Shown here in pieces: positions 1 to 64,000 of a stretch of 64,000 bases of DNA. The stretch's first letter is position 1. Each line of letters begins with the position of its first letter. Where the stretch lies: positions 62,001 to 126,000 of the forward strand of contig NZ_JAFKFW010000007.1 of NCBI RefSeq assembly GCF_017308015.1. The letters are read 5' to 3'. This stretch comes from Allobosea sp. GTDB taxonomy: Bacteria; Pseudomonadota; Alphaproteobacteria; Rhizobiales; Beijerinckiaceae. The position numbers and the translations under genes were made by a program. A model generated the notes under the pieces. That model was not told the DNA's origin. It made no database searches and was given only the letters and a program-made list of their open reading frames with translations.

Positions 1-678
1 CAGCGGGTCGGTTTCCGCGTCGCGCTTATGGCCGCGCGCCAGCCGCGCCTGGTTCAAGGCCAGGGACAGCGCGCCGATGCCCGCGAGCGTGGTCAGACAG
101 ACCACGATATTGAGGTCTTCCGCCCAGTTCGACGGGATGCCCGGCAGAACCCACCGACCATCCAGCAGCAGCAGAACGGCGCAAGGAACGAAGGATAGAC
201 CGGTCAGGACATACAGGCCGGTCAGCAGCATGATCGCCAGCCTGGCTTCGGCCCGGCCGAGCCAGTAATCCCAGGCTGTTGCAAACAGAATAGCCGCGGC
301 CGCGACATTGAGCCCGATGATCGCAATGCCGTTATAGCCGGCCAGCATGGGCACGGCCATGGCTGCCGACGATGCGGTTGCCATGACGGCCATGCTGCGC
401 CAGGGCAGAACCCGCGTACGGAATTCGCGGCCGGCGCCGAAGACGAAGGCGAGACCCGTGAGAAGAACCGCGTAGCCGGCTGCCCCCACGATCGGCGACA
501 TCGTCCTGACATAGCCGCCATAGATCAGCACGCCGACGGCCATCAGCGCCACGCCGATCGTCCAGGCCATCAGGAAGCCTTCCTTCCTGGAAACGAGCCA
601 GCTGACGAGGAAAGCCGCGGCCAGTCCGCATCCAGAAAGGGTGAAGGCCGTCAGGAGGGACTGATAGTCGAGCGACAC
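1..678 (-). CDS. Membrane-anchored diguanylate cyclase (GGDEF), N-terminal part, cut by window edge
   Basis: The minus-strand frame from a GTG at 678 stays open for 226 codons to the window edge. It encodes about six hydrophobic segments separated by short loops, then a basic linker and the residues RDAETDPL. DxLTxLxNR is the usual opening of a GGDEF domain, which makes cyclic di-GMP from two GTP, so the sequence stops just as the catalytic domain begins. I infer a cyclase whose membrane half senses a signal; the GGDEF signature itself lies outside the window. The GTG start is a choice: the frame is open further upstream, but no ATG is seen nearby. An inactive GGDEF or a GGDEF-EAL fusion is equally possible. 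Confidence 0.6.
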   Translation of the reverse strand, partial: MSLDYQSLLTAFTLSGCGLAAAFLVSWLVSRKEGFLMAWTIGVALMAVGVLIYGGYVRTMSPIVGAAGYAVLLTGLAFVFGAGREFRTRVLPWRSMAVMATASSAAMAVPMLAGYNGIAIIGLNVAAAAILFATAWDYWLGRAEARLAIMLLTGLYVLTGLSFVPCAVLLLLDGRWVLPGIPSNWAEDLNIVVCLTTLAGIGALSLALNQARLARGHKRDAETDPL

Positions 679-804
679 GAAGGTCTCTGGGCAGACAGAA
701 GGGTCGCAGCAGTTATGCCAGCGGTGCCATTGCCGAAAACTTAAGCCGGTCGGCTGCATTCGCCGGGCCGCTGGCCTGCCTGATCGGACGCTCTGGCGCG
801 AATT
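679..804. other. Intergenic region, nothing recognised
   Basis: This 126-base spacer lies between the GGDEF gene and the 3' end of the aldolase operon. Both flanking genes are on the minus strand, so it should hold the promoter of the GGDEF gene, but I see no convincing promoter or terminator. Confidence 0.3.
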
Positions 805-1449
805 TCACCCGACCTTGCCGTAGCCCGCGAATTTGGCGCCGACGCGTTCCATCTCGGTCGCGTCGAGGATGACCGGCTCGAGTCCAGCCGCCAGGATGTC
901 GAGATATTGCCCGGCGAGGTTCTCGACCTCGGCGACGATCGTATGCGCGCCCGCCAGCGTCTGGCCGAGCGCGATGACTCCATGGTTGGCGAGCAGCACG
1001 GCCTTGCGTCCCTCCAACGCCTTCACCGCGTTGTCGGCAAGCTCCGGCGTGCCGAAAGTGGCATAATCGGCGCAGCGGACATCGGCGCCGCCGCAGAGCG
1101 CGATCATGTAGTGGAAGGCCGGGATGCCGCGCCGCGTGCAGGACAAGGCGGTGGCACGCGGCGAATGGGTATGGACGATCGCCTGCGCATCCGGGCGCGC
1201 CTTGTAGATCGCGACATGGAAGGGCCATTCCGAAGACGGCTTCCGGCTGCCGTTCAAGACGGTGCCGTCGAGCCTGAGATGGATCAGGTCTTCAGGCTTC
1301 GTTTGCGCATAAGGCAGGCCCGATGGCGTGATCAGCAGTCCATCTCCGAAACGCGAGGAGACATTGCCCGATTTCGACGGGCAGAACCCGGCCCGGTCGA
1401 TCGCCTGCGCGACCGAAACGATCTCCTGCCGCAAGTCTTGCTCGGTCAT
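805..1449 (-). CDS. Class II aldolase/adducin family protein, probable methylthioribulose-1-phosphate aldolase
   Basis: This 214-residue protein has the class II aldolase fold signatures: a glutamate in SSEWPFH, the paired zinc histidines in VHTHSPRA, and a third histidine in ANHGVIALG. Its ATG overlaps the mtnA stop as ATGA, so the two are translationally coupled. MtnA makes methylthioribulose-1-phosphate. In the known DHAP shunt (Rhodospirillum rubrum, some E. coli), an aldolase of this family splits that product, or 5-deoxyribulose-1-phosphate, into DHAP and an aldehyde. I therefore infer an Ald2-type aldolase. The alternative is an MtnB-type dehydratase of the classical methionine salvage pathway, but no mtnC, mtnD or mtnK is nearby. 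The family call is firm and the substrate is inferred. Confidence 0.85.
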
Positions 1450-2555
1450 GCCCTGCCCTTGTTCGCCAGGTCGGGAAAAAGTTGCACCAGCCCGTCAGTG
1501 CTGGCCGCGCAGACGCCGCGCTCGGTGATGAGGCCGCTGACCAGCCGCGCCGGTGTCACGTCGAACGCAGGATTGGCGGCCCCGCTACCCGGTGCGACCA
1601 CGCGCACGGACCGAACCTCGCCATCGTCGGCGAGCCCCGAGAGATGCGTCACCTCGCGCGCCGCTCGTTCCTCGATCGGGATATCGGCAAGGCCGTCGCT
1701 TATGCTCCAGTCGATCGTCGGCGAGGGCAGCGCCACATAGAAGGGCACGCCGTTGTCATGCGCAGCCAGCGCCTTGAGATAGGTCCCGATCTTGTTGGCA
1801 ACATCGCCGGTCACAGTCGTCCGGTCGGTTCCGACGATCACCATGTCGACCTGTCCGTGCTGCATCAGATGGCCCCCGGCATTGTCCACGATCACCGTAT
1901 GCGGCACACCGTGGGCTCCGAGTTCATAGGCCGTCAGCGCTGCGCCCTGGTTGCGGGGCCGGGTCTCGTCGACCCAGACATGGACCGGTATGCCGGCATC
2001 ATGCGCGAGATAGATCGGTGCCAGCGCCGTGCCCCAATCCACCGTGGCGAGCCAGCCGGCATTGCAATGGGTGAGGATGTTGACCGGCGCACCGGCAGGC
2101 TTGCGCGCCGCGATCCCGGCAATGAGTGGCAAGCCGTGTTCGCCAATCGCACGGCACAAAGCGACATCCTCGTCGCAGATCGCAGCCGCTTCCGCATAAG
2201 CGGCTTCAGCCCGCGCCTCCGCCGGCAAGCCCGCAAGGGAACGGCGCATCCGCTCCAGCGCCCAATGCAGGTTGACGGCCGTCGGCCGCGTCGCACCGAG
2301 CAGAGCAAGCGCGGTCTCAAGTGCCGTATCCGATGCATCCGCCCGCATCGCCAGCGCGACGCCGTAGGCTGCGGTCGCGCCGATCAGCGGAGCGCCGCGC
2401 ACAATCATGCTCCGGATCGCATCGGCCGCCTGCTCGGCCGAGCCGAGCGCCACGGTCTCGAAGCGGAAAGGCAGTCTCGTCTGGTCGATCACGACGACAC
2501 GCCAGCCATCCTGCGCCAGCCAGATCGTCCGGTAGGGTTGGCCGTTGATCTTCAT
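1446..2555 (-). CDS. mtnA: S-methyl-5-thioribose-1-phosphate isomerase
   Basis: This 369-residue enzyme converts the aldose methylthioribose-1-phosphate to methylthioribulose-1-phosphate in the cytosol. Family hallmarks are visible: [11 protein letters not shown] near the N-terminus, the catalytic-cysteine motif [17 protein letters not shown], the VGTDR motif holding the catalytic aspartate, and NKIGTY. I chose the ATG at 2555 ([10 protein letters not shown]), seven bases downstream of the apt stop. The open frame continues upstream, but that stretch has no family similarity. The 3' end overlaps the aldolase start by four bases. The order mtnP-apt-mtnA-aldolase shows that the ribose-phosphate made by MtnP is processed further. 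Some relatives also act on 5-deoxyribose-1-phosphate. Confidence 0.95.
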
Positions 2556-2562
2556 GGCCCGC

Positions 2563-3090
2563 TCAGTCGCCCGCGAAGGAAACCAGCGTGCGCACGGGCA
2601 CGCCAAGCCGCCGGATCTTGTCGGCACCGCCGAGTTCCGGCAGGTCGACGATGAAACAGGCCGCCACGACCTCGGCCCCGAGCCCCGCCAGCAGGTTGAC
2701 CGCGGCTTCCGCGGTGCCTCCGGTCGCGATCAGATCATCGACCAGCAGCACGCGCTCCCCCGGCTGCACCGCATCGCGATGGATCTCGATCTCGTCCGTA
2801 CCGTATTCGAGCGCATAGGTCGCACGCAGCGTCTCCAGCGGCAGCTTGCCCTTTTTGCGGACGGGAACGAAGCCGGCCGAGAGCTGATGCGCTACCGCCC
2901 CGCCCAGGATGAAACCGCGCGCCTCGATTCCGGCGATCTTTGCGATCTTCAACCCGGCGAAAGGCTGCACCAGTTCATCGACCGCCCGACGAAAGGCTCT
3001 GGCGTCGCCAAGCAACGTGGTGATGTCACGAAAGACGATACCGGGCCGGGGATAGTCGGGGATCGCGCGGATGCTGTCGGCGAGGTTCAT
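2563..3090 (-). CDS. apt: Adenine phosphoribosyltransferase
   Basis: Apt salvages adenine to AMP using PRPP. The 175-residue reading begins [18 protein letters not shown], the usual N-terminus of this family. It carries the PRPP-binding loop [15 protein letters not shown] and the [11 protein letters not shown] segment. In this operon the adenine comes from MtnP, which cleaves methylthioadenosine next door. An upstream in-frame ATG at 3162 overlaps the mtnP stop as TGATG and would add 24 basic, low-complexity residues. That start would fit translational coupling, so it is a real alternative. I keep 3090 because it matches the usual family length. Confidence 0.93.
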
Positions 3091-3161
3091 GGGCACCGTC
3101 TCGGGAGGATTGACGGAGGCCTTGGTCCGACGCCGAGCCGGCTTCGTCAAGAGCGCCGTCA

Positions 3162-4040
3162 TCACGCCACCTCGAGCACGCGCCCGGCGACGGCATCGAG
3201 CTTCGCCAGCAGGGCCGGATCGCGGAAGGCCGGCGCCGTCACGATGGCGTTGTCGAGCGCATGATGCGAGCCGGCCGGGCACGGCTCCCGCTCGGCCGGA
3301 AAATCGGCGGCCAGCCGCGCCACGAGGCGGCGGGCCTTGTCGGCGTTGTCGTGCAGCACGGCGATGACGGAGGCGACATCGACGGCGCCGTGCAACTCGT
3401 GCCAGCAGTCGTAGTCGGTCACCATCGCGACGGTGGCATAGGTGATCTCGGCCTCGCGGGCGAGCTTGGCCTCCGGCATCGCGGTCATGCCGATCAGGTC
3501 GTAGCCGAACCCGCGATAGGTCATCGATTCCGCATAGGTCGAGAATTGCGGGCCTTCCATCGTGACCAGCGTACCACCGCGCACGAAGGGCAGATCCTCC
3601 GCCTGTGCCGCCGCAACGATCCGCGCCTGCAGGGCGGGGCCGACCGGATGGGCCAAGGAGACATGGGCGACGCAGCCCCGGCCGAAGAAGGAATTCTCGC
3701 GCCGGCTCGTCCGGTCGACGAACTGGTCGACCAGCACGAACAGGCCGGGATAGAGCTCGGCCTTGTAGGAGCCGCAGGCCGAGAGCGAGACGAGATCTGT
3801 CACGCCGGCCCGCTTCAGCACGTCGATATTGGCGCGATAGTTGATCTCGGAGGGCGGAATGGCGTGACCGCGCCCATGGCGCGGCAGGAAGATGATCTTC
3901 GTCTGGCCGATCCGGCCGATCCGCAAGCTGTCCGAAGGCTCGCCCCAGGGACTTTCGATACGCTCCTCGCGCAGATCCTTGAGGCCCGGCAGATCGTAGA
4001 TGCCCGATCCGCCGATGATTCCGAGAACGGCTTCGCTCAT
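3162..4040 (-). CDS. mtnP: S-methyl-5'-thioadenosine phosphorylase
   Basis: This 292-residue enzyme phosphorolyses methylthioadenosine, a by-product of polyamine and homoserine lactone synthesis, to adenine and methylthioribose-1-phosphate. Visible family motifs are [12 protein letters not shown] at the N-terminus, the phosphate-binding LPRHGRGH, the substrate-binding [12 protein letters not shown] and [16 protein letters not shown]. The ATG at 4040 was chosen because the family starts right before the GIIGGSG strand; the open frame upstream runs into a palindromic repeat. It is the first gene of a four-gene minus-strand operon. Its stop overlaps a possible apt start by one base (TGATG). Confidence 0.96.
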
Positions 4041-4055
4041 GGTCGATTTCCTCGA

Positions 4056-4096
4056 GCATCGAACCGAAAAGTGGAAGCCACTTTTCGGTTCGATGC
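4056..4096. repeat. Perfect palindrome, dispersed repeat copy 1
   Basis: Two 19-base arms (4056-4074 and 4078-4096) are perfect reverse complements around the 3-base loop AAG. The core is CCGAAAAGTGG / CCACTTTTCGG. It lies just upstream of the mtnP start codon. The same core recurs at 12207-12242 and 21203-21246, with a worn copy near 46116, so this is a dispersed element and not a gene-specific operator. Related palindromes are common in Rhizobiales genomes. Confidence 0.9.
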
Positions 4097-4167
4097 GACA
4101 ACAAATACGGGCGCGGAAAGGACCACCTTTCGATGACGGTCGCAATACGATGGGATCGAATGCCCTC

Positions 4168-4190
4168 ATGCTCGGGCTCGGCCCGAGCAT
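4168..4190. repeat. Short perfect palindrome (10-base arms)
   Basis: ATGCTCGGGC at 4168-4177 pairs with GCCCGAGCAT at 4181-4190 around TCG. It has no T-run and sits between the mtnP repeat and the bc1 terminator. The half-site CCCGAGCATC also appears near 63881, so it may be another dispersed repeat. Its role is unknown. Confidence 0.7.
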
Positions 4191-4228
4191 CTCCTGCCGA
4201 AGGAGCCTCCGGATTTTCCCCTCAACGA

Positions 4229-4254
4229 AAAAGGCCCCGTCACCGGGGCCTTTT
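4229..4254 (-). terminator. Rho-independent terminator of the bc1 operon
   Basis: AAAAGGCCCCG (4229-4239) pairs with CGGGGCCTTTT (4244-4254) around TCAC. Read on the minus strand, the GC stem is followed by five T residues, 22 bases after the cytochrome c1 stop. It could also work on the plus strand. Confidence 0.85.
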
Positions 4255-4275
4255 CCTGGAATGACATTCTGCCGG

Positions 4276-5157
4276 TCAGTGAACCGGCGAGCCGTCCGGC
4301 ATGCGCGACCACACCTTCTTCTTGGTGTAGTAGAGCAGGAAGGCGAAGATCGTCAGGAACGCCATCACCTGCATGCCCAGGCGCTTGCGCGCCTCCAGAT
4401 GCGGCTCCGCCATCCACATCATGAAGGCGGCGACGTCGCGGGCGTACTGGTCGGCCGTCTCCGGCACCGGCGCCTTGCCGTCCGCCCCCTTGGGGTATTC
4501 GACCTGGCCGTCGGAGAGCGGGTTCGGCATCGCGATCAGGTGACCGGGCATGTACTCGTTGTAGTTCTGCCCGGGCAGCAGGGCGGGGAAGCCGGCCGGC
4601 GGCTCCTTGTAGCCCACGAGCAGGGCATGAATGTAGTCCGGCCCCTGCTCCTGATACTGCGTGAAGATGTCGAACACGAAAGTCGGGAAGCCGCGCGTGT
4701 AGGTGCGGGCCTTGGCCAGCACCGAGAAGTCCGGCGGGTAGGCGCCGCCCTGGGCCGCGCGCGCGGCCTGCTCGTTCGGGAACGGCGACGGGAAGCGGTC
4801 GGCCGGGCGGCCGGGCCGCTCGAACATCTCGCCCTGGTCGTTCGGCCCGTCCTTGATCTGATAGGTCGCGGCGAGCGCTGCGACCTGTCCGGACGTGAAT
4901 TCAGGGCCGCCCGGCTGCGACAGGTTGCGGAAGGCAACGAGGCTCGCGCCGTGGCAGCTCGCGCAGACTTCCTTGAAGACCTTGAAGCCGCGCTGGAGCT
5001 GGGCCCGATCGAACTTGCCGAACGGTCCCGAGAACGACCAGCTCAGCGCCGGCGGCTTCGGGCCGGCCTCGGCGGCCTGCGCCGCCGGCTGGATGAGCGC
5101 CAGCGAGAGGCCGGCAGCGAGCCCTGTCAGGGCGAGACGAAACGAGATTCTGCTCAT
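4276..5157 (-). CDS. petC: Cytochrome c1, bc1 complex
   Basis: This is the haem c subunit of the ubiquinol-cytochrome c reductase, which passes electrons from the Rieske centre to cytochrome c in the periplasm. The 293-residue protein has an N-terminal signal peptide ending near AQAAEA (residue 29), the haem-binding CASCH at residues 65-69, and a probable axial methionine in GHLIAMPNPL. A C-terminal membrane anchor precedes YTKKKVWSRM. In rhizobia cytochrome b and c1 are often a fused FbcH polyprotein; here they are two genes separated by seven bases. It is the last gene of the operon, directly before a terminator. Confidence 0.96.
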   Translation of the reverse strand: MSRISFRLALTGLAAGLSLALIQPAAQAAEAGPKPPALSWSFSGPFGKFDRAQLQRGFKVFKEVCASCHGASLVAFRNLSQPGGPEFTSGQVAALAATYQIKDGPNDQGEMFERPGRPADRFPSPFPNEQAARAAQGGAYPPDFSVLAKARTYTRGFPTFVFDIFTQYQEQGPDYIHALLVGYKEPPAGFPALLPGQNYNEYMPGHLIAMPNPLSDGQVEYPKGADGKAPVPETADQYARDVAAFMMWMAEPHLEARKRLGMQVMAFLTIFAFLLYYTKKKVWSRMPDGSPVH

Positions 5158-5164
5158 GGTTCCG

Positions 5165-6448
5165 TCAGCCCTTGACGTTCGGTTCGGCGGCAGTGGCGGT
5201 CGCGACGCGCGCCGCCGACCCGCCCTTGGCGGAAGCGAGCACCGCATCGGCGATCGAGGTCGGCAGCGCCTTCGGCCGCTCGAACAGGCCGACGACGAAG
5301 AGCGCGACGAAGAAGCCGAAATACAGCACGGTGAAGATCTGCGAGGCGATGACGTAGCCGCCTTCGGCCGGCATGGCGCCGAGATAGCCCAGGCCGATGC
5401 AGACCACGACGAAGGCCCAGAACAACTGGCGCCCGATCGGCCGGTAGCTCATCGACTTGACCTTGGAGGTATCGATCCAGGGCAGGAAGGCGAGGACCAC
5501 GATGGCAGCGCCCATGGCGAGCACGCCGCCGAGCTTGTCGGGAATGGCGCGCAGGATCGCGTAGAACGGCAGGAAGTACCATTCCGGGACGATATGCGCA
5601 GGCGTGGAGGCCGGGTTTGCCGGAATATAATTGTCCGCATGGCCCATGAAATTCGGCTGGTAGAACACGAACCAGGCGAACAGGATCATGAACACGACCA
5701 TGCCGAAGATGTCCTTCACGGTCGCATAGGGCGTGAACGGCACGGTGTCCTTCTGGACGTTCTTCACCTCGACGCCGGTCGGGTTGTTCTGTCCGACGAC
5801 GTGCAGCGCCCAGATGTGCAGGACGACGACGCCGAAGATCATGAACGGAAGCAGGTAATGCAGCGAGAAGAAGCGGTTCAGCGTCGGATTGTCGACCGAG
5901 TAGCCGCCCCACAGGAAGGTGACGATCGTCTCGCCGATCACGGGCAGCGCCGAGAACAGGTTGGTGATGACGGTCGCGCCCCAGAAGGACATCTGCCCCC
6001 ATGGGAGCACATAGCCCATGAACGCCGTCGCCATCATCAGCAGGAAGATCACCACGCCGAGGATCCAGAGCACCTCGCGCGGCGCCTTGTACGAGCCATA
6101 ATAAAGCCCGCGGAAGATGTGCACATAGACGGCGACGAAGAACATCGACGCGCCGTTCGAGTGCAGATAGCGCAGGAGCCAGCCGTAGTTCACGTCGCGC
6201 ATGATATGCTCGACCGAATTGAAGGCGAGCAACGAGTTGGCCGTGTAATGCATCGCCAGGATGATGCCGGTGACGATCTGCACCACCAGCATGAACACGA
6301 GGATGCCACCGAAGGTCCACAGATAGTTCAGGTTGCGCGGCACCGGGTAGGAAACCGCCGAATCATGGGCGAGCCGGATGATCGGCAGGCGGGCGTCGAG
6401 CCAGCGTTCGATGCCGGTCTTCGGGACGTATGAACTGTGACCACTCAT
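5165..6448 (-). CDS. petB: Cytochrome b, bc1 complex
   Basis: This 427-residue integral membrane subunit carries haems bL and bH and the quinol-oxidation and quinone-reduction sites. About eight to nine hydrophobic helices are visible. Two histidine pairs in the second and fourth helices (YLHSNGAS...YVHIFRG and FSLHYLLPF...VLHIWALH) are the expected haem ligands, and PEWYFLPFY is the Qo-site signature. A C-terminal tail of about 45 residues after the last helix is rich in alanine. It starts with ATG at 6448 and sits between the Rieske gene (53-base gap) and cytochrome c1. Confidence 0.97.
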
Positions 6449-6501
6449 GAAGAATGCCTCAAGGCTGTCTCATCTTGGCGGGAAAGCATCGAGCGCATTG
6501 C

Positions 6502-7050
6502 TCAGCCGATCTTGATCTTGGTGTCGCCGTTGAAGGCATAGGGCGGCACCGGCAGGTTGAGCGGCGCCGGCCCCTTGCGGATACGGCCGGAGGAATCGTA
6601 GTGCGAGCCGTGGCAAGGGCAGAACCAGCCGTCGAAATCGCCCTTCGATTCGCCGGGCGCGGTGCCCAGCGGGATGCAGCCGAGATGGGTGCAGTTGCCG
6701 AAGACGACGAGATACTGCTCGTGTCCGGGCTTGGTGCGCTGCTGGTCGGTCTGCGGGTCGCGCAGGGTCGCGACGTCGACGGCCAGCGCCTCGTCGATTT
6801 CCTTCTTGGTGCGATGGCGCACGAAAATCGGCTTGCCGCGCCAGAACAGCTTGATCGCCTGGCCTTCGGCGATGGGCGCGAGGTCGACATCGACCGGCGC
6901 GCCGGCCGCCACCGTCTGCGCGTCGGGCGCGAGCTGGCTAACCAGGGGAACGACAACGGCGCCGATGCCGACGGCGCCGAATGCGCCCGTCGCAAGCATC
7001 AGGAAATCGCGGCGGGTAGTTCCGGTCGATGTATCGGTCGCGTGCGCCAC
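6502..7050 (-). CDS. petA: Rieske iron-sulfur subunit, bc1 complex
   Basis: This 182-residue subunit holds the 2Fe-2S cluster that accepts the first electron from quinol. The N-terminus TTRRDFL plus a hydrophobic helix (about residues 12-36) is a twin-arginine signal that also acts as membrane anchor. Cluster ligands are C120 and H122 in CTHLGC and C144 and H147 in CPCH; C125 and C146 would form the usual disulfide. It is the first gene of the operon petA-petB-petC. The promoter should lie in the 191 bases up to 7241. Confidence 0.97.
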
Positions 7051-7241
7051 GATCCAATCCTCTTACACGTCTTGCGAGCTGGAACAGCTCGAAATTGTCG
7101 CCTCTCGCCCTCATAGGGGCGCGTCGCTGCCGCCGCAATGCGGCGGTGCGTCACCTTCGGCTCTTTGACATGCAGATTGGACGAAGTCTACTGTCGCGAA
7201 CGCCCCGGCCATGCATCGCACACAGTCCGTCGGCGACAACG

Positions 7242-9107
7242 TCAGTCGGCGAGCTTTTCCGGATCGGCGGCAGCCAGGAAACCGCCCGACTGGCGCGCCC
7301 AGAGCCTGGCATAGAGTCCCCCGCGCGCGATCAGCTCGTCATGGCTGCCCATATCGGCGATCCGGCCCTGATCGAGCACGATCAGCCGGTCGAGCGCCGC
7401 GATGGTCGAGAGCCGATGCGCGATCGCGATCACCGTCTTTCCCTGCATGAGCTGCGCAAGCTGCTGCTGGATCGCCGCCTCGACCTCGGAATCAAGCGCC
7501 GAGGTCGCCTCGTCGAGGATCAGGATGGGTGCGTCCTTAAGCAGCACGCGGGCGATGGCGATACGCTGGCGCTGCCCGCCCGAGAGCTTCACGCCGCGTT
7601 CGCCGACGCGCGACTCGAAGCCCTGGCGCCCGTCCTGATCGCCGAGGCCGAGGATGAAGCCATGCGCCTCCGCCTGCTCGGCCGCGCGCGCGATTTCGGC
7701 TTCGCTCGCGCCGATCCGCCCATAGGCGATATTGTCGCCGATCGAGCGGTGCAGCAGCGAATTGTCCTGTGTCACCATGCCGATCTGGGCACGAAGCGTA
7801 TCCTGCGTGACATGGGCGATGTCCTGCCCGTCGATCAGGATGCGTCCGCTCTCGAGCGGATAGAGCCTGAGCAGCAGGTTCACCAGTGTCGACTTGCCGG
7901 CGCCCGACGGGCCGACCAGCCCGACCCGCTCGCCAGGCCGGATCTGAAGGTCGAGCCCCTCGAACAGCCCCTGCCCCCGGCCATAGTTGAAGCGGATCTT
8001 CTCGAAGCTGATCGCTCCCTTGTCGACGACGAGCGGCACCGCGCCGGGCGCATCCGGCAGGTCGTGCGGCTTGGCGATGGTCTCCATGCTCTCCTGCACC
8101 GAGCCGATATTCTCGAAAATGCCGCGCACGAGATGGATCAGCCAGCCCGACATCTGCACCAGCCGCAGCACGAGACCGATGGCCGCTGCGACCGCCCCCG
8201 GCGTCATCTCGCCCTGGCTCCAGAGCAGCAGCGCGAGCCAGGCCGTGGCCACGACGAGCAGGCTGTTCATCGTCTGCAGGATGACGCTGACACCGGTGAT
8301 CAGGCGCGACAGATTGAGGAAGGAGGCGTTCCAGCGCGACAACGAGTCGCGCACCGCCGAACGCTCGGCATCCGCCCGCGCGAACAGCTTCACCGTCAGG
8401 ATGTTCGTGTAGGAATCGACGATGCGCCCCGTCGTGGTTGAGCGCCCGAGCGAATTCGCCTCCGAGCGCTGCTTCGCGCGCGGCACGAAATAGACCAGCA
8501 GCGTGACATAGGCCGAAAGCCACAGGATCACCGGCAGCGCCAGCCACAGGCTGGTCTTGCCGAAGAAGCCGATCGCGACCGTGGCGAAGACCAGCGCGTA
8601 CCAGAGATCGTCGATGACCTCGATCGTCGCGCCGCGGATCGACTGGCCCGCCTGGATGACACGCGCCGACAGGCGGCCTGCGAAATCATTCTGGAAATAC
8701 CCCAGCGCGTGCCCGAGCGTGTAGACGTGGTTGCGCCAGCGGATCTGGTTGGTGATCTGCGGCACCACCACCTGATCGACGATGGCGTGGTTGGCGAAAT
8801 AGATCAGCGGCCGGACGACCACGAGCAGGAAAGCTGCCCCTGCCAGAAGCCAGCCATGGTCGCGGAAGATCGTCTCTGGTGACTGCGTCGAGAGCAGATC
8901 CACGAACCAGCCGACCATCAGATACATCGCCGCTTCGATGCCGCTGAAGCCGAGCCCCGTCAGCATGATCAGGGCCATCCAGCCCCTCACGCCCTTGATA
9001 TGGTGCCACATGAAGGGCCAGACGCCGCGCGGCGGCGTCTCCTGCTCGTCGAAGGGAGCGAAGACGTCGATTCGGCTTTCGAGCCAGCGGAAGAGCGGAG
9101 CGAACAT
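7242..9107 (-). CDS. ABC transporter, fused permease and ATPase (MsbA/multidrug type)
   Basis: This 621-residue half-transporter starts with an ABC type-1 membrane domain of about six helices (residues about 35-330). A nucleotide-binding domain follows, with Walker A GPSGAGKSTL, the signature LSGGQRQRI, Walker B ILILDEATSALD and a switch histidine in AIAHRLST. Such proteins dimerise and export lipids, drugs or peptides. The substrate cannot be told from sequence and there is no partner gene. I chose the ATG at 9107 (MFAPLFRWLESRI); upstream in-frame residues look non-coding. The gene diverges from trmL across 110 bases. Confidence 0.9.
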   Translation of the reverse strand: MFAPLFRWLESRIDVFAPFDEQETPPRGVWPFMWHHIKGVRGWMALIMLTGLGFSGIEAAMYLMVGWFVDLLSTQSPETIFRDHGWLLAGAAFLLVVVRPLIYFANHAIVDQVVVPQITNQIRWRNHVYTLGHALGYFQNDFAGRLSARVIQAGQSIRGATIEVIDDLWYALVFATVAIGFFGKTSLWLALPVILWLSAYVTLLVYFVPRAKQRSEANSLGRSTTTGRIVDSYTNILTVKLFARADAERSAVRDSLSRWNASFLNLSRLITGVSVILQTMNSLLVVATAWLALLLWSQGEMTPGAVAAAIGLVLRLVQMSGWLIHLVRGIFENIGSVQESMETIAKPHDLPDAPGAVPLVVDKGAISFEKIRFNYGRGQGLFEGLDLQIRPGERVGLVGPSGAGKSTLVNLLLRLYPLESGRILIDGQDIAHVTQDTLRAQIGMVTQDNSLLHRSIGDNIAYGRIGASEAEIARAAEQAEAHGFILGLGDQDGRQGFESRVGERGVKLSGGQRQRIAIARVLLKDAPILILDEATSALDSEVEAAIQQQLAQLMQGKTVIAIAHRLSTIAALDRLIVLDQGRIADMGSHDELIARGGLYARLWARQSGGFLAAADPEKLAD

Positions 9108-9217
9108 GTCTGTCTTCCCTGGTGTGGCATCGCGACGGTTTCGAGGCATATGGTCTTCGCCTGCGCGCATGACCAGCCTGCTTGACGCATATCCGGGCGT
9201 CACCGCATGACAGCGCC

Positions 9218-9721
9218 ATGCTTCGCCTCGCCCTTTTCCAGCCGGACATCCCGCAGAACACCGGCACGATGATCCGCATGGCCGCCTGCCTCGGCATTGG
9301 CGTGGACATCGTCGAGCCCGCCGCTTTCGACGTTTCTGACCGGCATTTCCGTCGCTCCGGCATGGACTATCTCGAACGCGCTACCGTCCGCCGCCACGAC
9401 TCCTTCGCCGCTTTCGACGGCTGGCGCCGGGCGCAGGGCCACCGCCTCGTCCTGGCCGAGACAGACGGCAAAACGCCCCTGCCCGATTTTGCCTTCCGCC
9501 CGGACGACATCGTCCTCGTCGGGCGCGAATCGGCCGGCGTGACCGCCGAGGTGCAGGCTGCCGCCGAGGCCAGCCTGCACATTCCCATGCGGTCGGGATT
9601 GCGTTCGCTCAATGTCGCGCTGGCGGCAGCGATGGTAATGGGCGAGGCATTGCGACAGACTGGCGGCTTTCCGGGCCGCGATGGAACAGAAGCAGAAGAT
9701 GGTCACCCCGAAACCCGCTGA
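9218..9721 (+). CDS. trmL: tRNA (cytidine/uridine-34-2'-O)-methyltransferase TrmL
   Basis: This 167-residue SPOUT-fold enzyme methylates the ribose of the wobble base in leucine tRNAs. It shows the opening [14 protein letters not shown], then LVGRESAGV and a C-terminal [22 protein letters not shown]. This last segment is the trefoil-knot S-adenosylmethionine site. The ATG at 9218 is the only start that fits the family. The 3' end overlaps the hemF reading frame by 41 bases if hemF starts at 9681. Confidence 0.93.
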
Positions 9722-10625
9722 ATCTCCCCTCGTCGACCCTGCCGTCGTCGCAGCGCTGAAACCCCGCGCCTCCGCCTGGTTCGAGACCCTGCGGGATCGC
9801 ATCTGCGCCGCCTTCGAGGCGGTCGAGGATGAGGCTTCCGGCCCCTTCCCGGCCGAAACCGAAACGCCCGGGCGTTTCGTCCGCACGCCCTGGCAGCGCA
9901 CCAATCATGATGGCGCACCCGGCGGCGGCGGGGTCATGTCGATCATGAAGGGCCGCGTCTTCGAGAAAGTCGGCGTCCACGTCTCGACCGTACATGGCAG
10001 CTTCCATCCGGATTTCGCCGGCCAGATCCCCGGCGCCGCGCAGGATCCACGCTTCCATGCCACCGGCATCTCGCTGATCGCCCATCCCTGGAATCCGCAT
10101 GCGCCGACCGTGCACATGAACACGCGGCTCGTCGTCACCACGAAGCCCTGGTTCGGCGGTGGCGCCGACCTGACGCCGGTGCTGAATGCGCGCCGCAACC
10201 AGGACGACCCGGATACGCGCGCGTTCCACGCCGCGATGCGCGTGCCCTGCGAGCGTTTTCCGGCCGTCGCCGACTATCCGCGCTTCAAGGCCTGGTGCGA
10301 CGAATATTTCTTTCTGAAGCACCGCAACGAGCCGCGCGGCATCGGCGGCATCTTCTATGATTATGTCTGGACCGGCGATGTCGAGGCCGATTTCGCCTTC
10401 ACCCAGGCGGTCGGCGAAGCCTTCCTCGGAAGCTATCCCGAGATCCTGCGCCGCAATCTCGGGAAGCCCTGGAGCGAGGCCGAGCGCCACGAGCAGCAGG
10501 TCCGGCGCGGCCGCTATGTCGAGTTCAACCTGCTCTATGATCGCGGCACGATCTTCGGCCTGAAGACCGGCGGCAATGTCGATTCCATCCTGTCCTCGAT
10601 GCCGCCGACGGTACGCTGGCCCTGA
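9681..10625 (+). CDS. hemF: Oxygen-dependent coproporphyrinogen III oxidase
   Basis: HemF decarboxylates two propionates of coproporphyrinogen III to give protoporphyrinogen IX, using O2, in haem synthesis. The 314-residue protein shows the family segments [11 protein letters not shown], the conserved [22 protein letters not shown], and the C-terminal [18 protein letters not shown]. It fits an aerobic organism and the haem demand of the neighbouring bc1 genes. A second in-frame ATG at 9699 (MVTPKPAES) would reduce the overlap with trmL to 23 bases and is a plausible alternative start. It converges on cca. Confidence 0.95.
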
Positions 10626-10652
10626 GGCCAGAGCCTCCTGCGCAGCCCCGCG

Positions 10653-11888
10653 CTAGCGGGCTGCGGCCAGAGCGGCTTTGATGAATTCCACCTGCTCATC
10701 CGCTCCAGCCGGGCAGCCAGCCTCGATCCAGCTCTGCCGGGCTGCTTCGAGCACCTGCCCGACGCGCGGCCCGGGCGGAATGCCGAGACCGACGACATCC
10801 TTGCCCGTCGGTTCGAAGCGCGGCGTCCGGCCGAGTTCGCCGATGAGGCGCTGCACCTCGTCCCAGTTTTCGCTCCCAGCCGTAGCATTCAGCAGGACGA
10901 GAGCCGCAGCCGCCGCATCGTCCCCGGCGCCATGAGCGACATGGCGAAGCGCGGCTAAGTCAGGCAGATGTGCCCGTCCCCCCAGGCCTTCCTGCGCTCG
11001 CGCAAGACGCTCGATCCTGTCGAACTCCTCGTTCGAAAGCCGGAGCCTCTCGCGCAGGCGCAAGGCGTCCTCGCCGACCGCAACCGCCAGCGCCGCCAGC
11101 CGGAAAGCCGGGTAAACGCCAGCACCATCATCTCCAGCGATCGCCGCGAAGCGCGAGAGATACGGCACGCCGCCGATCACCGGCATCAGCAGCCCCGCGC
11201 CCGCCATCGCCCGGATGGTCGCAATCACACCGGGCGCGACGAGAAGCTTCAGCAATTCCGCCCGCACCCGCTCCCGCGACAATCCGGCGAGCCCCTCGCG
11301 GCCGGCAATGCAGGCGCGCAGACCCTGGGCGTCAGGCTCGCCGGCGCCATAGCGGGCATGGAAGCGGAAGAAGCGCAGGATGCGCAGGTAATCCTCGCGG
11401 ATACGGGCCGCCGCATCGCCGATGAAGCGTACGCGCCGCTGCGCGAGATCGTCGAGCCCGCCGGAATAATCGTGGAGCTTGCCGTCATGCCCGAGCCCGA
11501 GCGCATTGATGGTGAAATCGCGACGCAGCGCGTCTGCCACGAAATCGCGGCCGAACACGACCTTGGCCCGGCGCCCATCGGTCTCGACGTCGCGGCGCAG
11601 CGTCGTCACTTCGAAGCTCGCGCCATCCGCGACGAGCGTCACCGTGCCGTGCTCGATCCCGGTCGGCACCGCCTTGAAGCCGGCAGCCCGGCCGCGCCGG
11701 ATCGTCTCGTCCGGCAAGGCGGTGGTGGCGAGGTCGATGTCGCTTGCCGGCTCGCCGAGCAGGAGATTGCGCACTGCGCCGCCGACGACGCGCGTTTCCT
11801 GGCCGTTTCCGTCGAGCGCCAGCAGCAGCCGCGCAAGCACCGGCTGGGCCAGGAAGCGCGCGATCTCACCGGCATGGTCCCCGTTCAT
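10653..11888 (-). CDS. cca: CCA tRNA nucleotidyltransferase (poly(A) polymerase family)
   Basis: This class II nucleotidyltransferase adds or repairs the 3' CCA of tRNAs without a template. In 411 residues, the head domain has VVGGAVRNLLLG and the metal-binding DIDLATT, followed by the neck signature RRVRFIGDAAARIREDYLRILRF in two overlapping family blocks. A divergent helical tail completes it. The start at 11888 (MNGDHAGEI) overlaps the stop of the DUF6111 gene by four bases (ATGA). The annotation as CCA-adding rather than poly(A) polymerase rests on context and length. Confidence 0.92.
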   Translation of the reverse strand: MNGDHAGEIARFLAQPVLARLLLALDGNGQETRVVGGAVRNLLLGEPASDIDLATTALPDETIRRGRAAGFKAVPTGIEHGTVTLVADGASFEVTTLRRDVETDGRRAKVVFGRDFVADALRRDFTINALGLGHDGKLHDYSGGLDDLAQRRVRFIGDAAARIREDYLRILRFFRFHARYGAGEPDAQGLRACIAGREGLAGLSRERVRAELLKLLVAPGVIATIRAMAGAGLLMPVIGGVPYLSRFAAIAGDDGAGVYPAFRLAALAVAVGEDALRLRERLRLSNEEFDRIERLARAQEGLGGRAHLPDLAALRHVAHGAGDDAAAAALVLLNATAGSENWDEVQRLIGELGRTPRFEPTGKDVVGLGIPPGPRVGQVLEAARQSWIEAGCPAGADEQVEFIKAALAAAR

Positions 11889-12142
11889 TTGAAGCGGCCG
11901 GGCACCAGAACCCCGTTCTCCAAGTGCGGCGGCTCGTAGGCGCCTCCGCTGCGGGGAGCGATGAAGCCGCCATAGATCAGCACCGCGATCGCCAGCAAGG
12001 CTCCTACGACCGCCAGGGCGAAGGCATGCCGGCTCCAATGCTCGACATCGAACGGGTTGCGCCGCTTGACGACGAGATAGCCTGCGAAGATGCAGAAGGG
12101 CAGGACGAAGAGCAGAACTTCTTCGATGATCGCACGCAGCAT
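11885..12142 (-). CDS. DUF6111 family small membrane protein
   Basis: This 85-residue protein has two hydrophobic segments (about residues 7-22 and 40-60) linked by a basic loop VVKRRNPFDVEHW, and ends with a proline- and glycine-rich tail. From memory it fits DUF6111, a small family often found beside cca and a CoA pyrophosphatase in Rhizobiales. Its stop overlaps the cca start, so the two are probably co-translated. The function is unknown; one could guess a role near the membrane, but nothing in the sequence shows it. Confidence 0.75.
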   Translation of the reverse strand: MLRAIIEEVLLFVLPFCIFAGYLVVKRRNPFDVEHWSRHAFALAVVGALLAIAVLIYGGFIAPRSGGAYEPPHLENGVLVPGRFK

Positions 12143-12206
12143 TGGCTTCGTCGTTCCCGGGCGCGTCGTCCGCGCAAGCTTACTTACATCTCTGAATCGG
12201 ATTCGT

Positions 12207-12242
12207 CCGAAAAGTGCATTCCACTTTTCAGGTCGATGCTCT
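12207..12242. repeat. Dispersed palindromic repeat copy 2 (imperfect)
   Basis: CCGAAAAGTG and CACTTTTCAGG frame this copy of the same element seen at 4056-4096, followed by GGTCGATGCT. A small GAATC-G-GATTC palindrome sits directly upstream at 12194-12204. The element abuts the stop codon of the CoA pyrophosphatase gene and might act as its transcript end, but there is no T-run. Confidence 0.75.
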
Positions 12243-12900
12243 AGCCCGCCAGCCGCTCATAGAGATTGCGGATCATGCCGGCGGTCGCACCCCAGATATA
12301 GCGACCCTCGAACGGCATCGCATAGTAGGTGCGGAACTGCCCCTTCCACTCGATACCCTCGCGTTTGTGGTTGGCCGGATCGAGCAAAAAGGAGAGCGGC
12401 GTCTCGAAAGCCTCGTCGACCTCGTTGTGGTTGATCGTCAGCGAGAACGGCGGCTCGACCAGCCCCACCACCGGCACGATCCTGTAGCCGGTGCCGGTCA
12501 GATAGGCGTCGAGGAAGCCGAGCGTGCGGATATGCGAGCGCGCCAGGCCGATCTCCTCCTCGGTCTCGCGCAGGGCCGTGACGACCGGCGAACCATCGAC
12601 GGCATCGACACGCCCGCCGGGAAAGGCGACCTGGGCCGAATGACTGCGCAGAGCCGCGGCACGCTGTGTCAGCAATACGGTCGGCCCCGCCGGGCGCGGC
12701 ACGATGCCGATGAGAACCGCCGCTGGCACAGCGCGCTTCTCGTCGGGGATCGGCACGGGCGAGGGCTGATTCTCGTGGTCCCCGCGCGGCCGCCTGATCA
12801 CGTCCCCCAACGCCGGCGGTTCTGCCCGAAGACGCTCTCGCGCCAAGGCAGCGAAGTCCTCGGCGCTGAGGTTGAGGGCAGACTCGATTGTCTTCAGCAC
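12241..12900 (-). CDS. Nudix CoA pyrophosphatase (NudL type)
   Basis: This 219-residue Nudix hydrolase is predicted to split coenzyme A and its derivatives to 3',5'-ADP and phosphopantetheine. The Nudix box reads GGRVDAVDG followed by ALRETEEEIGL. The preceding LLTQRAAALRSHSAQVAFPGG is typical of the CoA-pyrophosphatase subgroup (split here across two known blocks). Its first codons overlap the 3' end of the DUF1285 gene by seven bases, so they form an operon with the cca cluster downstream. The substrate is inferred from subgroup motifs only. Confidence 0.88.
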   Translation of the reverse strand: MLKTIESALNLSAEDFAALARERLRAEPPALGDVIRRPRGDHENQPSPVPIPDEKRAVPAAVLIGIVPRPAGPTVLLTQRAAALRSHSAQVAFPGGRVDAVDGSPVVTALRETEEEIGLARSHIRTLGFLDAYLTGTGYRIVPVVGLVEPPFSLTINHNEVDEAFETPLSFLLDPANHKREGIEWKGQFRTYYAMPFEGRYIWGATAGMIRNLYERLAG

Positions 12901-13481
12901 TCGATGTCCTCGATCTCGCTTGCCGGCAGTGCCGGGTAAAACCGCTCCGCAACGGCGATCCCGAACATGGCCTTGCTTCCGGCGCCCCTGATCTCGCCGA
13001 GCGCCAGCAGGTCATAGGTCAAGGCCCGCGTCAGCCGGGCCCAGAGGCCGCGCCGCACATGGACATAGGGTGTCAGCCCATCCTGCGCAGCCCGTGCGAA
13101 ACGCAAGCCATGGTCCGGCCCGACGCAGACGAGATCGTCGACCTGCGTCCGGAACGCGATGCTCCGGCCGTCCCCCTCGCCATCGACTTGCATCTCGACC
13201 GCCTGGAACGGCGCGTCATCGACGGTGATCCCGACCTTCTCGACCGGGGTCACGAGAAAGTAATCGTCGCCATCGCGCTTCAGCACCGAGGAGAACAGCT
13301 TCACCAGTGCCGGCCGGCCGATCGGCGTGCCCATGTAGAACCAGCTACCGTCGGCGGCGATGCGCATGTCGAGATCGCCGCAAAACGGTGGATTCCAGCG
13401 CTCGACCGGCGGCAGGCCGCGCGCCTTGCCACCGCCGAGCGAGGCCGTCAAACGCTCCATCGCATTGCCCGGTCCCGTCAT
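12894..13481 (-). CDS. DUF1285 family protein
   Basis: This 195-residue soluble protein has the DUF1285 opening GLPPVERWNPPFCGDLDMRI in two conserved parts, then FYMGTPIGRPALVKLFSSVL and VTPVEKVGI. The family has a two-domain fold of unknown function. Neighbourhoods with a MoxR-type ATPase and CoA pyrophosphatase recur in alphaproteobacteria. I chose the ATG at 13481 (MTGPGNAMERL); ATGs at 13499 and 13511 are also possible. It diverges from the moxR-like gene over about 200 bases, which should hold both promoters. Confidence 0.88.
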   Translation of the reverse strand: MTGPGNAMERLTASLGGGKARGLPPVERWNPPFCGDLDMRIAADGSWFYMGTPIGRPALVKLFSSVLKRDGDDYFLVTPVEKVGITVDDAPFQAVEMQVDGEGDGRSIAFRTQVDDLVCVGPDHGLRFARAAQDGLTPYVHVRRGLWARLTRALTYDLLALGEIRGAGSKAMFGIAVAERFYPALPASEIEDIEC

Positions 13482-13672
13482 CGAAAGGCCAATTCCCATC
13501 TGCTGCGGCATATTGGTTGCATCGCGTTTCCGCCTTGAACTCCACATAATCGTGAAGCCGAGTTGATGTGTACCATTCCATTCGGCGCTTGAGCCGCCGT
13601 GATGGCCCGTCCACACTGAACGGCCGAACGCATCGACGGTTCGCAGGGCGGCGCAACGGCCGGCGACAGTGA

Positions 13673-13677
13673 AGGAG
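13673..13677 (+). promoter_or_regulatory. Strong ribosome binding site of the MoxR-type gene
   Basis: AGGAG lies six bases before the ATG at 13684. It decides the start in favour of MAAQARANE over the upstream in-frame ATG at 13669, which lies ahead of this site. Confidence 0.8.
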
Positions 13678-13683
13678 ATCGAC

Positions 13684-14706
13684 ATGGCGGCGCAAGCCCG
13701 GGCAAACGAGAGCACTTCGCCGATCGACCTCGACACAGGCATCGTCGAGGCGGCGGAAGCCGCGCTCGGCGCCATCGGCGCTGCGCGCAAGGAGATCGGT
13801 CAGGTTATCTTCGGCCAGCAGAAGGTCGTCGATCTCTCGCTGGTGACGCTGCTTTCGGGCGGCCACGGCCTGCTCGTCGGCGTGCCCGGCCTCGCCAAGA
13901 CCAAGCTCGTCGAGGCCATGGGCACCGTATTGGGGCTTGCGGCGCGGCGCGTCCAGTTCACGCCGGACCTGATGCCCTCCGACATTCTCGGCTCCGAGGT
14001 TCTCGACGAATCCAGCGACGGCAAGCGCCATTTCCGCTTTATCAAGGGTCCGGTCTTCGCCCAGCTCCTGATGGCGGACGAGATCAACCGCGCCTCGCCG
14101 CGCACCCAGTCGGCCCTGCTCCAGGCGATGCAGGAACACCATGTCACGGTCGCCGGCGAACGCTACGATTTGCCGGCGCCCTTCCACGTGCTGGCGACGC
14201 AGAACCCGATCGAGCAGGAAGGCACCTATCCTCTGCCCGAGGCCCAGCTCGACCGCTTCCTGCTCGAGATCGACGTCGGCTATCCCGATCGTGAGGCCGA
14301 GCGCCGTATCCTGCTGGAGACGACGGGCGCCGCCGAATACAAGCCCTCCCCCGCGATGACCTCCGAGACGCTGATGTCGATCCAGCGCCTCGTCCGCCGC
14401 CTGCCGGTCGGCGACGCGGTCGTCGATTCGATCCTCGACCTCGTCCGCTCCGCCCGCCCCGGCGAGGGCGAGGCCTCGGTCACCGACAAGCTCTCCTGGG
14501 GCCCCGGCCCCCGCGCCAGCCAGTCGCTGACGCTGGCCGTGCGTGCCCGCGCGCTCGTCGAGGGCCGGCTCGCCCCCTCGGTCGACGACGTCGCAGCGCT
14601 CGCCATTCCCGTTCTGAAGCACCGCGTCGCCCTGACTTTCGCCGCCCGCGCAGATGGCGAGACCGTCGAGGGCCTGATCGGCAAACTCGTGGAACGGCTG
14701 GGATAG
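13684..14706 (+). CDS. MoxR family AAA+ ATPase
   Basis: This 340-residue AAA+ ATPase has Walker A VGVPGLAKTK (about residue 66), Walker B LLMADEINRASPRTQ, sensor motif LATQNPIEQEGTYPLPEAQLDR split over two conserved blocks, and an arginine-rich lid. MoxR proteins act as chaperones that mature partner complexes, often with von Willebrand factor A proteins. That fits the next gene (DUF58), which starts only five bases after this stop. It is the first gene of a four-gene plus-strand operon. The partner and the process served here are not known. Confidence 0.93.
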   Translation: MAAQARANESTSPIDLDTGIVEAAEAALGAIGAARKEIGQVIFGQQKVVDLSLVTLLSGGHGLLVGVPGLAKTKLVEAMGTVLGLAARRVQFTPDLMPSDILGSEVLDESSDGKRHFRFIKGPVFAQLLMADEINRASPRTQSALLQAMQEHHVTVAGERYDLPAPFHVLATQNPIEQEGTYPLPEAQLDRFLLEIDVGYPDREAERRILLETTGAAEYKPSPAMTSETLMSIQRLVRRLPVGDAVVDSILDLVRSARPGEGEASVTDKLSWGPGPRASQSLTLAVRARALVEGRLAPSVDDVAALAIPVLKHRVALTFAARADGETVEGLIGKLVERLG

Positions 14707-14710
14707 GCCG

Positions 14711-15628
14711 ATGTTGCGCACACGCGTCCTGGGTCCGGGCGAAAGGCGGCCGTCGCGGCCGGTCCTCACGGAATCGCTCGACCTGGCCGCACGCCTGCCC
14801 CGCCTGATCCTGGAAGCGCGCCGTGTCTCGGCCAGCATCCACGGCATCCATGGAAGGCGCCGCTCCGGCCCGGGCGAGACCTTCTGGCAGTATCGCCCGC
14901 TGGTCGCCGGCGAATCGGCCTCGCGCATCGACTGGCGACGCTCCGCCCGCGACGGCCATCTCTTCGTGCGCGAGCGCGAATGGGAAGCCTCGCACTCGAT
15001 CTGGCTCTGGATCGACCGATCGCCCTCGATGGGTTTCGCCTCCTCGCTCGCCATGGCCTCGAAACTCGACCGCGCATTGGTCGCGGGCTTCGCGCTGGCC
15101 GAGACGATGGTCGAAGGCGGCGAGCGCGTCGGCCATCTCGGACTGACGCGGGCGCTGGCCTCGCGCCGCATCGTCGAGACGCTGGCGCAGGCGATCCTCG
15201 CCGACGAGCGCAACGTCTCCCCCGACCTGCCGCCGGAAGCGCCTTTGCCCCGACTGGCCGAGGCCATCATCATCACCGACGGGCTCTCGCCCGCCGCGGC
15301 GCTGACCCAGCGGATCGTTACGCTCGGCTCGTCGGGCGCTCGCGGCCATGTCCTGCTGATCGCCGATCCGATCGAGGAAACCTTTCCCTTCAGCGGCCAG
15401 GCCGAGCTCTTCGACCTGGAGGACGGGCTGACCCTGCGCGTCGGCGATGCCGGCGCCTGGGGCGAATCCTATCGCCAGCGCCTCGCCGCTCATCGCGACG
15501 CCATCGCGGAAACCTGCCGCAAGGCTGGCTGGACCCTGACGCTGCATCGCACCGACCGGCCGGCCAGCGAAGCGGTGCTGCGTATCGCGAGCCTCGTCGC
15601 CGCATCGCGCAGCGCCTCGGGCTTCTGA
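14711..15628 (+). CDS. DUF58 domain protein (VWA-like)
   Basis: This 305-residue protein contains the DUF58 core: RRRSGPGETFWQYRPLVAGE, then a strongly conserved arginine/tryptophan stretch SRIDWRRSARDG, and a metal-binding DRSPSM that matches the MIDAS pattern DxSxS. Such proteins are encoded next to MoxR ATPases and may be their substrates or adaptors. No signal peptide or membrane helix is visible, so it is probably cytosolic. Its stop lies 13 bases before the next gene. Confidence 0.9.
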   Translation: MLRTRVLGPGERRPSRPVLTESLDLAARLPRLILEARRVSASIHGIHGRRRSGPGETFWQYRPLVAGESASRIDWRRSARDGHLFVREREWEASHSIWLWIDRSPSMGFASSLAMASKLDRALVAGFALAETMVEGGERVGHLGLTRALASRRIVETLAQAILADERNVSPDLPPEAPLPRLAEAIIITDGLSPAAALTQRIVTLGSSGARGHVLLIADPIEETFPFSGQAELFDLEDGLTLRVGDAGAWGESYRQRLAAHRDAIAETCRKAGWTLTLHRTDRPASEAVLRIASLVAASRSASGF

Positions 15629-15640
15629 GGGGGATCGCCG

Positions 15641-18469
15641 ATGCTCAGCGCCCTGCCCTTCAGCTTCTCCGCCCCGCTCGCTCTCGTCGCGCTTGCCCTG
15701 CTGCCGGCGCTCTGGCTGATCCTGCGCGTGACCCCACCGCGCCCGCGCCGGATCGATTTCCCGCCATTGAAGATCATGGCGGACCTTGTCGCCAAGCGCG
15801 AGACACCGGCTCATACGCCCTGGTGGCTGCTCGCCCTGCGCATGGCGGTGGCCGCGCTCGCGATCCTCGCCGTCGCCGGCCCGGTCTGGAATCCCGTTCG
15901 CGACGCCGCGCCCTCGCGCGGCCCTGTCCTGCTGCTGATCGATAACGGCTTCGGCGCCGCCACCGACTGGTCCGAGCGCGTCGCGGTCGCCGAATCGCGC
16001 ATTGCCGCCGCGACCCGCGAAGGCCGCCCGGTCGCAGTCGTCGGCCTCGCCGAAGCGCCTGCCGCGATCGCCCTGGCCGAACCGCGCATCGCGCTCGACC
16101 GTCTGCGTGCGCTGCCGCTCCAGCCGCATGCGCCGGATCGCTCTGCTCATCTCCAGCGCATCGAGACCTTCCTGCAGGGCTCGCCCAGTGCCGAGATCGT
16201 CTGGGTCGCGGACGGTCTCGCCGTTTCCGACGACGGCAGCTTCCTCGGGCGTCTGAAGCAGGATGCCGAGGCACGCCGCCTCGCGATCCATGCCGCACCG
16301 GCAGCGCAGCTTGGCCTCTCCGCGCCCGAGAACCTCGCAGGCGCCCTGACGGTCAAGGTTCTGCGCCCGACCGCCAGTGCTTCCGCGACGGGCCAGGTCC
16401 GCGCGCTGGATCTCAAGGGCCTGCCGCTCGGCAATGCGCCCTTCACGTTCGAAGGCAGCAACCTCGAAACCACCGCGCGCCTGACCTTGCCGATCGAGGT
16501 CCGCAACGCCGTCTCGCGGCTGGAGATCATCGGCGAACGCAGTGCCGGTGCCGTGGCCCTGCTCGATGACCGGGCCAAACGCCGCCGCATCGGCCTGGTC
16601 TCCGGCGCGACGGCCGATACCGCGCAACCATTGCTGTCGCCGACCTATTACCTGTCCCGCGCCCTCCAGCCCTTCGCCGAAATCCGCGAACCACGTCAGG
16701 GATCGACCGATCCGATCGGCGAATTGCTGGCGCAGAATCTCTCGGTGCTGGTCCTCGCCGATATCGGCGCGCTCGATCGCGAGACGGCCGAGAAGGTGAC
16801 GAGCTTCGTCGAGCGCGGTGGTGTGTTGCTGCGGTTTGCCGGTGCGCGCCTTGCCGCCGCCTCCGATGAGCTGACGCCCGTGCGCCTGCGCCGGGGAGGC
16901 CGCACGCTCGGCGGCGGCCTGTCCTGGGAAACGCCGCGCAAGCTCGCGCCTTTCACCCGCGAAAGCCCGTTCTTCGGCCTGACCATCAGTGACGACATCC
17001 GTGTCACCCGCCAGATCCTGGCCGAACCGGAGCCCGATCTCTCGCGCAAGACCTGGGCGGCGCTGGAGGACGGCACGCCCGTCGTCACCGGCGAGCGGCG
17101 CGGCGACGGTCTGATCGCCATGGTCCATGTCACCGCCGACACCACCTGGTCGAACCTTCCGCTTTCGGGCCTCTTCGTCGACATGCTCCGCAAGATCGTC
17201 AATCTCGCCGGCAACGGCCCTGCTGCGGCAGAAGCACAGAGCGATGACAAGCGCGTCGAAACCCTGTCGCCGACGCGCGTTCTCGATGGCATCGGCCAGT
17301 TCCGCACGCCGCCGGCCACCGCCCAGCCGGTGGCGCGCAACTATGCCGGCCGCGCGACGCTCGCCCACCCGCCCGGTCTCTACGGCCCGACCGACGGCTC
17401 CCTCGCGGTCAACGCACTGACGCCGACCGATAAGCTCACCGCGCTGGATCTCGCCAGCCTCGGCGTCTCTGTTCTGCCGATCGACGAGCCGATCGCGCGC
17501 GACATCCGTCCGCCGCTGCTCGTCCTAGCCTTGCTGCTGCTCGTCGCCGACACATTGGCGACGCTCTGGCTCGGTGGGCGCCTGAATGTCGCCAGCTTGC
17601 GCAAGGTCGCCGCGCCTACTGCGATCCTGATCGCAGTAGGCGCCTCCCTCGCCCTGGCACCTGACCCGGTGCATGCTCAGCAACCGGCCCCGAATGCGCA
17701 GGTCGATACCCGCCCGCCGATCCCGCGTGCCCTCCTCGCCAATGGCGCGATGACGAGGCTCGCCTATGCCGTGACCGGCGACAAGCCCGTCGACGACATG
17801 TCGAAGGCAGGGCTCCTCGGCCTCAACATGGTGCTCGGCGCCCGCACGGCCCTCGAGCCGGGCGAGCCGGTCGGCGTCAGCGTCGAGCGCGACGAACTCG
17901 CCTTCTTCCCCGTGTTGTACTGGCCCATCGTCGCGGGTCGGCCGCTGCCTTCGGCCGAGACCTTGCGCAAGCTCGAAGCCTATATGAAGGGCGGCGGGCT
18001 CGTGATCTTCGATACCCGCGACGCGATGAGTGCCCGCCCCGGTGGCGGCACCACCCCCGAGGGCGACCAGCTCAAGCGCATGCTGCAGACGCTCGATATT
18101 CCCGAGCTGGAGCCGCTGCCCCGCGACCACGTCCTGACCAAGACCTTCTACATCCTCGACGAGCTCGTCGGCCGCTACGATACCGGCACGACCTGGGTCG
18201 AGACCCTGCCGCCCGCCGATAGCGACGGGCGCCGCCCGGCGCGGGCCGGCGACAATGTCTCGCCGATCATCATCACCGCCAACGACCTCGCCGCCGCCTG
18301 GGCGATCGACCGGCGCGGCGAAGGACTGGTGCCGCTCTCCGGCGGCGATCCGCGCCAACGCGAGATGGCGCTGCGCGGCGGCGTCAACCTCGTAATGTAC
18401 GCGCTCACCGGCAACTACAAGGCCGATCAGGTCCACGTCCCGGCCCTGCTCGAGCGTCTGGGGCAATAG
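15641..18469 (+). CDS. Large membrane protein: BatA-like N-terminus plus DUF4159
   Basis: This 942-residue protein begins with two membrane helices (about residues 8-28 and 62-82), as in BatA/Aerotolerance proteins. A long VWA-like periplasmic or cytosolic domain follows, then a GATase-like stretch, a hydrophobic pair near 620-670, and a C-terminal DUF4159 domain (about 690-935). The position of the VWA metal site reads LLIDNGFG, so the DxSxS motif is missing. Alphaproteobacteria carry this architecture downstream of MoxR and DUF58. It ends two bases before the next gene. A role in envelope assembly or stress tolerance is only an inference. Confidence 0.87.
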   Translation: MLSALPFSFSAPLALVALALLPALWLILRVTPPRPRRIDFPPLKIMADLVAKRETPAHTPWWLLALRMAVAALAILAVAGPVWNPVRDAAPSRGPVLLLIDNGFGAATDWSERVAVAESRIAAATREGRPVAVVGLAEAPAAIALAEPRIALDRLRALPLQPHAPDRSAHLQRIETFLQGSPSAEIVWVADGLAVSDDGSFLGRLKQDAEARRLAIHAAPAAQLGLSAPENLAGALTVKVLRPTASASATGQVRALDLKGLPLGNAPFTFEGSNLETTARLTLPIEVRNAVSRLEIIGERSAGAVALLDDRAKRRRIGLVSGATADTAQPLLSPTYYLSRALQPFAEIREPRQGSTDPIGELLAQNLSVLVLADIGALDRETAEKVTSFVERGGVLLRFAGARLAAASDELTPVRLRRGGRTLGGGLSWETPRKLAPFTRESPFFGLTISDDIRVTRQILAEPEPDLSRKTWAALEDGTPVVTGERRGDGLIAMVHVTADTTWSNLPLSGLFVDMLRKIVNLAGNGPAAAEAQSDDKRVETLSPTRVLDGIGQFRTPPATAQPVARNYAGRATLAHPPGLYGPTDGSLAVNALTPTDKLTALDLASLGVSVLPIDEPIARDIRPPLLVLALLLLVADTLATLWLGGRLNVASLRKVAAPTAILIAVGASLALAPDPVHAQQPAPNAQVDTRPPIPRALLANGAMTRLAYAVTGDKPVDDMSKAGLLGLNMVLGARTALEPGEPVGVSVERDELAFFPVLYWPIVAGRPLPSAETLRKLEAYMKGGGLVIFDTRDAMSARPGGGTTPEGDQLKRMLQTLDIPELEPLPRDHVLTKTFYILDELVGRYDTGTTWVETLPPADSDGRRPARAGDNVSPIIITANDLAAAWAIDRRGEGLVPLSGGDPRQREMALRGGVNLVMYALTGNYKADQVHVPALLERLGQ

Positions 18470-18471
18470 CC

Positions 18472-20562
18472 ATGTGGAGCGTCTCCTTCGCCCCGATGGT
18501 GCCCCTGCCGCTGCTGATCGGGCTTGCCGTGCTCGCGGCTTTGGCTGCCGGCGCGGCCATCGTTCTGGCCGGCCGCAGCGCCATCCTGCGCGCGCTCGCG
18601 CTCGTCGTGCTGACGATCGCGCTCGCCGACCCCTCGCTCGTTTTCGAGGATCGCGAGCCGGTCAAGGATGTCGTCTCGGTCGTGGTCGACCGCTCGGCCT
18701 CGAACCGCCTCGCCGACCGCTCGGCCCAGACCGATGCCGCGGTCGCCGAGATCGAGCGGCAGTTGCGTGGCATCCCGAATGTCGAACCGCGCATCGTCGA
18801 CCTGCGCGACGCCCAGGGCACGAATGACGGCACACGCCTGTTCGAGGCCCTGTCGGCGAGCCTCGCCGACGTGCCTTCGGAGCGCGTCGCCGGCGCTATC
18901 GCGATCACCGACGGCCTCGCCCATGACGCCCCGCCCAATGCCGAGGCGCTCGGCCTGCGCGCCCCGCTGCATGTCCTCACCACCGGCCGCAATGCCGAGA
19001 TCGACCGCCGCATCGTGCTGGTCGATTCACCGCGTTTCGGCATCGTCGGAAAGGACCAGATCATCCGTCTGCGCGTCGTCGACAAGGGTGGTCCCGGCCG
19101 CGCCGGGCTCACCATTCGGCGCGACGGCGAGATCATCGCCCGCCGCGAGGTCGCCACCGGCCAGACCGTGCAGGTCCCCGTCCGCATCGACCGGGGCGGA
19201 CCGAATGTCGTCGAGATCGAGGCTCAGGCCATCGACAACGAGCTGACGCTGGCGAACAACCGCGCCGTTATTACAATTGAGGGTGTCAGGGACAAACTTC
19301 GCGTGCTGCTGGTCTCGGGAGAGCCGCATCCGGGCGAGCGCACCTGGCGCAATCTCCTCAAGGCCGACGCCAATGTCGATCTCGTGCATTTCACCATCCT
19401 GCGCCCGCCGGAGAAGCAGGACGGCACGCCGATCAACGAGCTCTCGCTGATCGCCTTCCCGACGCGCGAGCTCTTCCAGGTCAAGATCAAGGAATTCGAC
19501 CTGATCATCTTCGACCGCTACGCCAACCAGTCGATCCTGCCGCTGCTCTATTTCGAGAATATCGTGCGCTATGTCCGCGACGGCGGCGCGCTGCTCGTCG
19601 CCGCCGGCCCAGAATATGCGGGCTCCCAAACGCTGGCGCGCACGCCGCTCGGCCAGATCCTGCCGGCCCTGCCCGATGGCAGCGTCATCGACGAGGCGTA
19701 TCGCGCTGAGGTCAGCGAGCCCGGCAAGCGCCACCCCGTCACCCGCGATCTGCCCGGCTCGGAGGTCTCGCCCCCGCGCTGGGGCGAATGGCTGCGCATG
19801 GTCGGCGCTCAGGCACGAGCCGGCGGCGCGCCGGTCATGACCGGCCCGGGCGACCGGCCGCTCCTGATGCTGGCCCGCGAGCAGAAGGGCCGCGTCGCGC
19901 TCTTCCTCTCCGACCATGCCTGGCTCTGGGCCCGCGGATTCCGCGACGGCGGCCCCTATCTCGACCTGCTGCGCCGCCTCAGCCACTGGCTGATGAAAGA
20001 GCCGGAGCTGGAGGAGGAGGCGCTGCGCGCCACCGTCCGCGGCGCGAGCGTCGAGGTCGAGCGTCAGACGCTGCGCGACAATCCCGGCCCCATCACCATC
20101 ACGGGTCCGGACGGGCAGTCGCGTACGGTAACGCTGGAGCCCGGCCGCCCCGGCCTGTTCACCGCCCGCATCCCGACCGGGGATCTCGGCCTCTACCGTC
20201 TGACCTCCGACAACCTCACCGCCTTCGCCAGCGTCGGGCCGGAAAACCCGCGCGAACTGATGGAAGTGGTCAGCGATCCCAGCGCGCTCCAGCAACTGGC
20301 GCAGGCGACCGGTGGCTCGTCTCGCCGCATCGGCCGCGAGAGCGGCTCGGCCGTCAACGTGCCGCGCATCGTGCCCGTGCGTTCGGGCAGCCAGTTCGCC
20401 GGCAATGACTGGATCGGCCTGCGGATCAGCGATTCCGGCATCGTGCGCGGCGTGCGCATCTCGCCGCTCTTCATCGGGCTGATCGGCCTCGCCGTGCTGT
20501 TCGGTGCGCTCGTCGCCGGCTGGCTGGGCGAGAGCGGCCGGCGCCTCAGGCGTCAGAGCTGA
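18472..20562 (+). CDS. Membrane protein with VWA-like and glutamine-amidotransferase-like domains
   Basis: This 696-residue protein starts with two helices (about residues 10-55) and has a VWA-like segment with an intact DRSASN (DxSxS). A class I glutamine-amidotransferase-like domain follows (about 365-510), without a clear catalytic Cys-His pair. A C-terminal helix (about 665-685) precedes a basic tail. It is the last gene of the MoxR operon and pairs with the upstream DUF4159 protein, of which it looks like a distant paralogue. Its 3' end overlaps the convergent acetyltransferase by 17 bases. Function is unknown. Confidence 0.85.
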   Translation: MWSVSFAPMVPLPLLIGLAVLAALAAGAAIVLAGRSAILRALALVVLTIALADPSLVFEDREPVKDVVSVVVDRSASNRLADRSAQTDAAVAEIERQLRGIPNVEPRIVDLRDAQGTNDGTRLFEALSASLADVPSERVAGAIAITDGLAHDAPPNAEALGLRAPLHVLTTGRNAEIDRRIVLVDSPRFGIVGKDQIIRLRVVDKGGPGRAGLTIRRDGEIIARREVATGQTVQVPVRIDRGGPNVVEIEAQAIDNELTLANNRAVITIEGVRDKLRVLLVSGEPHPGERTWRNLLKADANVDLVHFTILRPPEKQDGTPINELSLIAFPTRELFQVKIKEFDLIIFDRYANQSILPLLYFENIVRYVRDGGALLVAAGPEYAGSQTLARTPLGQILPALPDGSVIDEAYRAEVSEPGKRHPVTRDLPGSEVSPPRWGEWLRMVGAQARAGGAPVMTGPGDRPLLMLAREQKGRVALFLSDHAWLWARGFRDGGPYLDLLRRLSHWLMKEPELEEEALRATVRGASVEVERQTLRDNPGPITITGPDGQSRTVTLEPGRPGLFTARIPTGDLGLYRLTSDNLTAFASVGPENPRELMEVVSDPSALQQLAQATGGSSRRIGRESGSAVNVPRIVPVRSGSQFAGNDWIGLRISDSGIVRGVRISPLFIGLIGLAVLFGALVAGWLGESGRRLRRQS

Positions 20563-21061
20563 AGCGCATCGAGGTCACCGCCCCGCTGCGCTGCTTCAGC
20601 ACGCCCTCGACCAGCTCCAGCGCGAGGAAGCGCGCCGGATCGGCCGGCCCCGGCAGCACGAGCTGACCGGGCGGCAGGACCTTGAAACCGAAACGGGCGT
20701 AATAGGGCGCGTCCCCGATCAGCATGATCAGATCATGCCCGGTCTCGCGTGCGGCCTCGATCGAGCGGTTCATCAGCGCGGCGCCGATGCCACGGCCCTC
20801 GAAGGCGGGGTCGACGGTCAGCGGACCAAGCATCAGCGCCTTGTGGCCGCCGGCGAGAACCGCCGTCACTTTCACCGAGCCGACGAGGAAGGTCCCGACA
20901 TGAGCTGCGAAGGAAAGGGCATGATCGGGCGGAACGCCCTCGCGCAGGCGGAAGGCGGTGCGGGCGAAACGGCCGGGGCCGAAGGCGCGCTCATGCAGGC
21001 GCTCGATCGCGGCGGCGTCCACGGGGAGTTCGTGGCGGATGGTCAAAGGCAGGGATGTCAT
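20546..21061 (-). CDS. GNAT family N-acetyltransferase
   Basis: This 171-residue protein has the GNAT fold: the acetyl-CoA loop VDPAFEGRGIGAALM (Q/RxxGxG/A) and the later YYARFGFKVL segment. The arrangement LGPLTVDP followed by YYARFGF is typical of the YhbS group, which acetylates small metabolites or proteins. The acceptor is unknown. It converges with the MoxR operon and overlaps it by 17 bases. Confidence 0.88.
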   Translation of the reverse strand: MTSLPLTIRHELPVDAAAIERLHERAFGPGRFARTAFRLREGVPPDHALSFAAHVGTFLVGSVKVTAVLAGGHKALMLGPLTVDPAFEGRGIGAALMNRSIEAARETGHDLIMLIGDAPYYARFGFKVLPPGQLVLPGPADPARFLALELVEGVLKQRSGAVTSMRFSSDA

Positions 21062-21202
21062 GATGATCGACGCTTAAGCGGGAGGCGGATCGGCTGAGCG
21101 AAGTCAGGCGCGTGCGGGCGCATGACCGGAAGGCGCATTCAGCGCGCCGGTCGTCGCAGGTCTCGCAGGCTCAGGCGGATCATCATGGAAGCGCCTCTAC
21201 AA

Positions 21203-21246
21203 CATCAGGCCGAAAAGTGGAATCCACTTTTCGGAAAAATCTGATG
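21203..21246. repeat. Dispersed palindromic repeat copy 3
   Basis: Arms CCGAAAAGTGG (21210-21220) and CCACTTTTCGG (21224-21234) form a perfect stem with loop AAT; an outer stem CATCAG / CTGATG extends it with a bulge. It lies in the 343-base gap (21062-21404) between two divergently transcribed genes. I see nothing else recognisable in that gap. Confidence 0.88.
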
Positions 21247-21404
21247 CGACGCCGAATGGCGTTGGAGTGACATCCATCCATCTTGCGCCGATCGCTCGCG
21301 GAGACTTGTCGGCCTCGCCGCTTTGGTCTCAATTCTGGTTTCGCGGCGGGGGAACAGGCCACGGAAGCCGCAGGCGATCTCGCCTGCCGGAACGGAGACG
21401 ACCG

Positions 21405-22928
21405 ATGTCCGGATACAAGCCGCTCGCCGCCGCCCTGCTCCTGGCGGCGGCCTCCCTGCCCGCTCACGCCCAACAGCCGACACCACCGAAGGAGCCCGTC
21501 CGGGACGAGTTCTTCTGGCTAGGCGAGATCAACAAGGCGAGTACGGTCATCAATGCCGAGCAGGGTCTGCTCGACCGGGCGCTGGCGCCGAAGCTGGCGC
21601 AGGGCATCGCCAAGGTGATCGAGGCCGGCAACCAGCCCGGTGCGAGGCGCCCCTCCACGGTCATCACCTTCGAGCCCCTGATGATCAAGGAGGCCGGGGT
21701 CGAGGTCACGCTGATTCATGCCGGACGCTCCAGTCAGGACATGCACGCAACCTATCGCGCCGCGATCATGCGCGAGCGGCTGCTGACGCTTGCCGACCAG
21801 CTCAACCGCGCGACACGGACCATGGTCGAGCTCGCCGCGACCCATCGCGACACGGTCGTACCGAACTACACCAACGGGGTTGCCGCCCAGCCCAACAGCT
21901 ACGGCCATTACCTGCTCGGCCTCGCCGCCGGGCTCGACCGCGACGCGCAGCGCATCCGTGAGACCTATGCCCGCGTCGACCGGTCGCCGATGGGTACGAC
22001 CGTGCTCAACGGCACGAGCTGGCCACTCGATCGCCAGCGCATGGCGGACTATCTCGGCTTCGCCGCCCTCGTCGACAACGCCTATGACGCCTCGCAGATC
22101 GCCGCAGCCGACTTGCCGATCGAGGTCGGCGGCATCGTCACCGGCATCGCGCTCCATGTCGGCGGCTTCATCGAGGACGTGATGACGCAATATGCGCAAT
22201 CGCGCCCCTGGATCATCCTGCGCGAGGGCGGCGGCAACACCTATGTCTCCAGCGCCATGCCGCAAAAGCGCAATCCCGGCCTCCTGAACGGCACCCGCGA
22301 GAGCGCATCCACCGCTCTTTCGCTGGCGATGGGGCCGGTCTTCAGGGCGCATAACATCCCGCCCGGCATGCCCGATGCCAAGGATGCCAAGGCCAACAGT
22401 GCCATGACCGACAGTGCGACCCGGGCCCTGCAGGGCCTCGAGCGCATCCTGAAGGCGCTTGCCATCGACCCGGAACGCGCACTCGAGGAGCTGAACAGCG
22501 ACTGGACCGCCTCGCAGGAACTCGCGGACGTCCTGATGCGGAAATACAGGCTGCCCTTCCGCGCCGGCCATCATTTCGCGTCCGAGGTCGTCGACTACGC
22601 CAAGCTCCACAATATCAAGCCGACCGAGTTTCCCTATGCGCAGGCCCAGGCGATCTACCGCAAGGCGGCCGCGGAGATGGGGCTCGCCGCTGCCGAATTG
22701 CCGATGAACGAGGCCGAGTTCCGTTCGACGCTCGATCCCGTCGCCATCATCAGGAACCGCGCGACCTCCGGCGGCCCGCAGCCGGCGGAGATGGACCGGA
22801 TGCTGGCCGAGGCGAAGCAGCGCCTAGACCGGCAGGACACCTGGATCAAGGATCGGCGCGAGAAGATCGCCGCGGCGCTGGCAAAACTCGACGCCGATTT
22901 CGGCGCGCTGGCGAAAAGCGCGAACTGA
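21405..22928 (+). CDS. Exported argininosuccinate lyase/fumarase superfamily protein with altered catalytic motif
   Basis: This 507-residue protein carries the three lyase superfamily regions: HAGRSSQD at residues 105-112, VPNYTNGVAAQP near 152-163, and SSAMPQKRNP from residue 282. Unlike cytosolic argininosuccinate lyase, it begins with a clear signal peptide, MSGYKPLAAALLLAAASLPA, with cleavage probably after AHA at residue 22. It should therefore act in the periplasm. The second region normally reads YTHLQ; here the catalytic-relay histidine is N157. The flexible-loop serine is kept. Known relatives eliminate fumarate or an amine from N-succinyl compounds. I infer a lyase on an unknown extracellular substrate, or a non-catalytic relative. 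A GGAG at 21394-21397 supports the start. Confidence 0.85.
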   Translation: MSGYKPLAAALLLAAASLPAHAQQPTPPKEPVRDEFFWLGEINKASTVINAEQGLLDRALAPKLAQGIAKVIEAGNQPGARRPSTVITFEPLMIKEAGVEVTLIHAGRSSQDMHATYRAAIMRERLLTLADQLNRATRTMVELAATHRDTVVPNYTNGVAAQPNSYGHYLLGLAAGLDRDAQRIRETYARVDRSPMGTTVLNGTSWPLDRQRMADYLGFAALVDNAYDASQIAAADLPIEVGGIVTGIALHVGGFIEDVMTQYAQSRPWIILREGGGNTYVSSAMPQKRNPGLLNGTRESASTALSLAMGPVFRAHNIPPGMPDAKDAKANSAMTDSATRALQGLERILKALAIDPERALEELNSDWTASQELADVLMRKYRLPFRAGHHFASEVVDYAKLHNIKPTEFPYAQAQAIYRKAAAEMGLAAAELPMNEAEFRSTLDPVAIIRNRATSGGPQPAEMDRMLAEAKQRLDRQDTWIKDRREKIAAALAKLDADFGALAKSAN

Positions 22929-22946
22929 GCGGCCGGGCCGCCGCTT

Positions 22947-23465
22947 TCACCAGTCCGTGGCCGGCGGCTGTCCGGACGTGATCTCCGCTAGCCGCCGCCG
23001 CGTCGCCGGCGTCGTGCCCTCCGGCAGGCCATCGAGCGGGAAGAAGCCGGCCTCCGCGATCTCGCGGTCCGGCTGCTTGACATATTCGACCCGGAACCGG
23101 CGCAGCACGTAGACGGCGACATGGTCGCGGCGCGAGATTCTGCGGTTGAAGAAGAGTCCGTGCAGGATCGGCCGTTCGGTCGGAACGATGCCCGCCTCCT
23201 CCGACAATTCGCGGTCGAGCGACAATTCAGCGGTCTCGCCGACTTCGACCCCGCCACCGGGAAAGTGCCAGCCGGGCACATAGGTATGGCGGATCAGGAA
23301 GACCTCGCCACGCTCGTTCAGCACGACGGCGCGCACGCCGAAGGTCATGCCCCGCGCGAAACGGAAATAGACGTGCAGCAGCCGCGTCAGCAGGCGCTGC
23401 GCGAGCGTTCGCGGCCTTTCCGGATCGGCGGCTGACTGGGGCGTCACTGATTGCATCCTGGCCAT
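22947..23465 (-). CDS. Nudix hydrolase
   Basis: This protein of about 172 residues contains a Nudix box, GGGVEVGETAELSLDRELSEEAGI (read as GGxxxxGE and REL-EEAG), that binds the metal needed to cleave a nucleoside diphosphate linkage. The preceding YVPGWHFPGG is typical of the MutT/NUDIX group acting on NDP-linked substrates. The substrate is unknown. ATGs at 23465 and 23456 are both possible starts. It converges with the exported lyase across 18 bases. Confidence 0.85.
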   Translation of the reverse strand: MARMQSVTPQSAADPERPRTLAQRLLTRLLHVYFRFARGMTFGVRAVVLNERGEVFLIRHTYVPGWHFPGGGVEVGETAELSLDRELSEEAGIVPTERPILHGLFFNRRISRRDHVAVYVLRRFRVEYVKQPDREIAEAGFFPLDGLPEGTTPATRRRLAEITSGQPPATDW

Positions 23466-23591
23466 TCTCAAGGACGAGTTAATTGTCTATGCAAAAACCG
23501 CATGACGGACCGTCAAGCACATCAGTTGTTCCGCCACAAACGCGCCCCAAATGAGGCGGATACCGCAGTGCAACATCAGGACCCCAAGACC

Positions 23592-23708
23592 ATGCTTCTC
23601 TCCTTCATCATTGCCCGCTTCAAGGCCAAGCCGGCCTATGTCTGGAAGCCCGCCGTCACGCTGACCGATTCTCGCATCGTGTCGGAACTGACCGGCGCCG
23701 CCAACTGA
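23592..23708 (+). CDS. Small hypothetical protein (38 residues)
   Basis: A short frame encodes MLLSFIIARFKAKPAYVWKP and ends SELTGAAN. It has a hydrophobic start and an AGGA about ten bases before the ATG. A GC-rich hairpin follows shortly after the stop. I do not recognise the family, and chance cannot be excluded at this length, but no larger frame competes on this stretch. Confidence 0.35.
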   Translation: MLLSFIIARFKAKPAYVWKPAVTLTDSRIVSELTGAAN

Positions 23709-23734
23709 GGTCTTCCGACCTTTCCGCAGTCCAG

Positions 23735-23755
23735 GCGCGCCGCCGGCGCGCTTGA
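23735..23755 (+). terminator. GC-rich hairpin, weak terminator candidate
   Basis: GCGCGCC (23735-23741) pairs with GGCGCGC (23745-23751) around GCC, but only two T residues follow, so termination is uncertain. Confidence 0.3.
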
Positions 23756-23782
23756 CTGACGGCCTCCTGTGGGGGCAAGCGC

Positions 23783-24679
23783 TTGAGCGTGTTCAAGCTC
23801 GCGCATCTGTCAGACCCGCATCTCGGCCCGCTCGCCGGGTTTTCGCTGCATCAGCTCTTCGGCAAACGCGCGACCGGTTACGTCAACTGGCGTCGCAAGC
23901 GTCGGCACGCCCATGACATGGATATCCTGGCGCGCATCGTCGCCGACATCCACGCCCATGAGCCCGACCATATCGCCTGCACCGGCGACGTCGCCCATAT
24001 CGGCCTGCCCGACGAATTCAAGACCGCCATCGCCTTCCTCGATACGCTGGGTCCGCGCGAAACGGTCAGCTTCGTCCCCGGCAATCACGATGCCTACGCG
24101 CGCTCGTCGCTGAAGCCGCTGGCCGGACTGCTCGCGCCCTGGATCGCCGATGACGAGGGCAAGGCTGGCTATCCCTGGTATCGCCGCCGCGGCCCCCTCG
24201 CACTGATCGGCATCAACAGCGGCGTGCCGACCTTGCCGCTGATGGCGACCGGCCGTGTCGGCAGCGAGCAGATCGCCCGGACCGAAGCGCTGCTCGACCG
24301 CGCCCGCGACGAAGGCCTGATCCGTGTCGTATTGATCCATCATCCGCCCTATCTCGGCGGCGCCAGGCGTGGCCGAGAGCTGGTCGACGCCGCAGCCTTC
24401 GAGGCCATGCTGAAACGCAAGGGCGCCGACCTCGTCCTGCACGGCCACAATCACAGCTTCTCGCTGGCCTGGCGGCCGGGGCCCCGCCGCGACGTGCCGA
24501 TCGTCGGCGTGCCCTCGGCCTCGATCGGCCCGCGCGGCCATGACGAGCTCGGCACCTGGCATCTCTTCCACATCGATGGCGATGCGGCAGAGCCCAGGAT
24601 CACGCTCGAGCAGCGCGGCTTCGAACCGGACGGCACGGTGGTGCGCCGTCAGGAAATCGCACTGATGAAGGGTCCCTGA
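23783..24679 (+). CDS. Metallophosphoesterase
   Basis: This 298-residue calcineurin-like phosphoesterase shows all five metal-site motifs in order: LSDPHLG, TGDVAHIG, PGNHD, IHHPPYL and HGHNH. These bind two metals and cleave phosphate esters or diesters; the substrate (for example cyclic nucleotide or lipid A precursor) cannot be read from the sequence. No ATG is available near the N-terminus. I use the TTG at 23783, with the GTG at 23789 as the alternative. It converges with the SDR gene. Confidence 0.9.
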   Translation: MSVFKLAHLSDPHLGPLAGFSLHQLFGKRATGYVNWRRKRRHAHDMDILARIVADIHAHEPDHIACTGDVAHIGLPDEFKTAIAFLDTLGPRETVSFVPGNHDAYARSSLKPLAGLLAPWIADDEGKAGYPWYRRRGPLALIGINSGVPTLPLMATGRVGSEQIARTEALLDRARDEGLIRVVLIHHPPYLGGARRGRELVDAAAFEAMLKRKGADLVLHGHNHSFSLAWRPGPRRDVPIVGVPSASIGPRGHDELGTWHLFHIDGDAAEPRITLEQRGFEPDGTVVRRQEIALMKGP

Positions 24680-24685
24680 AGCGCC

Positions 24686-25432
24686 TCAGACGCAGCGGCC
24701 GCCGTCGACGGCGAGCACCGAGCCCGTGACCATGTCGGCCTCGTCCGAGCACAGGAACAGCGCGGCATTGGCGATGTCCTGCGGCGTCGAGAAGCGGCCC
24801 CACGGGATCGAGGCGGTGAACTGCGCGCGGCGCTCCGGCGTGTCCTCGCCCATGAAGGTGGCGAGCAGCGGCGTCTCGCCCGCGACAGGCGCGATCGCGT
24901 TGACCCGGATCTTGTCGGGCGCAAGCTCGACCGCCATCGACTGCGAGATCAGGTTCGCGGCGCCCTTCGAGCCGTTGTACCAGGTCAGGCCCGGACGCGG
25001 TCGCACGCCGGCCGTCGAGCCGATATTCAGGATCACGCCGCCGCCATGCTGCCGGAAATGCGGCACGGTCGCGCGCGCCATCAGATAGATCGACTTCACG
25101 TTCACCGCAAAGATCCGGTCGAATTCTTCCTCGGTCACCTCGGTCATCGGCTTGTTGCGATGGGTGGTGCCGGCATTGTTCACGACGATGTCGAGCCGGC
25201 CGACCTTGGCCAGGATCTTCTCGACCGCCTTGTCGACGCTCTTCGCCTTGCCGACATCGCAGGTCACGGCGAAGGCCTTGCGGCCGATCGCCTTGGCGGC
25301 CTCCTTGGCCTTGTCGCCGTTGATGTCGAGCACCGCGACGCGCGCGCCCTCGCGCACGAAAGTCTCGGCGATGCCGAAGCCGAACCCCTGCGCTGCGCCG
25401 GTCACCAGCGCCGTCTTGCCCTTCAGTCTCAT
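24686..25432 (-). CDS. Short-chain dehydrogenase/reductase (SDR)
   Basis: This 248-residue NAD(P)-dependent oxidoreductase has the Rossmann motif TGAAQGFGFGIAE (TGxxxGxG), NNAG, a catalytic serine in NIGSTAG, and YNGSK as the YxxxK active site. The acidic residue in LDING after the second strand suggests NAD(H) preference. A C-terminal segment GSVLAVDGGRCV is typical of the FabG-like group. The substrate is unknown. The ATG at 25432 (MRLKGKTALVTG) is clear; the frame upstream is not coding. Confidence 0.92.
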   Translation of the reverse strand: MRLKGKTALVTGAAQGFGFGIAETFVREGARVAVLDINGDKAKEAAKAIGRKAFAVTCDVGKAKSVDKAVEKILAKVGRLDIVVNNAGTTHRNKPMTEVTEEEFDRIFAVNVKSIYLMARATVPHFRQHGGGVILNIGSTAGVRPRPGLTWYNGSKGAANLISQSMAVELAPDKIRVNAIAPVAGETPLLATFMGEDTPERRAQFTASIPWGRFSTPQDIANAALFLCSDEADMVTGSVLAVDGGRCV

Positions 25433-25535
25433 GGTCGTTCCTCGTGGTCTTGATGCCACGATGTTTGAAACGATTGAGCGCTGCGGTAAATCCGCTTTCG
25501 CGCGCAGCCCGATACGGAAATCGAATGGCGGGGCC

Positions 25536-27344
25536 TTAAGCTCCGATCTCCTCGCGCAGCATCTCCAGCTCCAGCCAGCGCTCCTCGGCTTCGCCGATCT
25601 CGCGTGCGACCTCTTCCAATCGCGTCGTCGCCTTGGCGAAGAGCTTGGGATCGCGTGTGTAGAGATCGCCGGCAACCGCCGCATTGAGCTTCGCGGCCTC
25701 GGCCTGCAAGGCGTCGATCTTCTTCGGCAGCGTCTCCAACGCATGCTTCTCGTTGAAGGAGAGCTTGCGCCTGGAGGCAGATGCAGCAGGCGCCGACGCA
25801 GCAGTCTTGGACGCTGCGGGTGCCGCCTTCTCGACCGGCCGCGCCTTGGCCCCGACGCCGCGTCCGCGCTGCGCCAGCATGTCGGAATAGCCGCCCGCGA
25901 ATTCAGTCCAGACGCCGTCACCATCCGAGATCAGCACGGAGGAGACAACGCGGTCGATGAAGTCGCGATCGTGGCTGACCAGCAGCACCGTGCCCTGATA
26001 GTCGGCGAGCAGTTCCTGCAACAGGTCGAGCGTCTCGAGGTCGAGATCGTTGGTCGGCTCGTCCAGCACCAGCAGGTTGGAGGGCTTGGCCAGTGCCCGC
26101 GCCAGCATCAGGCGCCCGCGCTCGCCGCCGGAGAGCGCCCCGACCGGCGTGCCGCGCTGGATCGGCTGGAACAGGAAGTCCTTCATGTAGGAGATGACAT
26201 GGCGCGGCTGGCCGCCGACCATGACCTGGTCCGAACCACCGCCGGTCAGGGCATCGCCGAGCGGCGTTTCCGGATCGAGGCTTTCGCGACGCTGGTCGAG
26301 CGTCACCATCTCCAGCGCCGTGCCGAGCTTCACCTTGCCGGAATCCGGCGCGAGCGCTCCGGTCAGCAGGTTGATCAGCGTGGTCTTGCCGGCGCCGTTC
26401 GGCCCGACGATGCCGATCCGGTCGCCGCGTGCGACGCGCAGCGACAGGTTTTTGACGATGGTGTTGTCGCCATAGGCCTTGGCGACATCGATCGCCTCGA
26501 TGACGAGCTTGCCGGAGGCCTGCGCCTCGCTCGCTTCCAGCCGGACATTGCCTTGCGCAGCGCGGGCAGTGCGGCGCTGGTCACGCAAGGCATGAAGCTC
26601 GCCGAGCCTTCTCTGGTTGCGGGTGCGCCGGGCACTGACGCCATAGCGCAGCCAGTCCTCCTCGCGCGCGATCTTGCGGTCGAGCTTATGGCGGTCGAGC
26701 TCTTCCTGCGCCAGAACCTCGTCCCGCCACGCCTCGAACTCGCCGAAGCCCCGCTCGGCCCGCCGGGTCACGCCGCGATCGAGCCAGATCGTCGCGCGCG
26801 AGAGTGAAGTCAGGAAGCGGCGGTCGTGGCTGATCAGCACCATGGCCGAGCGCAGTGATTTCAGCTCCTGCTCCAGCCATTCGATGACGGGCAGGTCGAG
26901 ATGGTTGGTCGGCTCGTCGAGCAGCAGGATGTCCGGCTCGGGCGCCAGCACGCGCGCCAGCGCCGCGCGGCGCCCCTCGCCGCCCGACATCGAGGCCGGA
27001 TTCTCCTGCCCGGTCAGGCCGAGCTCGGTCAGCAGGTACTGCGCGCGATAGGCGTCGTCGCCCGGTCCGAGCCCAGCCTCGACATAAGCGAGCGCGGTGT
27101 CGAACCCGGTGAAATCCGGCTCCTGCGGCAGATAGCGGATGGTCGAGCCCGGCTGGACGAAGCGCTCGGCATGATCGGGCTCGACCAGACCCGCCGCGAT
27201 CTTGAGCAGCGTCGACTTGCCCGAGCCGTTGCGGCCGACAAGGCAGACGCGCTCCCCGGCCGAGACCGCGATCTCGGCGGCTTCAAGCAGCGGCTGTCCG
27301 CCGAAAGTGAGCGCGACGTCGCGCAGATGCAGCAAGGGGGCCAT
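25536..27344 (-). CDS. ABC-F family ATPase (Uup type)
   Basis: This 602-residue soluble protein has two ABC ATPase domains: Walker A GRNGSGKSTL with signature MSGGEGRRAAL in the first, and GPNGAGKTTL with LSGGERGRLML in the second. Walker B with DEPTNHLD and DEPTNDLD is followed by LISHDRRFL and LVSHDRDFI. A linker between the domains and a C-terminal coiled coil (about residues 530-600) fit the Uup branch. ABC-F proteins bind ribosomes or branched DNA and are not transporters. It is monocistronic as far as can be seen. Confidence 0.93.
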   Translation of the reverse strand: MAPLLHLRDVALTFGGQPLLEAAEIAVSAGERVCLVGRNGSGKSTLLKIAAGLVEPDHAERFVQPGSTIRYLPQEPDFTGFDTALAYVEAGLGPGDDAYRAQYLLTELGLTGQENPASMSGGEGRRAALARVLAPEPDILLLDEPTNHLDLPVIEWLEQELKSLRSAMVLISHDRRFLTSLSRATIWLDRGVTRRAERGFGEFEAWRDEVLAQEELDRHKLDRKIAREEDWLRYGVSARRTRNQRRLGELHALRDQRRTARAAQGNVRLEASEAQASGKLVIEAIDVAKAYGDNTIVKNLSLRVARGDRIGIVGPNGAGKTTLINLLTGALAPDSGKVKLGTALEMVTLDQRRESLDPETPLGDALTGGGSDQVMVGGQPRHVISYMKDFLFQPIQRGTPVGALSGGERGRLMLARALAKPSNLLVLDEPTNDLDLETLDLLQELLADYQGTVLLVSHDRDFIDRVVSSVLISDGDGVWTEFAGGYSDMLAQRGRGVGAKARPVEKAAPAASKTAASAPAASASRRKLSFNEKHALETLPKKIDALQAEAAKLNAAVAGDLYTRDPKLFAKATTRLEEVAREIGEAEERWLELEMLREEIGA

Positions 27345-27480
27345 GATCCGTCCTGTGTTCGGCCTGCGGGATAGACCGCCGCCGCCGCCCTGTCACGTCC
27401 GCAGGCTCTGGCACGGCCTTTGCCAGTCGCCTTCAGCCCCTTATCGTGATCGGGATTTAGATCTGGTGAGTCCAAGAGCG

Positions 27481-27819
27481 ATGCCCAGCGAACGCCCGAT
27501 CGGGATCGGCCATAATGGCGGTCCGCCGCTGAAGGAGCGCAAGCGCCGCGCCGCCACCGGCTCAGGCAAGATCGGCCGCTATTTCGACTGGCGCTTCGCC
27601 CATCGCAAGGCCTGGAAGAAGCCCCGCGACATCGCGCTCCGGCGCGAGGAGAAGGCTTCCGCACTCGGCCTGACCTACGAGGAATACTCGCTCGAGATCA
27701 TGGAGCGCGGCTATTTCCCGCAGCCCGAGCATGTCGAGACGATCAAGTCGAAGCGCGCCCAGCGCCGCAAGGATGGCGGCGTGGTTGGCCAATCGCTCAA
27801 GGGGATGAAGCTAAGCTGA
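27481..27819 (+). CDS. Small basic protein with N-terminal GHNGGPPL motif
   Basis: This 112-residue protein begins MPSERPIGIGHNGGPPLKER and is rich in lysine and arginine (KKPRDIALRREEKAS, then KSKRAQRRKDGG). The IGHNGGPPL segment occurs at the N-terminus of various small alphaproteobacterial proteins whose function I do not know. The basic charge would suit nucleic-acid binding, which is only an inference. The gene stands alone between the ABC-F gene and the convergent acyltransferase. Confidence 0.7.
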   Translation: MPSERPIGIGHNGGPPLKERKRRAATGSGKIGRYFDWRFAHRKAWKKPRDIALRREEKASALGLTYEEYSLEIMERGYFPQPEHVETIKSKRAQRRKDGGVVGQSLKGMKLS

Positions 27820-27835
27820 GCTGAGCTAAGCTGAG
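27811..27835. repeat. Short direct repeat at a convergent gene end
   Basis: CTAAGCTGAG occurs at 27811-27820 and again at 27826-27835, as part of an AGCTGAGCT-rich run that covers the stop codon at 27817-27819. It looks like a small microsatellite and has no terminator shape. Confidence 0.6.
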
Positions 27836-27844
27836 CCGCCCCGC

Positions 27845-28891
27845 CTAGCCGCCGAGCCAGCGCCGGGCCAGCCGCGTCGCCGGCTTCTCGAAGAAGCGAT
27901 AGACCAGCAGCGCCGCGACCACGGAACCGGCGAGTGCCAGCGCAATGTAGAGCGCAGGCGAATAAAGACCGAGCCGCAGCACGACCTCGCGCATCCCGCG
28001 GATCACGAAGGGATGGATGAGATAGAGCGCATAAGAGGCATCGCCCACCGCAGCCAGCGCCTTGACCGGCGGCAATGGCACGATGCCCTCGCGGCCGCAG
28101 CCGGCAGCAAGCATCAGCAGGATAGCCGCCCCTCCCCGCCACAACACGCTGCTCCACGGCCCATCCGTGCCCGGAATATGGGCAGCCATGACCAAGAGAG
28201 CGGCACCTGCCATTGCAACGGTGATCCGCACCGCCCCGTGCAGGCGCAAGCCCTTCTGCCTGAGGACGGCGATCCCCATCCCCGCCGCGAATTCGAGCAC
28301 GATCGGTTGACCCCAGAAACCGAAGGGCGGTGACAGCGGCCCCTTCAGGCTCTCGACGCCGACCAGCAAAGCCAGCGCAAGCGTGATCGCCGGCAACGTC
28401 CAGGCTCGCGGCAGCATCAGGCCAGCCGCGAACAGGACGTAGAACAGCATCTCGTAATTCAGCGTCCAGCCCAGCGAATAGACCGGCTGAACCATCCCCT
28501 GCGTCGAAACCACCGGCCAGAACAGGTACGCGCCGAGAATCTGCTGGAGGCTCGGCGCGCCCGAGTTCAGCATCGTGGGAACCACGAGCCCGATCAGCAG
28601 GAACAGCGTCATCATCGCCCAGTAGAGCGGCACGATGCGCGCCAGCCGCCGCTTCAGGAACAGGCGCGCCGCACCGTCGCGCCCGAACAGGTCCTGCGAG
28701 GCATGGACCATGATGAAGCCGGAGACGACGAAAAAGATATCGACGCCCGCCATCCAGGGGAGGAGATCGCTGCGCGTGAAACTCAGTCCCGCACGCGCGG
28801 CGACCACGGCCGCATCCGGCTGGACATGGTGGATCGCCACCATGAAGGCCGCGAGCGCACGCAGAACCTGGATCGAATGGATGGGCTGCAC
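27845..28891 (-). CDS. Acyltransferase family 3 membrane protein
   Basis: This 348-residue protein has about ten hydrophobic helices. It opens with IHSIQVLRALAAFMVAIHHV, in which R and H of the RxxA...H pattern are the catalytic site of this family, followed by DIFFVVSGFIM. Such enzymes acylate sugars of capsule, O-antigen or glucans at the inner membrane. The acceptor is unknown; the periplasmic-glucan gene mdoH lies only 4 kb away. I chose the GTG at 28891, with AGG about ten bases ahead. The open frame upstream overlaps glk and is not coding. Confidence 0.9.
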   Translation of the reverse strand: MQPIHSIQVLRALAAFMVAIHHVQPDAAVVAARAGLSFTRSDLLPWMAGVDIFFVVSGFIMVHASQDLFGRDGAARLFLKRRLARIVPLYWAMMTLFLLIGLVVPTMLNSGAPSLQQILGAYLFWPVVSTQGMVQPVYSLGWTLNYEMLFYVLFAAGLMLPRAWTLPAITLALALLVGVESLKGPLSPPFGFWGQPIVLEFAAGMGIAVLRQKGLRLHGAVRITVAMAGAALLVMAAHIPGTDGPWSSVLWRGGAAILLMLAAGCGREGIVPLPPVKALAAVGDASYALYLIHPFVIRGMREVVLRLGLYSPALYIALALAGSVVAALLVYRFFEKPATRLARRWLGG

Positions 28892-28925
28892 GCGGACCTG
28901 AGGAAATGCTGATCGGAAAGGCCGC

Positions 28926-29930
28926 TCAGCCAAACCACAGCCGCTTGGGATCGTCGAGCCCGAAGCGATGGAGATTGGCGGCGATCGCAGCCAATCCCTG
29001 CTCGGCCGCATCCGTCGCGGTGATGACATGCAGGGCGAAACGCTCGGCCAGATCCTCCATCGGCGGCTTGCCGGCGAAGGCCGCGCGAATCGCCGCCTTG
29101 TCCGCCAGCGGCAGAAGATGCGGCGCGATGCCGCCGGCGATGTAGACGCCGCCCGTCGCCTTGAAGACGAGCGCGAGATCGCCGGCGACGCGCCCCAACA
29201 GGCGCCAGAAGCAGACCACCGCCATGAGCGCCGCCGGGTCGCCGTCATGCGCGAGACGGGAGACATCGGCCGCACTCACCTCGGCCTCCAGCATGCCGGA
29301 GGTCCGGGCCACCGCCTTGTGCAGACGCACCAGCCCGTCGCCACTCAGGAGATGCTCGACGGTGAGGCGCGGGATGCCCTCGCTCAGCGCCGGCCAGATT
29401 TTCTGCTCCGTCTGATCCTCCGGGCCGATGCCGATATGGCCGGATTCGGTGGGGATCAGCATGCCGCGCTCTGCCCGCATCAGGAGCGCCGCAGCGCCGA
29501 AGCCGGTTCCCGGTCCGAGCACCAGCTTCACGCCCTCAGGTTCCGGATCGCCTTCGACCAGTGTGGTGAGATCACCGGGCTGCAGGACCGCGAGCGAGGC
29601 GGAGAGCGCCTCGAAATCATTGACCATCAGTCCCTGGGTCAAGCCCAGCGCGCCCGCGATCCGCGGCCCGTCGAGATGCCAGGCGGCATTTGTCAACTGC
29701 GCCTGCCGACCGTCGAGCGGGCCGGCCACCGCCAGCACGGCGGAGCGGGGCTTCTCCGGCATATCGGCGAGAACAGCACTGAAGGCCGCTTCTGCCGTCG
29801 GATAACTGCCCGTGCCGATCCGGGCCAGCGGCTGGTGCCCGCGTTCCGCATCGCTCACCAGCGAGAGGCGACAATTGGTGCCGCCGATATCGGCGACGAG
29901 CACGGGATAGGAGATCGAGGGCGGGCGCAT
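28926..29930 (-). CDS. glk: Glucokinase
   Basis: This 334-residue ATP-dependent kinase phosphorylates glucose to glucose-6-phosphate. The phosphate-binding ADIGGTNCRLSL at the N-terminus, the ND pair in VNDFEAL, LGPGTGFGAA, and ESGHIGIGP all match the bacterial Glk family. Its ATG shares a base with the preceding gene's stop (TGATG). It lies 34 bases before the acyltransferase start and may be co-transcribed with it. Confidence 0.93.
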   Translation of the reverse strand: MRPPSISYPVLVADIGGTNCRLSLVSDAERGHQPLARIGTGSYPTAEAAFSAVLADMPEKPRSAVLAVAGPLDGRQAQLTNAAWHLDGPRIAGALGLTQGLMVNDFEALSASLAVLQPGDLTTLVEGDPEPEGVKLVLGPGTGFGAAALLMRAERGMLIPTESGHIGIGPEDQTEQKIWPALSEGIPRLTVEHLLSGDGLVRLHKAVARTSGMLEAEVSAADVSRLAHDGDPAALMAVVCFWRLLGRVAGDLALVFKATGGVYIAGGIAPHLLPLADKAAIRAAFAGKPPMEDLAERFALHVITATDAAEQGLAAIAANLHRFGLDDPKRLWFG

Positions 29931-30709
29931 CAGAGCGGCTTCCGCCAGGGCGCGAACCAGCCGAGCCCTTCGAGCGTGCCGGCCTCCGGCCGGTACTCGC
30001 AACCGACGAAACCGTCATAGCCGAGGCCGTCGAGCTCATTGAACAGCACCGGATAGTCCGGTCCGGAGGTGTCGGGCTCGTGACGGCCATTGGCGCGGGC
30101 GATCTGGACATGGCCGACGAGCGGATAGAGCGCCTTCAGCTTGGCGGGTACGTCGCCGTGGATCAGCTCGCAATGATACATGTCGAATTGCAGCCGGACA
30201 TTCGGCCGGCCGGATTCGCGGACATAGGCCGCGGCCTGGTCGAAATCATTGAGGAAATAGCCCGGCATGTCCTTGCCGTTGATCGGCTCCAGCAGCAGGT
30301 CGATGCCGTGCTCGCCGAGCTTGTCGGCGGCGTAGGCCAGCGAGGCCCGATAGGTCCTCTGCGCGACGGGGTCATTGGGATCGACAAGACCCGCCATCAT
30401 GTGCAGACGCTTGACCCCGGTTTCGTGGACGTAAGCCAGCGCGGTATCGACCGACGCCCTGAACTCGTCCTCGCGGCCCGCCAGCGAAGCGATACCGCGC
30501 TCGCCCTTGACGAAATCGCCGGGCGGCAGGTTGTAGAGTGCCTGCGTGAGGTTGCCGCCCGCCAGGGCCAGCCCGACCTGCTCGGGCGTATGCTCATAGG
30601 GAAACAGAAATTCGACCGCCTCGAACCCCGCCTCGTTGGCCGCCCTGAAGCGATCGAGGAATTCCCATTCGGTGAACATCATCGACAGGTTGGCGGCGAA
30701 ACGCGGCAT
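29930..30709 (-). CDS. hyi: Hydroxypyruvate isomerase family protein
   Basis: This 259-residue TIM-barrel protein starts MPRFAANLSMMFTEWEFLDR, the usual opening of Hyi/OtnI, and shows LLEPINGKDMPGYFLND and QFDMYHCELIHGD with the metal-binding glutamate, aspartate and histidine. Hyi interconverts hydroxypyruvate and tartronate semialdehyde; OtnI isomerises 2-oxo-tetronates in tetronate catabolism. None of the usual partners (gcl, glxR, otnC, otnK) is present, so the two cannot be separated. It is coupled to glk by a TGATG overlap. Confidence 0.88.
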   Translation of the reverse strand: MPRFAANLSMMFTEWEFLDRFRAANEAGFEAVEFLFPYEHTPEQVGLALAGGNLTQALYNLPPGDFVKGERGIASLAGREDEFRASVDTALAYVHETGVKRLHMMAGLVDPNDPVAQRTYRASLAYAADKLGEHGIDLLLEPINGKDMPGYFLNDFDQAAAYVRESGRPNVRLQFDMYHCELIHGDVPAKLKALYPLVGHVQIARANGRHEPDTSGPDYPVLFNELDGLGYDGFVGCEYRPEAGTLEGLGWFAPWRKPL

Positions 30710-30823
30710 GGGTCTCTCTGCAGGCTGGGCGGTATCGGTCGCCGCAGGCTAAACCGATGCGCCCGCCGCGTCATGGCCAAACGCGGCAGGGAGGCAATGC
30801 GTTCCGTTGAGACCGGCCGGGCC

Positions 30824-31801
30824 TCACTTCTTCTCCGACTTCGGCGGCGGGTTCGGATCGGTCGAGAAGCGCCGGAACACCATGTCGGGCGAAGAGGTGT
30901 TGTGGCGCGAATGCGTCGTGCGCCCCATCCAGATATCGGTCGCCTTGCCGCCGGGGTATGACATCAGCGCCTCCTCGCGCCAGCCCTTGGCGCCGGGCTC
31001 GCGCAGGGCGATGCGGGCGACGTCGTTGTTGAACTCGGTGACATACATCGAGCGCAGTGCCAGGAAGCCCTTGCCGCCGGTCACCGGCTGGTCGAGCACG
31101 GCATCGAGCACCATCCGGTTCTCATCGACGCTGTCGAGTTTCAGGCTGCCGGAGGAGCCGTCCTTGAAGTTCAGCTTGAAGGTCAGCGTCTTCGGCTCGA
31201 ATTCGATCTCCCTGATGTTCACGACCGGGCGCCCCTCCTGCTCGATCGGCCCGAACAGGAAGGAGGAACCGTAGGAAGAGAAACCGAGATGCTCCGGCGG
31301 CAGCGGCCGGGCACGCCAGTTGCCGTCCTGCGGATAGACGACGAGCACCTCATGTGACTTGTCCTTGCCGAGCTTCCAGAGCTGGACGAGATGCAGGTTC
31401 TTCTCGACGCGGTCGCCGACACGGAAGGTCGCCTCGGCCGGGCGCCAGAAGCTCGGGAAGGTGTAGCCGACCAGCCAGTAGTCGATCGATTCGTAGAAGG
31501 TGACGCGGCGCGGCGGCGAAGGCGGCGTGAAGGACGGATCACCCTTCATGTCGCAATTGGTCCAGTCGGCGTCCCAGTTGTCGCGCACGAGCCCGGCGAC
31601 ATAGGCCGGATGCGCGGCCTCGATCTGGAAGCGCCGCACCTCGGGCGAAACCACCTTGATCGTCACGTTGTCCTTCTCGGCGCAGAGCACCGGCTCGGAT
31701 TCGTTCTTCACCTCGACGGCAACCTCGCCTGCCGCCCGCGCAACCGTCAGCGAGGCGAGAAGAGCGAGTGAAACCGCGAGAGGGCGAAGAAAGCGGGTCA
31801 T
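30824..31801 (-). CDS. Exported protein of unknown function
   Basis: This 325-residue protein begins MTRFLRPLAVSLALLASLTV with a clear signal peptide ending near ARA (residue 23). The mature part is rich in aromatic and charged residues and has no membrane helix. Cysteines near VLCAEKD and WTNCDMKGD may form a disulfide. It is lone, between hyi and the mdoH region, on the same strand. I do not recognise the family. A part in periplasmic glucan or envelope metabolism is possible from its position only. Confidence 0.75.
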   Translation of the reverse strand: MTRFLRPLAVSLALLASLTVARAAGEVAVEVKNESEPVLCAEKDNVTIKVVSPEVRRFQIEAAHPAYVAGLVRDNWDADWTNCDMKGDPSFTPPSPPRRVTFYESIDYWLVGYTFPSFWRPAEATFRVGDRVEKNLHLVQLWKLGKDKSHEVLVVYPQDGNWRARPLPPEHLGFSSYGSSFLFGPIEQEGRPVVNIREIEFEPKTLTFKLNFKDGSSGSLKLDSVDENRMVLDAVLDQPVTGGKGFLALRSMYVTEFNNDVARIALREPGAKGWREEALMSYPGGKATDIWMGRTTHSRHNTSSPDMVFRRFSTDPNPPPKSEKK

Positions 31802-32189
31802 GACGATCCTTGATGTCAGTTTCGGAGAACAGCTTGAGCGCGGCCGGATGAACCGCGGCTGACCAAAGTGGGGCGCCTCGATGGCGCGCCGCGGCAACGA
31901 GGCCGCTTCCGGCGCTGCTGCAAACGGAAGGCGCACGAGCTCCCACATCCGCAACCTATGGGGCGATCGATGCGGCCGCTGCTTCTTGGTGCCGGGCAGA
32001 TGACGGCGTTGACTGCACTGGTTCATTCGGTCGTCGGCGAGAGGCTGATCTTCCGGCAACTGCGCAGCAGCGGCATCGTTCCGACCGAAGAAACTCCGCT
32101 GCTGCGAGAGGGCCATCCCGGTTGGTTCAGCCTGCCGATCGCCGCGCCCCTGGCTTGGCTTGGCTCGGCGGCGGCCTTTAGCCGGGGGC
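31802..32189. other. 388-base spacer, holds a worn coding remnant
   Basis: Apart from the plus-strand remnant described at 31958-32190, I see no RNA gene, repeat or terminator in this stretch. Confidence 0.4.
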
Positions 32190-32190
32190 T
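31958..32190 (+). pseudogene. Probable remnant of a small membrane protein gene
   Basis: A plus-strand frame from ATG 31958 (or 31970) reads LLLGAGQMTALTALVHSVVG, then GERLIFRQLRSSGIVPTEE. The segment resembles, from memory, the start of a small membrane protein family (VHSxxGExRIxxPLxRxG). Its later half does not continue as a clean helix and the frame runs on across the antisense FkbM gene, as expected after truncation or frameshift. A functional short protein is not excluded. Confidence 0.3.
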
Positions 32191-32948
32191 CAGGCCGTCA
32201 GAATGGCGTAGACATCGCCCGAATTGGCCTCATGCGGCAGGCTGCGCAGATAGTCGCCCATCGCCTCGGCACTCGCTGGCTCGCCGAGTTCGAGCCTCTG
32301 GCTCTCGCCGATCGCGACATTGAAGCGATAGGGGCCGAGCGTCTCGAGCAGGGCAAGGCAGGCTTCGGCAACCTCGCGCTGGATCGTCGTGAACTCGAAG
32401 GAGATCACCGGCACCGCCCTCGTCAGGCCGGCCAGCACATGCGCCTCGAAGCCCTCGACATCGATCTTGAGCAGCTTCGGCAATCCGAAGCGCAGGATCA
32501 GGCGGTCGAGCGTGGTACAGGGTACCGCAATCTCGTGATCCCAGATTTGCCCTTCCCAGCCATCGGCCCCGGCGGCTGCGCCGATGAAGGCGGCCGAAGC
32601 CGTCGAGACCGTGGGATTCTCGCTGTTGATCCTGAGTGCGATCGTGCCTTCGTGGTCGCCGCAAGCGGCCTCGACCAGCGTCACCAGCGGGTCGCGCCGA
32701 TGGATAAGGCGGATGGCGCGGGCCGGACCGGGCTGCGGCTCGAGCGCAACCACCCGCGCACCCAGCCGGCGGAAGGATGAAATCCGGTCGCCCACATGGG
32801 CGCCGATATCGAAGGCGAGATCTCCGGGCGCCAGGAACTCCCCATAGAGCCGATCCATCGCCGCATGACGCTCCTTGTCGCCGTAATAAATGCGCAGCGA
32901 GCGCGACAGCGCCTTCACCGTTCCCTTGGGATAGGCGACGGCGTTCAT
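32190..32948 (-). CDS. FkbM family methyltransferase
   Basis: This 252-residue S-adenosylmethionine-dependent O-methyltransferase has motif I AFDIGAHVGDRISSF, the acidic LEPQPGPARAI after the second strand, and LLKIDVEGFEAHVLAG, the FkbM signature. The ATG at 32948 overlaps the mdoH stop by four bases (ATGA), so it is translationally coupled to the glucan synthase. FkbM enzymes methylate sugar hydroxyls in glycans and antibiotics. I infer that it decorates the periplasmic glucan or a related sugar. Confidence 0.87.
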   Translation of the reverse strand: MNAVAYPKGTVKALSRSLRIYYGDKERHAAMDRLYGEFLAPGDLAFDIGAHVGDRISSFRRLGARVVALEPQPGPARAIRLIHRRDPLVTLVEAACGDHEGTIALRINSENPTVSTASAAFIGAAAGADGWEGQIWDHEIAVPCTTLDRLILRFGLPKLLKIDVEGFEAHVLAGLTRAVPVISFEFTTIQREVAEACLALLETLGPYRFNVAIGESQRLELGEPASAEAMGDYLRSLPHEANSGDVYAILTA

Positions 32949-34774
32949 GCCGCCTCCGCATCGCGGATGGCGGCAAGCACCGGCGGCAGGTCGAAATCCT
33001 CGGGGATGCCGCAGAGCCCGCGCCGCGCCAACCAGGCCCCGCAGCCCGGCGCCGCCGTCAGCATGGCGAAAGGGATCGCCAGCACATAGCCGGCAGTCAA
33101 TGGCAGCGACCAGACCAGAACCACCGGCGCCACCATGCCCAGCGCGGCGAAGAGATAGACCCCGAACAGCAGATGCGGCCACAAGCCCGCGAAAGCCGTC
33201 GCGAAGGACAGGGCATGAGCGTCGCGCGCCTGCCCGTTCCAGCCGATCTTCGCCCGCCCGCAGGCGAGCCCGATCATGAACAGCGTCGTGCGAAAACTTG
33301 AAATCGCGCCCTGCAGGAAGGCAAAGGCGAGTTCGACCGCCGCCGAGACTAGAAACCGCGCCTTGCCGCCATAACGCTCGGCCCCGCCTCGCGTCAGCAG
33401 GATATCGGCAAAGCCTGCGAGCTTGGGCGAGAGATACATCCCGAGGAACAGGAGATAGAGCCCGAGGGCAAGCGCAGCCGGATAATCGGCAATCGCCCGA
33501 TCCTCGAAGGCCTTCAGCGGCAGGAGCGCGATCATCAGCGTCCAGGCCGGCAGGCCGAGGAACATCAGGATCGCCCATACGAGCTGGAAGCGGCTCATCG
33601 GTTTGAGGCCGGGCAGGTCGACCAGCTTGAGATATTGCAGATTTCCAAGGCACCAGCGCAGGTCGCGCTTGGCGAATTCCAGCATGGTCGGCGGGTTCTC
33701 TTCCCAGCTTCCGCCCTCGACCGGCAGCACGCGCACCTCGAAGCCTGCCCGGCGCATCAAGGTCGCCTCGACCTGGTCGTGGCTCATCACCGCTCCGCCC
33801 AGAGGCGGCCCGCCCGGCAGCACCGGCAGATGGCAGTGATCACGGAACGGCGCGATCCGCACCAGCGCGTTATGTCCCCAGAACGGCCCACAATCACCGC
33901 TCCACCAGGCCGAACCCATGGTGTAGGGCCGCATGCCGTGGCGCATGCCGAACTGGAAGATGCGGGCGAAGGCCGAACGGCTGGGCATGCCGACCACCAG
34001 ACTTTGCAGGATTCCGAGCTTCGGATGCGCCTGCATCATTCGGGCCATGCCGAGGATCGTCTCGCCCGCCATCACACTGTCGGCATCGAGCGGCAGCATC
34101 AATTCATAGCGCTCGCCCCAGCGTTCGCAGAAATCGCGGAGATTGCCGGCCTTGAACCCGGCATTGTCGCTGCGGCGGCGGTAGATCAACCGCGCCGGAT
34201 CGCCGACCTCGCCCGCCCAGGCTTCGGCCAGTTCCTCCTCGGCTGCTGCGATGGCGGGATCGTTGGTATCGGAGAGAACGAAATAATCGAACCAGCCCCC
34301 CTCTCCGGCCGCATCGAGACTGTCCTTGACGACCTTGAGCCTGCGGAAGGCGCGCGCCGGGTCCTCGTTGCGCAACGTCATCAGGACGGCGATACGCAGG
34401 GCCAGCGGCCTCGCCTGCTCGCTGGCAGCGACGAAGGGCACGACCTCGGCCAGCCCATCCGCCTTGCCATGCAGCAGCCAGAGCCCGATCGCGGCGTTCC
34501 AGAAGCCGAGCACGGTCCAGGGCGCCCCGAACATGAAAGCAACGAAGATCGCGATATCCGCGACGCTCCAGCCACCCGCGCCGAGCACGTGCGCCAGCCC
34601 GGCGAGCAGCAGCGCCAGTGTTCCGAGATTCAGGAAGAGGACGAGGAACCGCCGGCGGCGCAGCACCGTTTCCGCCTGCAGTCCGGCCGGCGTGAGCCCG
34701 CCCGGCCCGGCCTCTTGCGCCGTCCGCCGGAACGTGGTCGGAGCGGAACGCTGGTTCATGGCGGTCTCTGTCAT
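32945..34774 (-). CDS. mdoH: Osmoregulated periplasmic glucan glucosyltransferase MdoH
   Basis: This 609-residue inner-membrane GT2 enzyme builds the beta-1,2 glucan backbone from UDP-glucose. The cytosolic GT domain has MTLRNEDP, LSDTNDP, LPLDADSVM (DxD), and the QxxRW-type motif as KRDLRWCLGN. About eight membrane helices are split before (residues about 45-105) and after (about 400-570) it. The usual partner mdoG is not next to it; the FkbM methyltransferase is. Starts at 34774 and 34759 are both possible. Most rhizobia make cyclic glucans by NdvB or Chv, so the MdoH type is worth noting. Confidence 0.93.
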   Translation of the reverse strand: MTETAMNQRSAPTTFRRTAQEAGPGGLTPAGLQAETVLRRRRFLVLFLNLGTLALLLAGLAHVLGAGGWSVADIAIFVAFMFGAPWTVLGFWNAAIGLWLLHGKADGLAEVVPFVAASEQARPLALRIAVLMTLRNEDPARAFRRLKVVKDSLDAAGEGGWFDYFVLSDTNDPAIAAAEEELAEAWAGEVGDPARLIYRRRSDNAGFKAGNLRDFCERWGERYELMLPLDADSVMAGETILGMARMMQAHPKLGILQSLVVGMPSRSAFARIFQFGMRHGMRPYTMGSAWWSGDCGPFWGHNALVRIAPFRDHCHLPVLPGGPPLGGAVMSHDQVEATLMRRAGFEVRVLPVEGGSWEENPPTMLEFAKRDLRWCLGNLQYLKLVDLPGLKPMSRFQLVWAILMFLGLPAWTLMIALLPLKAFEDRAIADYPAALALGLYLLFLGMYLSPKLAGFADILLTRGGAERYGGKARFLVSAAVELAFAFLQGAISSFRTTLFMIGLACGRAKIGWNGQARDAHALSFATAFAGLWPHLLFGVYLFAALGMVAPVVLVWSLPLTAGYVLAIPFAMLTAAPGCGAWLARRGLCGIPEDFDLPPVLAAIRDAEAA

Positions 34775-34813
34775 GATAGGCAGACAGGCTCGGACGGACG
34801 GGATCGGACGCGA

Positions 34814-35833
34814 ATGGCGCGGGAGCTAAAGCCTGCAACAGTGATTGACGCAAGGGCCAAGGCTCTTGCGCTTTGGTATATAGCGCCTCGTGAATGCAAC
34901 CTGAACGAAGCTATCCTGCCTGCCCTGCAGCCGGACGACTGCCTGCTGACGACGCTCTGGAGCGGCGTCAGCCGCGGCACCGAGCGGCTGGTCTGCGAGG
35001 GCCGCGTGCCTGGCTCCGAATACAAGCGGATGAGGGCACCGTTTCAGGAGGGCGACTTCCCGTTTCCCGTCAAATACGGCTATTGCGCCGTCGGCCGCAT
35101 CGACACTGGTCCGCCGGACCTGCGCGGCCGCATCGCCTTCTGCCTGCACCCGCATCAGGACCGTTTCGTCGCGCCGCGCGGCAGCCTCGTTCTCGTGCCC
35201 GATGCGGTGCCGCCCCGGCGCGCCATCCTCGCCGCCAATCTGGAGACGGCGCTGAACGCCCATTGGGATGCCGGTTCCGGCCCCGCTGACAAGATCGTGA
35301 TCGTGGGTGGTGGTGTTCTCGGCCTGCTCGTCGCCTGGCTGGCCGCTCGCTTGCCGGGCGCCGAGGTCACACTCGTCGACATCGAGCCCGGCAGGGCTAA
35401 GCTCGCCGCCATGCTGGGCTTTCGCTTCGCGCTGCCCGATGCTGTGCCACACGACGCCGACATTGTCTTTCATGCCAGCGCGACGGCAGCGGGTCTCGAA
35501 ACCGCCATCGCGGCCGCGGGCACCGAGGCGCGCATCGTCGAGCTGAGCTGGTATGGCGAAGGCGCGGTTCCCGCCGCGCTCGGCGGCGCCTTCCATGCGC
35601 GCCGTCTGCAGCTCATTTCCTCGCAGGTCGGCCTGGTCTCGGCCTCGCGGCGCGCCCGTTGGAACTATGCCCGCCGGGCTCAGGCTGCCATAGCCCTGCT
35701 TGCCGACGACCGGCTCGATGCGTTGATTACCGGGGAGGTCGCCTTCAAGGACCTGCCGCGGCGTCTGCCCGGCTTGTTGGTGCCGGGTGCCGCTGGCCTG
35801 ACGGCCGCGATTTGCTATGAAACGCAGCCCTGA
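34814..35833 (+). CDS. MDR (medium-chain) dehydrogenase-like protein, zinc ligands not evident
   Basis: This 339-residue protein has a GroES-like N-terminal half with SGVSRGTERLVCEGRVPGSE and FPVKYGYCAVG, then a Rossmann half with GGGVLGLLVAWLAARL and LVDIEPGR. The catalytic zinc Cys-His-Cys set of alcohol dehydrogenases is not visible. The pattern is closer to BchC- and sugar-dehydrogenase-like oxidoreductases. It is the first gene of a plus-strand operon with a pterin-synthase-like gene 36 bases on. I infer a reductase step in the same pathway. Substrate unknown. Confidence 0.85.
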   Translation: MARELKPATVIDARAKALALWYIAPRECNLNEAILPALQPDDCLLTTLWSGVSRGTERLVCEGRVPGSEYKRMRAPFQEGDFPFPVKYGYCAVGRIDTGPPDLRGRIAFCLHPHQDRFVAPRGSLVLVPDAVPPRRAILAANLETALNAHWDAGSGPADKIVIVGGGVLGLLVAWLAARLPGAEVTLVDIEPGRAKLAAMLGFRFALPDAVPHDADIVFHASATAAGLETAIAAAGTEARIVELSWYGEGAVPAALGGAFHARRLQLISSQVGLVSASRRARWNYARRAQAAIALLADDRLDALITGEVAFKDLPRRLPGLLVPGAAGLTAAICYETQP

Positions 35834-35869
35834 CCCGGCTGCATCGCCAGCCCACCCTTGGGAGATCGC

Positions 35870-36271
35870 ATGTTTTCCGTCGAAGTCCGCGACCGCATCA
35901 TGATCGGACATTCCCTGCCCGATCCCTTCTTCGGTCCGGCGCAGAACATGCACGGCGCCACTTTCGTCGTGGACGTCGCCTTCTTCCGCGAGGCGCTGAA
36001 CAGGCAGAACGTCGTCGTCGATATCGGCGCGGCGCTCGAGACCCTCGCCGAGACCCTGAAGCCGTTGAAATACCAGAATCTCGACGCGCTCCCGCAATTC
36101 GCAGGCGTGTTGACCACCACCGAATTCCTCTGCAAGCACATCTTCGATGCCATGGCGGTTGCGGCGAAATCCGGCGCGCTCGGAGCGGATGGCACGAGCC
36201 TCGCCCGCATCCGCGTAACCCTTCACGAGACCGATCTCGCCCGCGCCAGCTACGAGGGTGCGCTTGCGTGA
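35870..36271 (+). CDS. 6-pyruvoyl-tetrahydropterin synthase-like protein with degenerate active site
   Basis: This 133-residue protein has the PTPS/QueD T-fold, but most catalytic residues are altered. Zinc histidines H14 and H28 remain. The third zinc histidine of HGH is A30 (MHGAT). The catalytic cysteine four residues before HGH is A24. The DH pair of the LDHxxLN motif is K67-Y68. The pterin-anchoring glutamate E120 in TLHET is kept. It should therefore still bind a pterin- or purine-like ring but cannot use standard PTPS or QueD chemistry. GGGAG at 35860-35864 supports the start. Its stop overlaps the glycosyltransferase GTG by two bases. Confidence 0.88.
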   Translation: MFSVEVRDRIMIGHSLPDPFFGPAQNMHGATFVVDVAFFREALNRQNVVVDIGAALETLAETLKPLKYQNLDALPQFAGVLTTTEFLCKHIFDAMAVAAKSGALGADGTSLARIRVTLHETDLARASYEGALA

Positions 36272-37332
36272 GCGGCATCTGCTTCGCCATCCCCGGCGAC
36301 ATCGATGCGCCGACCGGCGGCTACGGCTATGATCGGCGGCTCCTGCGCGAATGGCGCGAAGCCGGCATAGAGGCCAGCCATCTCGCCCTGCCCGGCTCGT
36401 TTCCTTTTCCGACGGGAACCGACCTTGCGACGACCGAGCGTCTACTCGCCGCAACGCCCCCCGGTCACGCCCTGCTCATCGACGGCCTCGCCTTTGGCGC
36501 CTTTCCGGAGGCTCTTGCGGTGCGGCTCGGCGACCGGCTGATCGCGCTGGTCCATCATCCGCTAGCGCTGGAAACGGGGCACAGCCCCGGGACGGCAGAG
36601 GCGCTGCGGCGCAGCGAAGCCCGGGCGCTGCGTCATGTGCGCGCTGTCGCGGTGACCAGCACCGCGACACAGCTCATCCTGGAAGCCGAGTTCAGCGTCC
36701 CTGCCGACAAGATTGCTGTCGCGATACCCGGCACCGACCCGGCGCCCCGTGCAAAAGGCTCCACCCACGGCAAAACGGCGCACCTGCTCGCGGTCGGCTC
36801 GCTCATTCCCCGCAAAGGCTACAGCGTTCTCGTCGAGGCGCTGGCGAGGATCGCGGACCGCCGCTGGACACTGACCATCGTCGGCTCGCCCGATTACGCG
36901 CCGACTACCGCAGCGGAGCTGCGCGCGGGGATCGCGCGCGCCGGGCTTTCCGAACGCATCGCGCTGACGGGAGCCGCGGGCACCGAAGCGCTCGCCCAAC
37001 TCTATGACGAAGCGGATCTTTTCGTGATGTCGTCGCTCTATGAAGGCTACGGCATGGTGCTGACCGAGGCCCTGGCACGCGGCCTGCCGATCGTCACCAC
37101 GTTGAGTGGTGCCGGCGCCGAGGCCCTGCCCGATGGCGCTGCCCTCAAGGTGCCGCCCGGCGATGTCGCGGCACTTGCCAAGGCGCTTTCGAGGCTGATT
37201 GATGCGCCGGCAGAGCGTCGGCAGCGTGCCGATGCCGCGTGGGCTGCAGCCGGCCATCTGCCGCTCTGGAGCGAGACCGCGCGCATCGTCGCTGAGGTTT
37301 GCCTGCGCGGCGACAGCCGAAAGGTGGAATAA
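36268..37332 (+). CDS. GT4 family glycosyltransferase
   Basis: This 354-residue GT-B fold enzyme has VGSLIPRKGY at the start of the C-terminal half and the donor-binding SSLYEGYGMVLTEALARGLP (E-x7-E). It would transfer a sugar from an NDP- or UDP-sugar. The start is a GTG at 36268 overlapping the PTPS-like stop, and its TAA shares a base with the methyltransferase ATG (TAATG). The acceptor is unknown. In this operon a pterin-like or pyrimidine-like product is the natural suggestion, but a lipid or carbohydrate acceptor cannot be excluded. Confidence 0.9.
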   Translation: MSGICFAIPGDIDAPTGGYGYDRRLLREWREAGIEASHLALPGSFPFPTGTDLATTERLLAATPPGHALLIDGLAFGAFPEALAVRLGDRLIALVHHPLALETGHSPGTAEALRRSEARALRHVRAVAVTSTATQLILEAEFSVPADKIAVAIPGTDPAPRAKGSTHGKTAHLLAVGSLIPRKGYSVLVEALARIADRRWTLTIVGSPDYAPTTAAELRAGIARAGLSERIALTGAAGTEALAQLYDEADLFVMSSLYEGYGMVLTEALARGLPIVTTLSGAGAEALPDGAALKVPPGDVAALAKALSRLIDAPAERRQRADAAWAAAGHLPLWSETARIVAEVCLRGDSRKVE

Positions 37333-38171
37333 TGGCTGGTTTCTCTCCGGAATGGCTCGCCTTGCGCGAGCCGGCGGATCATGCGGCGCGCAATCCGCAG
37401 GTTCTCGCGGCGGTCGGCGGCCATTTCGCCGACAAGGCTTCGCTCTCGGTGCTCGACCTGGGTTGCGGCGCCGGCTCGAACCTGCGCGCTGCCTACGCCA
37501 TCCTGCCGGACCGCCAGCACTGGACGCTCGTCGATCATGACGCCGCGCTTCTCGGCTTCGCCCGCGAACGCCTGACGCACTGGGCAGACGAGGCCCGTGA
37601 ACAGGGCGAAGAGCTCGTTCTCGCCAAGGACGGCAAGACCATCACCGTCGATACGCGCAAGATCGACCTGAACACCGATCTCGAATGGGTTCTGGGCTGG
37701 CAGCCGGATCTCGTCACGGCCGCTGCACTGTTCGATCTCGCCTCGAAGCGCTGGATCGAGCGCTTCGTCGCGGCACTGGCGGCCCAGCACCTGCCGCTCT
37801 ACACCGTGCTGACCCATGACGGCCGCGAATCCTGGCTGCCTGAGCATCTGGCCGATGCCGGCATCCATGCCGCCTTCACCGATCACCAGCACCGCGACAA
37901 GGGTTTTGGCCCCGCCACCGGCCCCGATGCCTGCAAGGTCATGGCGGAAGCCTTCCGCAAGTCGGGTTTCGCTGTTTCGAGCGGCGACAGCGACTGGCTC
38001 CTCGACGCCACGCGGCGCCCTTTGCAGGAAGCCTTGGCCGAAGGCATCGCCGCAGCCGTCGGCGAGACCGGCCGTCTCGATCCAAAGGCCATCGCGGATT
38101 GGCTCGCGGCACGCCGCGAAGCCGAGTCCGCCATGATCGGCCATCAGGACCTCTGGGCCCGGCCGATTTGA
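37332..38171 (+). CDS. Class I SAM-dependent methyltransferase
   Basis: This 279-residue protein has motif I LDLGCGAGSNLRA and an acidic residue in LVDHDAALL, both typical of class I methyltransferases. A post-core region VLTHDGRESWL follows. It is the fourth gene of the overlapped operon. Target atom and substrate are unknown. By context it acts on the same intermediate as the glycosyltransferase. Confidence 0.88.
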   Translation: MAGFSPEWLALREPADHAARNPQVLAAVGGHFADKASLSVLDLGCGAGSNLRAAYAILPDRQHWTLVDHDAALLGFARERLTHWADEAREQGEELVLAKDGKTITVDTRKIDLNTDLEWVLGWQPDLVTAAALFDLASKRWIERFVAALAAQHLPLYTVLTHDGRESWLPEHLADAGIHAAFTDHQHRDKGFGPATGPDACKVMAEAFRKSGFAVSSGDSDWLLDATRRPLQEALAEGIAAAVGETGRLDPKAIADWLAARREAESAMIGHQDLWARPI

Positions 38172-38278
38172 GCATTCGCTCCAGAATCAGGCGCTCAGCC
38201 CGAAGAGCGCTCCACAGAAGCGTGTCTCGAAGGAAGCTCCCGAACCTTCTGGAACATCCTTCGAGGCGCAGGTTGCGC

Positions 38279-38842
38279 CTACTTCGCCCAAGGCAGCATG
38301 CGCCGCATCACTCCATCCCTGAGGATCAGGCGGTGGTGAAGCGCGGCACCGATATGCATCAACGCCAGCGCTCCGGTCGCCAGAGCGAGCTTGCCGTGAA
38401 TGCCGAGCACGCGCTTGGCCATCTCCTCGTCGGGCTTCGTCAATGCCGGCAGATCGAACAGATCGAAGATCGTCAGCGCCGGAAAGAGCGAAACCCCGAT
38501 CCAGCCGAGCAACGGCACGACGATCAGCAGGCCGTAAAGCAGCCAATGCACCAGATGCGAAGCGGCCTTCTGCCACCAGGCCAGTGTCGGCTCGTCCTGT
38601 GGTACCCCGTGCAGCAGGCGATAGGCGAGCCGGCCGGCCATCAGCCAGAGCAGCAGGAAGCCGGTGAGCCTGTGCGCGCTGTAGAGCCCGTTCGTCAGCT
38701 CGTCCCAGATATTCAGGACATTGCCGCGATAGCTCATGGCAAGTCCGACCGGGATCATCACGAGCACCGCGGCCACTGTCACCCAGTGCAGCGCGCGGGC
38801 AGTCGGGCTGTAGACATGGGTTGCCGGCATCTCGCCTTGCAT
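38279..38842 (-). CDS. Cytochrome b561
   Basis: This 187-residue membrane protein has four helices with histidines placed as in the Ni,Fe-hydrogenase/cytochrome b561 family: RALHWVT, SAHRLTGF, VHWLLYG and GIHGKLALA ... LMHIGAALHHR. It would shuttle electrons between quinone and a periplasmic partner. It is antisense to and convergent with the methyltransferase gene, in the 900-base gap between that operon and the ribA-like gene, so its link to the pathway is unclear. Confidence 0.92.
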   Translation of the reverse strand: MQGEMPATHVYSPTARALHWVTVAAVLVMIPVGLAMSYRGNVLNIWDELTNGLYSAHRLTGFLLLWLMAGRLAYRLLHGVPQDEPTLAWWQKAASHLVHWLLYGLLIVVPLLGWIGVSLFPALTIFDLFDLPALTKPDEEMAKRVLGIHGKLALATGALALMHIGAALHHRLILRDGVMRRMLPWAK

Positions 38843-39098
38843 CGGAAAGCCTCCTGATCTGCTGCCGGGACGATATTCATCTCACGTTCAAGCGCGAGCG
38901 CCCATAGGATCGCGATACGCTGCGAAGGTTCCCGTTTTCGCCTGCCGACAGATGCCATCTGACGTTGTTTTGATCGTGGAACCCGCGCCGCGCCGGCCAC
39001 GTTGCTGGCAGAGCGCAATGCAAGGCCCTATATCGATACCCGATGGTGCCCTGGATGCCCCCTCGGCCGGTCGCCGGCCCAATCTGACGGACTTTTCG

Positions 39099-40226
39099 AT
39101 GCCTGAGTCGCGTACGCTCTTTGGCCCATCCCTCCAGACGGATCTCGTGAAGGTCGAACGTGCGATTGCCGAGTTTCGCGCCGGCCGCCCGGTCCTGCTC
39201 CGCGATGGCGAGCTGCTGGCACTCGCTCTCTCCGCCGAACTCGCCGACACCGAACTCGCCCGCCGCTTCGACATGCTGGCTCAGGGGCGCGGACATCTCG
39301 TGCTGAGCGCCGCGCGCCTGCGCCGTCTCGGTGCCAGGGGGCGTCTGGAGACCGGCATTTTCGCGTTGCCCACCATTGATACCGTTCGCATCGAGACCCT
39401 TGCCCTCAAGAGCGACGGCCGCATGGATGCTCCCGTCGCCCCGGCTTCTGCCCTTGATGAAGCCGCGCTGGAACTCGCCCGCCTGTCTCTGGTGCTGCCG
39501 GCTGTGATCCTCGTCCCGGTGAGTGCCGAAGCGGTCGCGAACGAACCCCTCGTCGACGTCGGGATCGACGCCGTGAACGGCTATCGCACCGAGCAGGCGG
39601 CAACACTGAAGATCGTCGGCCGCGCGCCCGTGCCGCTCGAAGGCGCGCCCGACACCGAATTCGTCGTCTTCCGCGGTGGCGAGGGCCTGCGCGATCAGGT
39701 CGCGATCATCGTCGGCAAGCCCGATCTGTCGGCTGCCGTGGCGGTGCGCCTGCACTCGGCCTGCCTGACCGGCGATCTTTTCGGCTCGCTGAAATGCGAT
39801 TGCGGCGACCAGTTGCGCGAGACCGTGCAGTGGATGGCCGAGAACGAGGGCGGCATCCTGCTCTATCTCGACCAGGAAGGCCGCGGCAACGGCATCTCCA
39901 ACAAGATGCGTGCATACAGGCTGCAAAGCCAGGGCTGGGACACCTATGACGCTGACGAGGTCCTTGGCTTCGATCTCGACCAGCGTCATTTCGACTTCGC
40001 TGCGACCATGCTGAAGCAGCTCGGCGTTTCCAGCGTCGTAGCCCTGACCAACAACCCGCAGAAGATCGGCGCGATCGAGGCGGCCGGGCTCGAGGTCGCG
40101 GCGACGCAGCGCGTTCTCGGACGTCCGAACGCGCATAATGTCCGCTATCTCGCTTCCAAGCGCGATCGTGCCGGCCATTTCATCGACATGGACGCGCTGA
40201 TGGCGCGCGCCGCCCCGACGGATTGA
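39099..40226 (+). CDS. ribA: GTP cyclohydrolase II with degenerate RibB-like N-terminal domain
   Basis: GTP cyclohydrolase II opens the imidazole ring of GTP and releases formate and pyrophosphate, normally as the first step of riboflavin synthesis. The C-terminal half shows the zinc cysteines C222, C233 and C235 (CLTGDLFGSLKCDC), DQEGRGNG and LTNNPQK. The N-terminal half aligns with 3,4-dihydroxy-2-butanone-4-phosphate synthase but reads VLLRDGELLALALSAE where DDxxRENEGD is expected, so that activity is very probably lost. The ATG at 39099 is preferred; in-frame ATGs exist back to 38952. It may feed the pterin-like pathway upstream or plain riboflavin synthesis. Confidence 0.9.
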   Translation: MPESRTLFGPSLQTDLVKVERAIAEFRAGRPVLLRDGELLALALSAELADTELARRFDMLAQGRGHLVLSAARLRRLGARGRLETGIFALPTIDTVRIETLALKSDGRMDAPVAPASALDEAALELARLSLVLPAVILVPVSAEAVANEPLVDVGIDAVNGYRTEQAATLKIVGRAPVPLEGAPDTEFVVFRGGEGLRDQVAIIVGKPDLSAAVAVRLHSACLTGDLFGSLKCDCGDQLRETVQWMAENEGGILLYLDQEGRGNGISNKMRAYRLQSQGWDTYDADEVLGFDLDQRHFDFAATMLKQLGVSSVVALTNNPQKIGAIEAAGLEVAATQRVLGRPNAHNVRYLASKRDRAGHFIDMDALMARAAPTD

Positions 40227-40257
40227 CCGCGTTCCCGCCCGCAATCAGGCCAGGCTG

Positions 40258-42621
40258 ATGCCCGCGCCCGAACACACTGTTCCCGACAGTCCCGCACGCT
40301 GGCCGCTCGCCAGCGTCTGCGCGATCGTGTTCATCGCCTGGCTCGCCTTGTCCTGGCCCTGGCTCTCCGGCACGCTCACGATCCCCTGGGATGCCAAGGC
40401 GCATTTTCATCCCCAGCTCCAGTTCCTCGCGGATGCCTGGCACAAGGGCCTCTCGCCCTTCTGGACGCCCTATGTCTTCTCGGGATCGCCGCAGGTCGCG
40501 GACCCGCAATCCCTGATCTTCTCGCCCTCCTTCGCCCTGATTGCCGCGCTGAACCCGACTCCCGACTTCCGCTGGAGCGACGGTGCCCTGCTCGGCACGC
40601 TGCTGCTCGGCGCTCTGTCGATCGTCCTGATCTTCCGAGATCGCGGCTGGCATCCGGCCGGTGCGGTGATCGCCGCTCTTTCCTTCGCCTTCGGCGCGGC
40701 AGCGGCCTGGCGCATCCAGCATGTCGGGCAGGTGCTGAGCCTCGGCTATTTCGCGATCACGCTTGTCCTGCTGTCGCGAGCGCTGGAGCGCGGCTCCATC
40801 GCCTATGGTTTCGCCGCCGGTATTGTTTCCGGCTTCATGGTGCTGGGGCGCGATCAGGTCGCCCTGCTCGGCGTCTATGTCCTTGCCGGGCTCACCATCG
40901 CCGCGATCCTGATGGCGCAGAGCCCGTGGCGCGCCTTCCGCGCGAGCCTCCCGCCACTCATCGCCGGCACGTTGGGCGCCATCCTCGTCGCGACGATCCC
41001 GATCCTTTTGACCGCCTTCATCGCACAGGAATCGAACCGCCCCGCCATCGATTTCGTCGAGGCCGGCAAGGGCTCGCTCCACCCGGCAGCTCTGCTGACC
41101 GGGCTCTTCGCCAATCTCTACGGCGCCGCCGGCCCGCTCGCCGATTTCTGGGGCGCGCCGAGCCCCGCCTGGGAAGCGCGCTTCGGCCCCTTAAGCCTCT
41201 TCCTCGCCCGCAACATGAGCCAGCTCTATCTCGGCCTGCTGCCGATGGGCCTGATCCTGACCATCGGCCTCGTCCGTGGCGCGCTCTGGCGGCGCGAGAT
41301 CGTCCCGCTCACGGTCGCGGCGATCACCGTCCTGCTCTTCGCGCTCGGCCGCTACACACCGGCCTTCCGCGTGCTGTTCGAGCTCCCCGGCGTCAGCTTC
41401 TACCGCCGCCCGGCCGATGCGCTCTTCATCCTCGGTGCCCTGCTCGCGCTGCTCGGCGGCTACCTCACCCATCTCGTCATGACCGGCACCGCTCCCAAGG
41501 CGCGGCCCTGGCAGATCGCCCTCGAAGCCCTGATCTTCGCGGCCGCGCTCGCTCTCGCGCTCTGGCTCGCTTGGGCGGTGGGCCGCGTTCCTGTCGCGAC
41601 GATGCCGCTCGTCATCGCGGCGCTGTGCGGCGTGCTGTCGCTGGGCGGCCTCGTTGCCGCACGCGGGCTCGCAAGGCGCGGCTCCCTCCTGGCCGCAGCC
41701 GTCGTGCTCGCTGCGACGCTGACAATGGATCTCTCGGTCAATAATGGCCCGAGCGAATCCACCGCCCTGCCGGCGCAAACCTATGACGTGCTGCGCAAGG
41801 ACAGCAGCAACGACACCATCGCCCTGCTCAAGCGCGAAACTGCCCGCACCATGGCGCCCGATCGAAGGGACCGCATCGAACTCGCCGCCATCGGCTTCCA
41901 CTGGCCGAACGCCAGCCTCGTCCACGATCTCGACAACACGCTGGGCTACAACCCGCTGCGCCTCGGCCTCTACACAAAGGCGACCGGCGCCGGAGACCAT
42001 GTCGCGCTGCCGGACCAACGCACCTTTTCCCCGCTGATGCCGGGTTACCGCTCCCTGCTCGCCGATATGCTCGGCCTGCGCTTCATCGCCACCGGCGTGC
42101 CCGTCGAACAGATCGACAAGCGTCTGAAACCCGGCGACCTCCGGCAGATCGCCCGCACCAGGGACGCCTTCGTCTACGAGAACCCGCGCGCCCTCCCGCG
42201 CGTGCTGCTGGTGACCGACGCCCGGAAGGCGGATTTCGACTCCATCCTGAAGACCGGCGAATGGCCTGATGATTTCGACCCGCGCCGCACCGTGCTGCTC
42301 GACCGCGATCCCCCGCCGTTGCCGACCGGCCCTCTTGGGCCGGACAGCGTCGCGATCCGCGATTACGGCACCACGACCGTGACGCTCGCTGCCGAGACGG
42401 CGCGCGGCGGCTATCTCGTGCTCAACGATGTCTGGCACCACTGGTGGCAGGTCGAGATCGACGGCCAGCCCGCCGAATTGCTGCGCGCCAACGTCCTGTT
42501 CCGGGCCGTCATCGTGCCGCCCGGAAAATCGACGGTGCGCTTCGTCTTCCGCCCGCTGCAGGGCCTCTGGCGTGATATCGCCGCGCATCTGCACAAGAAT
42601 GCGGCAACGCAGCCCGGATAG
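40258..42621 (+). CDS. YfhO-like integral membrane protein
   Basis: This 787-residue protein has about twelve helices, an early periplasmic loop with IPWDAKAHFHPQLQF and VFSGSPQVADPQ, and a soluble C-terminal domain ending GGYLVLNDVWHHWWQVEIDG and VIVPPGKSTVRFVF. This is the YfhO layout, a GT-C-like family linked to glycosylation of teichoic acid or other glycans. The acidic D and Q residues in the first loop fit a GT-C active site, but no activity is proven. It starts 31 bases after the ribA-like stop, so co-transcription is possible. Confidence 0.85.
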   Translation: MPAPEHTVPDSPARWPLASVCAIVFIAWLALSWPWLSGTLTIPWDAKAHFHPQLQFLADAWHKGLSPFWTPYVFSGSPQVADPQSLIFSPSFALIAALNPTPDFRWSDGALLGTLLLGALSIVLIFRDRGWHPAGAVIAALSFAFGAAAAWRIQHVGQVLSLGYFAITLVLLSRALERGSIAYGFAAGIVSGFMVLGRDQVALLGVYVLAGLTIAAILMAQSPWRAFRASLPPLIAGTLGAILVATIPILLTAFIAQESNRPAIDFVEAGKGSLHPAALLTGLFANLYGAAGPLADFWGAPSPAWEARFGPLSLFLARNMSQLYLGLLPMGLILTIGLVRGALWRREIVPLTVAAITVLLFALGRYTPAFRVLFELPGVSFYRRPADALFILGALLALLGGYLTHLVMTGTAPKARPWQIALEALIFAAALALALWLAWAVGRVPVATMPLVIAALCGVLSLGGLVAARGLARRGSLLAAAVVLAATLTMDLSVNNGPSESTALPAQTYDVLRKDSSNDTIALLKRETARTMAPDRRDRIELAAIGFHWPNASLVHDLDNTLGYNPLRLGLYTKATGAGDHVALPDQRTFSPLMPGYRSLLADMLGLRFIATGVPVEQIDKRLKPGDLRQIARTRDAFVYENPRALPRVLLVTDARKADFDSILKTGEWPDDFDPRRTVLLDRDPPPLPTGPLGPDSVAIRDYGTTTVTLAAETARGGYLVLNDVWHHWWQVEIDGQPAELLRANVLFRAVIVPPGKSTVRFVFRPLQGLWRDIAAHLHKNAATQPG

Positions 42622-42725
42622 CGGCCAGCCTTCCGCCGAACGTGCAAAACGGCCTCTCCTGCCAATTTCCGCCGCGCTATCGTGGCAGAGAGCGCCCGCC
42701 TGATAGCCAGACTTGCGAGAGGACC

Positions 42726-44258
42726 ATGACAGCGGCACCCGCTTCGACCGGCGGAGAGACGAAGGCAACGCGGCGCGAATGGCTCGGCCTGATCGCGATC
42801 GCCCTGCCCTGCATGATCTATTCGATGGATCTGACGGTGCTGAATCTCGCCGTGCCCACGCTGACCCGCGAGCTGAAGCCGGGCGCGAGCCAGCTCCTCT
42901 GGATCATCGACATTTACGGCTTCATGGTCGCGGGCTTCCTGATGACAATGGGAACGCTGGGAGACCGCATCGGCCGGCGTCGCCTACTGATGATCGGTGC
43001 CGCCTTCTTCGGTGTCGCCTCGACCGTCGCCGCCTTCTCGAACAGCGCGGAGATGTTGATCGCGATGCGCGCCGTGCTCGGCATCGCGGGCGCGACGCTG
43101 GCCCCCTCGACGCTCTCGCTGATTACCGTGATGTTCACCGACGAGAAGGAACGCACCTTCGCGATCTCGATGTGGATCGCCAGCTTCTCTGTGGGCGCCA
43201 TCGTCGGCCCCATCATCGGCGGCTTCCTGATCGAGTACTTCTGGTGGGGTTCGGTCTTTCTCATCGCGGTGCCGCCGATGCTGTTGCTGCTGGCGATCGG
43301 CCCGCTCCTGCTGCCGGAATACCGCGCGCCGCATGCCGGCCGCCTCGATATCCCGAGTGCCCTGCTTTCGCTCGCCGCCGTGTTGGGACTCGTCTACGGC
43401 ATCAAACACTGGGCGGCCGAGGGCTTCGACTGGCCGGTCGCCGCCTCTGTTCTCATCGGCCTCGCCTTCGTCCTGATCTTCATCCGCCGCCAGAAGCGGC
43501 TCGCCGATCCGATGGTCGATCTCGCCATGTTCCGGATACCCGCCTTCCGGGCCGCGCTGGCGATCAACCTCGCCGGCATCCTGTTTATGTTCGGCAGCTT
43601 CATCTTCATGGCGCAGTATTTCCAGCTCGTCGCCGGATTGACGCCGCTCCAGGCCGGGCTCTGGTCCCTGCCCTCGGCCATCGCTTTCACGCTCGCCTCC
43701 TTCGTCACCCCGACGCTGGTGGGGCGTTACAGGCCTGCGACGTTGATGGCGGGAGGCATGGCGCTCTCGGCCCTCGGGTTCGTCTGGCTCGTCTTCGCGC
43801 CGAGCCTGATCCAGATCGTCGCGGCTGGCGTCGTGTTCTCGATCGGCTTCACGCCTGTGATCACGCTGACGACCGGCATCGTCGTGGGTTCGGCCCCGCC
43901 GGAACGCACCGGCGCGGCCTCGGCCATGTCGGAAACCGCTGTGGAACTCGGCGGCGCGCTCGGCATCGCCGTGCTCGGCAGCCTTGGCGCCGCGCTCTAT
44001 CGCAATCGCATGGCGGATGTCGCCGTGCCCGGCATCGGCGCGGAAGCACTCGCGCCGGCCCGCTCGACCCTGGGCGGAGCGCTGGCATTGGCCTCCGGGC
44101 TCTCGCCCGATCAGGCCGGGCCGATGCTGGCGCGCGCCAGCGAAGCCTTCATGGTCGGCTTCCGCGCGGCTGCCGTGCTCTCGATCGTCGGCATGCTGTT
44201 CTGCATCGTCGTGACGCTGACGACCCTGCGCGACGCCAAGCCCGGCGGCGCGCATTGA
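42726..44258 (+). CDS. MFS transporter, DHA2 family drug exporter
   Basis: This 510-residue protein has 14 hydrophobic helices, with MDLTVLNLAVPTL (motif D1-like) in the first and GTLGDRIGRRRLLMIG between the second and third. These are the DHA2 (14-helix) family marks of proton-driven drug export. A GAGAGGA precedes the ATG at 42726. It is monocistronic, with no regulator next to it. The substrate is unknown. Confidence 0.92.
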   Translation: MTAAPASTGGETKATRREWLGLIAIALPCMIYSMDLTVLNLAVPTLTRELKPGASQLLWIIDIYGFMVAGFLMTMGTLGDRIGRRRLLMIGAAFFGVASTVAAFSNSAEMLIAMRAVLGIAGATLAPSTLSLITVMFTDEKERTFAISMWIASFSVGAIVGPIIGGFLIEYFWWGSVFLIAVPPMLLLLAIGPLLLPEYRAPHAGRLDIPSALLSLAAVLGLVYGIKHWAAEGFDWPVAASVLIGLAFVLIFIRRQKRLADPMVDLAMFRIPAFRAALAINLAGILFMFGSFIFMAQYFQLVAGLTPLQAGLWSLPSAIAFTLASFVTPTLVGRYRPATLMAGGMALSALGFVWLVFAPSLIQIVAAGVVFSIGFTPVITLTTGIVVGSAPPERTGAASAMSETAVELGGALGIAVLGSLGAALYRNRMADVAVPGIGAEALAPARSTLGGALALASGLSPDQAGPMLARASEAFMVGFRAAAVLSIVGMLFCIVVTLTTLRDAKPGGAH

Positions 44259-44267
44259 CACCGGCCG

Positions 44268-45128
44268 TCAGGCCAACGCCCCCATCGCCGCGATCGGCTG
44301 GAGGGGAAGACCGTCCAGCACCTTGGCGAGGCCTGGGGGATCAACCTCGCCGCCCCGCATCGTCTCGTCGCGATGGATGCCGCCGGCGATGAACAGGCTG
44401 TCGAAGCCCATCAGGCGTGCGCCAGCCAGATCCGTGCGGACTGCATCGCCGATCACCAACACCTTGCCGGGATCGACCGAACGGCCGCCGCGCGCGTCGG
44501 CGGCCGCAGCGAGCGCGAGGTCATAGGCCGGGCGATAAGGCTTGCCGGCCCAGGCGACGGAGCCGCCGAGCTCCTCGTAGATCGTGGCGAGGGCACCGGC
44601 GCAGGGCAAAAGATCCTCGCCGACATGCACGACGAGATCGGGGTTGCCGCAAATGAACGGCAGGCCGCGCCGGACGAAACGCTCCAGCAGCGGCCCGTAC
44701 TGCTCCGGCGTCTCGGTACGATAGTCGTTGAGCTCGGTCGCCACGACGATATCCGCCTTGTCCTCGCCGACCAGCTCGACATCGAGCCCGTCGAACACGG
44801 CCCGGTCGCTCTGCCAGCCGATATGATAGGCACGCTTGTGGTGGCTCTGTGCGATCAGCGCGCGCGTGACGTCGCCGGAGGTGACCAGCCGGTCCCAGGC
44901 CTCGCGCGGCACGCGCTTGGCATCGAGCAGCCCGGCGACCTGCTGCGACGGCCCCGGCGCGTTCGAGAGCAGCGCCACGGTGCCGCCGCGCTCGCGATAG
45001 GCCATCAAGGCCTCGCAGGCCGGCTCCAGCGCCCAAAGCCCGTCATGCACGACACCCCAGACGTCGCTGATCAACACATCGTAGCGGGCGAGGAGATCGC
45101 CCGCGCGCTTCAGAACCTGAACGCTCAT
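44268..45128 (-). CDS. HAD-type phosphatase (TIGR01459 family)
   Basis: This 286-residue member of the HAD superfamily has the NagD-like layout: ISDVWGVVHDG carries the nucleophile aspartate, LLSNAPGPS follows, then GKPYRPAYDLAL with the lysine, and VIGDAVRTDLAGARLMG with the metal acids. The family is predicted to dephosphorylate sugar phosphates. Its ATG shares a base with the kinase stop next door (TGATG), so kinase and phosphatase are co-translated. The substrate is unknown. Confidence 0.9.
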   Translation of the reverse strand: MSVQVLKRAGDLLARYDVLISDVWGVVHDGLWALEPACEALMAYRERGGTVALLSNAPGPSQQVAGLLDAKRVPREAWDRLVTSGDVTRALIAQSHHKRAYHIGWQSDRAVFDGLDVELVGEDKADIVVATELNDYRTETPEQYGPLLERFVRRGLPFICGNPDLVVHVGEDLLPCAGALATIYEELGGSVAWAGKPYRPAYDLALAAAADARGGRSVDPGKVLVIGDAVRTDLAGARLMGFDSLFIAGGIHRDETMRGGEVDPPGLAKVLDGLPLQPIAAMGALA

Positions 45129-46066
45129 CAGGAACGCGCCTCCGTGGCAATGCGCGCCTCGACATCGGCGCGGCGCGGCAGCGGGGCCACCGCGCCATAG
45201 CCCTGCGTCGACAAGGCCGCTGCGACATTGGCATAGGCGCCGGCGGCGAAAGCGTCACCCGTGCGCAGGTATTCGGCGAGGAAGGCGCCATCATAGCAAT
45301 CGCCCGCACCGGTCGCGTCGATCGCATCGACCTTGATCGGCCGGAAACGTTCGCGCCGGACCGGCGTCGCCACCAGCGAGCCTTCATGACCGAGCGTCAG
45401 CGCGACCACCCGCGCACCGAGCCCGAGATAGAAATCGGCAATGGCATCGGGGTTGCTGAGCCCCGTGAGCTGCGTTGCGTCGTCGAAGCCGGGCAGGATG
45501 ATGTCGGCCATGGCGCAGGCGGCATGGATGATGGCCCTGGCGCGCGTCAGCGGCCAGAGCTTCAGGCGCAGGTTGGTGTCGTAGGCGGTCAGAACGCCGG
45601 CCTTGCGGGCGGTATCGAACGCGTCGAACACCGCGTCGCAGGCGCTGGCCGAGATCGCCTGGCTGATGCCGGAGGCCTGGATGATCCGGGCGGAGCGGAT
45701 CAGATCGCGCGGCAGGTCGCGCGAATCGTAGAGGCTCGCGGCCGAGCCGGCACGCAAATAGGAGAAGACATGGCCGGAGGGGCCGTGATCGACGAAATAG
45801 AGCCCCGTCGGCGCGCTCGGATGGGTCGCGACATGCCTGTCGTCGATGCCTTCGCGTTTCCACAGTCCGCGGATCGAATGGCCGGCGTTGTCATCGCCGA
45901 GCGCGCCGAGATAGCCGACAGACATGCCCTGGCGCGCCGCCGCGACCGCGCAGTTCGAGGTGTCGCCGCCATGGCCGAACAGGAAGGCGCCGCTCTCGGC
46001 GCGGGTCGCATTGAATTCGCCGAGCGGTTCGCCCAGGCAAAGCAGATCGAAGCGGCTGTCAGTCAC
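45128..46066 (-). CDS. kdgK: PfkB family sugar kinase, probable 2-keto-3-deoxygluconate kinase
   Basis: This 312-residue ribokinase-fold enzyme opens with LCLGEPLGEFNAT and GGDTSNCAVAAARQG, has AYDTNLRLKLWPL, and ends with the ATP-site signature DATGAGDCYDGAF. The NLRLKLW motif and the size fit KdgK, which phosphorylates 2-keto-3-deoxygluconate for the Entner-Doudoroff branch. Eda is not in the window. It is the first gene of a two-gene operon with the HAD phosphatase. Confidence 0.85.
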   Translation of the reverse strand: MTDSRFDLLCLGEPLGEFNATRAESGAFLFGHGGDTSNCAVAAARQGMSVGYLGALGDDNAGHSIRGLWKREGIDDRHVATHPSAPTGLYFVDHGPSGHVFSYLRAGSAASLYDSRDLPRDLIRSARIIQASGISQAISASACDAVFDAFDTARKAGVLTAYDTNLRLKLWPLTRARAIIHAACAMADIILPGFDDATQLTGLSNPDAIADFYLGLGARVVALTLGHEGSLVATPVRRERFRPIKVDAIDATGAGDCYDGAFLAEYLRTGDAFAAGAYANVAAALSTQGYGAVAPLPRRADVEARIATEARS

Positions 46067-46115
46067 GTTTCAAACCATTCAGATGGCGCGGAACGCCGGG
46101 GAACACGGCCTTCCT

Positions 46116-46170
46116 AGAGCATCGATTGGCAAAGTGAAATCCGCGACGGAGCACGCGCGATGGATTTCGG
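46116..46170. repeat. Degenerate copy of the dispersed repeat
   Basis: AGAGCATCGATTGGCAAAGTG followed by AAATCC, with a later TGGATTTCGG, resembles the element at 4056-4096 but with broken arms. I call it only from partial likeness. Confidence 0.4.
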
Positions 46171-46246
46171 AAAACACAGTCATCCTGGATGGAGCGAGGA
46201 TTCGGATTCCACGCCTGGACCTCGATCGAAAGCACTCAGGAATGGG

Positions 46247-46265
46247 TCCCGGGTCGAGCCCGGGA
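46247..46265. repeat. GC palindrome of an intergenic repeat type
   Basis: TCCCGGG (46247-46253) pairs with CCCGGGA (46259-46265) around TCGAG, in the context GGGTCGAGCCCGGGATGAC. This is a common Rhizobiales intergenic repeat. A related GTCATGCCGG-type fragment appears near 63867. Confidence 0.6.
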
Positions 46266-46324
46266 TGACGCCGAGTTTCCCTGAAAGATCGGCAACGCTG
46301 GCGATGGCGATCCGAAGGCTACGC

Positions 46325-47572
46325 CTACTCCGCCGCTTCCCGCTTCGGAGCCGCGCTGATCAGCCGGTCCGCCAGCTTTACGATCTCCTGTCGCAGGGCC
46401 GCCTGATGGGCGCCCGTGCTTTCGGATCCCCTGCGCAGGGCCGAAATCTCGCCCATGAGCTGGCTTCGATCGGTCCTCGCCTGTGTCAAAGCGCCCTGTA
46501 GTGTCTGAAGTTCGGCCCGCAGCGTCGCGATCTGACCTTCGCGCTCGTTCTCGGCGTTCTGCAAGCTCGTGACTTCCTCTCGGTTCCTCTGCATGGCGGC
46601 CTCCTGATCGCTTTTCGCGGTAGCCAGCGCCTGCTCGAGCGCTCCCAGCGCCTCCTGCGTCGCGGTATGTTCCGCCATTTCCCGCCGGAGCTGCGTTTCG
46701 AACTGCTGTGCCGCCACGCCCGCCGTGCCGGCGCGGGCATCGGCCGCTGCGAGCCCGACCTCTGCCTGTGCGGCCCGCGCATCGAAGGCATCGGCCCGCA
46801 CCCGCTCGCCATCACGCTCGCCCGTCATCGCACGAAGCGCCGCTTCGCTATGGGTCAGACGTTCCTCGGCTGTCGCGAGCTTGCCGGCAAGCTCGTCGCC
46901 TTTGGTTTGCAGCACCATGATGCGGGTTCCATCCTCGACCTGTGCGACCCGCAGCTTTTCGGCAGTGTTCCGGGTCTCGGCCAGTTCGCGCTCGCGTTCC
47001 GCCAACAGGGTCTCGATCCGCCCGACGGTCTCGCGCTCGCGCTCCAGTTCGCCGCTGCGCACCACCAGGTCGGCACCGGTACCCGACAGGGCCGCACGCG
47101 TCTCTTCCAGATTGCGTTCGAGGCTGGCGAGATCGGCGATCCTTTGCGCCAGCGTCGCAGCGGTTTCGCCATGACCGGCTCGCTCGCCCGCCAATGCAGC
47201 CTGCGTGTCGGCGAACTCGCTGCGCGTCTTCGCCAGATCGTCCTCGAGTTTGCCGATCCGGATGTCGCGTTCGCCGAGCTCGCGTTCCAACCGGCCGATC
47301 GTCATGTCGCGCCGGCCGAGTTCCTGCATCGCGCCGGCCTTGGCAGCGAAGCCGCGCTCCGCCTCCTGCTCGACTGAGCGCATGCGCAACGCGAGTTCGG
47401 CGCGCAGATGGTCGCGATCGGCGGCGATTTCAGCGAGTGACAGCGGGAATGCAGCCGCGGCTCGCTTGCGCGCCAACCGGTCGGCCCGCCGCGCCAGCGC
47501 CGGCACGGCTGCAATGGCCAGCAAGGCGGCGCAGAGGAAGCCGAGCGCAAACAGCATGGCGGCTTCGATCAA
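46325..47572 (-). CDS. Membrane-anchored coiled-coil protein
   Basis: This 415-residue protein has one N-terminal helix (about residues 6-25) and then a long charged coiled coil with heptad-like leucines and many repeated ExxLxE units up to about residue 380. The N-terminus MIEAAMLFALGFLCAALLAI fits a family in Rhizobiales that opens the same way, which supports the TTG start at 47572. An ATG at 47557 is the alternative. A structural or partitioning role at the membrane is possible; nothing specific is known. Confidence 0.8.
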   Translation of the reverse strand: MIEAAMLFALGFLCAALLAIAAVPALARRADRLARKRAAAAFPLSLAEIAADRDHLRAELALRMRSVEQEAERGFAAKAGAMQELGRRDMTIGRLERELGERDIRIGKLEDDLAKTRSEFADTQAALAGERAGHGETAATLAQRIADLASLERNLEETRAALSGTGADLVVRSGELERERETVGRIETLLAERERELAETRNTAEKLRVAQVEDGTRIMVLQTKGDELAGKLATAEERLTHSEAALRAMTGERDGERVRADAFDARAAQAEVGLAAADARAGTAGVAAQQFETQLRREMAEHTATQEALGALEQALATAKSDQEAAMQRNREEVTSLQNAENEREGQIATLRAELQTLQGALTQARTDRSQLMGEISALRRGSESTGAHQAALRQEIVKLADRLISAAPKREAAE

Positions 47573-47687
47573 GTCTCAGAACTCCGGACTATGGGCTGAG
47601 ATCGAACCTGCCATGGCGGCGGCGTCATGACCAGAGATCGTCGCCCGAACGTGACGGCGGCGGCCCCCTGGCAAGCGACGGCCCAAA

Positions 47688-48284
47688 CTAGAACGGATTC
47701 CAGGTCGCCTGCGGCGTGAACTTGAGATAGCCGAGATTGACGCCGAGACGCCAGCCGACGCCGGTGCGGATCGGCACCACCGTGATGCCCTCGGCCGTCA
47801 GCGCGGTAAAGCCGAAGCCGCCGATGAAATAGGCCGAGCCGTCTATGCCGGCGAAGCGCTGGTAGAGCGCATCGACCATCGGCAGATTGTAGACGAGCAT
47901 CATCGTGCGGGCGCCCTCGCCGCCGAAGTCGAAGCCGATCGAAGGCCCTTGCCAGAATACGCGGCGGTCGCCGGCATTGCGCGTGTAGAGCTGGCCTTCG
48001 CCGTAGCGCAGGCCGCCGACGAAGGCGCCGGAGGCTTCCTGGCCGAGGACATAGCCGTTCGGCTCACCCCAACGGCGGACCGCTTCCTCGATCGCCAGCG
48101 CAAGGCCGCGCGACACGTTGCCGAAGAACTTGTGCCCGGAGCCGACGAGCTCGTTCTGGCTGAACGACTGCTGGTTCTGGTAGTTCTGAGCCTGCGCGGA
48201 GAGCGGCATTCCGCTCAGGCTCGCGCCGGCCACGGCGAGACCGCCGGTAATCAGGTTGCGGCGGGTCTGGGTCATCAGCGACAT
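47688..48284 (-). CDS. eipA: DUF1134 envelope integrity protein EipA
   Basis: This 198-residue protein begins with a TAT-like MTQTRRNLITGGLAVAGASL signal. It has a DUF1134 domain with QNELVGSGHKFFGNVSRGL and a beta-barrel-like core rich in glycines (GPSIGFDFGGEGAR, YFIGGFGFTAL). In Brucella abortus, EipA is a periplasmic protein needed for envelope integrity. A start at 48275 is also possible. It is transcribed away from the YHS-like gene, across a 286-base shared promoter region. Confidence 0.9.
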   Translation of the reverse strand: MSLMTQTRRNLITGGLAVAGASLSGMPLSAQAQNYQNQQSFSQNELVGSGHKFFGNVSRGLALAIEEAVRRWGEPNGYVLGQEASGAFVGGLRYGEGQLYTRNAGDRRVFWQGPSIGFDFGGEGARTMMLVYNLPMVDALYQRFAGIDGSAYFIGGFGFTALTAEGITVVPIRTGVGWRLGVNLGYLKFTPQATWNPF

Positions 48285-48570
48285 CTCCAGGCAGGGCGCC
48301 AGACGAGGCAGAGCGCCGGGGCGGTTCGATCGTCCGTCCGGCCGGAACCGGTCGCGGCTGCGCGGCAGCCGGCCCGGGATGGGTACGAGACGGGCCGGGG
48401 GGCGGGCCGATCCTGGGCCATCCGCCGCCCGACCGAGCGTCGAAACACGATGCTCGGCGAATGCGAATCAATTCGGTAACGGATTTGATACGCCGCAAAT
48501 CTATCCAAGGCGTGAAGATTCCGGAGAGCCGTTCGGCCCGGGACAGGACCTTCCAAGAGGATTTGATGCG

Positions 48571-49116
48571 ATGAAGGCCGCAACAAGGCAGCGCTGGATC
48601 TCGCTCGCCGCGGGCTTCGTCTCGCTCTCGCCGATCGGACAGACGGCCCTGGCGAGCACCCCGCCGGCCGCGCCCGAGGCGGCGGTGCCCGCCCGCCTTC
48701 CGGCCTTGCCGGACATGCCCTCGCTCGGCGAAGTGATGCAGCGCGATCTTCACACTGGCCTCGCGATCAACGGCTTCGACCCGGTTTCCTATCGGCTCGG
48801 CACGCACCCCGTGGCAGGGCGCGCCGAGCATGAACTGATCCAGGATCGCTTCGTCTGGCGCTTCGCCTCGCAGGCCAATCTCGAAGCCTTTCGCGACGCT
48901 CCGGAAATCTACATGCCAGCCTTCGGCGGCTTCGACCCGACCGGCATCGCCAATGGCGTTGCGGTCGATAGCGACCCCAGCCTGTTCGCGGTGGTCGGCT
49001 CGCGGCTGTTCCTGTTCCGCTCCGCCGACAACCGCCAGCGCTTCCTGCGGGAAACCGGATTGCTGGCCCAGGCCGAACGTCGCTGGAGCACGGTTCTGCG
49101 CTTCGTGGCCCGCTGA
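48571..49116 (+). CDS. Exported YHS-domain-like protein
   Basis: This 181-residue protein has a signal peptide (MKAATRQRWISLAAGFVSLS) and a YHS-like domain with INGFDPVSYRLGTHPVAG and FRDAPEIYMPAFGG. The metal-binding cysteines of some YHS domains are absent. AAGAGG precedes the ATG. YHS proteins are often linked to metal transport. The position beside eipA is only suggestive. Confidence 0.75.
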   Translation: MKAATRQRWISLAAGFVSLSPIGQTALASTPPAAPEAAVPARLPALPDMPSLGEVMQRDLHTGLAINGFDPVSYRLGTHPVAGRAEHELIQDRFVWRFASQANLEAFRDAPEIYMPAFGGFDPTGIANGVAVDSDPSLFAVVGSRLFLFRSADNRQRFLRETGLLAQAERRWSTVLRFVAR

Positions 49117-49127
49117 CCGGCGGCGGC

Positions 49128-49961
49128 TCAGCCGCCGCAATCCCCGGCGATGGCCCGCCGCGCCAAAGCTTCGCTCGATGCCGCCACGAAGGGCGGGTTG
49201 CGGAACTGGCGCTCGCTGCGGCCATAGTCGGGCAAGGCGCCGTCCAGGGTCAGCACGATCCCGCCTGCCGCCGATAGGATGGCATCGCCCGCCGCGATGT
49301 CCCATTCCATCGTCTGGCCGCAGCGGACATGCAGATCGGCCTCGCCCGAGGCGATCATGCCGAACTTCACCGCCGACGAGACCGGGATGCCCCTGCTGCA
49401 GCACATCGCCGCGGCGATGCCGTCGCTGCGCCGGTCGCCATGGAAACGGCTGACCAGCGCGACCGGCCCCTCGCCCGGCAGGTCCCGGACGCCCGTTCGC
49501 CGCGCCTCGCCGAGAAGGGCTCCATCCGGGGCGAAGTCCTGTTCATAGGCATGAGTGCCCGAGAACCAGAGCCGCCCCGTGGCCGGAGCCGCGATCGCGC
49601 CCGCGATCGGCCGACCGTCGCAGACGACCGCGATCGCGACGCAATAGCTGTCGCCGCCGGCGAGAAACTCGCGCGTACCGTCGAGCGGATCGAGCAGAAT
49701 GAAGATGGCGCCAGGCGCGGCATCCTGAGCCGTTTCCTCGCTGACGATCGCAAAGCCGGGCAGCAGACGCGCCAGTGCTTCCTTGGCGGCACGGTCGGCC
49801 GCGAGATCGGCTGAACAAACCGGCGAACCGTCGCTCTTGAGCGTGACATCACGCGCGGCCCGCTTCGCCAGCAGGACGGCGGCGCTGATCGCGGCTGCTT
49901 CAGCAAGTTTACATCCCAGCCCCTCGCGATCGCGCAGGCGGGGATCGTCATGGCCGATCAT
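49128..49961 (-). CDS. cysQ: 3'(2'),5'-bisphosphate nucleotidase CysQ
   Basis: This 277-residue member of the inositol monophosphatase superfamily dephosphorylates PAP, the by-product of sulfate reduction. Metal-site motifs are visible: IVSEET, DPLDGTREF and EWDIAAGDAIL. The ATG at 49961 (MIGHDDPRL) was chosen; the frame upstream looks non-coding. It ends 12 bases after the convergent YHS-like gene. Confidence 0.9.
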   Translation of the reverse strand: MIGHDDPRLRDREGLGCKLAEAAAISAAVLLAKRAARDVTLKSDGSPVCSADLAADRAAKEALARLLPGFAIVSEETAQDAAPGAIFILLDPLDGTREFLAGGDSYCVAIAVVCDGRPIAGAIAAPATGRLWFSGTHAYEQDFAPDGALLGEARRTGVRDLPGEGPVALVSRFHGDRRSDGIAAAMCCSRGIPVSSAVKFGMIASGEADLHVRCGQTMEWDIAAGDAILSAAGGIVLTLDGALPDYGRSERQFRNPPFVAASSEALARRAIAGDCGG

Positions 49962-50086
49962 CGCGGCCCTTCCTTCTCGCAATCGCCCGATATGGCGATT
50001 AACCACATGAAAACCAAGATGGCAGCATATCAAGCGGCAACGACGCCTCAATCCGGCGCATCCCCGTTTCCCAGGACCTCGCCCCC

Positions 50087-50728
50087 ATGACCGACATCTC
50101 GCTCGAGCCGCTCGATCTGGCCGCGCTTCTTTGCAGCCGGGTCTGCCACGACGTGATCAGCCCGGTCGGAGCGATTGTCAACGCTCTCGAGGTTCTGGAG
50201 GAGGACGATCCGTCGATGCGCGATTTCGCGCTGGAACTGATCAAGAAGAGCGCGCGGGCCGCTTCCGCCCGCCTGCAATTCGCCCGCCTCGCCTTCGGTG
50301 CGGCCGGCTCCGCCGGTGCGATGATCGATCTCGGCGATGCCGGCAATGTCGCGAACGGCTTCCTCAACGACGAGAAGCTCTCGCTCGACTGGGAGGCTCC
50401 GCGCGCGCTGCTTCCGAAGAATCAGGTCAAGCTGCTGCTCAACCTGCTGGTGATCGCGACGCAGGCCGTGCCGCGCGGCGGCAAGCTGGTCTCGCGCGCC
50501 ACGGTCGAGGGTGAGCAAGGCACGTTCGAGATCACCGCGACCGGCTCGCATGCCCGGATCCCCGCGCATGTCGAGGAACTCCTGGCCGGTCGCTCGGAGA
50601 CAGGTACGATCGACGCCCATGCCGTCCAGCCGCTCTATACAGGCATGGTCGCTCGCGCCGCCGGGATGGACATCGCCTTCGCCATCGACGGCGATACGGT
50701 GACGATCAAGGCAGCCAGGACAAGCTGA
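50087..50728 (+). CDS. chpT: Histidine phosphotransferase ChpT
   Basis: ChpT relays phosphate from the CckA kinase to CtrA and CpdR, controlling the alphaproteobacterial cell cycle. The 213-residue protein has the DHp-like helix with SRVCHDVISPVGAI, where H21 is the phospho-acceptor, and a degenerate ATPase-like C-terminal half. It lies 109 bases ahead of cheA and about 6 kb from ctrA, its target. A start by ATG at 50087 is clear. Confidence 0.93.
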   Translation: MTDISLEPLDLAALLCSRVCHDVISPVGAIVNALEVLEEDDPSMRDFALELIKKSARAASARLQFARLAFGAAGSAGAMIDLGDAGNVANGFLNDEKLSLDWEAPRALLPKNQVKLLLNLLVIATQAVPRGGKLVSRATVEGEQGTFEITATGSHARIPAHVEELLAGRSETGTIDAHAVQPLYTGMVARAAGMDIAFAIDGDTVTIKAARTS

Positions 50729-50837
50729 ACCACAACGGCCCGAACGGTGGTTACCGGTCGAGATGCGATCTCAACCGATCATAAACCGTTCTGCTGCTTT
50801 AATTCCTGCAGCGTTCCGCGTTGAGTGAAGTTCCTGC

Positions 50838-53465
50838 ATGGACGAGCTGCTGCAAGAGTTCCTGACGGAGACCGGCGAGAATCTCGACACGGTCGACCGG
50901 GAACTCGTTCGCTTTGAACAGGATCCCAACGACCGGGACATCCTGCGGAACATCTTCAGGCTGGTCCACACGGTCAAGGGCACCTGCGGCTTCATCGGCC
51001 TGCCGCGGCTGGAAGCGCTTACGCATGCCGCCGAGTCGGTGATCGGGCAATTCCGTGACGGCGCCACCGTCAAGCCCATAGCCGTCACAGCGATCCTGGA
51101 GACGATCGACCGGATCAAGGACATTCTGGCCGAGCTGGCCGAGAAGGGGCAGGAGCCCGAAGGTAATGACGAGACGCTGATCGGGGAACTGCTCGCTCTG
51201 GCCGAGCACGCCAAAGGTGAGCTCAAGCAGCAGCCTCCTGCTGAATCGTCGCTCGACCCCGTCGCCGCCTATCTCGCGCGCCACGGCCAGCCCGCCCACG
51301 CCCCGGCCAGCGCCGAAGACATCGTCTTCCGCAGTGCCCCCGGCCCGCAGCGCGGGCGCGATGGCCGCATCGAAGGCAGCGAGGCCCCCGCCCCCGCCGA
51401 GGATTCGCAAAACCCGTCCCGCGGCGGCGGCCCGGTCACCCTGCGCGTCAATGTCGACACGATCGAGCATCTGATGACCATGGTCTCGGAGCTCGTGCTG
51501 ACCCGCAACCAGCTCCTCGAGGTCGCGCGGCGGCAGGAGGATGCCGGGCTCAAGGCCCCGCTGCAGCGCCTGTCGCTGATCACCGCCGAACTCCAGGACG
51601 GCGTGATGAAGACGCGGATGCAGCCGGTCGGCAACGCCTGGTCGAAGCTGCCGCGCATCGTGCGCGACCTGAGCGCGGAACTGGGTAAGCGCATCGAGCT
51701 TCTGACCGACGGCGCCGAGACCGAACTCGACCGGCAGATCCTCGACCTGATCAAGGACCCGCTGATCCACATGGTCCGCAACTGCGCCGACCATGCGATC
51801 GAGTTGCCGGCAGACCGGCGCGAGGCCGGCAAGCCCGAGCACGGCACGATCCGGCTAGCCGCCTATCACGAGGGCGGCTCGGTCACGATCTCCATCGCCG
51901 ATGACGGCCGCGGCCTCGATATCGAGCGTATCCGCAGCAAGGCCGTCGCCAAGGGGCTCGCGACCGAGGCCGAACTCGACAAGCTCAGCGACGCGCAGAT
52001 CGGCCGCTTCATCTTCCATGCCGGCTTCTCCACCGCCGACAGCGTCACCGCGGTCTCTGGCCGCGGCGTCGGCATGGATGTCGTCAAGGCCAATGTCGAT
52101 TCGATCGGCGGCACGGTCGATATCGCCAGCCGCCCGGGTCTCGGCACGACCATCACCATCAAGATCCCGCTCACGCTCGCCATCATCTCCGCGCTGATCG
52201 TGGTCGCCGGCGAGGACCGGTACGCCATCCCCCAGATCGCGGTGCGCGAGCTGGTGCGAGCCAAGGCCGGCGACGACAACCGCATCGAAGAGATCAACGG
52301 CGCTCCGGTGCTGCGGCTGCGCGGGCGCCTGCTGCCGATCGTCTCGCTGCCGGGGCTGATGGCCAGCCCCGGCAAGCAGCAGGCCAGGCGCACGGACGGC
52401 GAAGGCTTCATCGTCGTCACCCAGATCGGCGAGCGGCAATTCGGTATCCTCGTCGACAGCGTCTTCCATACCGAGGAAATCGTGGTGAAGCCGATGTCGA
52501 GCAAGCTTCGTCACATCCACCTGTTCTCGGGCAACACCATCCTGGGCGACGGCACCGTCGTCCTCATCGTCGATCCCAACGGCGTCGCCCGCCTGGTCGG
52601 CGCGACGACGTCCGAGGACACGAAGGAGGAATCGCACGAGGAGACGGCGGAGGCGCATCGCGGCGAGCGGATGACCATGCTCGTCTTCAGGGCCGGCACG
52701 GGCAGCCTTCAGGCCCTTCCCCTGTCGCTCGTGACGCGGCTCGAGGAGATCGAGGCCGGCGAGTTCCAGCGCAGCGGCGGCAGGACGCTGCTGCATTATC
52801 GCGAGCGCCTGGTCCCGGTGACACCGGTGGCGGACACGCAACTGCGCTCCGAGGGCATCCAGCCGCTCGTCATCGTCTCGAACGGCGATCTCACCGTGGC
52901 GCTCGCCGTCGAGGCGATCGTCGACATCGTCGAGGAAACCTTCGAGCTGGAGATAGCGTCGGCCGACGCGCGCGGCATCATCGGCTCCGCCATGATCCGT
53001 GGCCGCGCCACGGACATCCTCGATCTCGCCCACTACCTGCCGCTGAACGAGCCCGGCTGGTTTGCGGCCGGGCGCAACGCCGCGCTTCCCGGCCGGATTC
53101 TGCTGGTCGAGCCATCCGACTTCCTGCGCGACATGCTGACTCCGGTACTGAGGGCTTCCGGCCGGATCATCGCGCCGATCGCCGACTTCAGCGAGGCGGC
53201 CCTGACGACGGCAGGCGAACCGATCCTGACCGCATTGCTCGACCTCGACCGCGACGCCGATACCGCCTTTGCCTTCGCTGCCCTGCTGCGCGAACGCGCC
53301 GGGGGCGAGCGCCTGCGCATTCTCGGCCTCACAACCTGCGCCACCCCCGACCTGCACATGCGGGCGGTCCAGGCCGGCCTCGACGACGTCATCGCGAAAT
53401 TCGACCGCCGTGCCCTGCTCAGCGAACTCAACACGGCGGGCGCCGATCTGAGGCATGCCGCATGA
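50838..53465 (+). CDS. cheA: Chemotaxis histidine kinase CheA with C-terminal receiver-like domain
   Basis: This 875-residue kinase shows, in order, an Hpt domain with the phospho-histidine H44 (LVHTVKGTCG), a dimerisation segment, an ATPase domain with LIHMVRNCADHAIE (N box) and DDGRGLD plus GRGVGMD (G boxes), a CheW-like domain, and a C-terminal CheY-like domain (about residues 750-870). In that last domain, the usual acidic pair reads LLVEPSD. The acceptor aspartate may be in LLDLDRD, and a lysine is in IAKFDRR. It passes phosphate to CheY and CheB. Its stop overlaps cheW by four bases. Confidence 0.95.
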   Translation: MDELLQEFLTETGENLDTVDRELVRFEQDPNDRDILRNIFRLVHTVKGTCGFIGLPRLEALTHAAESVIGQFRDGATVKPIAVTAILETIDRIKDILAELAEKGQEPEGNDETLIGELLALAEHAKGELKQQPPAESSLDPVAAYLARHGQPAHAPASAEDIVFRSAPGPQRGRDGRIEGSEAPAPAEDSQNPSRGGGPVTLRVNVDTIEHLMTMVSELVLTRNQLLEVARRQEDAGLKAPLQRLSLITAELQDGVMKTRMQPVGNAWSKLPRIVRDLSAELGKRIELLTDGAETELDRQILDLIKDPLIHMVRNCADHAIELPADRREAGKPEHGTIRLAAYHEGGSVTISIADDGRGLDIERIRSKAVAKGLATEAELDKLSDAQIGRFIFHAGFSTADSVTAVSGRGVGMDVVKANVDSIGGTVDIASRPGLGTTITIKIPLTLAIISALIVVAGEDRYAIPQIAVRELVRAKAGDDNRIEEINGAPVLRLRGRLLPIVSLPGLMASPGKQQARRTDGEGFIVVTQIGERQFGILVDSVFHTEEIVVKPMSSKLRHIHLFSGNTILGDGTVVLIVDPNGVARLVGATTSEDTKEESHEETAEAHRGERMTMLVFRAGTGSLQALPLSLVTRLEEIEAGEFQRSGGRTLLHYRERLVPVTPVADTQLRSEGIQPLVIVSNGDLTVALAVEAIVDIVEETFELEIASADARGIIGSAMIRGRATDILDLAHYLPLNEPGWFAAGRNAALPGRILLVEPSDFLRDMLTPVLRASGRIIAPIADFSEAALTTAGEPILTALLDLDRDADTAFAFAALLRERAGGERLRILGLTTCATPDLHMRAVQAGLDDVIAKFDRRALLSELNTAGADLRHAA

Positions 53466-53965
53466 TGCCGAGCGAACCACAGGCTCCTGCCGCGGCTGCG
53501 TCCGGTTTCGGCGACTCGCTCGACTATGTGACGATCCGCGTCGGCGAACAGCTCCTCGGCCTGCCAATCGGCCGCGTCCAGGATGTCTTCATCGCCAACC
53601 ACATCACGATCGTGCCGCACGCGCCCGACGAAATCGTCGGCCTGATCAACTTGCGCGGCCGCATCGTCACCGCGATCTGCCTGCGCAAGCGGCTCGGGCG
53701 CCCGGTCGAGCTCAGGCTAGACAGCCAGGGCCGCCACGAATTGACGGCAATCGGCATCGACCATGGCGGCGAGGCCTATGCACTCATCGTCGACGCGGTC
53801 GGCGAGGTCATCCGGCTCGACCGGTCCACCTTCGAGCCGCTTCCGGTTCATCTCGATCGCGTCTGGGCGGCGCTGGCGACGGGCATTCATCGCCTGGACG
53901 ACGAATTGCTCGTCGTCCTCGACCTCGACGCCGTCCTCGACCTCGACCTTCGCAGCGCGGCCTGA
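53462..53965 (+). CDS. cheW: Chemotaxis coupling protein CheW
   Basis: This 167-residue adaptor joins CheA to chemoreceptors. It shows a CheW domain with LDYVTIRVGEQLLGLPIGRV and IVGLINLRGRIVTAICLR, the two characteristic strands. It overlaps cheA by four bases and precedes cheY by 30. Confidence 0.95.
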   Translation: MMPSEPQAPAAAASGFGDSLDYVTIRVGEQLLGLPIGRVQDVFIANHITIVPHAPDEIVGLINLRGRIVTAICLRKRLGRPVELRLDSQGRHELTAIGIDHGGEAYALIVDAVGEVIRLDRSTFEPLPVHLDRVWAALATGIHRLDDELLVVLDLDAVLDLDLRSAA

Positions 53966-53995
53966 CAGCAGCGCCACCATTCTGGAGACCTCACC

Positions 53996-54361
53996 ATGAA
54001 ATACTGCCTCGTCGTCGACGACTCAGCGGTGATCCGAAAGGTGGCCCGCCGCATTCTCGAAGGACTGCAGTTCCGCATTGCCGAGGCAGAGGACGGCGCG
54101 CGCGCCATCGACGCCTGCAAGGGCGAGATGCCGGACGCCGTCCTGCTCGACTGGAACATGCCGATCATGGACGGCTACGAATTCCTGCGAACGCTGCGCC
54201 AGATGCCGGGCGGCAAGCGTCCCAAGGTCGTGTTCTGCACCACCGAGAACGATATCGCCCACATCGCCCGCGCCATGCATGCTGGTGCCGACGAATACAT
54301 CATGAAGCCGTTCGACAAGGAGATCGTGGCTTCGAAATTCCATCAGGTCGGATTGCTCTGA
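53996..54361 (+). CDS. cheY: Response regulator CheY
   Basis: This 121-residue single-domain receiver has the acidic pair D8-D9, the phospho-acceptor D52 (LLDWNMP), T82 and K104 (IMKPFD). It is phosphorylated by CheA and acts on the flagellar switch. The gene sits four bases before the start used by one reading of cheB. Confidence 0.96.
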   Translation: MKYCLVVDDSAVIRKVARRILEGLQFRIAEAEDGARAIDACKGEMPDAVLLDWNMPIMDGYEFLRTLRQMPGGKRPKVVFCTTENDIAHIARAMHAGADEYIMKPFDKEIVASKFHQVGLL

Positions 54362-54443
54362 ACGGATGCTCCCCGGTGCGAGCGCGCATCGGGGCCGCTT
54401 CGCCCGGAATACTTTCGCCTCTACCGCCTGCCCAGTGAGAAAC

Positions 54444-55565
54444 ATGTCGATGTTGTCTCCGCGCGCGCTTCCCGCCAGCCTCGCATCACGGCACAAGACC
54501 GTGGTGATCGCGGACGATTCCGTCGTGGTGCGCGGGCTTTTCGCGCGCTGGCTGGGCGAGGCGGGGAATTTCCACGTCGTTGCGGTCGCCGGCGACGGCG
54601 AAACCGCAGTCGCCCACGCCACCCGCTTCAAGCCGGACGTGATGGTGCTCGACCTCGACATGCCCGGCATCGACGGCGCCGCCGCCCTCCCCCAGATCCT
54701 CCGGGAAAGCCCTAACACAGGCGTCCTGATCGCCGCGACGCTGAACGAGCGCAACACCCGCATCGCTCTCGAATGCATGACGCGAGGGGCGATGGACGTC
54801 GTCTCCAAGCCGGACAGCCGCAGCGGCATGACCCTGTCCCTCGATTTTCGCAGCGAGTTCCTGCTCAAGCTCGGCAATATCGTCCAGACGCCGGTCAGGC
54901 CGGGGTCGCTGCCGCCCGAGATCGACACGGATCTGCCGCATGCCGGGCCCGTCAACCTGCGCCCGCTCGTCTCGGTGATGCCGCGCTATCTCGTGGTCGG
55001 CGCTTCCACCGGTGGCCCGCGCGCCGTCGCCAAGGTTCTGTTCGACATCGGCGACGGCCTCAACGATTTGACGACCATCGTCGTCCAGCACATGCCACCG
55101 CTGTTCACCGCCTCCTTCGCCGAGCAGGTCGCGAGCCATATCGGCGTGCCTGCCCGCGAGCCCTTCGACGGCGAGCGCCTGATGCGCGGCATCGTCTATA
55201 TCGCGCCGGGCGGCCGCCATCTCGGCATCGACCGCAGGCTCGGCCATATCGTCGCGCGGATTGGCGACGAGGCGCCCGTCAATTTCTGCCGGCCCGCCGT
55301 CGACGTGCTCTTCGGCGACGCGGCACGCCATCTCGGCGCAGCCGCCCTCGGCCTCGTCCTTACCGGCATGGGCAGCGACGGCACCGACGGCGCGGGTGCC
55401 TTGCGCAAGGCCGGCTCCGCCGTCATCGCCCAGGACGAGCCGAGCAGCACGATCTGGGGCATGCCGGGATCCGTCGTGCGTGCCCGCCATGCCAGCGCCG
55501 TCATCGCGCTCGACGAGATCGGCGCCTCGATCCGCTGCCTCGTGCGCGGGGTGCAGCCGGTATGA
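54444..55565 (+). CDS. cheB: Chemotaxis methylesterase CheB
   Basis: This 373-residue protein removes methyl groups from chemoreceptors and deamidates glutamines. The receiver domain has acidic D24-D25 and D70 in VMVLDLDMPG. The methylesterase domain shows the serine in VGASTGGPRA, histidine in VQHMPPLFT and aspartate in GMGSDGTDG. An upstream ATG at 54366 would add 26 non-conserved residues. I chose 54444 after GTGAGAAAC. Its TGA overlaps the cheR ATG by three bases. Confidence 0.94.
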   Translation: MSMLSPRALPASLASRHKTVVIADDSVVVRGLFARWLGEAGNFHVVAVAGDGETAVAHATRFKPDVMVLDLDMPGIDGAAALPQILRESPNTGVLIAATLNERNTRIALECMTRGAMDVVSKPDSRSGMTLSLDFRSEFLLKLGNIVQTPVRPGSLPPEIDTDLPHAGPVNLRPLVSVMPRYLVVGASTGGPRAVAKVLFDIGDGLNDLTTIVVQHMPPLFTASFAEQVASHIGVPAREPFDGERLMRGIVYIAPGGRHLGIDRRLGHIVARIGDEAPVNFCRPAVDVLFGDAARHLGAAALGLVLTGMGSDGTDGAGALRKAGSAVIAQDEPSSTIWGMPGSVVRARHASAVIALDEIGASIRCLVRGVQPV

Positions 55566-56446
55566 CCGAGGCCGACTTCTCCTTCCTGCGCCTCCTGCTG
55601 CAGCAGCGATCCGGACTGTCGCTGACCACGGACAAGCGCTATCTGGCCGAGAGCCGGCTCGGCATCCTTTGCCGCCGGCGCGGCATTGCCGATCTCGAAG
55701 CCCTCGTCCGCCAGCTCAGGCTTTCCCGCGACCCGGCCCTGGAGAGCGCCGTGGTCGACGCCATGACCACCAACGAGACGCTGTTCTTCCGCGACCAGAC
55801 GCCGTTCGACCTCTTCCGCGACGTCATCCTGCCCGAACGTCTTGCCGCCAACGCCGCCAGCCGCTCGTTGCGGATCTGGTGCGCGGCCGTCTCCAGCGGC
55901 CAGGAAGCCTATTCGCTGGCCATGCTGATCGACGAGCTCGGCGACCGGCTGGCCGGCTGGAAGATCGAGATCCTGGGAACCGACATCTCCGCGGAAATTC
56001 TCGACAAGGCCCGCGCCGGTATCTACAGCCAGTTCGAGATCCAGCGCGGCCTGCCGATCCAGATGCTGCTGAAGCATTTCCAGCAGATCGGCGACAAATG
56101 GCAAGTCTCGCAGCGTATCCGCTCGATGGTCACATTCACCCAGCACAACCTTCTGGAGCGCAACGACCGGTTCGGTCGTTTCGACGTGATCTTCTGCCGC
56201 AACGTGCTGATCTATTTCGACGTACCGACCAAGGTGAAGGTCCTGGAGCTGCTCGCTCCGCGCCTCGTGCCGGATGGGGCATTCCTGCTCGGCGCCGCCG
56301 AGACCGTGCTGGGGCTCGCGACGAAGCTCGTCTGCGATCCGCTGCATCGCGGCCTCTATCGCCACGCCGCGATCGGGGGGCCGCCCGCCATCTCCCCCGC
56401 GCCCGCCCTTCAGTTCCCGCGGACCACCGCCGCGCTGCGTGGCTGA
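55562..56446 (+). CDS. cheR: Chemotaxis methyltransferase CheR
   Basis: This 294-residue protein methylates glutamates of chemoreceptors with S-adenosylmethionine. It has an N-terminal helical CheR_N domain (TTNETLFFRDQTPF), then IWCAAVSSGQEAYSLAM as motif I, LGTDISAEIL, and FDVIFCRNVLIYFD. It overlaps cheB by three bases and ends the chemotaxis operon. Confidence 0.95.
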   Translation: MTEADFSFLRLLLQQRSGLSLTTDKRYLAESRLGILCRRRGIADLEALVRQLRLSRDPALESAVVDAMTTNETLFFRDQTPFDLFRDVILPERLAANAASRSLRIWCAAVSSGQEAYSLAMLIDELGDRLAGWKIEILGTDISAEILDKARAGIYSQFEIQRGLPIQMLLKHFQQIGDKWQVSQRIRSMVTFTQHNLLERNDRFGRFDVIFCRNVLIYFDVPTKVKVLELLAPRLVPDGAFLLGAAETVLGLATKLVCDPLHRGLYRHAAIGGPPAISPAPALQFPRTTAALRG

Positions 56447-56515
56447 GAGGAAATTCCGCCCGTTTTGACGGAGCCCCCTCGTCATTCCGCGGAGCGCGAC
56501 GCCGCACAAACAAAA

Positions 56516-56535
56516 ACCCCGCCTCTCGGCGGGGT
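56516..56535 (-). terminator. Rho-independent terminator of ctrA
   Basis: ACCCCGCC (56516-56523) pairs with GGCGGGGT (56528-56535) around TCTC. On the minus strand the stem is followed by five T residues, about 100 bases after the ctrA stop. Confidence 0.8.
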
Positions 56536-56631
56536 CCCCGTCGACCTGTCGTGTACATCCGACGATCAGGTCAAGAACTGGTATGACGTCGCTTCATGAC
56601 CGGCCGATGACGGGCGGGCGACGGAAATACG

Positions 56632-57333
56632 TCAGGCCGGGATGCGTTCCTCGACATCGGAAGGCTCGCGCAGCACATAGCCGCGGCCCCAGACAGTCTC
56701 GATGTAGTTCTTGCCGTCCGATGCGTTGGCGAGCTTCTTGCGCAGCTTGCAGATGAAGACGTCGATGATCTTGAGCTCGGGCTCGTCCATGCCGCCATAG
56801 AGATGGTTGAGGAACATCTCCTTGGTGAGCGTCGTGCCCTTGCGGAGCGAGAGCAGCTCCAGCATCTGGTATTCCTTGCCGGTGAGGTGCACGCGGGCGG
56901 CATCCACCTCGACCGTCTTGGTGTCGAGATTGACGACCAGGTCGCCGGTGGTGATGACCGACTGGGCGTGCCCCTTCGAGCGGCGCACGATCGCGTGGAT
57001 GCGGGCGACCAGCTCGTCCTTGTGGAACGGCTTGGTGAGATAGTCGTCGGCGCCGAAGCCGAGGCCCTTCACCTTATCCTCGATGCCGGCGAGACCGGAG
57101 AGGATCAGGATCGGCGTCTTGACCTTCGCGACGCGCAGCGAGCGCAGAACCTCGTAACCCGACATGTCGGGAAGGTTCAGGTCGAGCAGGATGATGTCGT
57201 AGTCGTAGAGCTTGCCGAGATCGACGCCCTCTTCGCCGAGGTCCGTCGTATAGACGTTGAAGCTCTCCGATTTGAGCATGAGCTCGATGCTTTGAGCGGT
57301 CGCGCTATCGTCCTCGATCAGCAGAACCCGCAT
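56632..57333 (-). CDS. ctrA: Cell-cycle master regulator CtrA
   Basis: CtrA is the OmpR-type response regulator that controls division, flagella and replication in alphaproteobacteria. The 233-residue protein has acidic residues E7, D8 and D9, phospho-acceptor D51 ([12 protein letters not shown]), K104-type TKPFHKDEL, and a winged-helix DNA-binding half with [12 protein letters not shown] and [10 protein letters not shown] and [14 protein letters not shown]. Its C-terminus ends IPA. In Caulobacter the C-terminal AA is a proteolysis tag, so this may differ. It is phosphorylated through ChpT, encoded about 6 kb away. Confidence 0.97.
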
Positions 57334-57767
57334 GTCCACGTCCCCAATTTCGCCCGCAGGGCAGGTTTGACCGTTGTTTCCGCCCGGACCGTTCGGCCCC
57401 GGGCGACGACGCACTTGCCCAATGAAACGCCACGCGACACGCTACGAGGAAACTGGTTAACAAACCGTGATTCCCGAGCGCAAGCGCTTCCTCGGAGAAA
57501 GTGAACGATCCTTGTCGAGGTGAGTCGAATTTGACACGGATCGCTGAATTTCTCGGCCGCGAAAGCGCCTTTCGCGGAGGCAGCTTCGGGAAACAGCGCC
57601 ATAATGGCGCTGCGACACGCGGCAGCCTCGATCCGCAGTGTTAATCACAGAGCTTAACAGGTGGTAAATGAGCGCAATTTGTTAGGAACCCTTACCGAAT
57701 CATCCACAGGGTGGCCGGCAGCGGTTATGGTTGGCCCAAACTCACTGGCTCAACCGACGCGTTCCGA
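57334..57767. promoter_or_regulatory. ctrA/fliI divergent regulatory region
   Basis: The 434-base region has three GANTC sites (57469-57473, 57522-57526 and 57697-57701), the target of the CcrM cell-cycle methyltransferase. It also has TTAA half-sites at 57457-57460, 57641-57644 and 57654-57657, the last pair separated by nine bases where seven is the CtrA rule. TCATCCACA at 57700-57708 is one mismatch from a DnaA box. I infer cell-cycle control of both genes; the sites could be chance. Confidence 0.5.
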
Positions 57768-59114
57768 ATGAATTCTCCATCCCACGGCCACGACCGCCTC
57801 TCCGCTCTGGCCACCGCCATCGAGCACATCGAGGGCGTAACCATCTATGGCCGGGTCATCGGCGTGCGCGGCCTGCTGGTCGAGGTCGCCGGGCCGATCG
57901 GCGCGATGAGCCTGGGCGGGCGCGTCGGCATCGAGATCGCGCCGGGCACGCGCGTCCCCTGCGAGGTCGTCGGCTTTTCCGGCGACAAGGCGCTCGTCAT
58001 GCCCTTCGGCGGTCTCGACGGTGTCCGCCGCGGCTGTCCCGTCCATGTCGACCGGGCCCAGCCGGGTCTGCGCCCCACGCCGGCCTGGCTCGGCCGCGTC
58101 GTCGATGCCCTCGGCCGCCCGGTCGATGGCGGGCCGCCCTTGCCGCAGGGCGACACGCTCTTCGCCTATCGCAACGATCCTCCGAACGCCCATGCACGGC
58201 GCCGGGTCGGGCCGCCGCTCGATCTCGGCGTACGCGCCCTGAACACGTTCCTGACCTGCTGCATCGGCCAGCGCATGGGCATCTTCGCCGGCTCCGGCGT
58301 CGGCAAGTCCGTGCTGCTCTCGATGCTGGCGCGCTACGCCCAGGCCGACGTCAACATCATCGGCCTCGTCGGCGAGCGCGGCCGCGAGGTGCAGGAATTC
58401 CTCCAGGAGGACCTTGGACCGCAAGGCCTCGCCCGCTCGATCGTCGTGGTCGCGACCTCGGACGAGCCGGCGCTGATGCGCAAGCAGGCGGCCCTGACCA
58501 CGCTAACGCTCGCCGAATATTTCCGCGATCGCGGCCTGCAGGTGATGTGCCTGATGGATTCGGTGACGCGCTTCGCCATGGCGATGCGCGAGATCGGCCT
58601 GGCGGCCGGCGAGCCGCCCACGACCAAGGGCTACACCCCGACCGTCTTCGCCGAACTGCCGCGCCTGCTCGAACGCGCCGGCCCCGGCATCGGCGACGGC
58701 GCCATCACCGGCCTGTTCACCGTGCTGGTCGATGGCGGCGACCATGACGAGCCCGTCGCCGACGCGGTGCGCGGCATTCTTGACGGCCATATCGTCATGG
58801 AGCGTTCGATCGCCGAACGCGGGCGCTATCCGGCGGTGAACATCCTGAAGTCGGTCTCGCGCACCATGCCCCGCTCCTGCGATCCGGCGTATTATCCGGT
58901 CGTGCAGAAGGCGCGCTCGACGCTCGCGACCTATGCCGACATGGAAGAACTGATCCGGCTCGGCGCCTATCGCCAGGGCGCCTCGGCCGAGGTCGACGAG
59001 GCGATCCGCCTGCATCCCGCGCTCGAGGCCTTTCTGAAGCAGGCCAAGGACGACGCGACGCCCTTGCCGGAATGCTATGCGCGTCTGGCCGCGATCATGA
59101 GCGAAACCGTCTGA
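57768..59114 (+). CDS. fliI: Flagellar export ATPase FliI
   Basis: This 448-residue F1-type ATPase powers export of flagellar subunits at the base of the type III system. Walker A GSGVGKS (residues 175-181), [12 protein letters not shown], Walker [17 protein letters not shown], and [19 protein letters not shown] are visible. The ATG at 57768 ([11 protein letters not shown]) was chosen over further in-frame codons upstream, which have no family support. It is divergent from ctrA. fliJ lies 1.5 kb downstream, beyond an antisense MFS gene. Confidence 0.96.
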
Positions 59115-59186
59115 CATTGGCCGTACGGCCCCGGGCCAGTGCCCGACCTGTGGCCGCCGCGGTGCCGGCTTGAACCTGCGCGGCGC

Positions 59187-60413
59187 TCAGCCTCGCTCCA
59201 CCATCCGCACCAGCGCGAGCATTGCAGCAAAGCCGATTGCCTGGATCGCGGCGGAAGCGACCAGAGTCGGGTTCGCGCCGAGCCGCTCGACCATCACGGC
59301 GAAGAGCAGCGGCGCTGCGGCGAAGGCCATGTTCTGCGGCACCGTGAGCTTGCCGAGCATCGACGCGAAACCGTTGCGCCCGAACAGGGCGAGCGGCAGC
59401 GTCGCCCGCGCGATCGAGATCACGCCGAGCGCCGCGCTGAACAGCACGACGAAGATCGCCGCGGCCAGGATCGTCATCGGCAAGAAGGGCAGGACAAGGC
59501 ACAGGACCGGCCCCAGCAGCAGGCCGAACAGCGCGACCCTCTCGGCCGGCAGCCGCTCGCCGAGCGTCGCGTCGATCGCGCGCGCTGCGAGCGTCGCCGG
59601 GCCGCTCAGCGTCGCCACCCAGACGGCCTCGGCCTGCGTCAGCCCGGCCTCCTGGAACAGGCTGATCAGGTGCAACGGCAATCCCCAGGAGACAAGCCCG
59701 CTGGCGGAGAAGGCGAGCGCCACCAGCCAGAACGCCGCCCTGCGCGCTTCCGGCGCGACGCGCCCGCGCTCACCGACGGAGGTCGCCTCCGGCTTGGCCG
59801 CAAGCACTGGCACACGCCGGTAGCGCGGGATCGACGCATAGATCGGCAGCACGATGACGAGTTGCATCGCCGCGAAGATGAGCAATGTCGTTCGCCAGCC
59901 GAAAGCGTTCATCAGCACCGCTGTCAAAGGCCAGAACACGCTGGAGGAGAGGCCCGTGACCAGCATCATCAGCCCGATCACGCGCCGCGTCCGGTCGCCC
60001 ATCAACTGGGCGATGGTGACATTGCCGGTATTGGCCAACGACAGCGCATGGCCGAGCCCGATCACGAACCAGCTTGCGAGATAGCTCACCGGCCCCTGCG
60101 CCAGCGACAGCACGCCGAGCCCGAGCGCGCAGATCAAAGCGCCCATGCACATCGAGCGGCGCGTGCCCTCGCGGTCGTGCAAGCGCCCGATCGCAGGCGC
60201 GACCAGCGCCCCGGTGATCAGCAGGATGGTGATACCGCCGAAGACGATCTCGGCATTGAGACCGATCTCGCGATCGAGCGCGCCGACCAGCACCGAGGGC
60301 GAATAGAAGGTCGAGCCCCAGCCGATGATGCGGCTCAGCGCAAGGCCGCAAAGCAGGGGGCCGTGCCCGCCGAAACGAGAAATGGCAGCCAAGACAGGAT
60401 ATCCGCTGGGCAA
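59187..60413 (-). CDS. MFS transporter
   Basis: This 408-residue protein has twelve hydrophobic helices with a GRLHDREGTRRSM loop between the second and third (motif A-like). Its substrate is unknown. No ATG or GTG lies near the N-terminus, so I use the TTG at 60413 with a further TTG at 60392; this makes the start uncertain. It is antisense between fliI and fliJ, which are normally adjacent, so it looks like an insertion. Confidence 0.82.
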   Translation of the reverse strand: MPSGYPVLAAISRFGGHGPLLCGLALSRIIGWGSTFYSPSVLVGALDREIGLNAEIVFGGITILLITGALVAPAIGRLHDREGTRRSMCMGALICALGLGVLSLAQGPVSYLASWFVIGLGHALSLANTGNVTIAQLMGDRTRRVIGLMMLVTGLSSSVFWPLTAVLMNAFGWRTTLLIFAAMQLVIVLPIYASIPRYRRVPVLAAKPEATSVGERGRVAPEARRAAFWLVALAFSASGLVSWGLPLHLISLFQEAGLTQAEAVWVATLSGPATLAARAIDATLGERLPAERVALFGLLLGPVLCLVLPFLPMTILAAAIFVVLFSAALGVISIARATLPLALFGRNGFASMLGKLTVPQNMAFAAAPLLFAVMVERLGANPTLVASAAIQAIGFAAMLALVRMVERG

Positions 60414-60609
60414 AAGGCCGGATGGCCAAGCGCCTGCCTCACTAGATCATTCCGGTCACGGCCGGCAGCAGCCGCGACGCGGCCTGATCATGCATCAAAG
60501 GCAGCCCGTCCCGGTAAGGAAAGGTCAACCTCCTTGCGCCATGTTGCTCCTCGTCTCGCGGATGGAGTTCTGGCGCTCGCCGAGGGGTCGGCAGCGCCGA
60601 TGCGTAATC

Positions 60610-60614
60610 AGGAG
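60610..60614 (+). promoter_or_regulatory. Ribosome binding site of fliJ
   Basis: AGGAG lies 12 bases before the ATG at 60627. It supports MKSRETLLRLKRF, the canonical fliJ opening, over the earlier in-frame ATG at 60600. Confidence 0.6.
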
Positions 60615-60626
60615 TTGATAAACGAC

Positions 60627-61031
60627 ATGAAGTCGCGAGAGACGCTTCTTCGGCTCAAGCGCTTCCAGGTCGACGAGAAACGTCGCCGGGTAAGCCAGAT
60701 CGAGATGATGATCGCCGATTTTCACCGAATGGCGAGCGATCTCGATCGCGAGATCCAGGCGGAGGAATCGCGCGCCGGCATCGCCGACCCCGCCCATTTC
60801 GCCTATCCGACCTATGCCAAGGCAGCTCTCGGCCGCCGTGACAACCTGCGCCAGTCGGCCGACAACCTGAAGGGCCAGCTCGACGAGGCCAAGGCCGAGT
60901 TGCAGGAAGCCTTCGAGGAGATGAAGAAGGTCGAGATCCTCGACGATCGCGAACGCGCCTCGGAGCGCGCGGCGGAAGCCGCCCGGGATCAGTCGGCCAT
61001 GGATGCGATCGGGTTGCGATCGCGCGCCTGA
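60627..61031 (+). CDS. fliJ: Flagellar export chaperone FliJ
   Basis: This 134-residue coiled-coil protein is the central stalk-like partner of the FliI ring and recycles export chaperones. The MKSRETLLRLKRFQVDEKRRR opening (in two overlapping blocks) and a nearly continuous helical pattern rich in charged residues fit FliJ of alphaproteobacteria. Sequence identity in this family is low, so the call rests on the opening plus the position downstream of fliI. Confidence 0.85.
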   Translation: MKSRETLLRLKRFQVDEKRRRVSQIEMMIADFHRMASDLDREIQAEESRAGIADPAHFAYPTYAKAALGRRDNLRQSADNLKGQLDEAKAELQEAFEEMKKVEILDDRERASERAAEAARDQSAMDAIGLRSRA

Positions 61032-61048
61032 GAGTGCAGACACAGTTC

Positions 61049-61083
61049 AGAAAAAGGCGGCGTCCTCGGGACGTCGCCTTTTT
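61049..61083 (+). terminator. Bidirectional rho-independent terminator after fliJ
   Basis: AAAAAGGCGGCGTCC (61049-61063) pairs with GGACGTCGCCTTTTT (61067-61081) around TCG, with one G-T pair, and seven T residues end it. It is 17 bases after the fliJ stop and just beyond the 3' end of the convergent acetyltransferase, serving both. Confidence 0.9.
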
Positions 61084-61085
61084 CT

Positions 61086-61700
61086 TTATGCGATGATGGG
61101 GTGGTGTTCGACGGAGTCGCGCCGCAGCTTGCCGGTCAGGCGCGGATCGTCGTCGACCTCGACCCCGCGCTTGAAGACCGTGAAGCCCGAGCGCTGGTAG
61201 AAGCCCAGCGCAGCCGGATGGTCGAGCGTGCAGGTATGCACCCAGAATCGCGAGATCGGCTTCGTCCAGGCCAGCGCGAGCGCCCGGTTCATCAACCACC
61301 GGCCCGCCCCCTTCCCGACCACCGGCTCATCCAGCCCGAAGAACGCGAGTTCGCCTTCGCCCGACACGCGGAAATCCAGTTCGAGCAACCCGACATCGCG
61401 CCCCTCGAAGCGAACCGCGTAGACTGTGATGGCCGGGTCGGTGAAGATCGCCTCCAGCTCGGCGCGCGGCTTGGTCAGGCGGCTGAACCACATCCAGCGC
61501 TCGCCGAGCAGCCGGTAGACGGTGAGATAGCGTTCGATCTCTGAATGCCTCATCAGTTCGAGCGAGAAACGTTCGGTACCGGCCGGATCGGGCCGTTGCG
61601 GGGGGTGCGCGAACATCTCCAGCGATGTCACGATCGTCGCGATCTTGCCGGGCGGCAGGTCGGTCGTTCCGGTCAGGGTGATGCTCAGGCTCTGGGTCAT
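61086..61700 (-). CDS. GNAT family N-acetyltransferase
   Basis: This 204-residue protein shows GLDEPVVGKGAGRWLMNRAL, a Q/RxxGxG/A-type acetyl-CoA loop, and CTLDHPAALGFYQRSGFTVF, both GNAT marks. The first about 60 residues, MTQSLSITLTGTTDLPPG onward, are unlike standard GNATs. The acceptor is unknown. The ATG at 61700 was chosen because the frame upstream overlaps the next gene's 5' region. Confidence 0.88.
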   Translation of the reverse strand: MTQSLSITLTGTTDLPPGKIATIVTSLEMFAHPPQRPDPAGTERFSLELMRHSEIERYLTVYRLLGERWMWFSRLTKPRAELEAIFTDPAITVYAVRFEGRDVGLLELDFRVSGEGELAFFGLDEPVVGKGAGRWLMNRALALAWTKPISRFWVHTCTLDHPAALGFYQRSGFTVFKRGVEVDDDPRLTGKLRRDSVEHHPIIA

Positions 61701-61781
61701 GGATGGGAGGTCGCGGCTCGCTCGAAAATCAGGATCATCGCCGCGATCATGACATGATCGCGTTCGAAAGATCACGACGCA

Positions 61782-62201
61782 ATGACACACGCCCGGCCCG
61801 AGAGCATAGGTGGATGGCGGCGGCCACGGCGTGGCCGGTCTTCCGGCTGGCTGTTCGGTCTCCTGGTGATGTGCTTCGCCGTCTTGCCGCATCTGACATT
61901 GGCCGCGACGATGCTGCGTATGCCCGGCCCGGCACACCATGCCGGATCTATGCAAGCCACCCTCGACGAGCAGGCGCAAGCATCCGCCCCTTGCCATGAG
62001 GACGGAGATGCGAAGACCCCGGCCTCCGCGGCACCTCCCTGCTGCACGATCGGCTGCGGCCTGATCGCCGAAGCGCCAGCCGCCCCCTTGCTGCTCGCCA
62101 CGGTCTGTTGGTCGCGATTGCCGCCGACACCGGTCGCTGCGGCTCGAAATCGCTCAACCGAGCCGGCAGAACGACCGCCGCGACCCGCGAATTTCGCCTG
62201 A
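61782..62201 (+). CDS. Cys/His-rich exported protein, unknown
   Basis: This 139-residue protein has an N-terminal hydrophobic segment (about residues 22-42), preceded by a basic stretch, and then MRMPGPAHHAG, PCHED and PPCCTIGCG, with a proline-rich tail. The cysteines and histidines could bind metal. It resembles small DUF2946-like proteins found near copper genes, but the match is weak. The DUF305 gene, also often linked to copper resistance, starts 75 bases later on the same strand. Confidence 0.65.
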   Translation: MTHARPESIGGWRRPRRGRSSGWLFGLLVMCFAVLPHLTLAATMLRMPGPAHHAGSMQATLDEQAQASAPCHEDGDAKTPASAAPPCCTIGCGLIAEAPAAPLLLATVCWSRLPPTPVAAARNRSTEPAERPPRPANFA

Positions 62202-62275
62202 ACCCTCGATTCCGGCGGATCAAGATGCCGCTTTTCGGCGCGGTCCGCATTTTCATCGACCAAGGATCAAGACAG

Positions 62276-62659
62276 ATGAAGCGTAACACGATCATCCTGG
62301 CAGCCCTGCTCGCCGCCGGCTTTCTGGCCGGTCCGGCACAGGCCCAGCAGCCTCATGGCGGCCATGCCGGCCACGGCACTCCCGCCGCAGCCAAGCCCGG
62401 CGACAGCGCCTCGACCAAGGCTTATCGGGACGCCAACACCAGGATGCACAAGGATATGGACATCCCCTATTCCGGCAATGCCGATGCCGATTTCGTCCGC
62501 GGCATGATCCCGCACCATCAGGGCGCGATCGATATGGCCAGGATCGTCCTCGCCCATGGCAAGGACCCCGAGATCCGCAAGCTCGCCGAGAACGTCATCC
62601 GCGATCAGGAGAAGGAAGTGGCGATGATGCAGGACTGGCTGAAGAAGAACGGCAAGTAG
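62276..62659 (+). CDS. DUF305 family exported protein
   Basis: This 127-residue protein has a signal peptide ending near AQAQQ (residue 24), then a HGGHAGHG histidine tract and a DUF305 core with FVRGMIPHHQGAIDMA and ENVIRDQEKEVAMMQDWL. The family is a four-helix, ferritin-like fold; several relatives are in copper or metal resistance loci. AAGGATCAAGACAG precedes the ATG. Function here is inferred as metal handling. Confidence 0.9.
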   Translation: MKRNTIILAALLAAGFLAGPAQAQQPHGGHAGHGTPAAAKPGDSASTKAYRDANTRMHKDMDIPYSGNADADFVRGMIPHHQGAIDMARIVLAHGKDPEIRKLAENVIRDQEKEVAMMQDWLKKNGK

Positions 62660-62818
62660 CCCTCTCCTCAACGCCTGGACCTTGGGCGAGCGCGGGCGTC
62701 TTGAGGCGCTTGCCCTCGCCCTTTCCCGCTGGCAGAGAAGGGACAGGTTCGCGCCGCAGCGGTGAAGACGTGGGCCAACTGTCGCCGTCACCAATCCGTC
62801 CTGAGCTCCGCGGCCTCC

Positions 62819-63856
62819 ATGAAACGCTATCTCGACTATCTCTGGCCGATCATCGGGCTCGTCGCTGTCGTCTGGTCGGTGGAACTGCTCTGGGGCAAAC
62901 TCAAGGCCGAGGCCGGGTCGGACGCCACCGTCGAAGCATTGCTGGAAAATGCGGGGCTCTGGCAGAGCATCAAGATCATCGCCCATCGCATCGGCCACAA
63001 GATCGCGGTGATCCCGCCGGACGCCTTCTTCCATGCGGCGCTCGCGACGCTCGTCGCCTATGCCGCGCTCGCCTGGTACGACCGCATCGCGCTGATCCAT
63101 CTCGGCAAGGAGAAGGGCATCTCCTGGCCCTATATCTCGCTCTGCTCCTTCGTGACCTACGCCCTCTCGCACAATATCGGCGCCTCGGTCTTTTCGGGCG
63201 GCATGGTGCGCTACCGCGCCTATACCGCGAAGGGCCTGACGGCGGCCGAGGTCGCGGTCCTCGTCGCGCTCTGCTCCTTCACCTTCGCCTTCGGGACGAT
63301 CTTCCTAATGGGGCTCGTGCTGCTGTACGAGCCGCAGATCCTGCATCCGCTGGAGCGGATGTCGAAATGGTTCGCGATCACCGACAGCACCGCCCGGTGG
63401 ATCGGCGTCGGCATGCTCGCCTTCGTCGCGCTCTACACGGTCGGCTCCTGGCTGCGCTTCAAGCCGCTGAAGATCGGCAAGTTCGAGATCATCTATCCGC
63501 GCCTGCCGATCGTCGCCCGGCAATATCTCGCCGCCCCGATCGAGCTCGCAGGTGCGGCCGGCATCATCTATTTCGCCTTGCCCGAGCAGGGCAATCCGGG
63601 CTTCCTGATCGTGCTCGGCGCCTTCCTGCTGTCGTTCTCGGCCGGCCTCCTGAGCCAGGTGCCGGGCGGCGTCGGCGTGATGGAGGCGGTCTTCCTCGCG
63701 GTGATGCCGGGTGTGCCTGCGCCGGCAGTCTTCGCCGCGTTGCTGATCTGGCGGCTGTTCTATCTCATCCTGCCGCTGGTCTTCTCGCTGCCGATCGTGC
63801 TCGCCTTCGAACGGGCGCAGCTCAAGCGCAGCACCCGCATCGCCCCGCCGCCATAG
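62819..63856 (+). CDS. UPF0104 / lysylphosphatidylglycerol synthase-like membrane protein
   Basis: This 345-residue protein has about eight helices and lacks the cytosolic aminoacyl-transferase half of MprF. It shows LSHNIGASVFSGGMVRYRAY and SFSAGLLSQVPGGVGVMEAVF, two conserved loops of the LPG_synthase_TM (YbhN) family, which may act as lipid flippases. The substrate is unknown. The start at 62819 (MKRYLDYLWPI) fits the family; an earlier in-frame ATG at 62762 would add non-hydrophobic residues. Confidence 0.9.
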   Translation: MKRYLDYLWPIIGLVAVVWSVELLWGKLKAEAGSDATVEALLENAGLWQSIKIIAHRIGHKIAVIPPDAFFHAALATLVAYAALAWYDRIALIHLGKEKGISWPYISLCSFVTYALSHNIGASVFSGGMVRYRAYTAKGLTAAEVAVLVALCSFTFAFGTIFLMGLVLLYEPQILHPLERMSKWFAITDSTARWIGVGMLAFVALYTVGSWLRFKPLKIGKFEIIYPRLPIVARQYLAAPIELAGAAGIIYFALPEQGNPGFLIVLGAFLLSFSAGLLSQVPGGVGVMEAVFLAVMPGVPAPAVFAALLIWRLFYLILPLVFSLPIVLAFERAQLKRSTRIAPPP

Positions 63857-64000
63857 GAACGCCTCGTCATGCCGGGGCGTGACCCGAGCATCAGATGCCG
63901 AAAGGGGCTATTGCGTTCGGTACTGCCGGAAACTCTCGGGACTGCGCTTCGCTCCGCCGGGAATGACGCCTTTATCGCTTCAGTGCGATCGCCGCGGCGC
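63857..64000. other. Intergenic end of window with repeat-like bases
   Basis: GTCATGCCGGGGCGTGACCC followed by GAGCATCAGATGCCG resembles the intergenic repeats at 4168 and 46247. No gene is recognised before the window ends. Confidence 0.4.

Follow-up and report, generated by a model that had tools for sequence, protein, structure and literature searches.

Gene arrangement at the locus

The window, the entire 64,000-nucleotide stretch of Allobosea sp. DNA that was analysed, carries plus-strand genes for an MDR dehydrogenase (34,814–35,833), a PTPS-fold protein of the SCO6650 type (35,870–36,271; PF01242), a GT4 glycosyltransferase (36,268–37,332; PF13692) and a SAM methyltransferase (37,332–38,171), the first and last of which match Pfam families only below cut-off. 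The GTG start of the GT4 gene shares four bases with the TGA stop of the PTPS gene, and the GT4 and methyltransferase genes overlap in the sequence TAATG. With all four genes on the same strand and both overlaps present, the four-gene operon of the original prediction was borne out. That prediction had also placed a GTP cyclohydrolase II (GCH2) after the operon; the gene itself is there (39,099–40,226, plus strand), with matches to PF00925 and NF006456, but it does not belong to the run, because a minus-strand cytochrome b561 gene (38,279–38,842), found by Pfam search, intervenes. We therefore treat GCH2 as a neighbour outside the operon and reject a single five-gene operon.

On the other side, an MdoH/OpgH-type glucan synthase gene (mdoH; 32,945–34,774, minus strand) diverges from the MDR gene, with 39 bases separating it from the MDR start. 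This gene, overlooked in the original prediction, is among the most conserved neighbours of the cluster. By our own reading of the gene coordinates, the start of an FkbM-family methyltransferase gene (32,190–32,948, minus strand; assigned by profile searches) overlaps the mdoH stop. When five genes were compared with three Bosea loci, the third codon position held more differences than the first or second, indicating that these are real genes. Long minus-strand open reading frames across the operon (for example, 34,826–36,454) were treated as putative shadow frames of the conserved plus-strand genes. A profile search of the window gave no match to RibD_C, CDP-alcohol transferase, flippase-like, sulfatase-like, creatininase or MdoG proteins.

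Residue patterns of the encoded proteins

The PTPS-fold protein is a superfamily member by score (PF01242, 71.2 bits; cut-off 22.4) and falls below the QueD equivalog model (30.2 bits; cut-off 89.25). Its closest solved relative is SCO6650 from Streptomyces coelicolor (PDB 3d7j), with 55% identity over 132 residues; via an alignment to this relative we placed residue roles that we take to be those of rat PTPS. In all 89 aligned sequences, two zinc-site histidines are kept (His14 and His28) with alanine at the third position (Ala30), Gly22 and Tyr68 replace the catalytic Cys and His, and the pterin-anchoring glutamate is retained as Glu120. Of the canonical PTPS features, the protein thus has the glutamate, and lacks both the full set of three zinc histidines and the catalytic Cys and His. 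The sub-cut-off QueD score together with these residue losses rules out a QueD role in queuosine synthesis, and the residue pattern speaks against the annotation 6-carboxytetrahydropterin synthase, which this protein bears in all eight plasmid relatives examined. SCO6650, an uncharacterised PTPS homolog, shows replacements identical to those in the window protein; it reportedly has no zinc and no catalytic triad, yet could bind a pterin-like ligand. It is known as a single protein, and in the literature we did not find its genes described as a conserved pathway.

In the MDR protein, Ser53 and Tyr90 (78/78 sequences) stand in place of the zinc-binding Cys and His, at positions that, from the motif, are presumably those of the catalytic zinc ligands; judged from its sequence, it is a putative dehydrogenase that has lost the ligands normally binding the catalytic zinc. 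The GT4 protein scores 106 bits against PF13692, above the Pfam cut-off, and is fused to the methyltransferase in three related loci (L169, L170 and L176). Counted by locus, GT4 is present in 78 of 88 related loci, and six full-length loci (L065, L074, L089, L090, L105 and L112) have MDR, PTPS and methyltransferase genes with no GT4 at the threshold used. Neither the methyltransferase nor the MDR protein, nor the sulfatase-like protein of some related loci, had an informative relative in searches of PDB sequences.

The window GCH2 scores 160 bits against PF00925 and 499 bits against NF006456 (cut-off 464), and its zinc ligands Cys222, Cys233 and Cys235 and its Tyr273 are kept in 35/35 long sequences; by family model, zinc residues and active-site residues, it fits a GTP cyclohydrolase II. 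The tyrosine is found in the window and in 37 other GCH2 matches, with leucine in one (L094). In contrast, six Streptomyces-type loci have methionine at the same place, as in the SCO6655-type GCH2, which is said to stop at a formyl intermediate. In all six, the Tyr-to-Met enzyme is paired with a creatininase-family protein, and these gene blocks terminate exactly at the modified GCH2. The creatininase neighbour belongs to its superfamily (PF02633, 218 bits) and lies below the cut-offs for ArfB (37 bits; cut-off 180) and for MftE (141 bits; cut-off 172), the latter being the better score. In the window's genome, a second GCH2 is an 82% paralog of the window enzyme, and the RibBA protein has a GCH2 half lacking the zinc cysteines; because of this loss, the window GCH2 or its paralog may serve riboflavin synthesis.

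Conservation and genomic context

We surveyed 249 Hyphomicrobiales genomes, 68 of them PTPS-positive and 181 PTPS-negative, leaving two weak matches out of the positive count (G074, E 7.5e-4, 31% over 62 amino acids; and a second in G137). The MDR gene was found in 68/68 positive genomes, each time within 10 kb of PTPS, compared to 1/181 negative genomes; the methyltransferase in 62/68 (within 10 kb of PTPS) compared to 3/181; and window-type GCH2 in 33/68 compared to 6/181. Such co-occurrence of the gene families, which had been set as the test of the original prediction, is far above chance. Of the 33 genomes that have window-type GCH2 as well as PTPS, only 17 carry the two within 10 kb of each other; at the threshold used, this GCH2 was absent from 35 of the 68 positive genomes.

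Additionally, a reductase-only RibD relative (cluster-type RibD_C, with rows under 190 bits left out of the call) occurred in 50/68 PTPS-positive genomes versus 1/181 others, a distribution too specific for riboflavin synthesis. The window's genome is among the 18 positive genomes without it: none was found there at E 1e-20, and two other RibD_C genes are present. RibD_C and GCH2 are at most 3 kb apart in 24/24 genomes carrying both. In two members, RibD_C was the sole Pfam match (PF01872, 126 bits), with no deaminase domain; the protein scores under the cut-offs of its NCBIfam models, and the solved structure closest to it, 6p8c, bears the name of a reductase acting on the undeaminated pyrimidinone.

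Besides Streptomyces, the cluster occurs in Alpha-, Beta- and Gammaproteobacteria. From a total of at least 586 loci, the 80 best were named; this set is therefore skewed to Alphaproteobacteria, and several of its loci end at contig edges. In a further set of 16 matches, eight scored only 62–71 bits and nine have gene maps. Eight of the 20 plasmid records with a PTPS match were examined; WD-40 and sulphatase-modifying factor proteins, which accompany GCH2, RibD and methyltransferase in clusters of the toxoflavin/pseudoiodinine type, are not among their annotated neighbours in an incomplete gene table. The four core genes are complete in 68 of 88 loci, and RibD_C or GCH2 is present in 59. Distance matrices of six proteins were correlated pairwise (r 0.63–0.80), a level that 0/1000 permutations reached and to which species relationship contributes in part.

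In 57 of the 68 positive genomes, an MdoH-type glucan synthase gene is found no more than 10 kb from PTPS, and the MdoH-MDR spacing is 40–366 bases (58 measured). Across the 88 loci, MdoH is found in 52, a CDP-alcohol transferase in 16 (a 34.6-bit match in L059 having been dropped), both in one and neither in 21; clustering had put the MdoH-containing family in 66 loci, a figure set aside because its seed reading frame is extended. A one-clade coincidence is ruled out for MdoH, which also adjoins MDR in two Alcaligenaceae loci and one Azospirillum locus. Sulfatase-fold proteins are encoded in 11/88 loci and cytochrome b561 in 42/88, while MdoG was detected in 4/103 related loci and not in the window, which lacks the opgG–opgH pairing of an osmoregulated periplasmic glucan operon. 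Overall, envelope genes vary by lineage and the core genes are constant. The original prediction had left the flanking envelope genes unconsidered.

Proposed pathway and alternative readings

Many bacteria have these genes side by side, and cell-envelope genes are frequent neighbours, which suggests that the product is a pterin-like molecule not described before; a literature search, thin on subscription journals, found no account of the cluster. Based on the gene content, linkage, conservation, residue patterns and fusion that we observe, we infer a candidate route, from its reactions and their order to its product and a link to the envelope. GCH2 would convert GTP to 2,5-diamino-6-ribosylaminopyrimidinone phosphate; in Streptomyces-type loci, the Tyr-to-Met enzyme would halt at the formyl intermediate, from which the creatininase-family neighbour would take off the formyl group. 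Where present, RibD_C would reduce the ribosyl side chain with the 2-amino group retained. The PTPS-fold protein, its zinc site changed, would hold the 2-amino-4-oxo ring through the invariant glutamate and, with the MDR protein, might reshape, oxidise or reduce the side chain, and GT4 and the methyltransferase would carry out the glycosylation and methylation. The product could then reach the envelope via the OpgH-type glucan synthase, or via a CDP-alcohol phosphatidyltransferase, a flippase-like protein and a sulfatase-fold transferase, this delivery being the weakest step proposed.

We favour, at a probability of roughly 55%, a conserved dedicated unit that turns an opened GTP ring into a pterin-like compound bearing a sugar and a methyl group, which may be exported or linked to lipid or glucan. 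The originally predicted product, either a pterin or a ring-opened purine with sugar and methyl groups added, is compatible with these findings, though weakened by a GCH2 that stands outside the operon and may serve riboflavin; the reading is strengthened because relatives have the RibD_C reductase and the pairing of Met-type GCH2 with creatininase. A narrower proposal, that a PTPS-fold enzyme of new activity, its canonical catalytic site lost, helps to make such a molecule for attachment to membrane lipid or periplasmic glucan, is speculative and of low probability; if true, no cell envelope would have been shown before to contain a building block of pterin type. The pathway is testable as to which heterocycle is made, whether it is lipid- or glucan-borne and what a PTPS without catalytic residues does. 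The cluster also gives a shared setting, a single conserved operon, to a GCH2 variant and a structurally solved PTPS homolog that had both been orphans in Streptomyces.

Cyanobacterial pterin glycosides, whose synthesis starts with GTP cyclohydrolase I and uses a canonical PTPS, share pterin glycosylation with the chemistry proposed here, whereas the studied cluster has GCH2 and a PTPS without catalytic residues. A precedent for the favoured reading is given in PMC9911603: toxoflavin and pseudoiodinine clusters form a modified heterocycle from GTP with GCH2, a RibD relative and methyltransferases, as proposed for our cluster; the pseudoiodinine genes listed there comprise no PTPS, MDR or GT4, which the studied cluster has. 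Unlike theirs, its RibD relative is reductase-only. The likeness to the osmoregulated periplasmic glucan genes (opgG, opgH, opgB and opgE) lies in the MdoH beside many cluster copies and in the sulfatase-fold protein, OpgB and OpgE being described in PMC3818809 as transferring phospholipid head groups onto glucan. However, opgG is mostly missing here, and known glucan synthesis offers no role for the four core genes.

A pterin-free route to an envelope glycan or glycolipid is an unlikely alternative, in which MdoH, GT4, FkbM, CDP-alcohol transferase, flippase-like and sulfatase-like proteins would do the work, the PTPS-fold and MDR proteins would have been recruited to a sugar or lipid step, and GCH2 and RibD_C would be chance riboflavin neighbours. 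It accords with the close adjoining of MdoH and MDR in 57/68 genomes, with the envelope genes at many other loci, with the loss of PTPS catalytic residues and with the many genomes in which GCH2 is missing or far away, but not with the invariant Glu120, the over-specific distribution of RibD_C or the Streptomyces-type blocks that stop exactly at the modified GCH2. Less probable still is a soluble toxoflavin- or azapteridine-like metabolite or cofactor, glycosylated and methylated but unattached, with the membrane genes acting in export only: no conserved dedicated efflux pump appeared among the families examined, and export does not usually involve CDP-alcohol transferases, MdoH or flippase-like genes. 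Such a metabolite would suit envelope genes that change between lineages around a constant core, the several plasmid-borne copies (20 plasmid records) and the presence of GCH2, a RibD relative and a methyltransferase, the early toxoflavin/pseudoiodinine set in PMC9911603.

Two independent units in the window, an operon with its own chemistry and a housekeeping riboflavin GCH2 adjacent by descent, are a somewhat unlikely reading, although the intervening minus-strand b561 gene, the RibBA of this genome with its GCH2 half lacking zinc cysteines and the proximity of GCH2 to PTPS in only 17/33 genomes all agree with it. This reading is weakened by the enrichment of window-type GCH2 alongside PTPS (33/68 versus 6/181) and by the second GCH2 paralog in the genome, which could cover riboflavin synthesis.

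Gene layout in the window

The window belongs to a genome of the Hyphomicrobiales near Bosea, its best named relatives being loci L036-L041 (Bosea/Boseaceae), whose PTPS proteins are 86-94% identical. The original prediction placed four core genes in a run in which they overlap or nearly touch, and their positions are confirmed, with an MDR dehydrogenase (34814-35833), a PTPS-fold protein (35870-36271), a GT4 glycosyltransferase (36268-37332) overlapping the PTPS-fold gene, and a methyltransferase (37332-38171) overlapping the GT4 gene. GTP cyclohydrolase II (GCH2, 39099-40226), placed next after this run in the prediction, was confirmed as a real gene 3' of the core, but is cut off from it by cytochrome b561 (38279-38842) on the strand opposite to the core genes and GCH2. 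Compared with three Bosea loci, most differences fall at third codon positions in all five genes compared.

On the upstream side, mdoH (an OpgH-type glucan synthase) is divergent from MDR; beyond it come genes for an FkbM methyltransferase and for a seemingly exported protein that matches no Pfam family (30824-31801). The latter is conserved, likewise on the mdoH/FkbM side, in 25 of the 88 mapped relatives. A YfhO/PMT-like membrane protein (40258-42621), common to 14 of the 88, lies 3' of GCH2. With the models built in this analysis, the window gave no match to RibD_C (a reductase-only RibD relative), CDP-alcohol transferase, flippase-like, sulfatase-like, creatininase or MdoG proteins.

Distribution and co-occurrence of the cluster

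Gene maps were drawn for 88 loci: 80 from named genomes, the best of at least 586 such loci, and eight from a set of 20 plasmid records. Core-gene matches were frequent (MDR 78, GT4 78, methyltransferase 83) and the four-gene core was complete in 68; several of the remaining 20 are contig ends, and six full-length loci (L065, L074, L089, L090, L105, L112) had no GT4 at threshold. Neighbours included MdoH (52), RibD_C (51), b561 (42), GCH2 (38) and FkbM (31), along with CDP-alcohol transferase (16), flippase-like (11) and sulfatase-like (11) proteins; MdoH and CDP-alcohol transferase were both absent from 21 of the 88. Two more of these 20, both on Streptomyces plasmids, carry a lone PTPS-like gene (L116, 12001-12426; L123, 12001-12399) in a different setting, near MEKHLA-domain and cupin genes, with the rest of the cluster absent.

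An even sample of 249 Hyphomicrobiales genomes yielded 69 with a PTPS match, of which 68 were kept, leaving 181 for comparison. At a threshold of E 1e-40, MDR occurred in all 68, always within 10 kb of PTPS, and in one further genome (G111), where mdoH adjoins a mere MDR fragment (C12, 182848-185236) with no PTPS there; this may be what is left of a degenerated cluster. Methyltransferase was found in 62/68 PTPS-positive versus 3/181 other genomes, MdoH in 57/68 versus 4/181, cluster-type RibD_C in 50/68 versus 1/181 (32 of the 50 having it no more than 10 kb from PTPS) and window-type GCH2 in 33/68 versus 6/181 (17 of the 33 having it that close to PTPS); RibD_C and GCH2 lay within 3 kb of each other in all 24 genomes with both. 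The predicted co-occurrence far exceeds chance for MDR, methyltransferase and window-type GCH2; GT4 was counted in the mapped loci. The 68 genomes represent 35 genera; because related genomes are not independent, Fisher p-values overstate the case, and species relationship contributes to the pairwise distance-matrix correlations of the cluster proteins (r 0.63-0.80).

More widely, PTPS was present in 19/299 Pseudomonadota genomes, and named loci include Beta- and Gammaproteobacteria (Alcaligenaceae L109 and L114, Thiodictyon L118, Xanthomonas-labelled L086, Pseudohaliea L092). It was also matched in 16/198 genomes from the phylum of an Aquiluna-labelled record, Actinomycetota by record label alone; eight of these matches reached only 62-71 bits, the two examined being the other zinc-site form, and the Aquiluna contig, which resembles alphaproteobacterial loci, may be misbinned.

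Active sites and a proposed pathway

In all 89 aligned PTPS sequences, including that of the window, His14, Gly22, His28, Ala30, Tyr68 and Glu120 are invariant, at positions that we take to be zinc ligands, catalytic Cys and His, and the pterin anchor. By alignment with 1b66 and the residue roles in rat PTPS, the family has lost a zinc ligand together with both catalytic residues (Cys and His) and retains the pterin anchor. MDR carries Ser53 and Tyr90 at the expected zinc-ligand positions (78/78 sequences), and window-type GCH2 retains three zinc Cys and Tyr273 (35/35 long sequences). RibD_C, which falls under NCBIfam cut-offs, best matches 6p8c, named 2,5-diamino-6-ribosylamino-4(3H)-pyrimidinone 5'-phosphate reductase; the 2-amino group left on by such a reductase would suit the Glu of the PTPS T-fold. 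The cluster is read most economically as a pathway that turns an opened GTP ring into a pterin-like compound bearing a sugar and a methyl group.

Least supported is an envelope step modelled on E. coli OpgB and OpgE, which, according to PMC3818809, transfer phospholipid head groups onto periplasmic glucan. CDP-alcohol transferase would make a new phospholipid, whose head group the flippase-like protein and sulfatase-fold transferase could shift likewise; in loci with MdoH instead, glucan may carry the product. Heterocycle pathways fed by GCH2 are known: PMC9911603 describes GCH2, RibD and methyltransferase genes in pseudoiodinine synthesis, proposes an analogy with toxoflavin, and reports that deleting the RibD gene lowered production but did no more than that. 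No description of the present cluster, with its PTPS-MDR-GT4-methyltransferase core, was found in the literature searched (coverage incomplete).

Several results weigh against the pathway reading, among them the 21 loci with neither MdoH nor CDP-alcohol transferase and the share of species relationship in the distance correlations. Window-type GCH2 was not found at threshold in 35 of the 68 PTPS-positive genomes, more than half, and the window's own genome has no cluster-type RibD_C match. In that genome, the translated RibBA (L125, 5563-6843; contig C7) is missing three zinc Cys from its GCH2 half, so another GCH2 probably serves riboflavin: the window's own, a paralog 82% identical to it on another contig (L124, 9645-10781; C8) near short-chain dehydrogenase and photolyase-related (DPRP) genes, or a fourth PF00925 gene.

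Streptomyces-type and divergent loci

Six genomes, Streptomyces fungicidicus and five of 8-10 Mb, share a block of CDP-alcohol transferase, MDR, PTPS, GT4, methyltransferase, flippase-like protein, creatininase and GCH2. In one of them (L163), the stretch beyond GCH2, at positions 15.5-18.8 kb of the locus, held no ORF common to at least four of the other five. The GCH2 position that is Tyr in the window type is Met in 6/6, and the S. coelicolor GCH2 SCO6655, with this Tyr-to-Met change, reportedly stops at the formyl intermediate. We infer that GCH2 would halt there in these loci too and that creatininase would take the role of archaeal ArfB; the latter stays an inference because the ArfB match is weak (37 bits, cut-off 180) and the MftE model scores higher. 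Tyr-type GCH2 and creatininase coincide in one mapped locus (L169), and two (L065, L173) have creatininase without nearby GCH2. PMC2853524 lists SCO6655 among genes with expression against predicted flux, but this speaks only weakly because the list also names a second GCH2 gene, SCO2687.

GT4 and methyltransferase form a single open frame in three loci from Pseudomonadota outside the window's class (L169, L170, L176, the last two of one genus); L169, as extended by L177, also has RibD_C, GCH2, creatininase, FkbM, MdoG and a sulfatase-like gene. In two divergent loci (L174, L175, each at about 8-12 kb), RibD_C, MDR and GT4 lie around a PTPS that retains the third zinc His, so its loss elsewhere may be secondary, and these loci are possibly an older form of the cluster.
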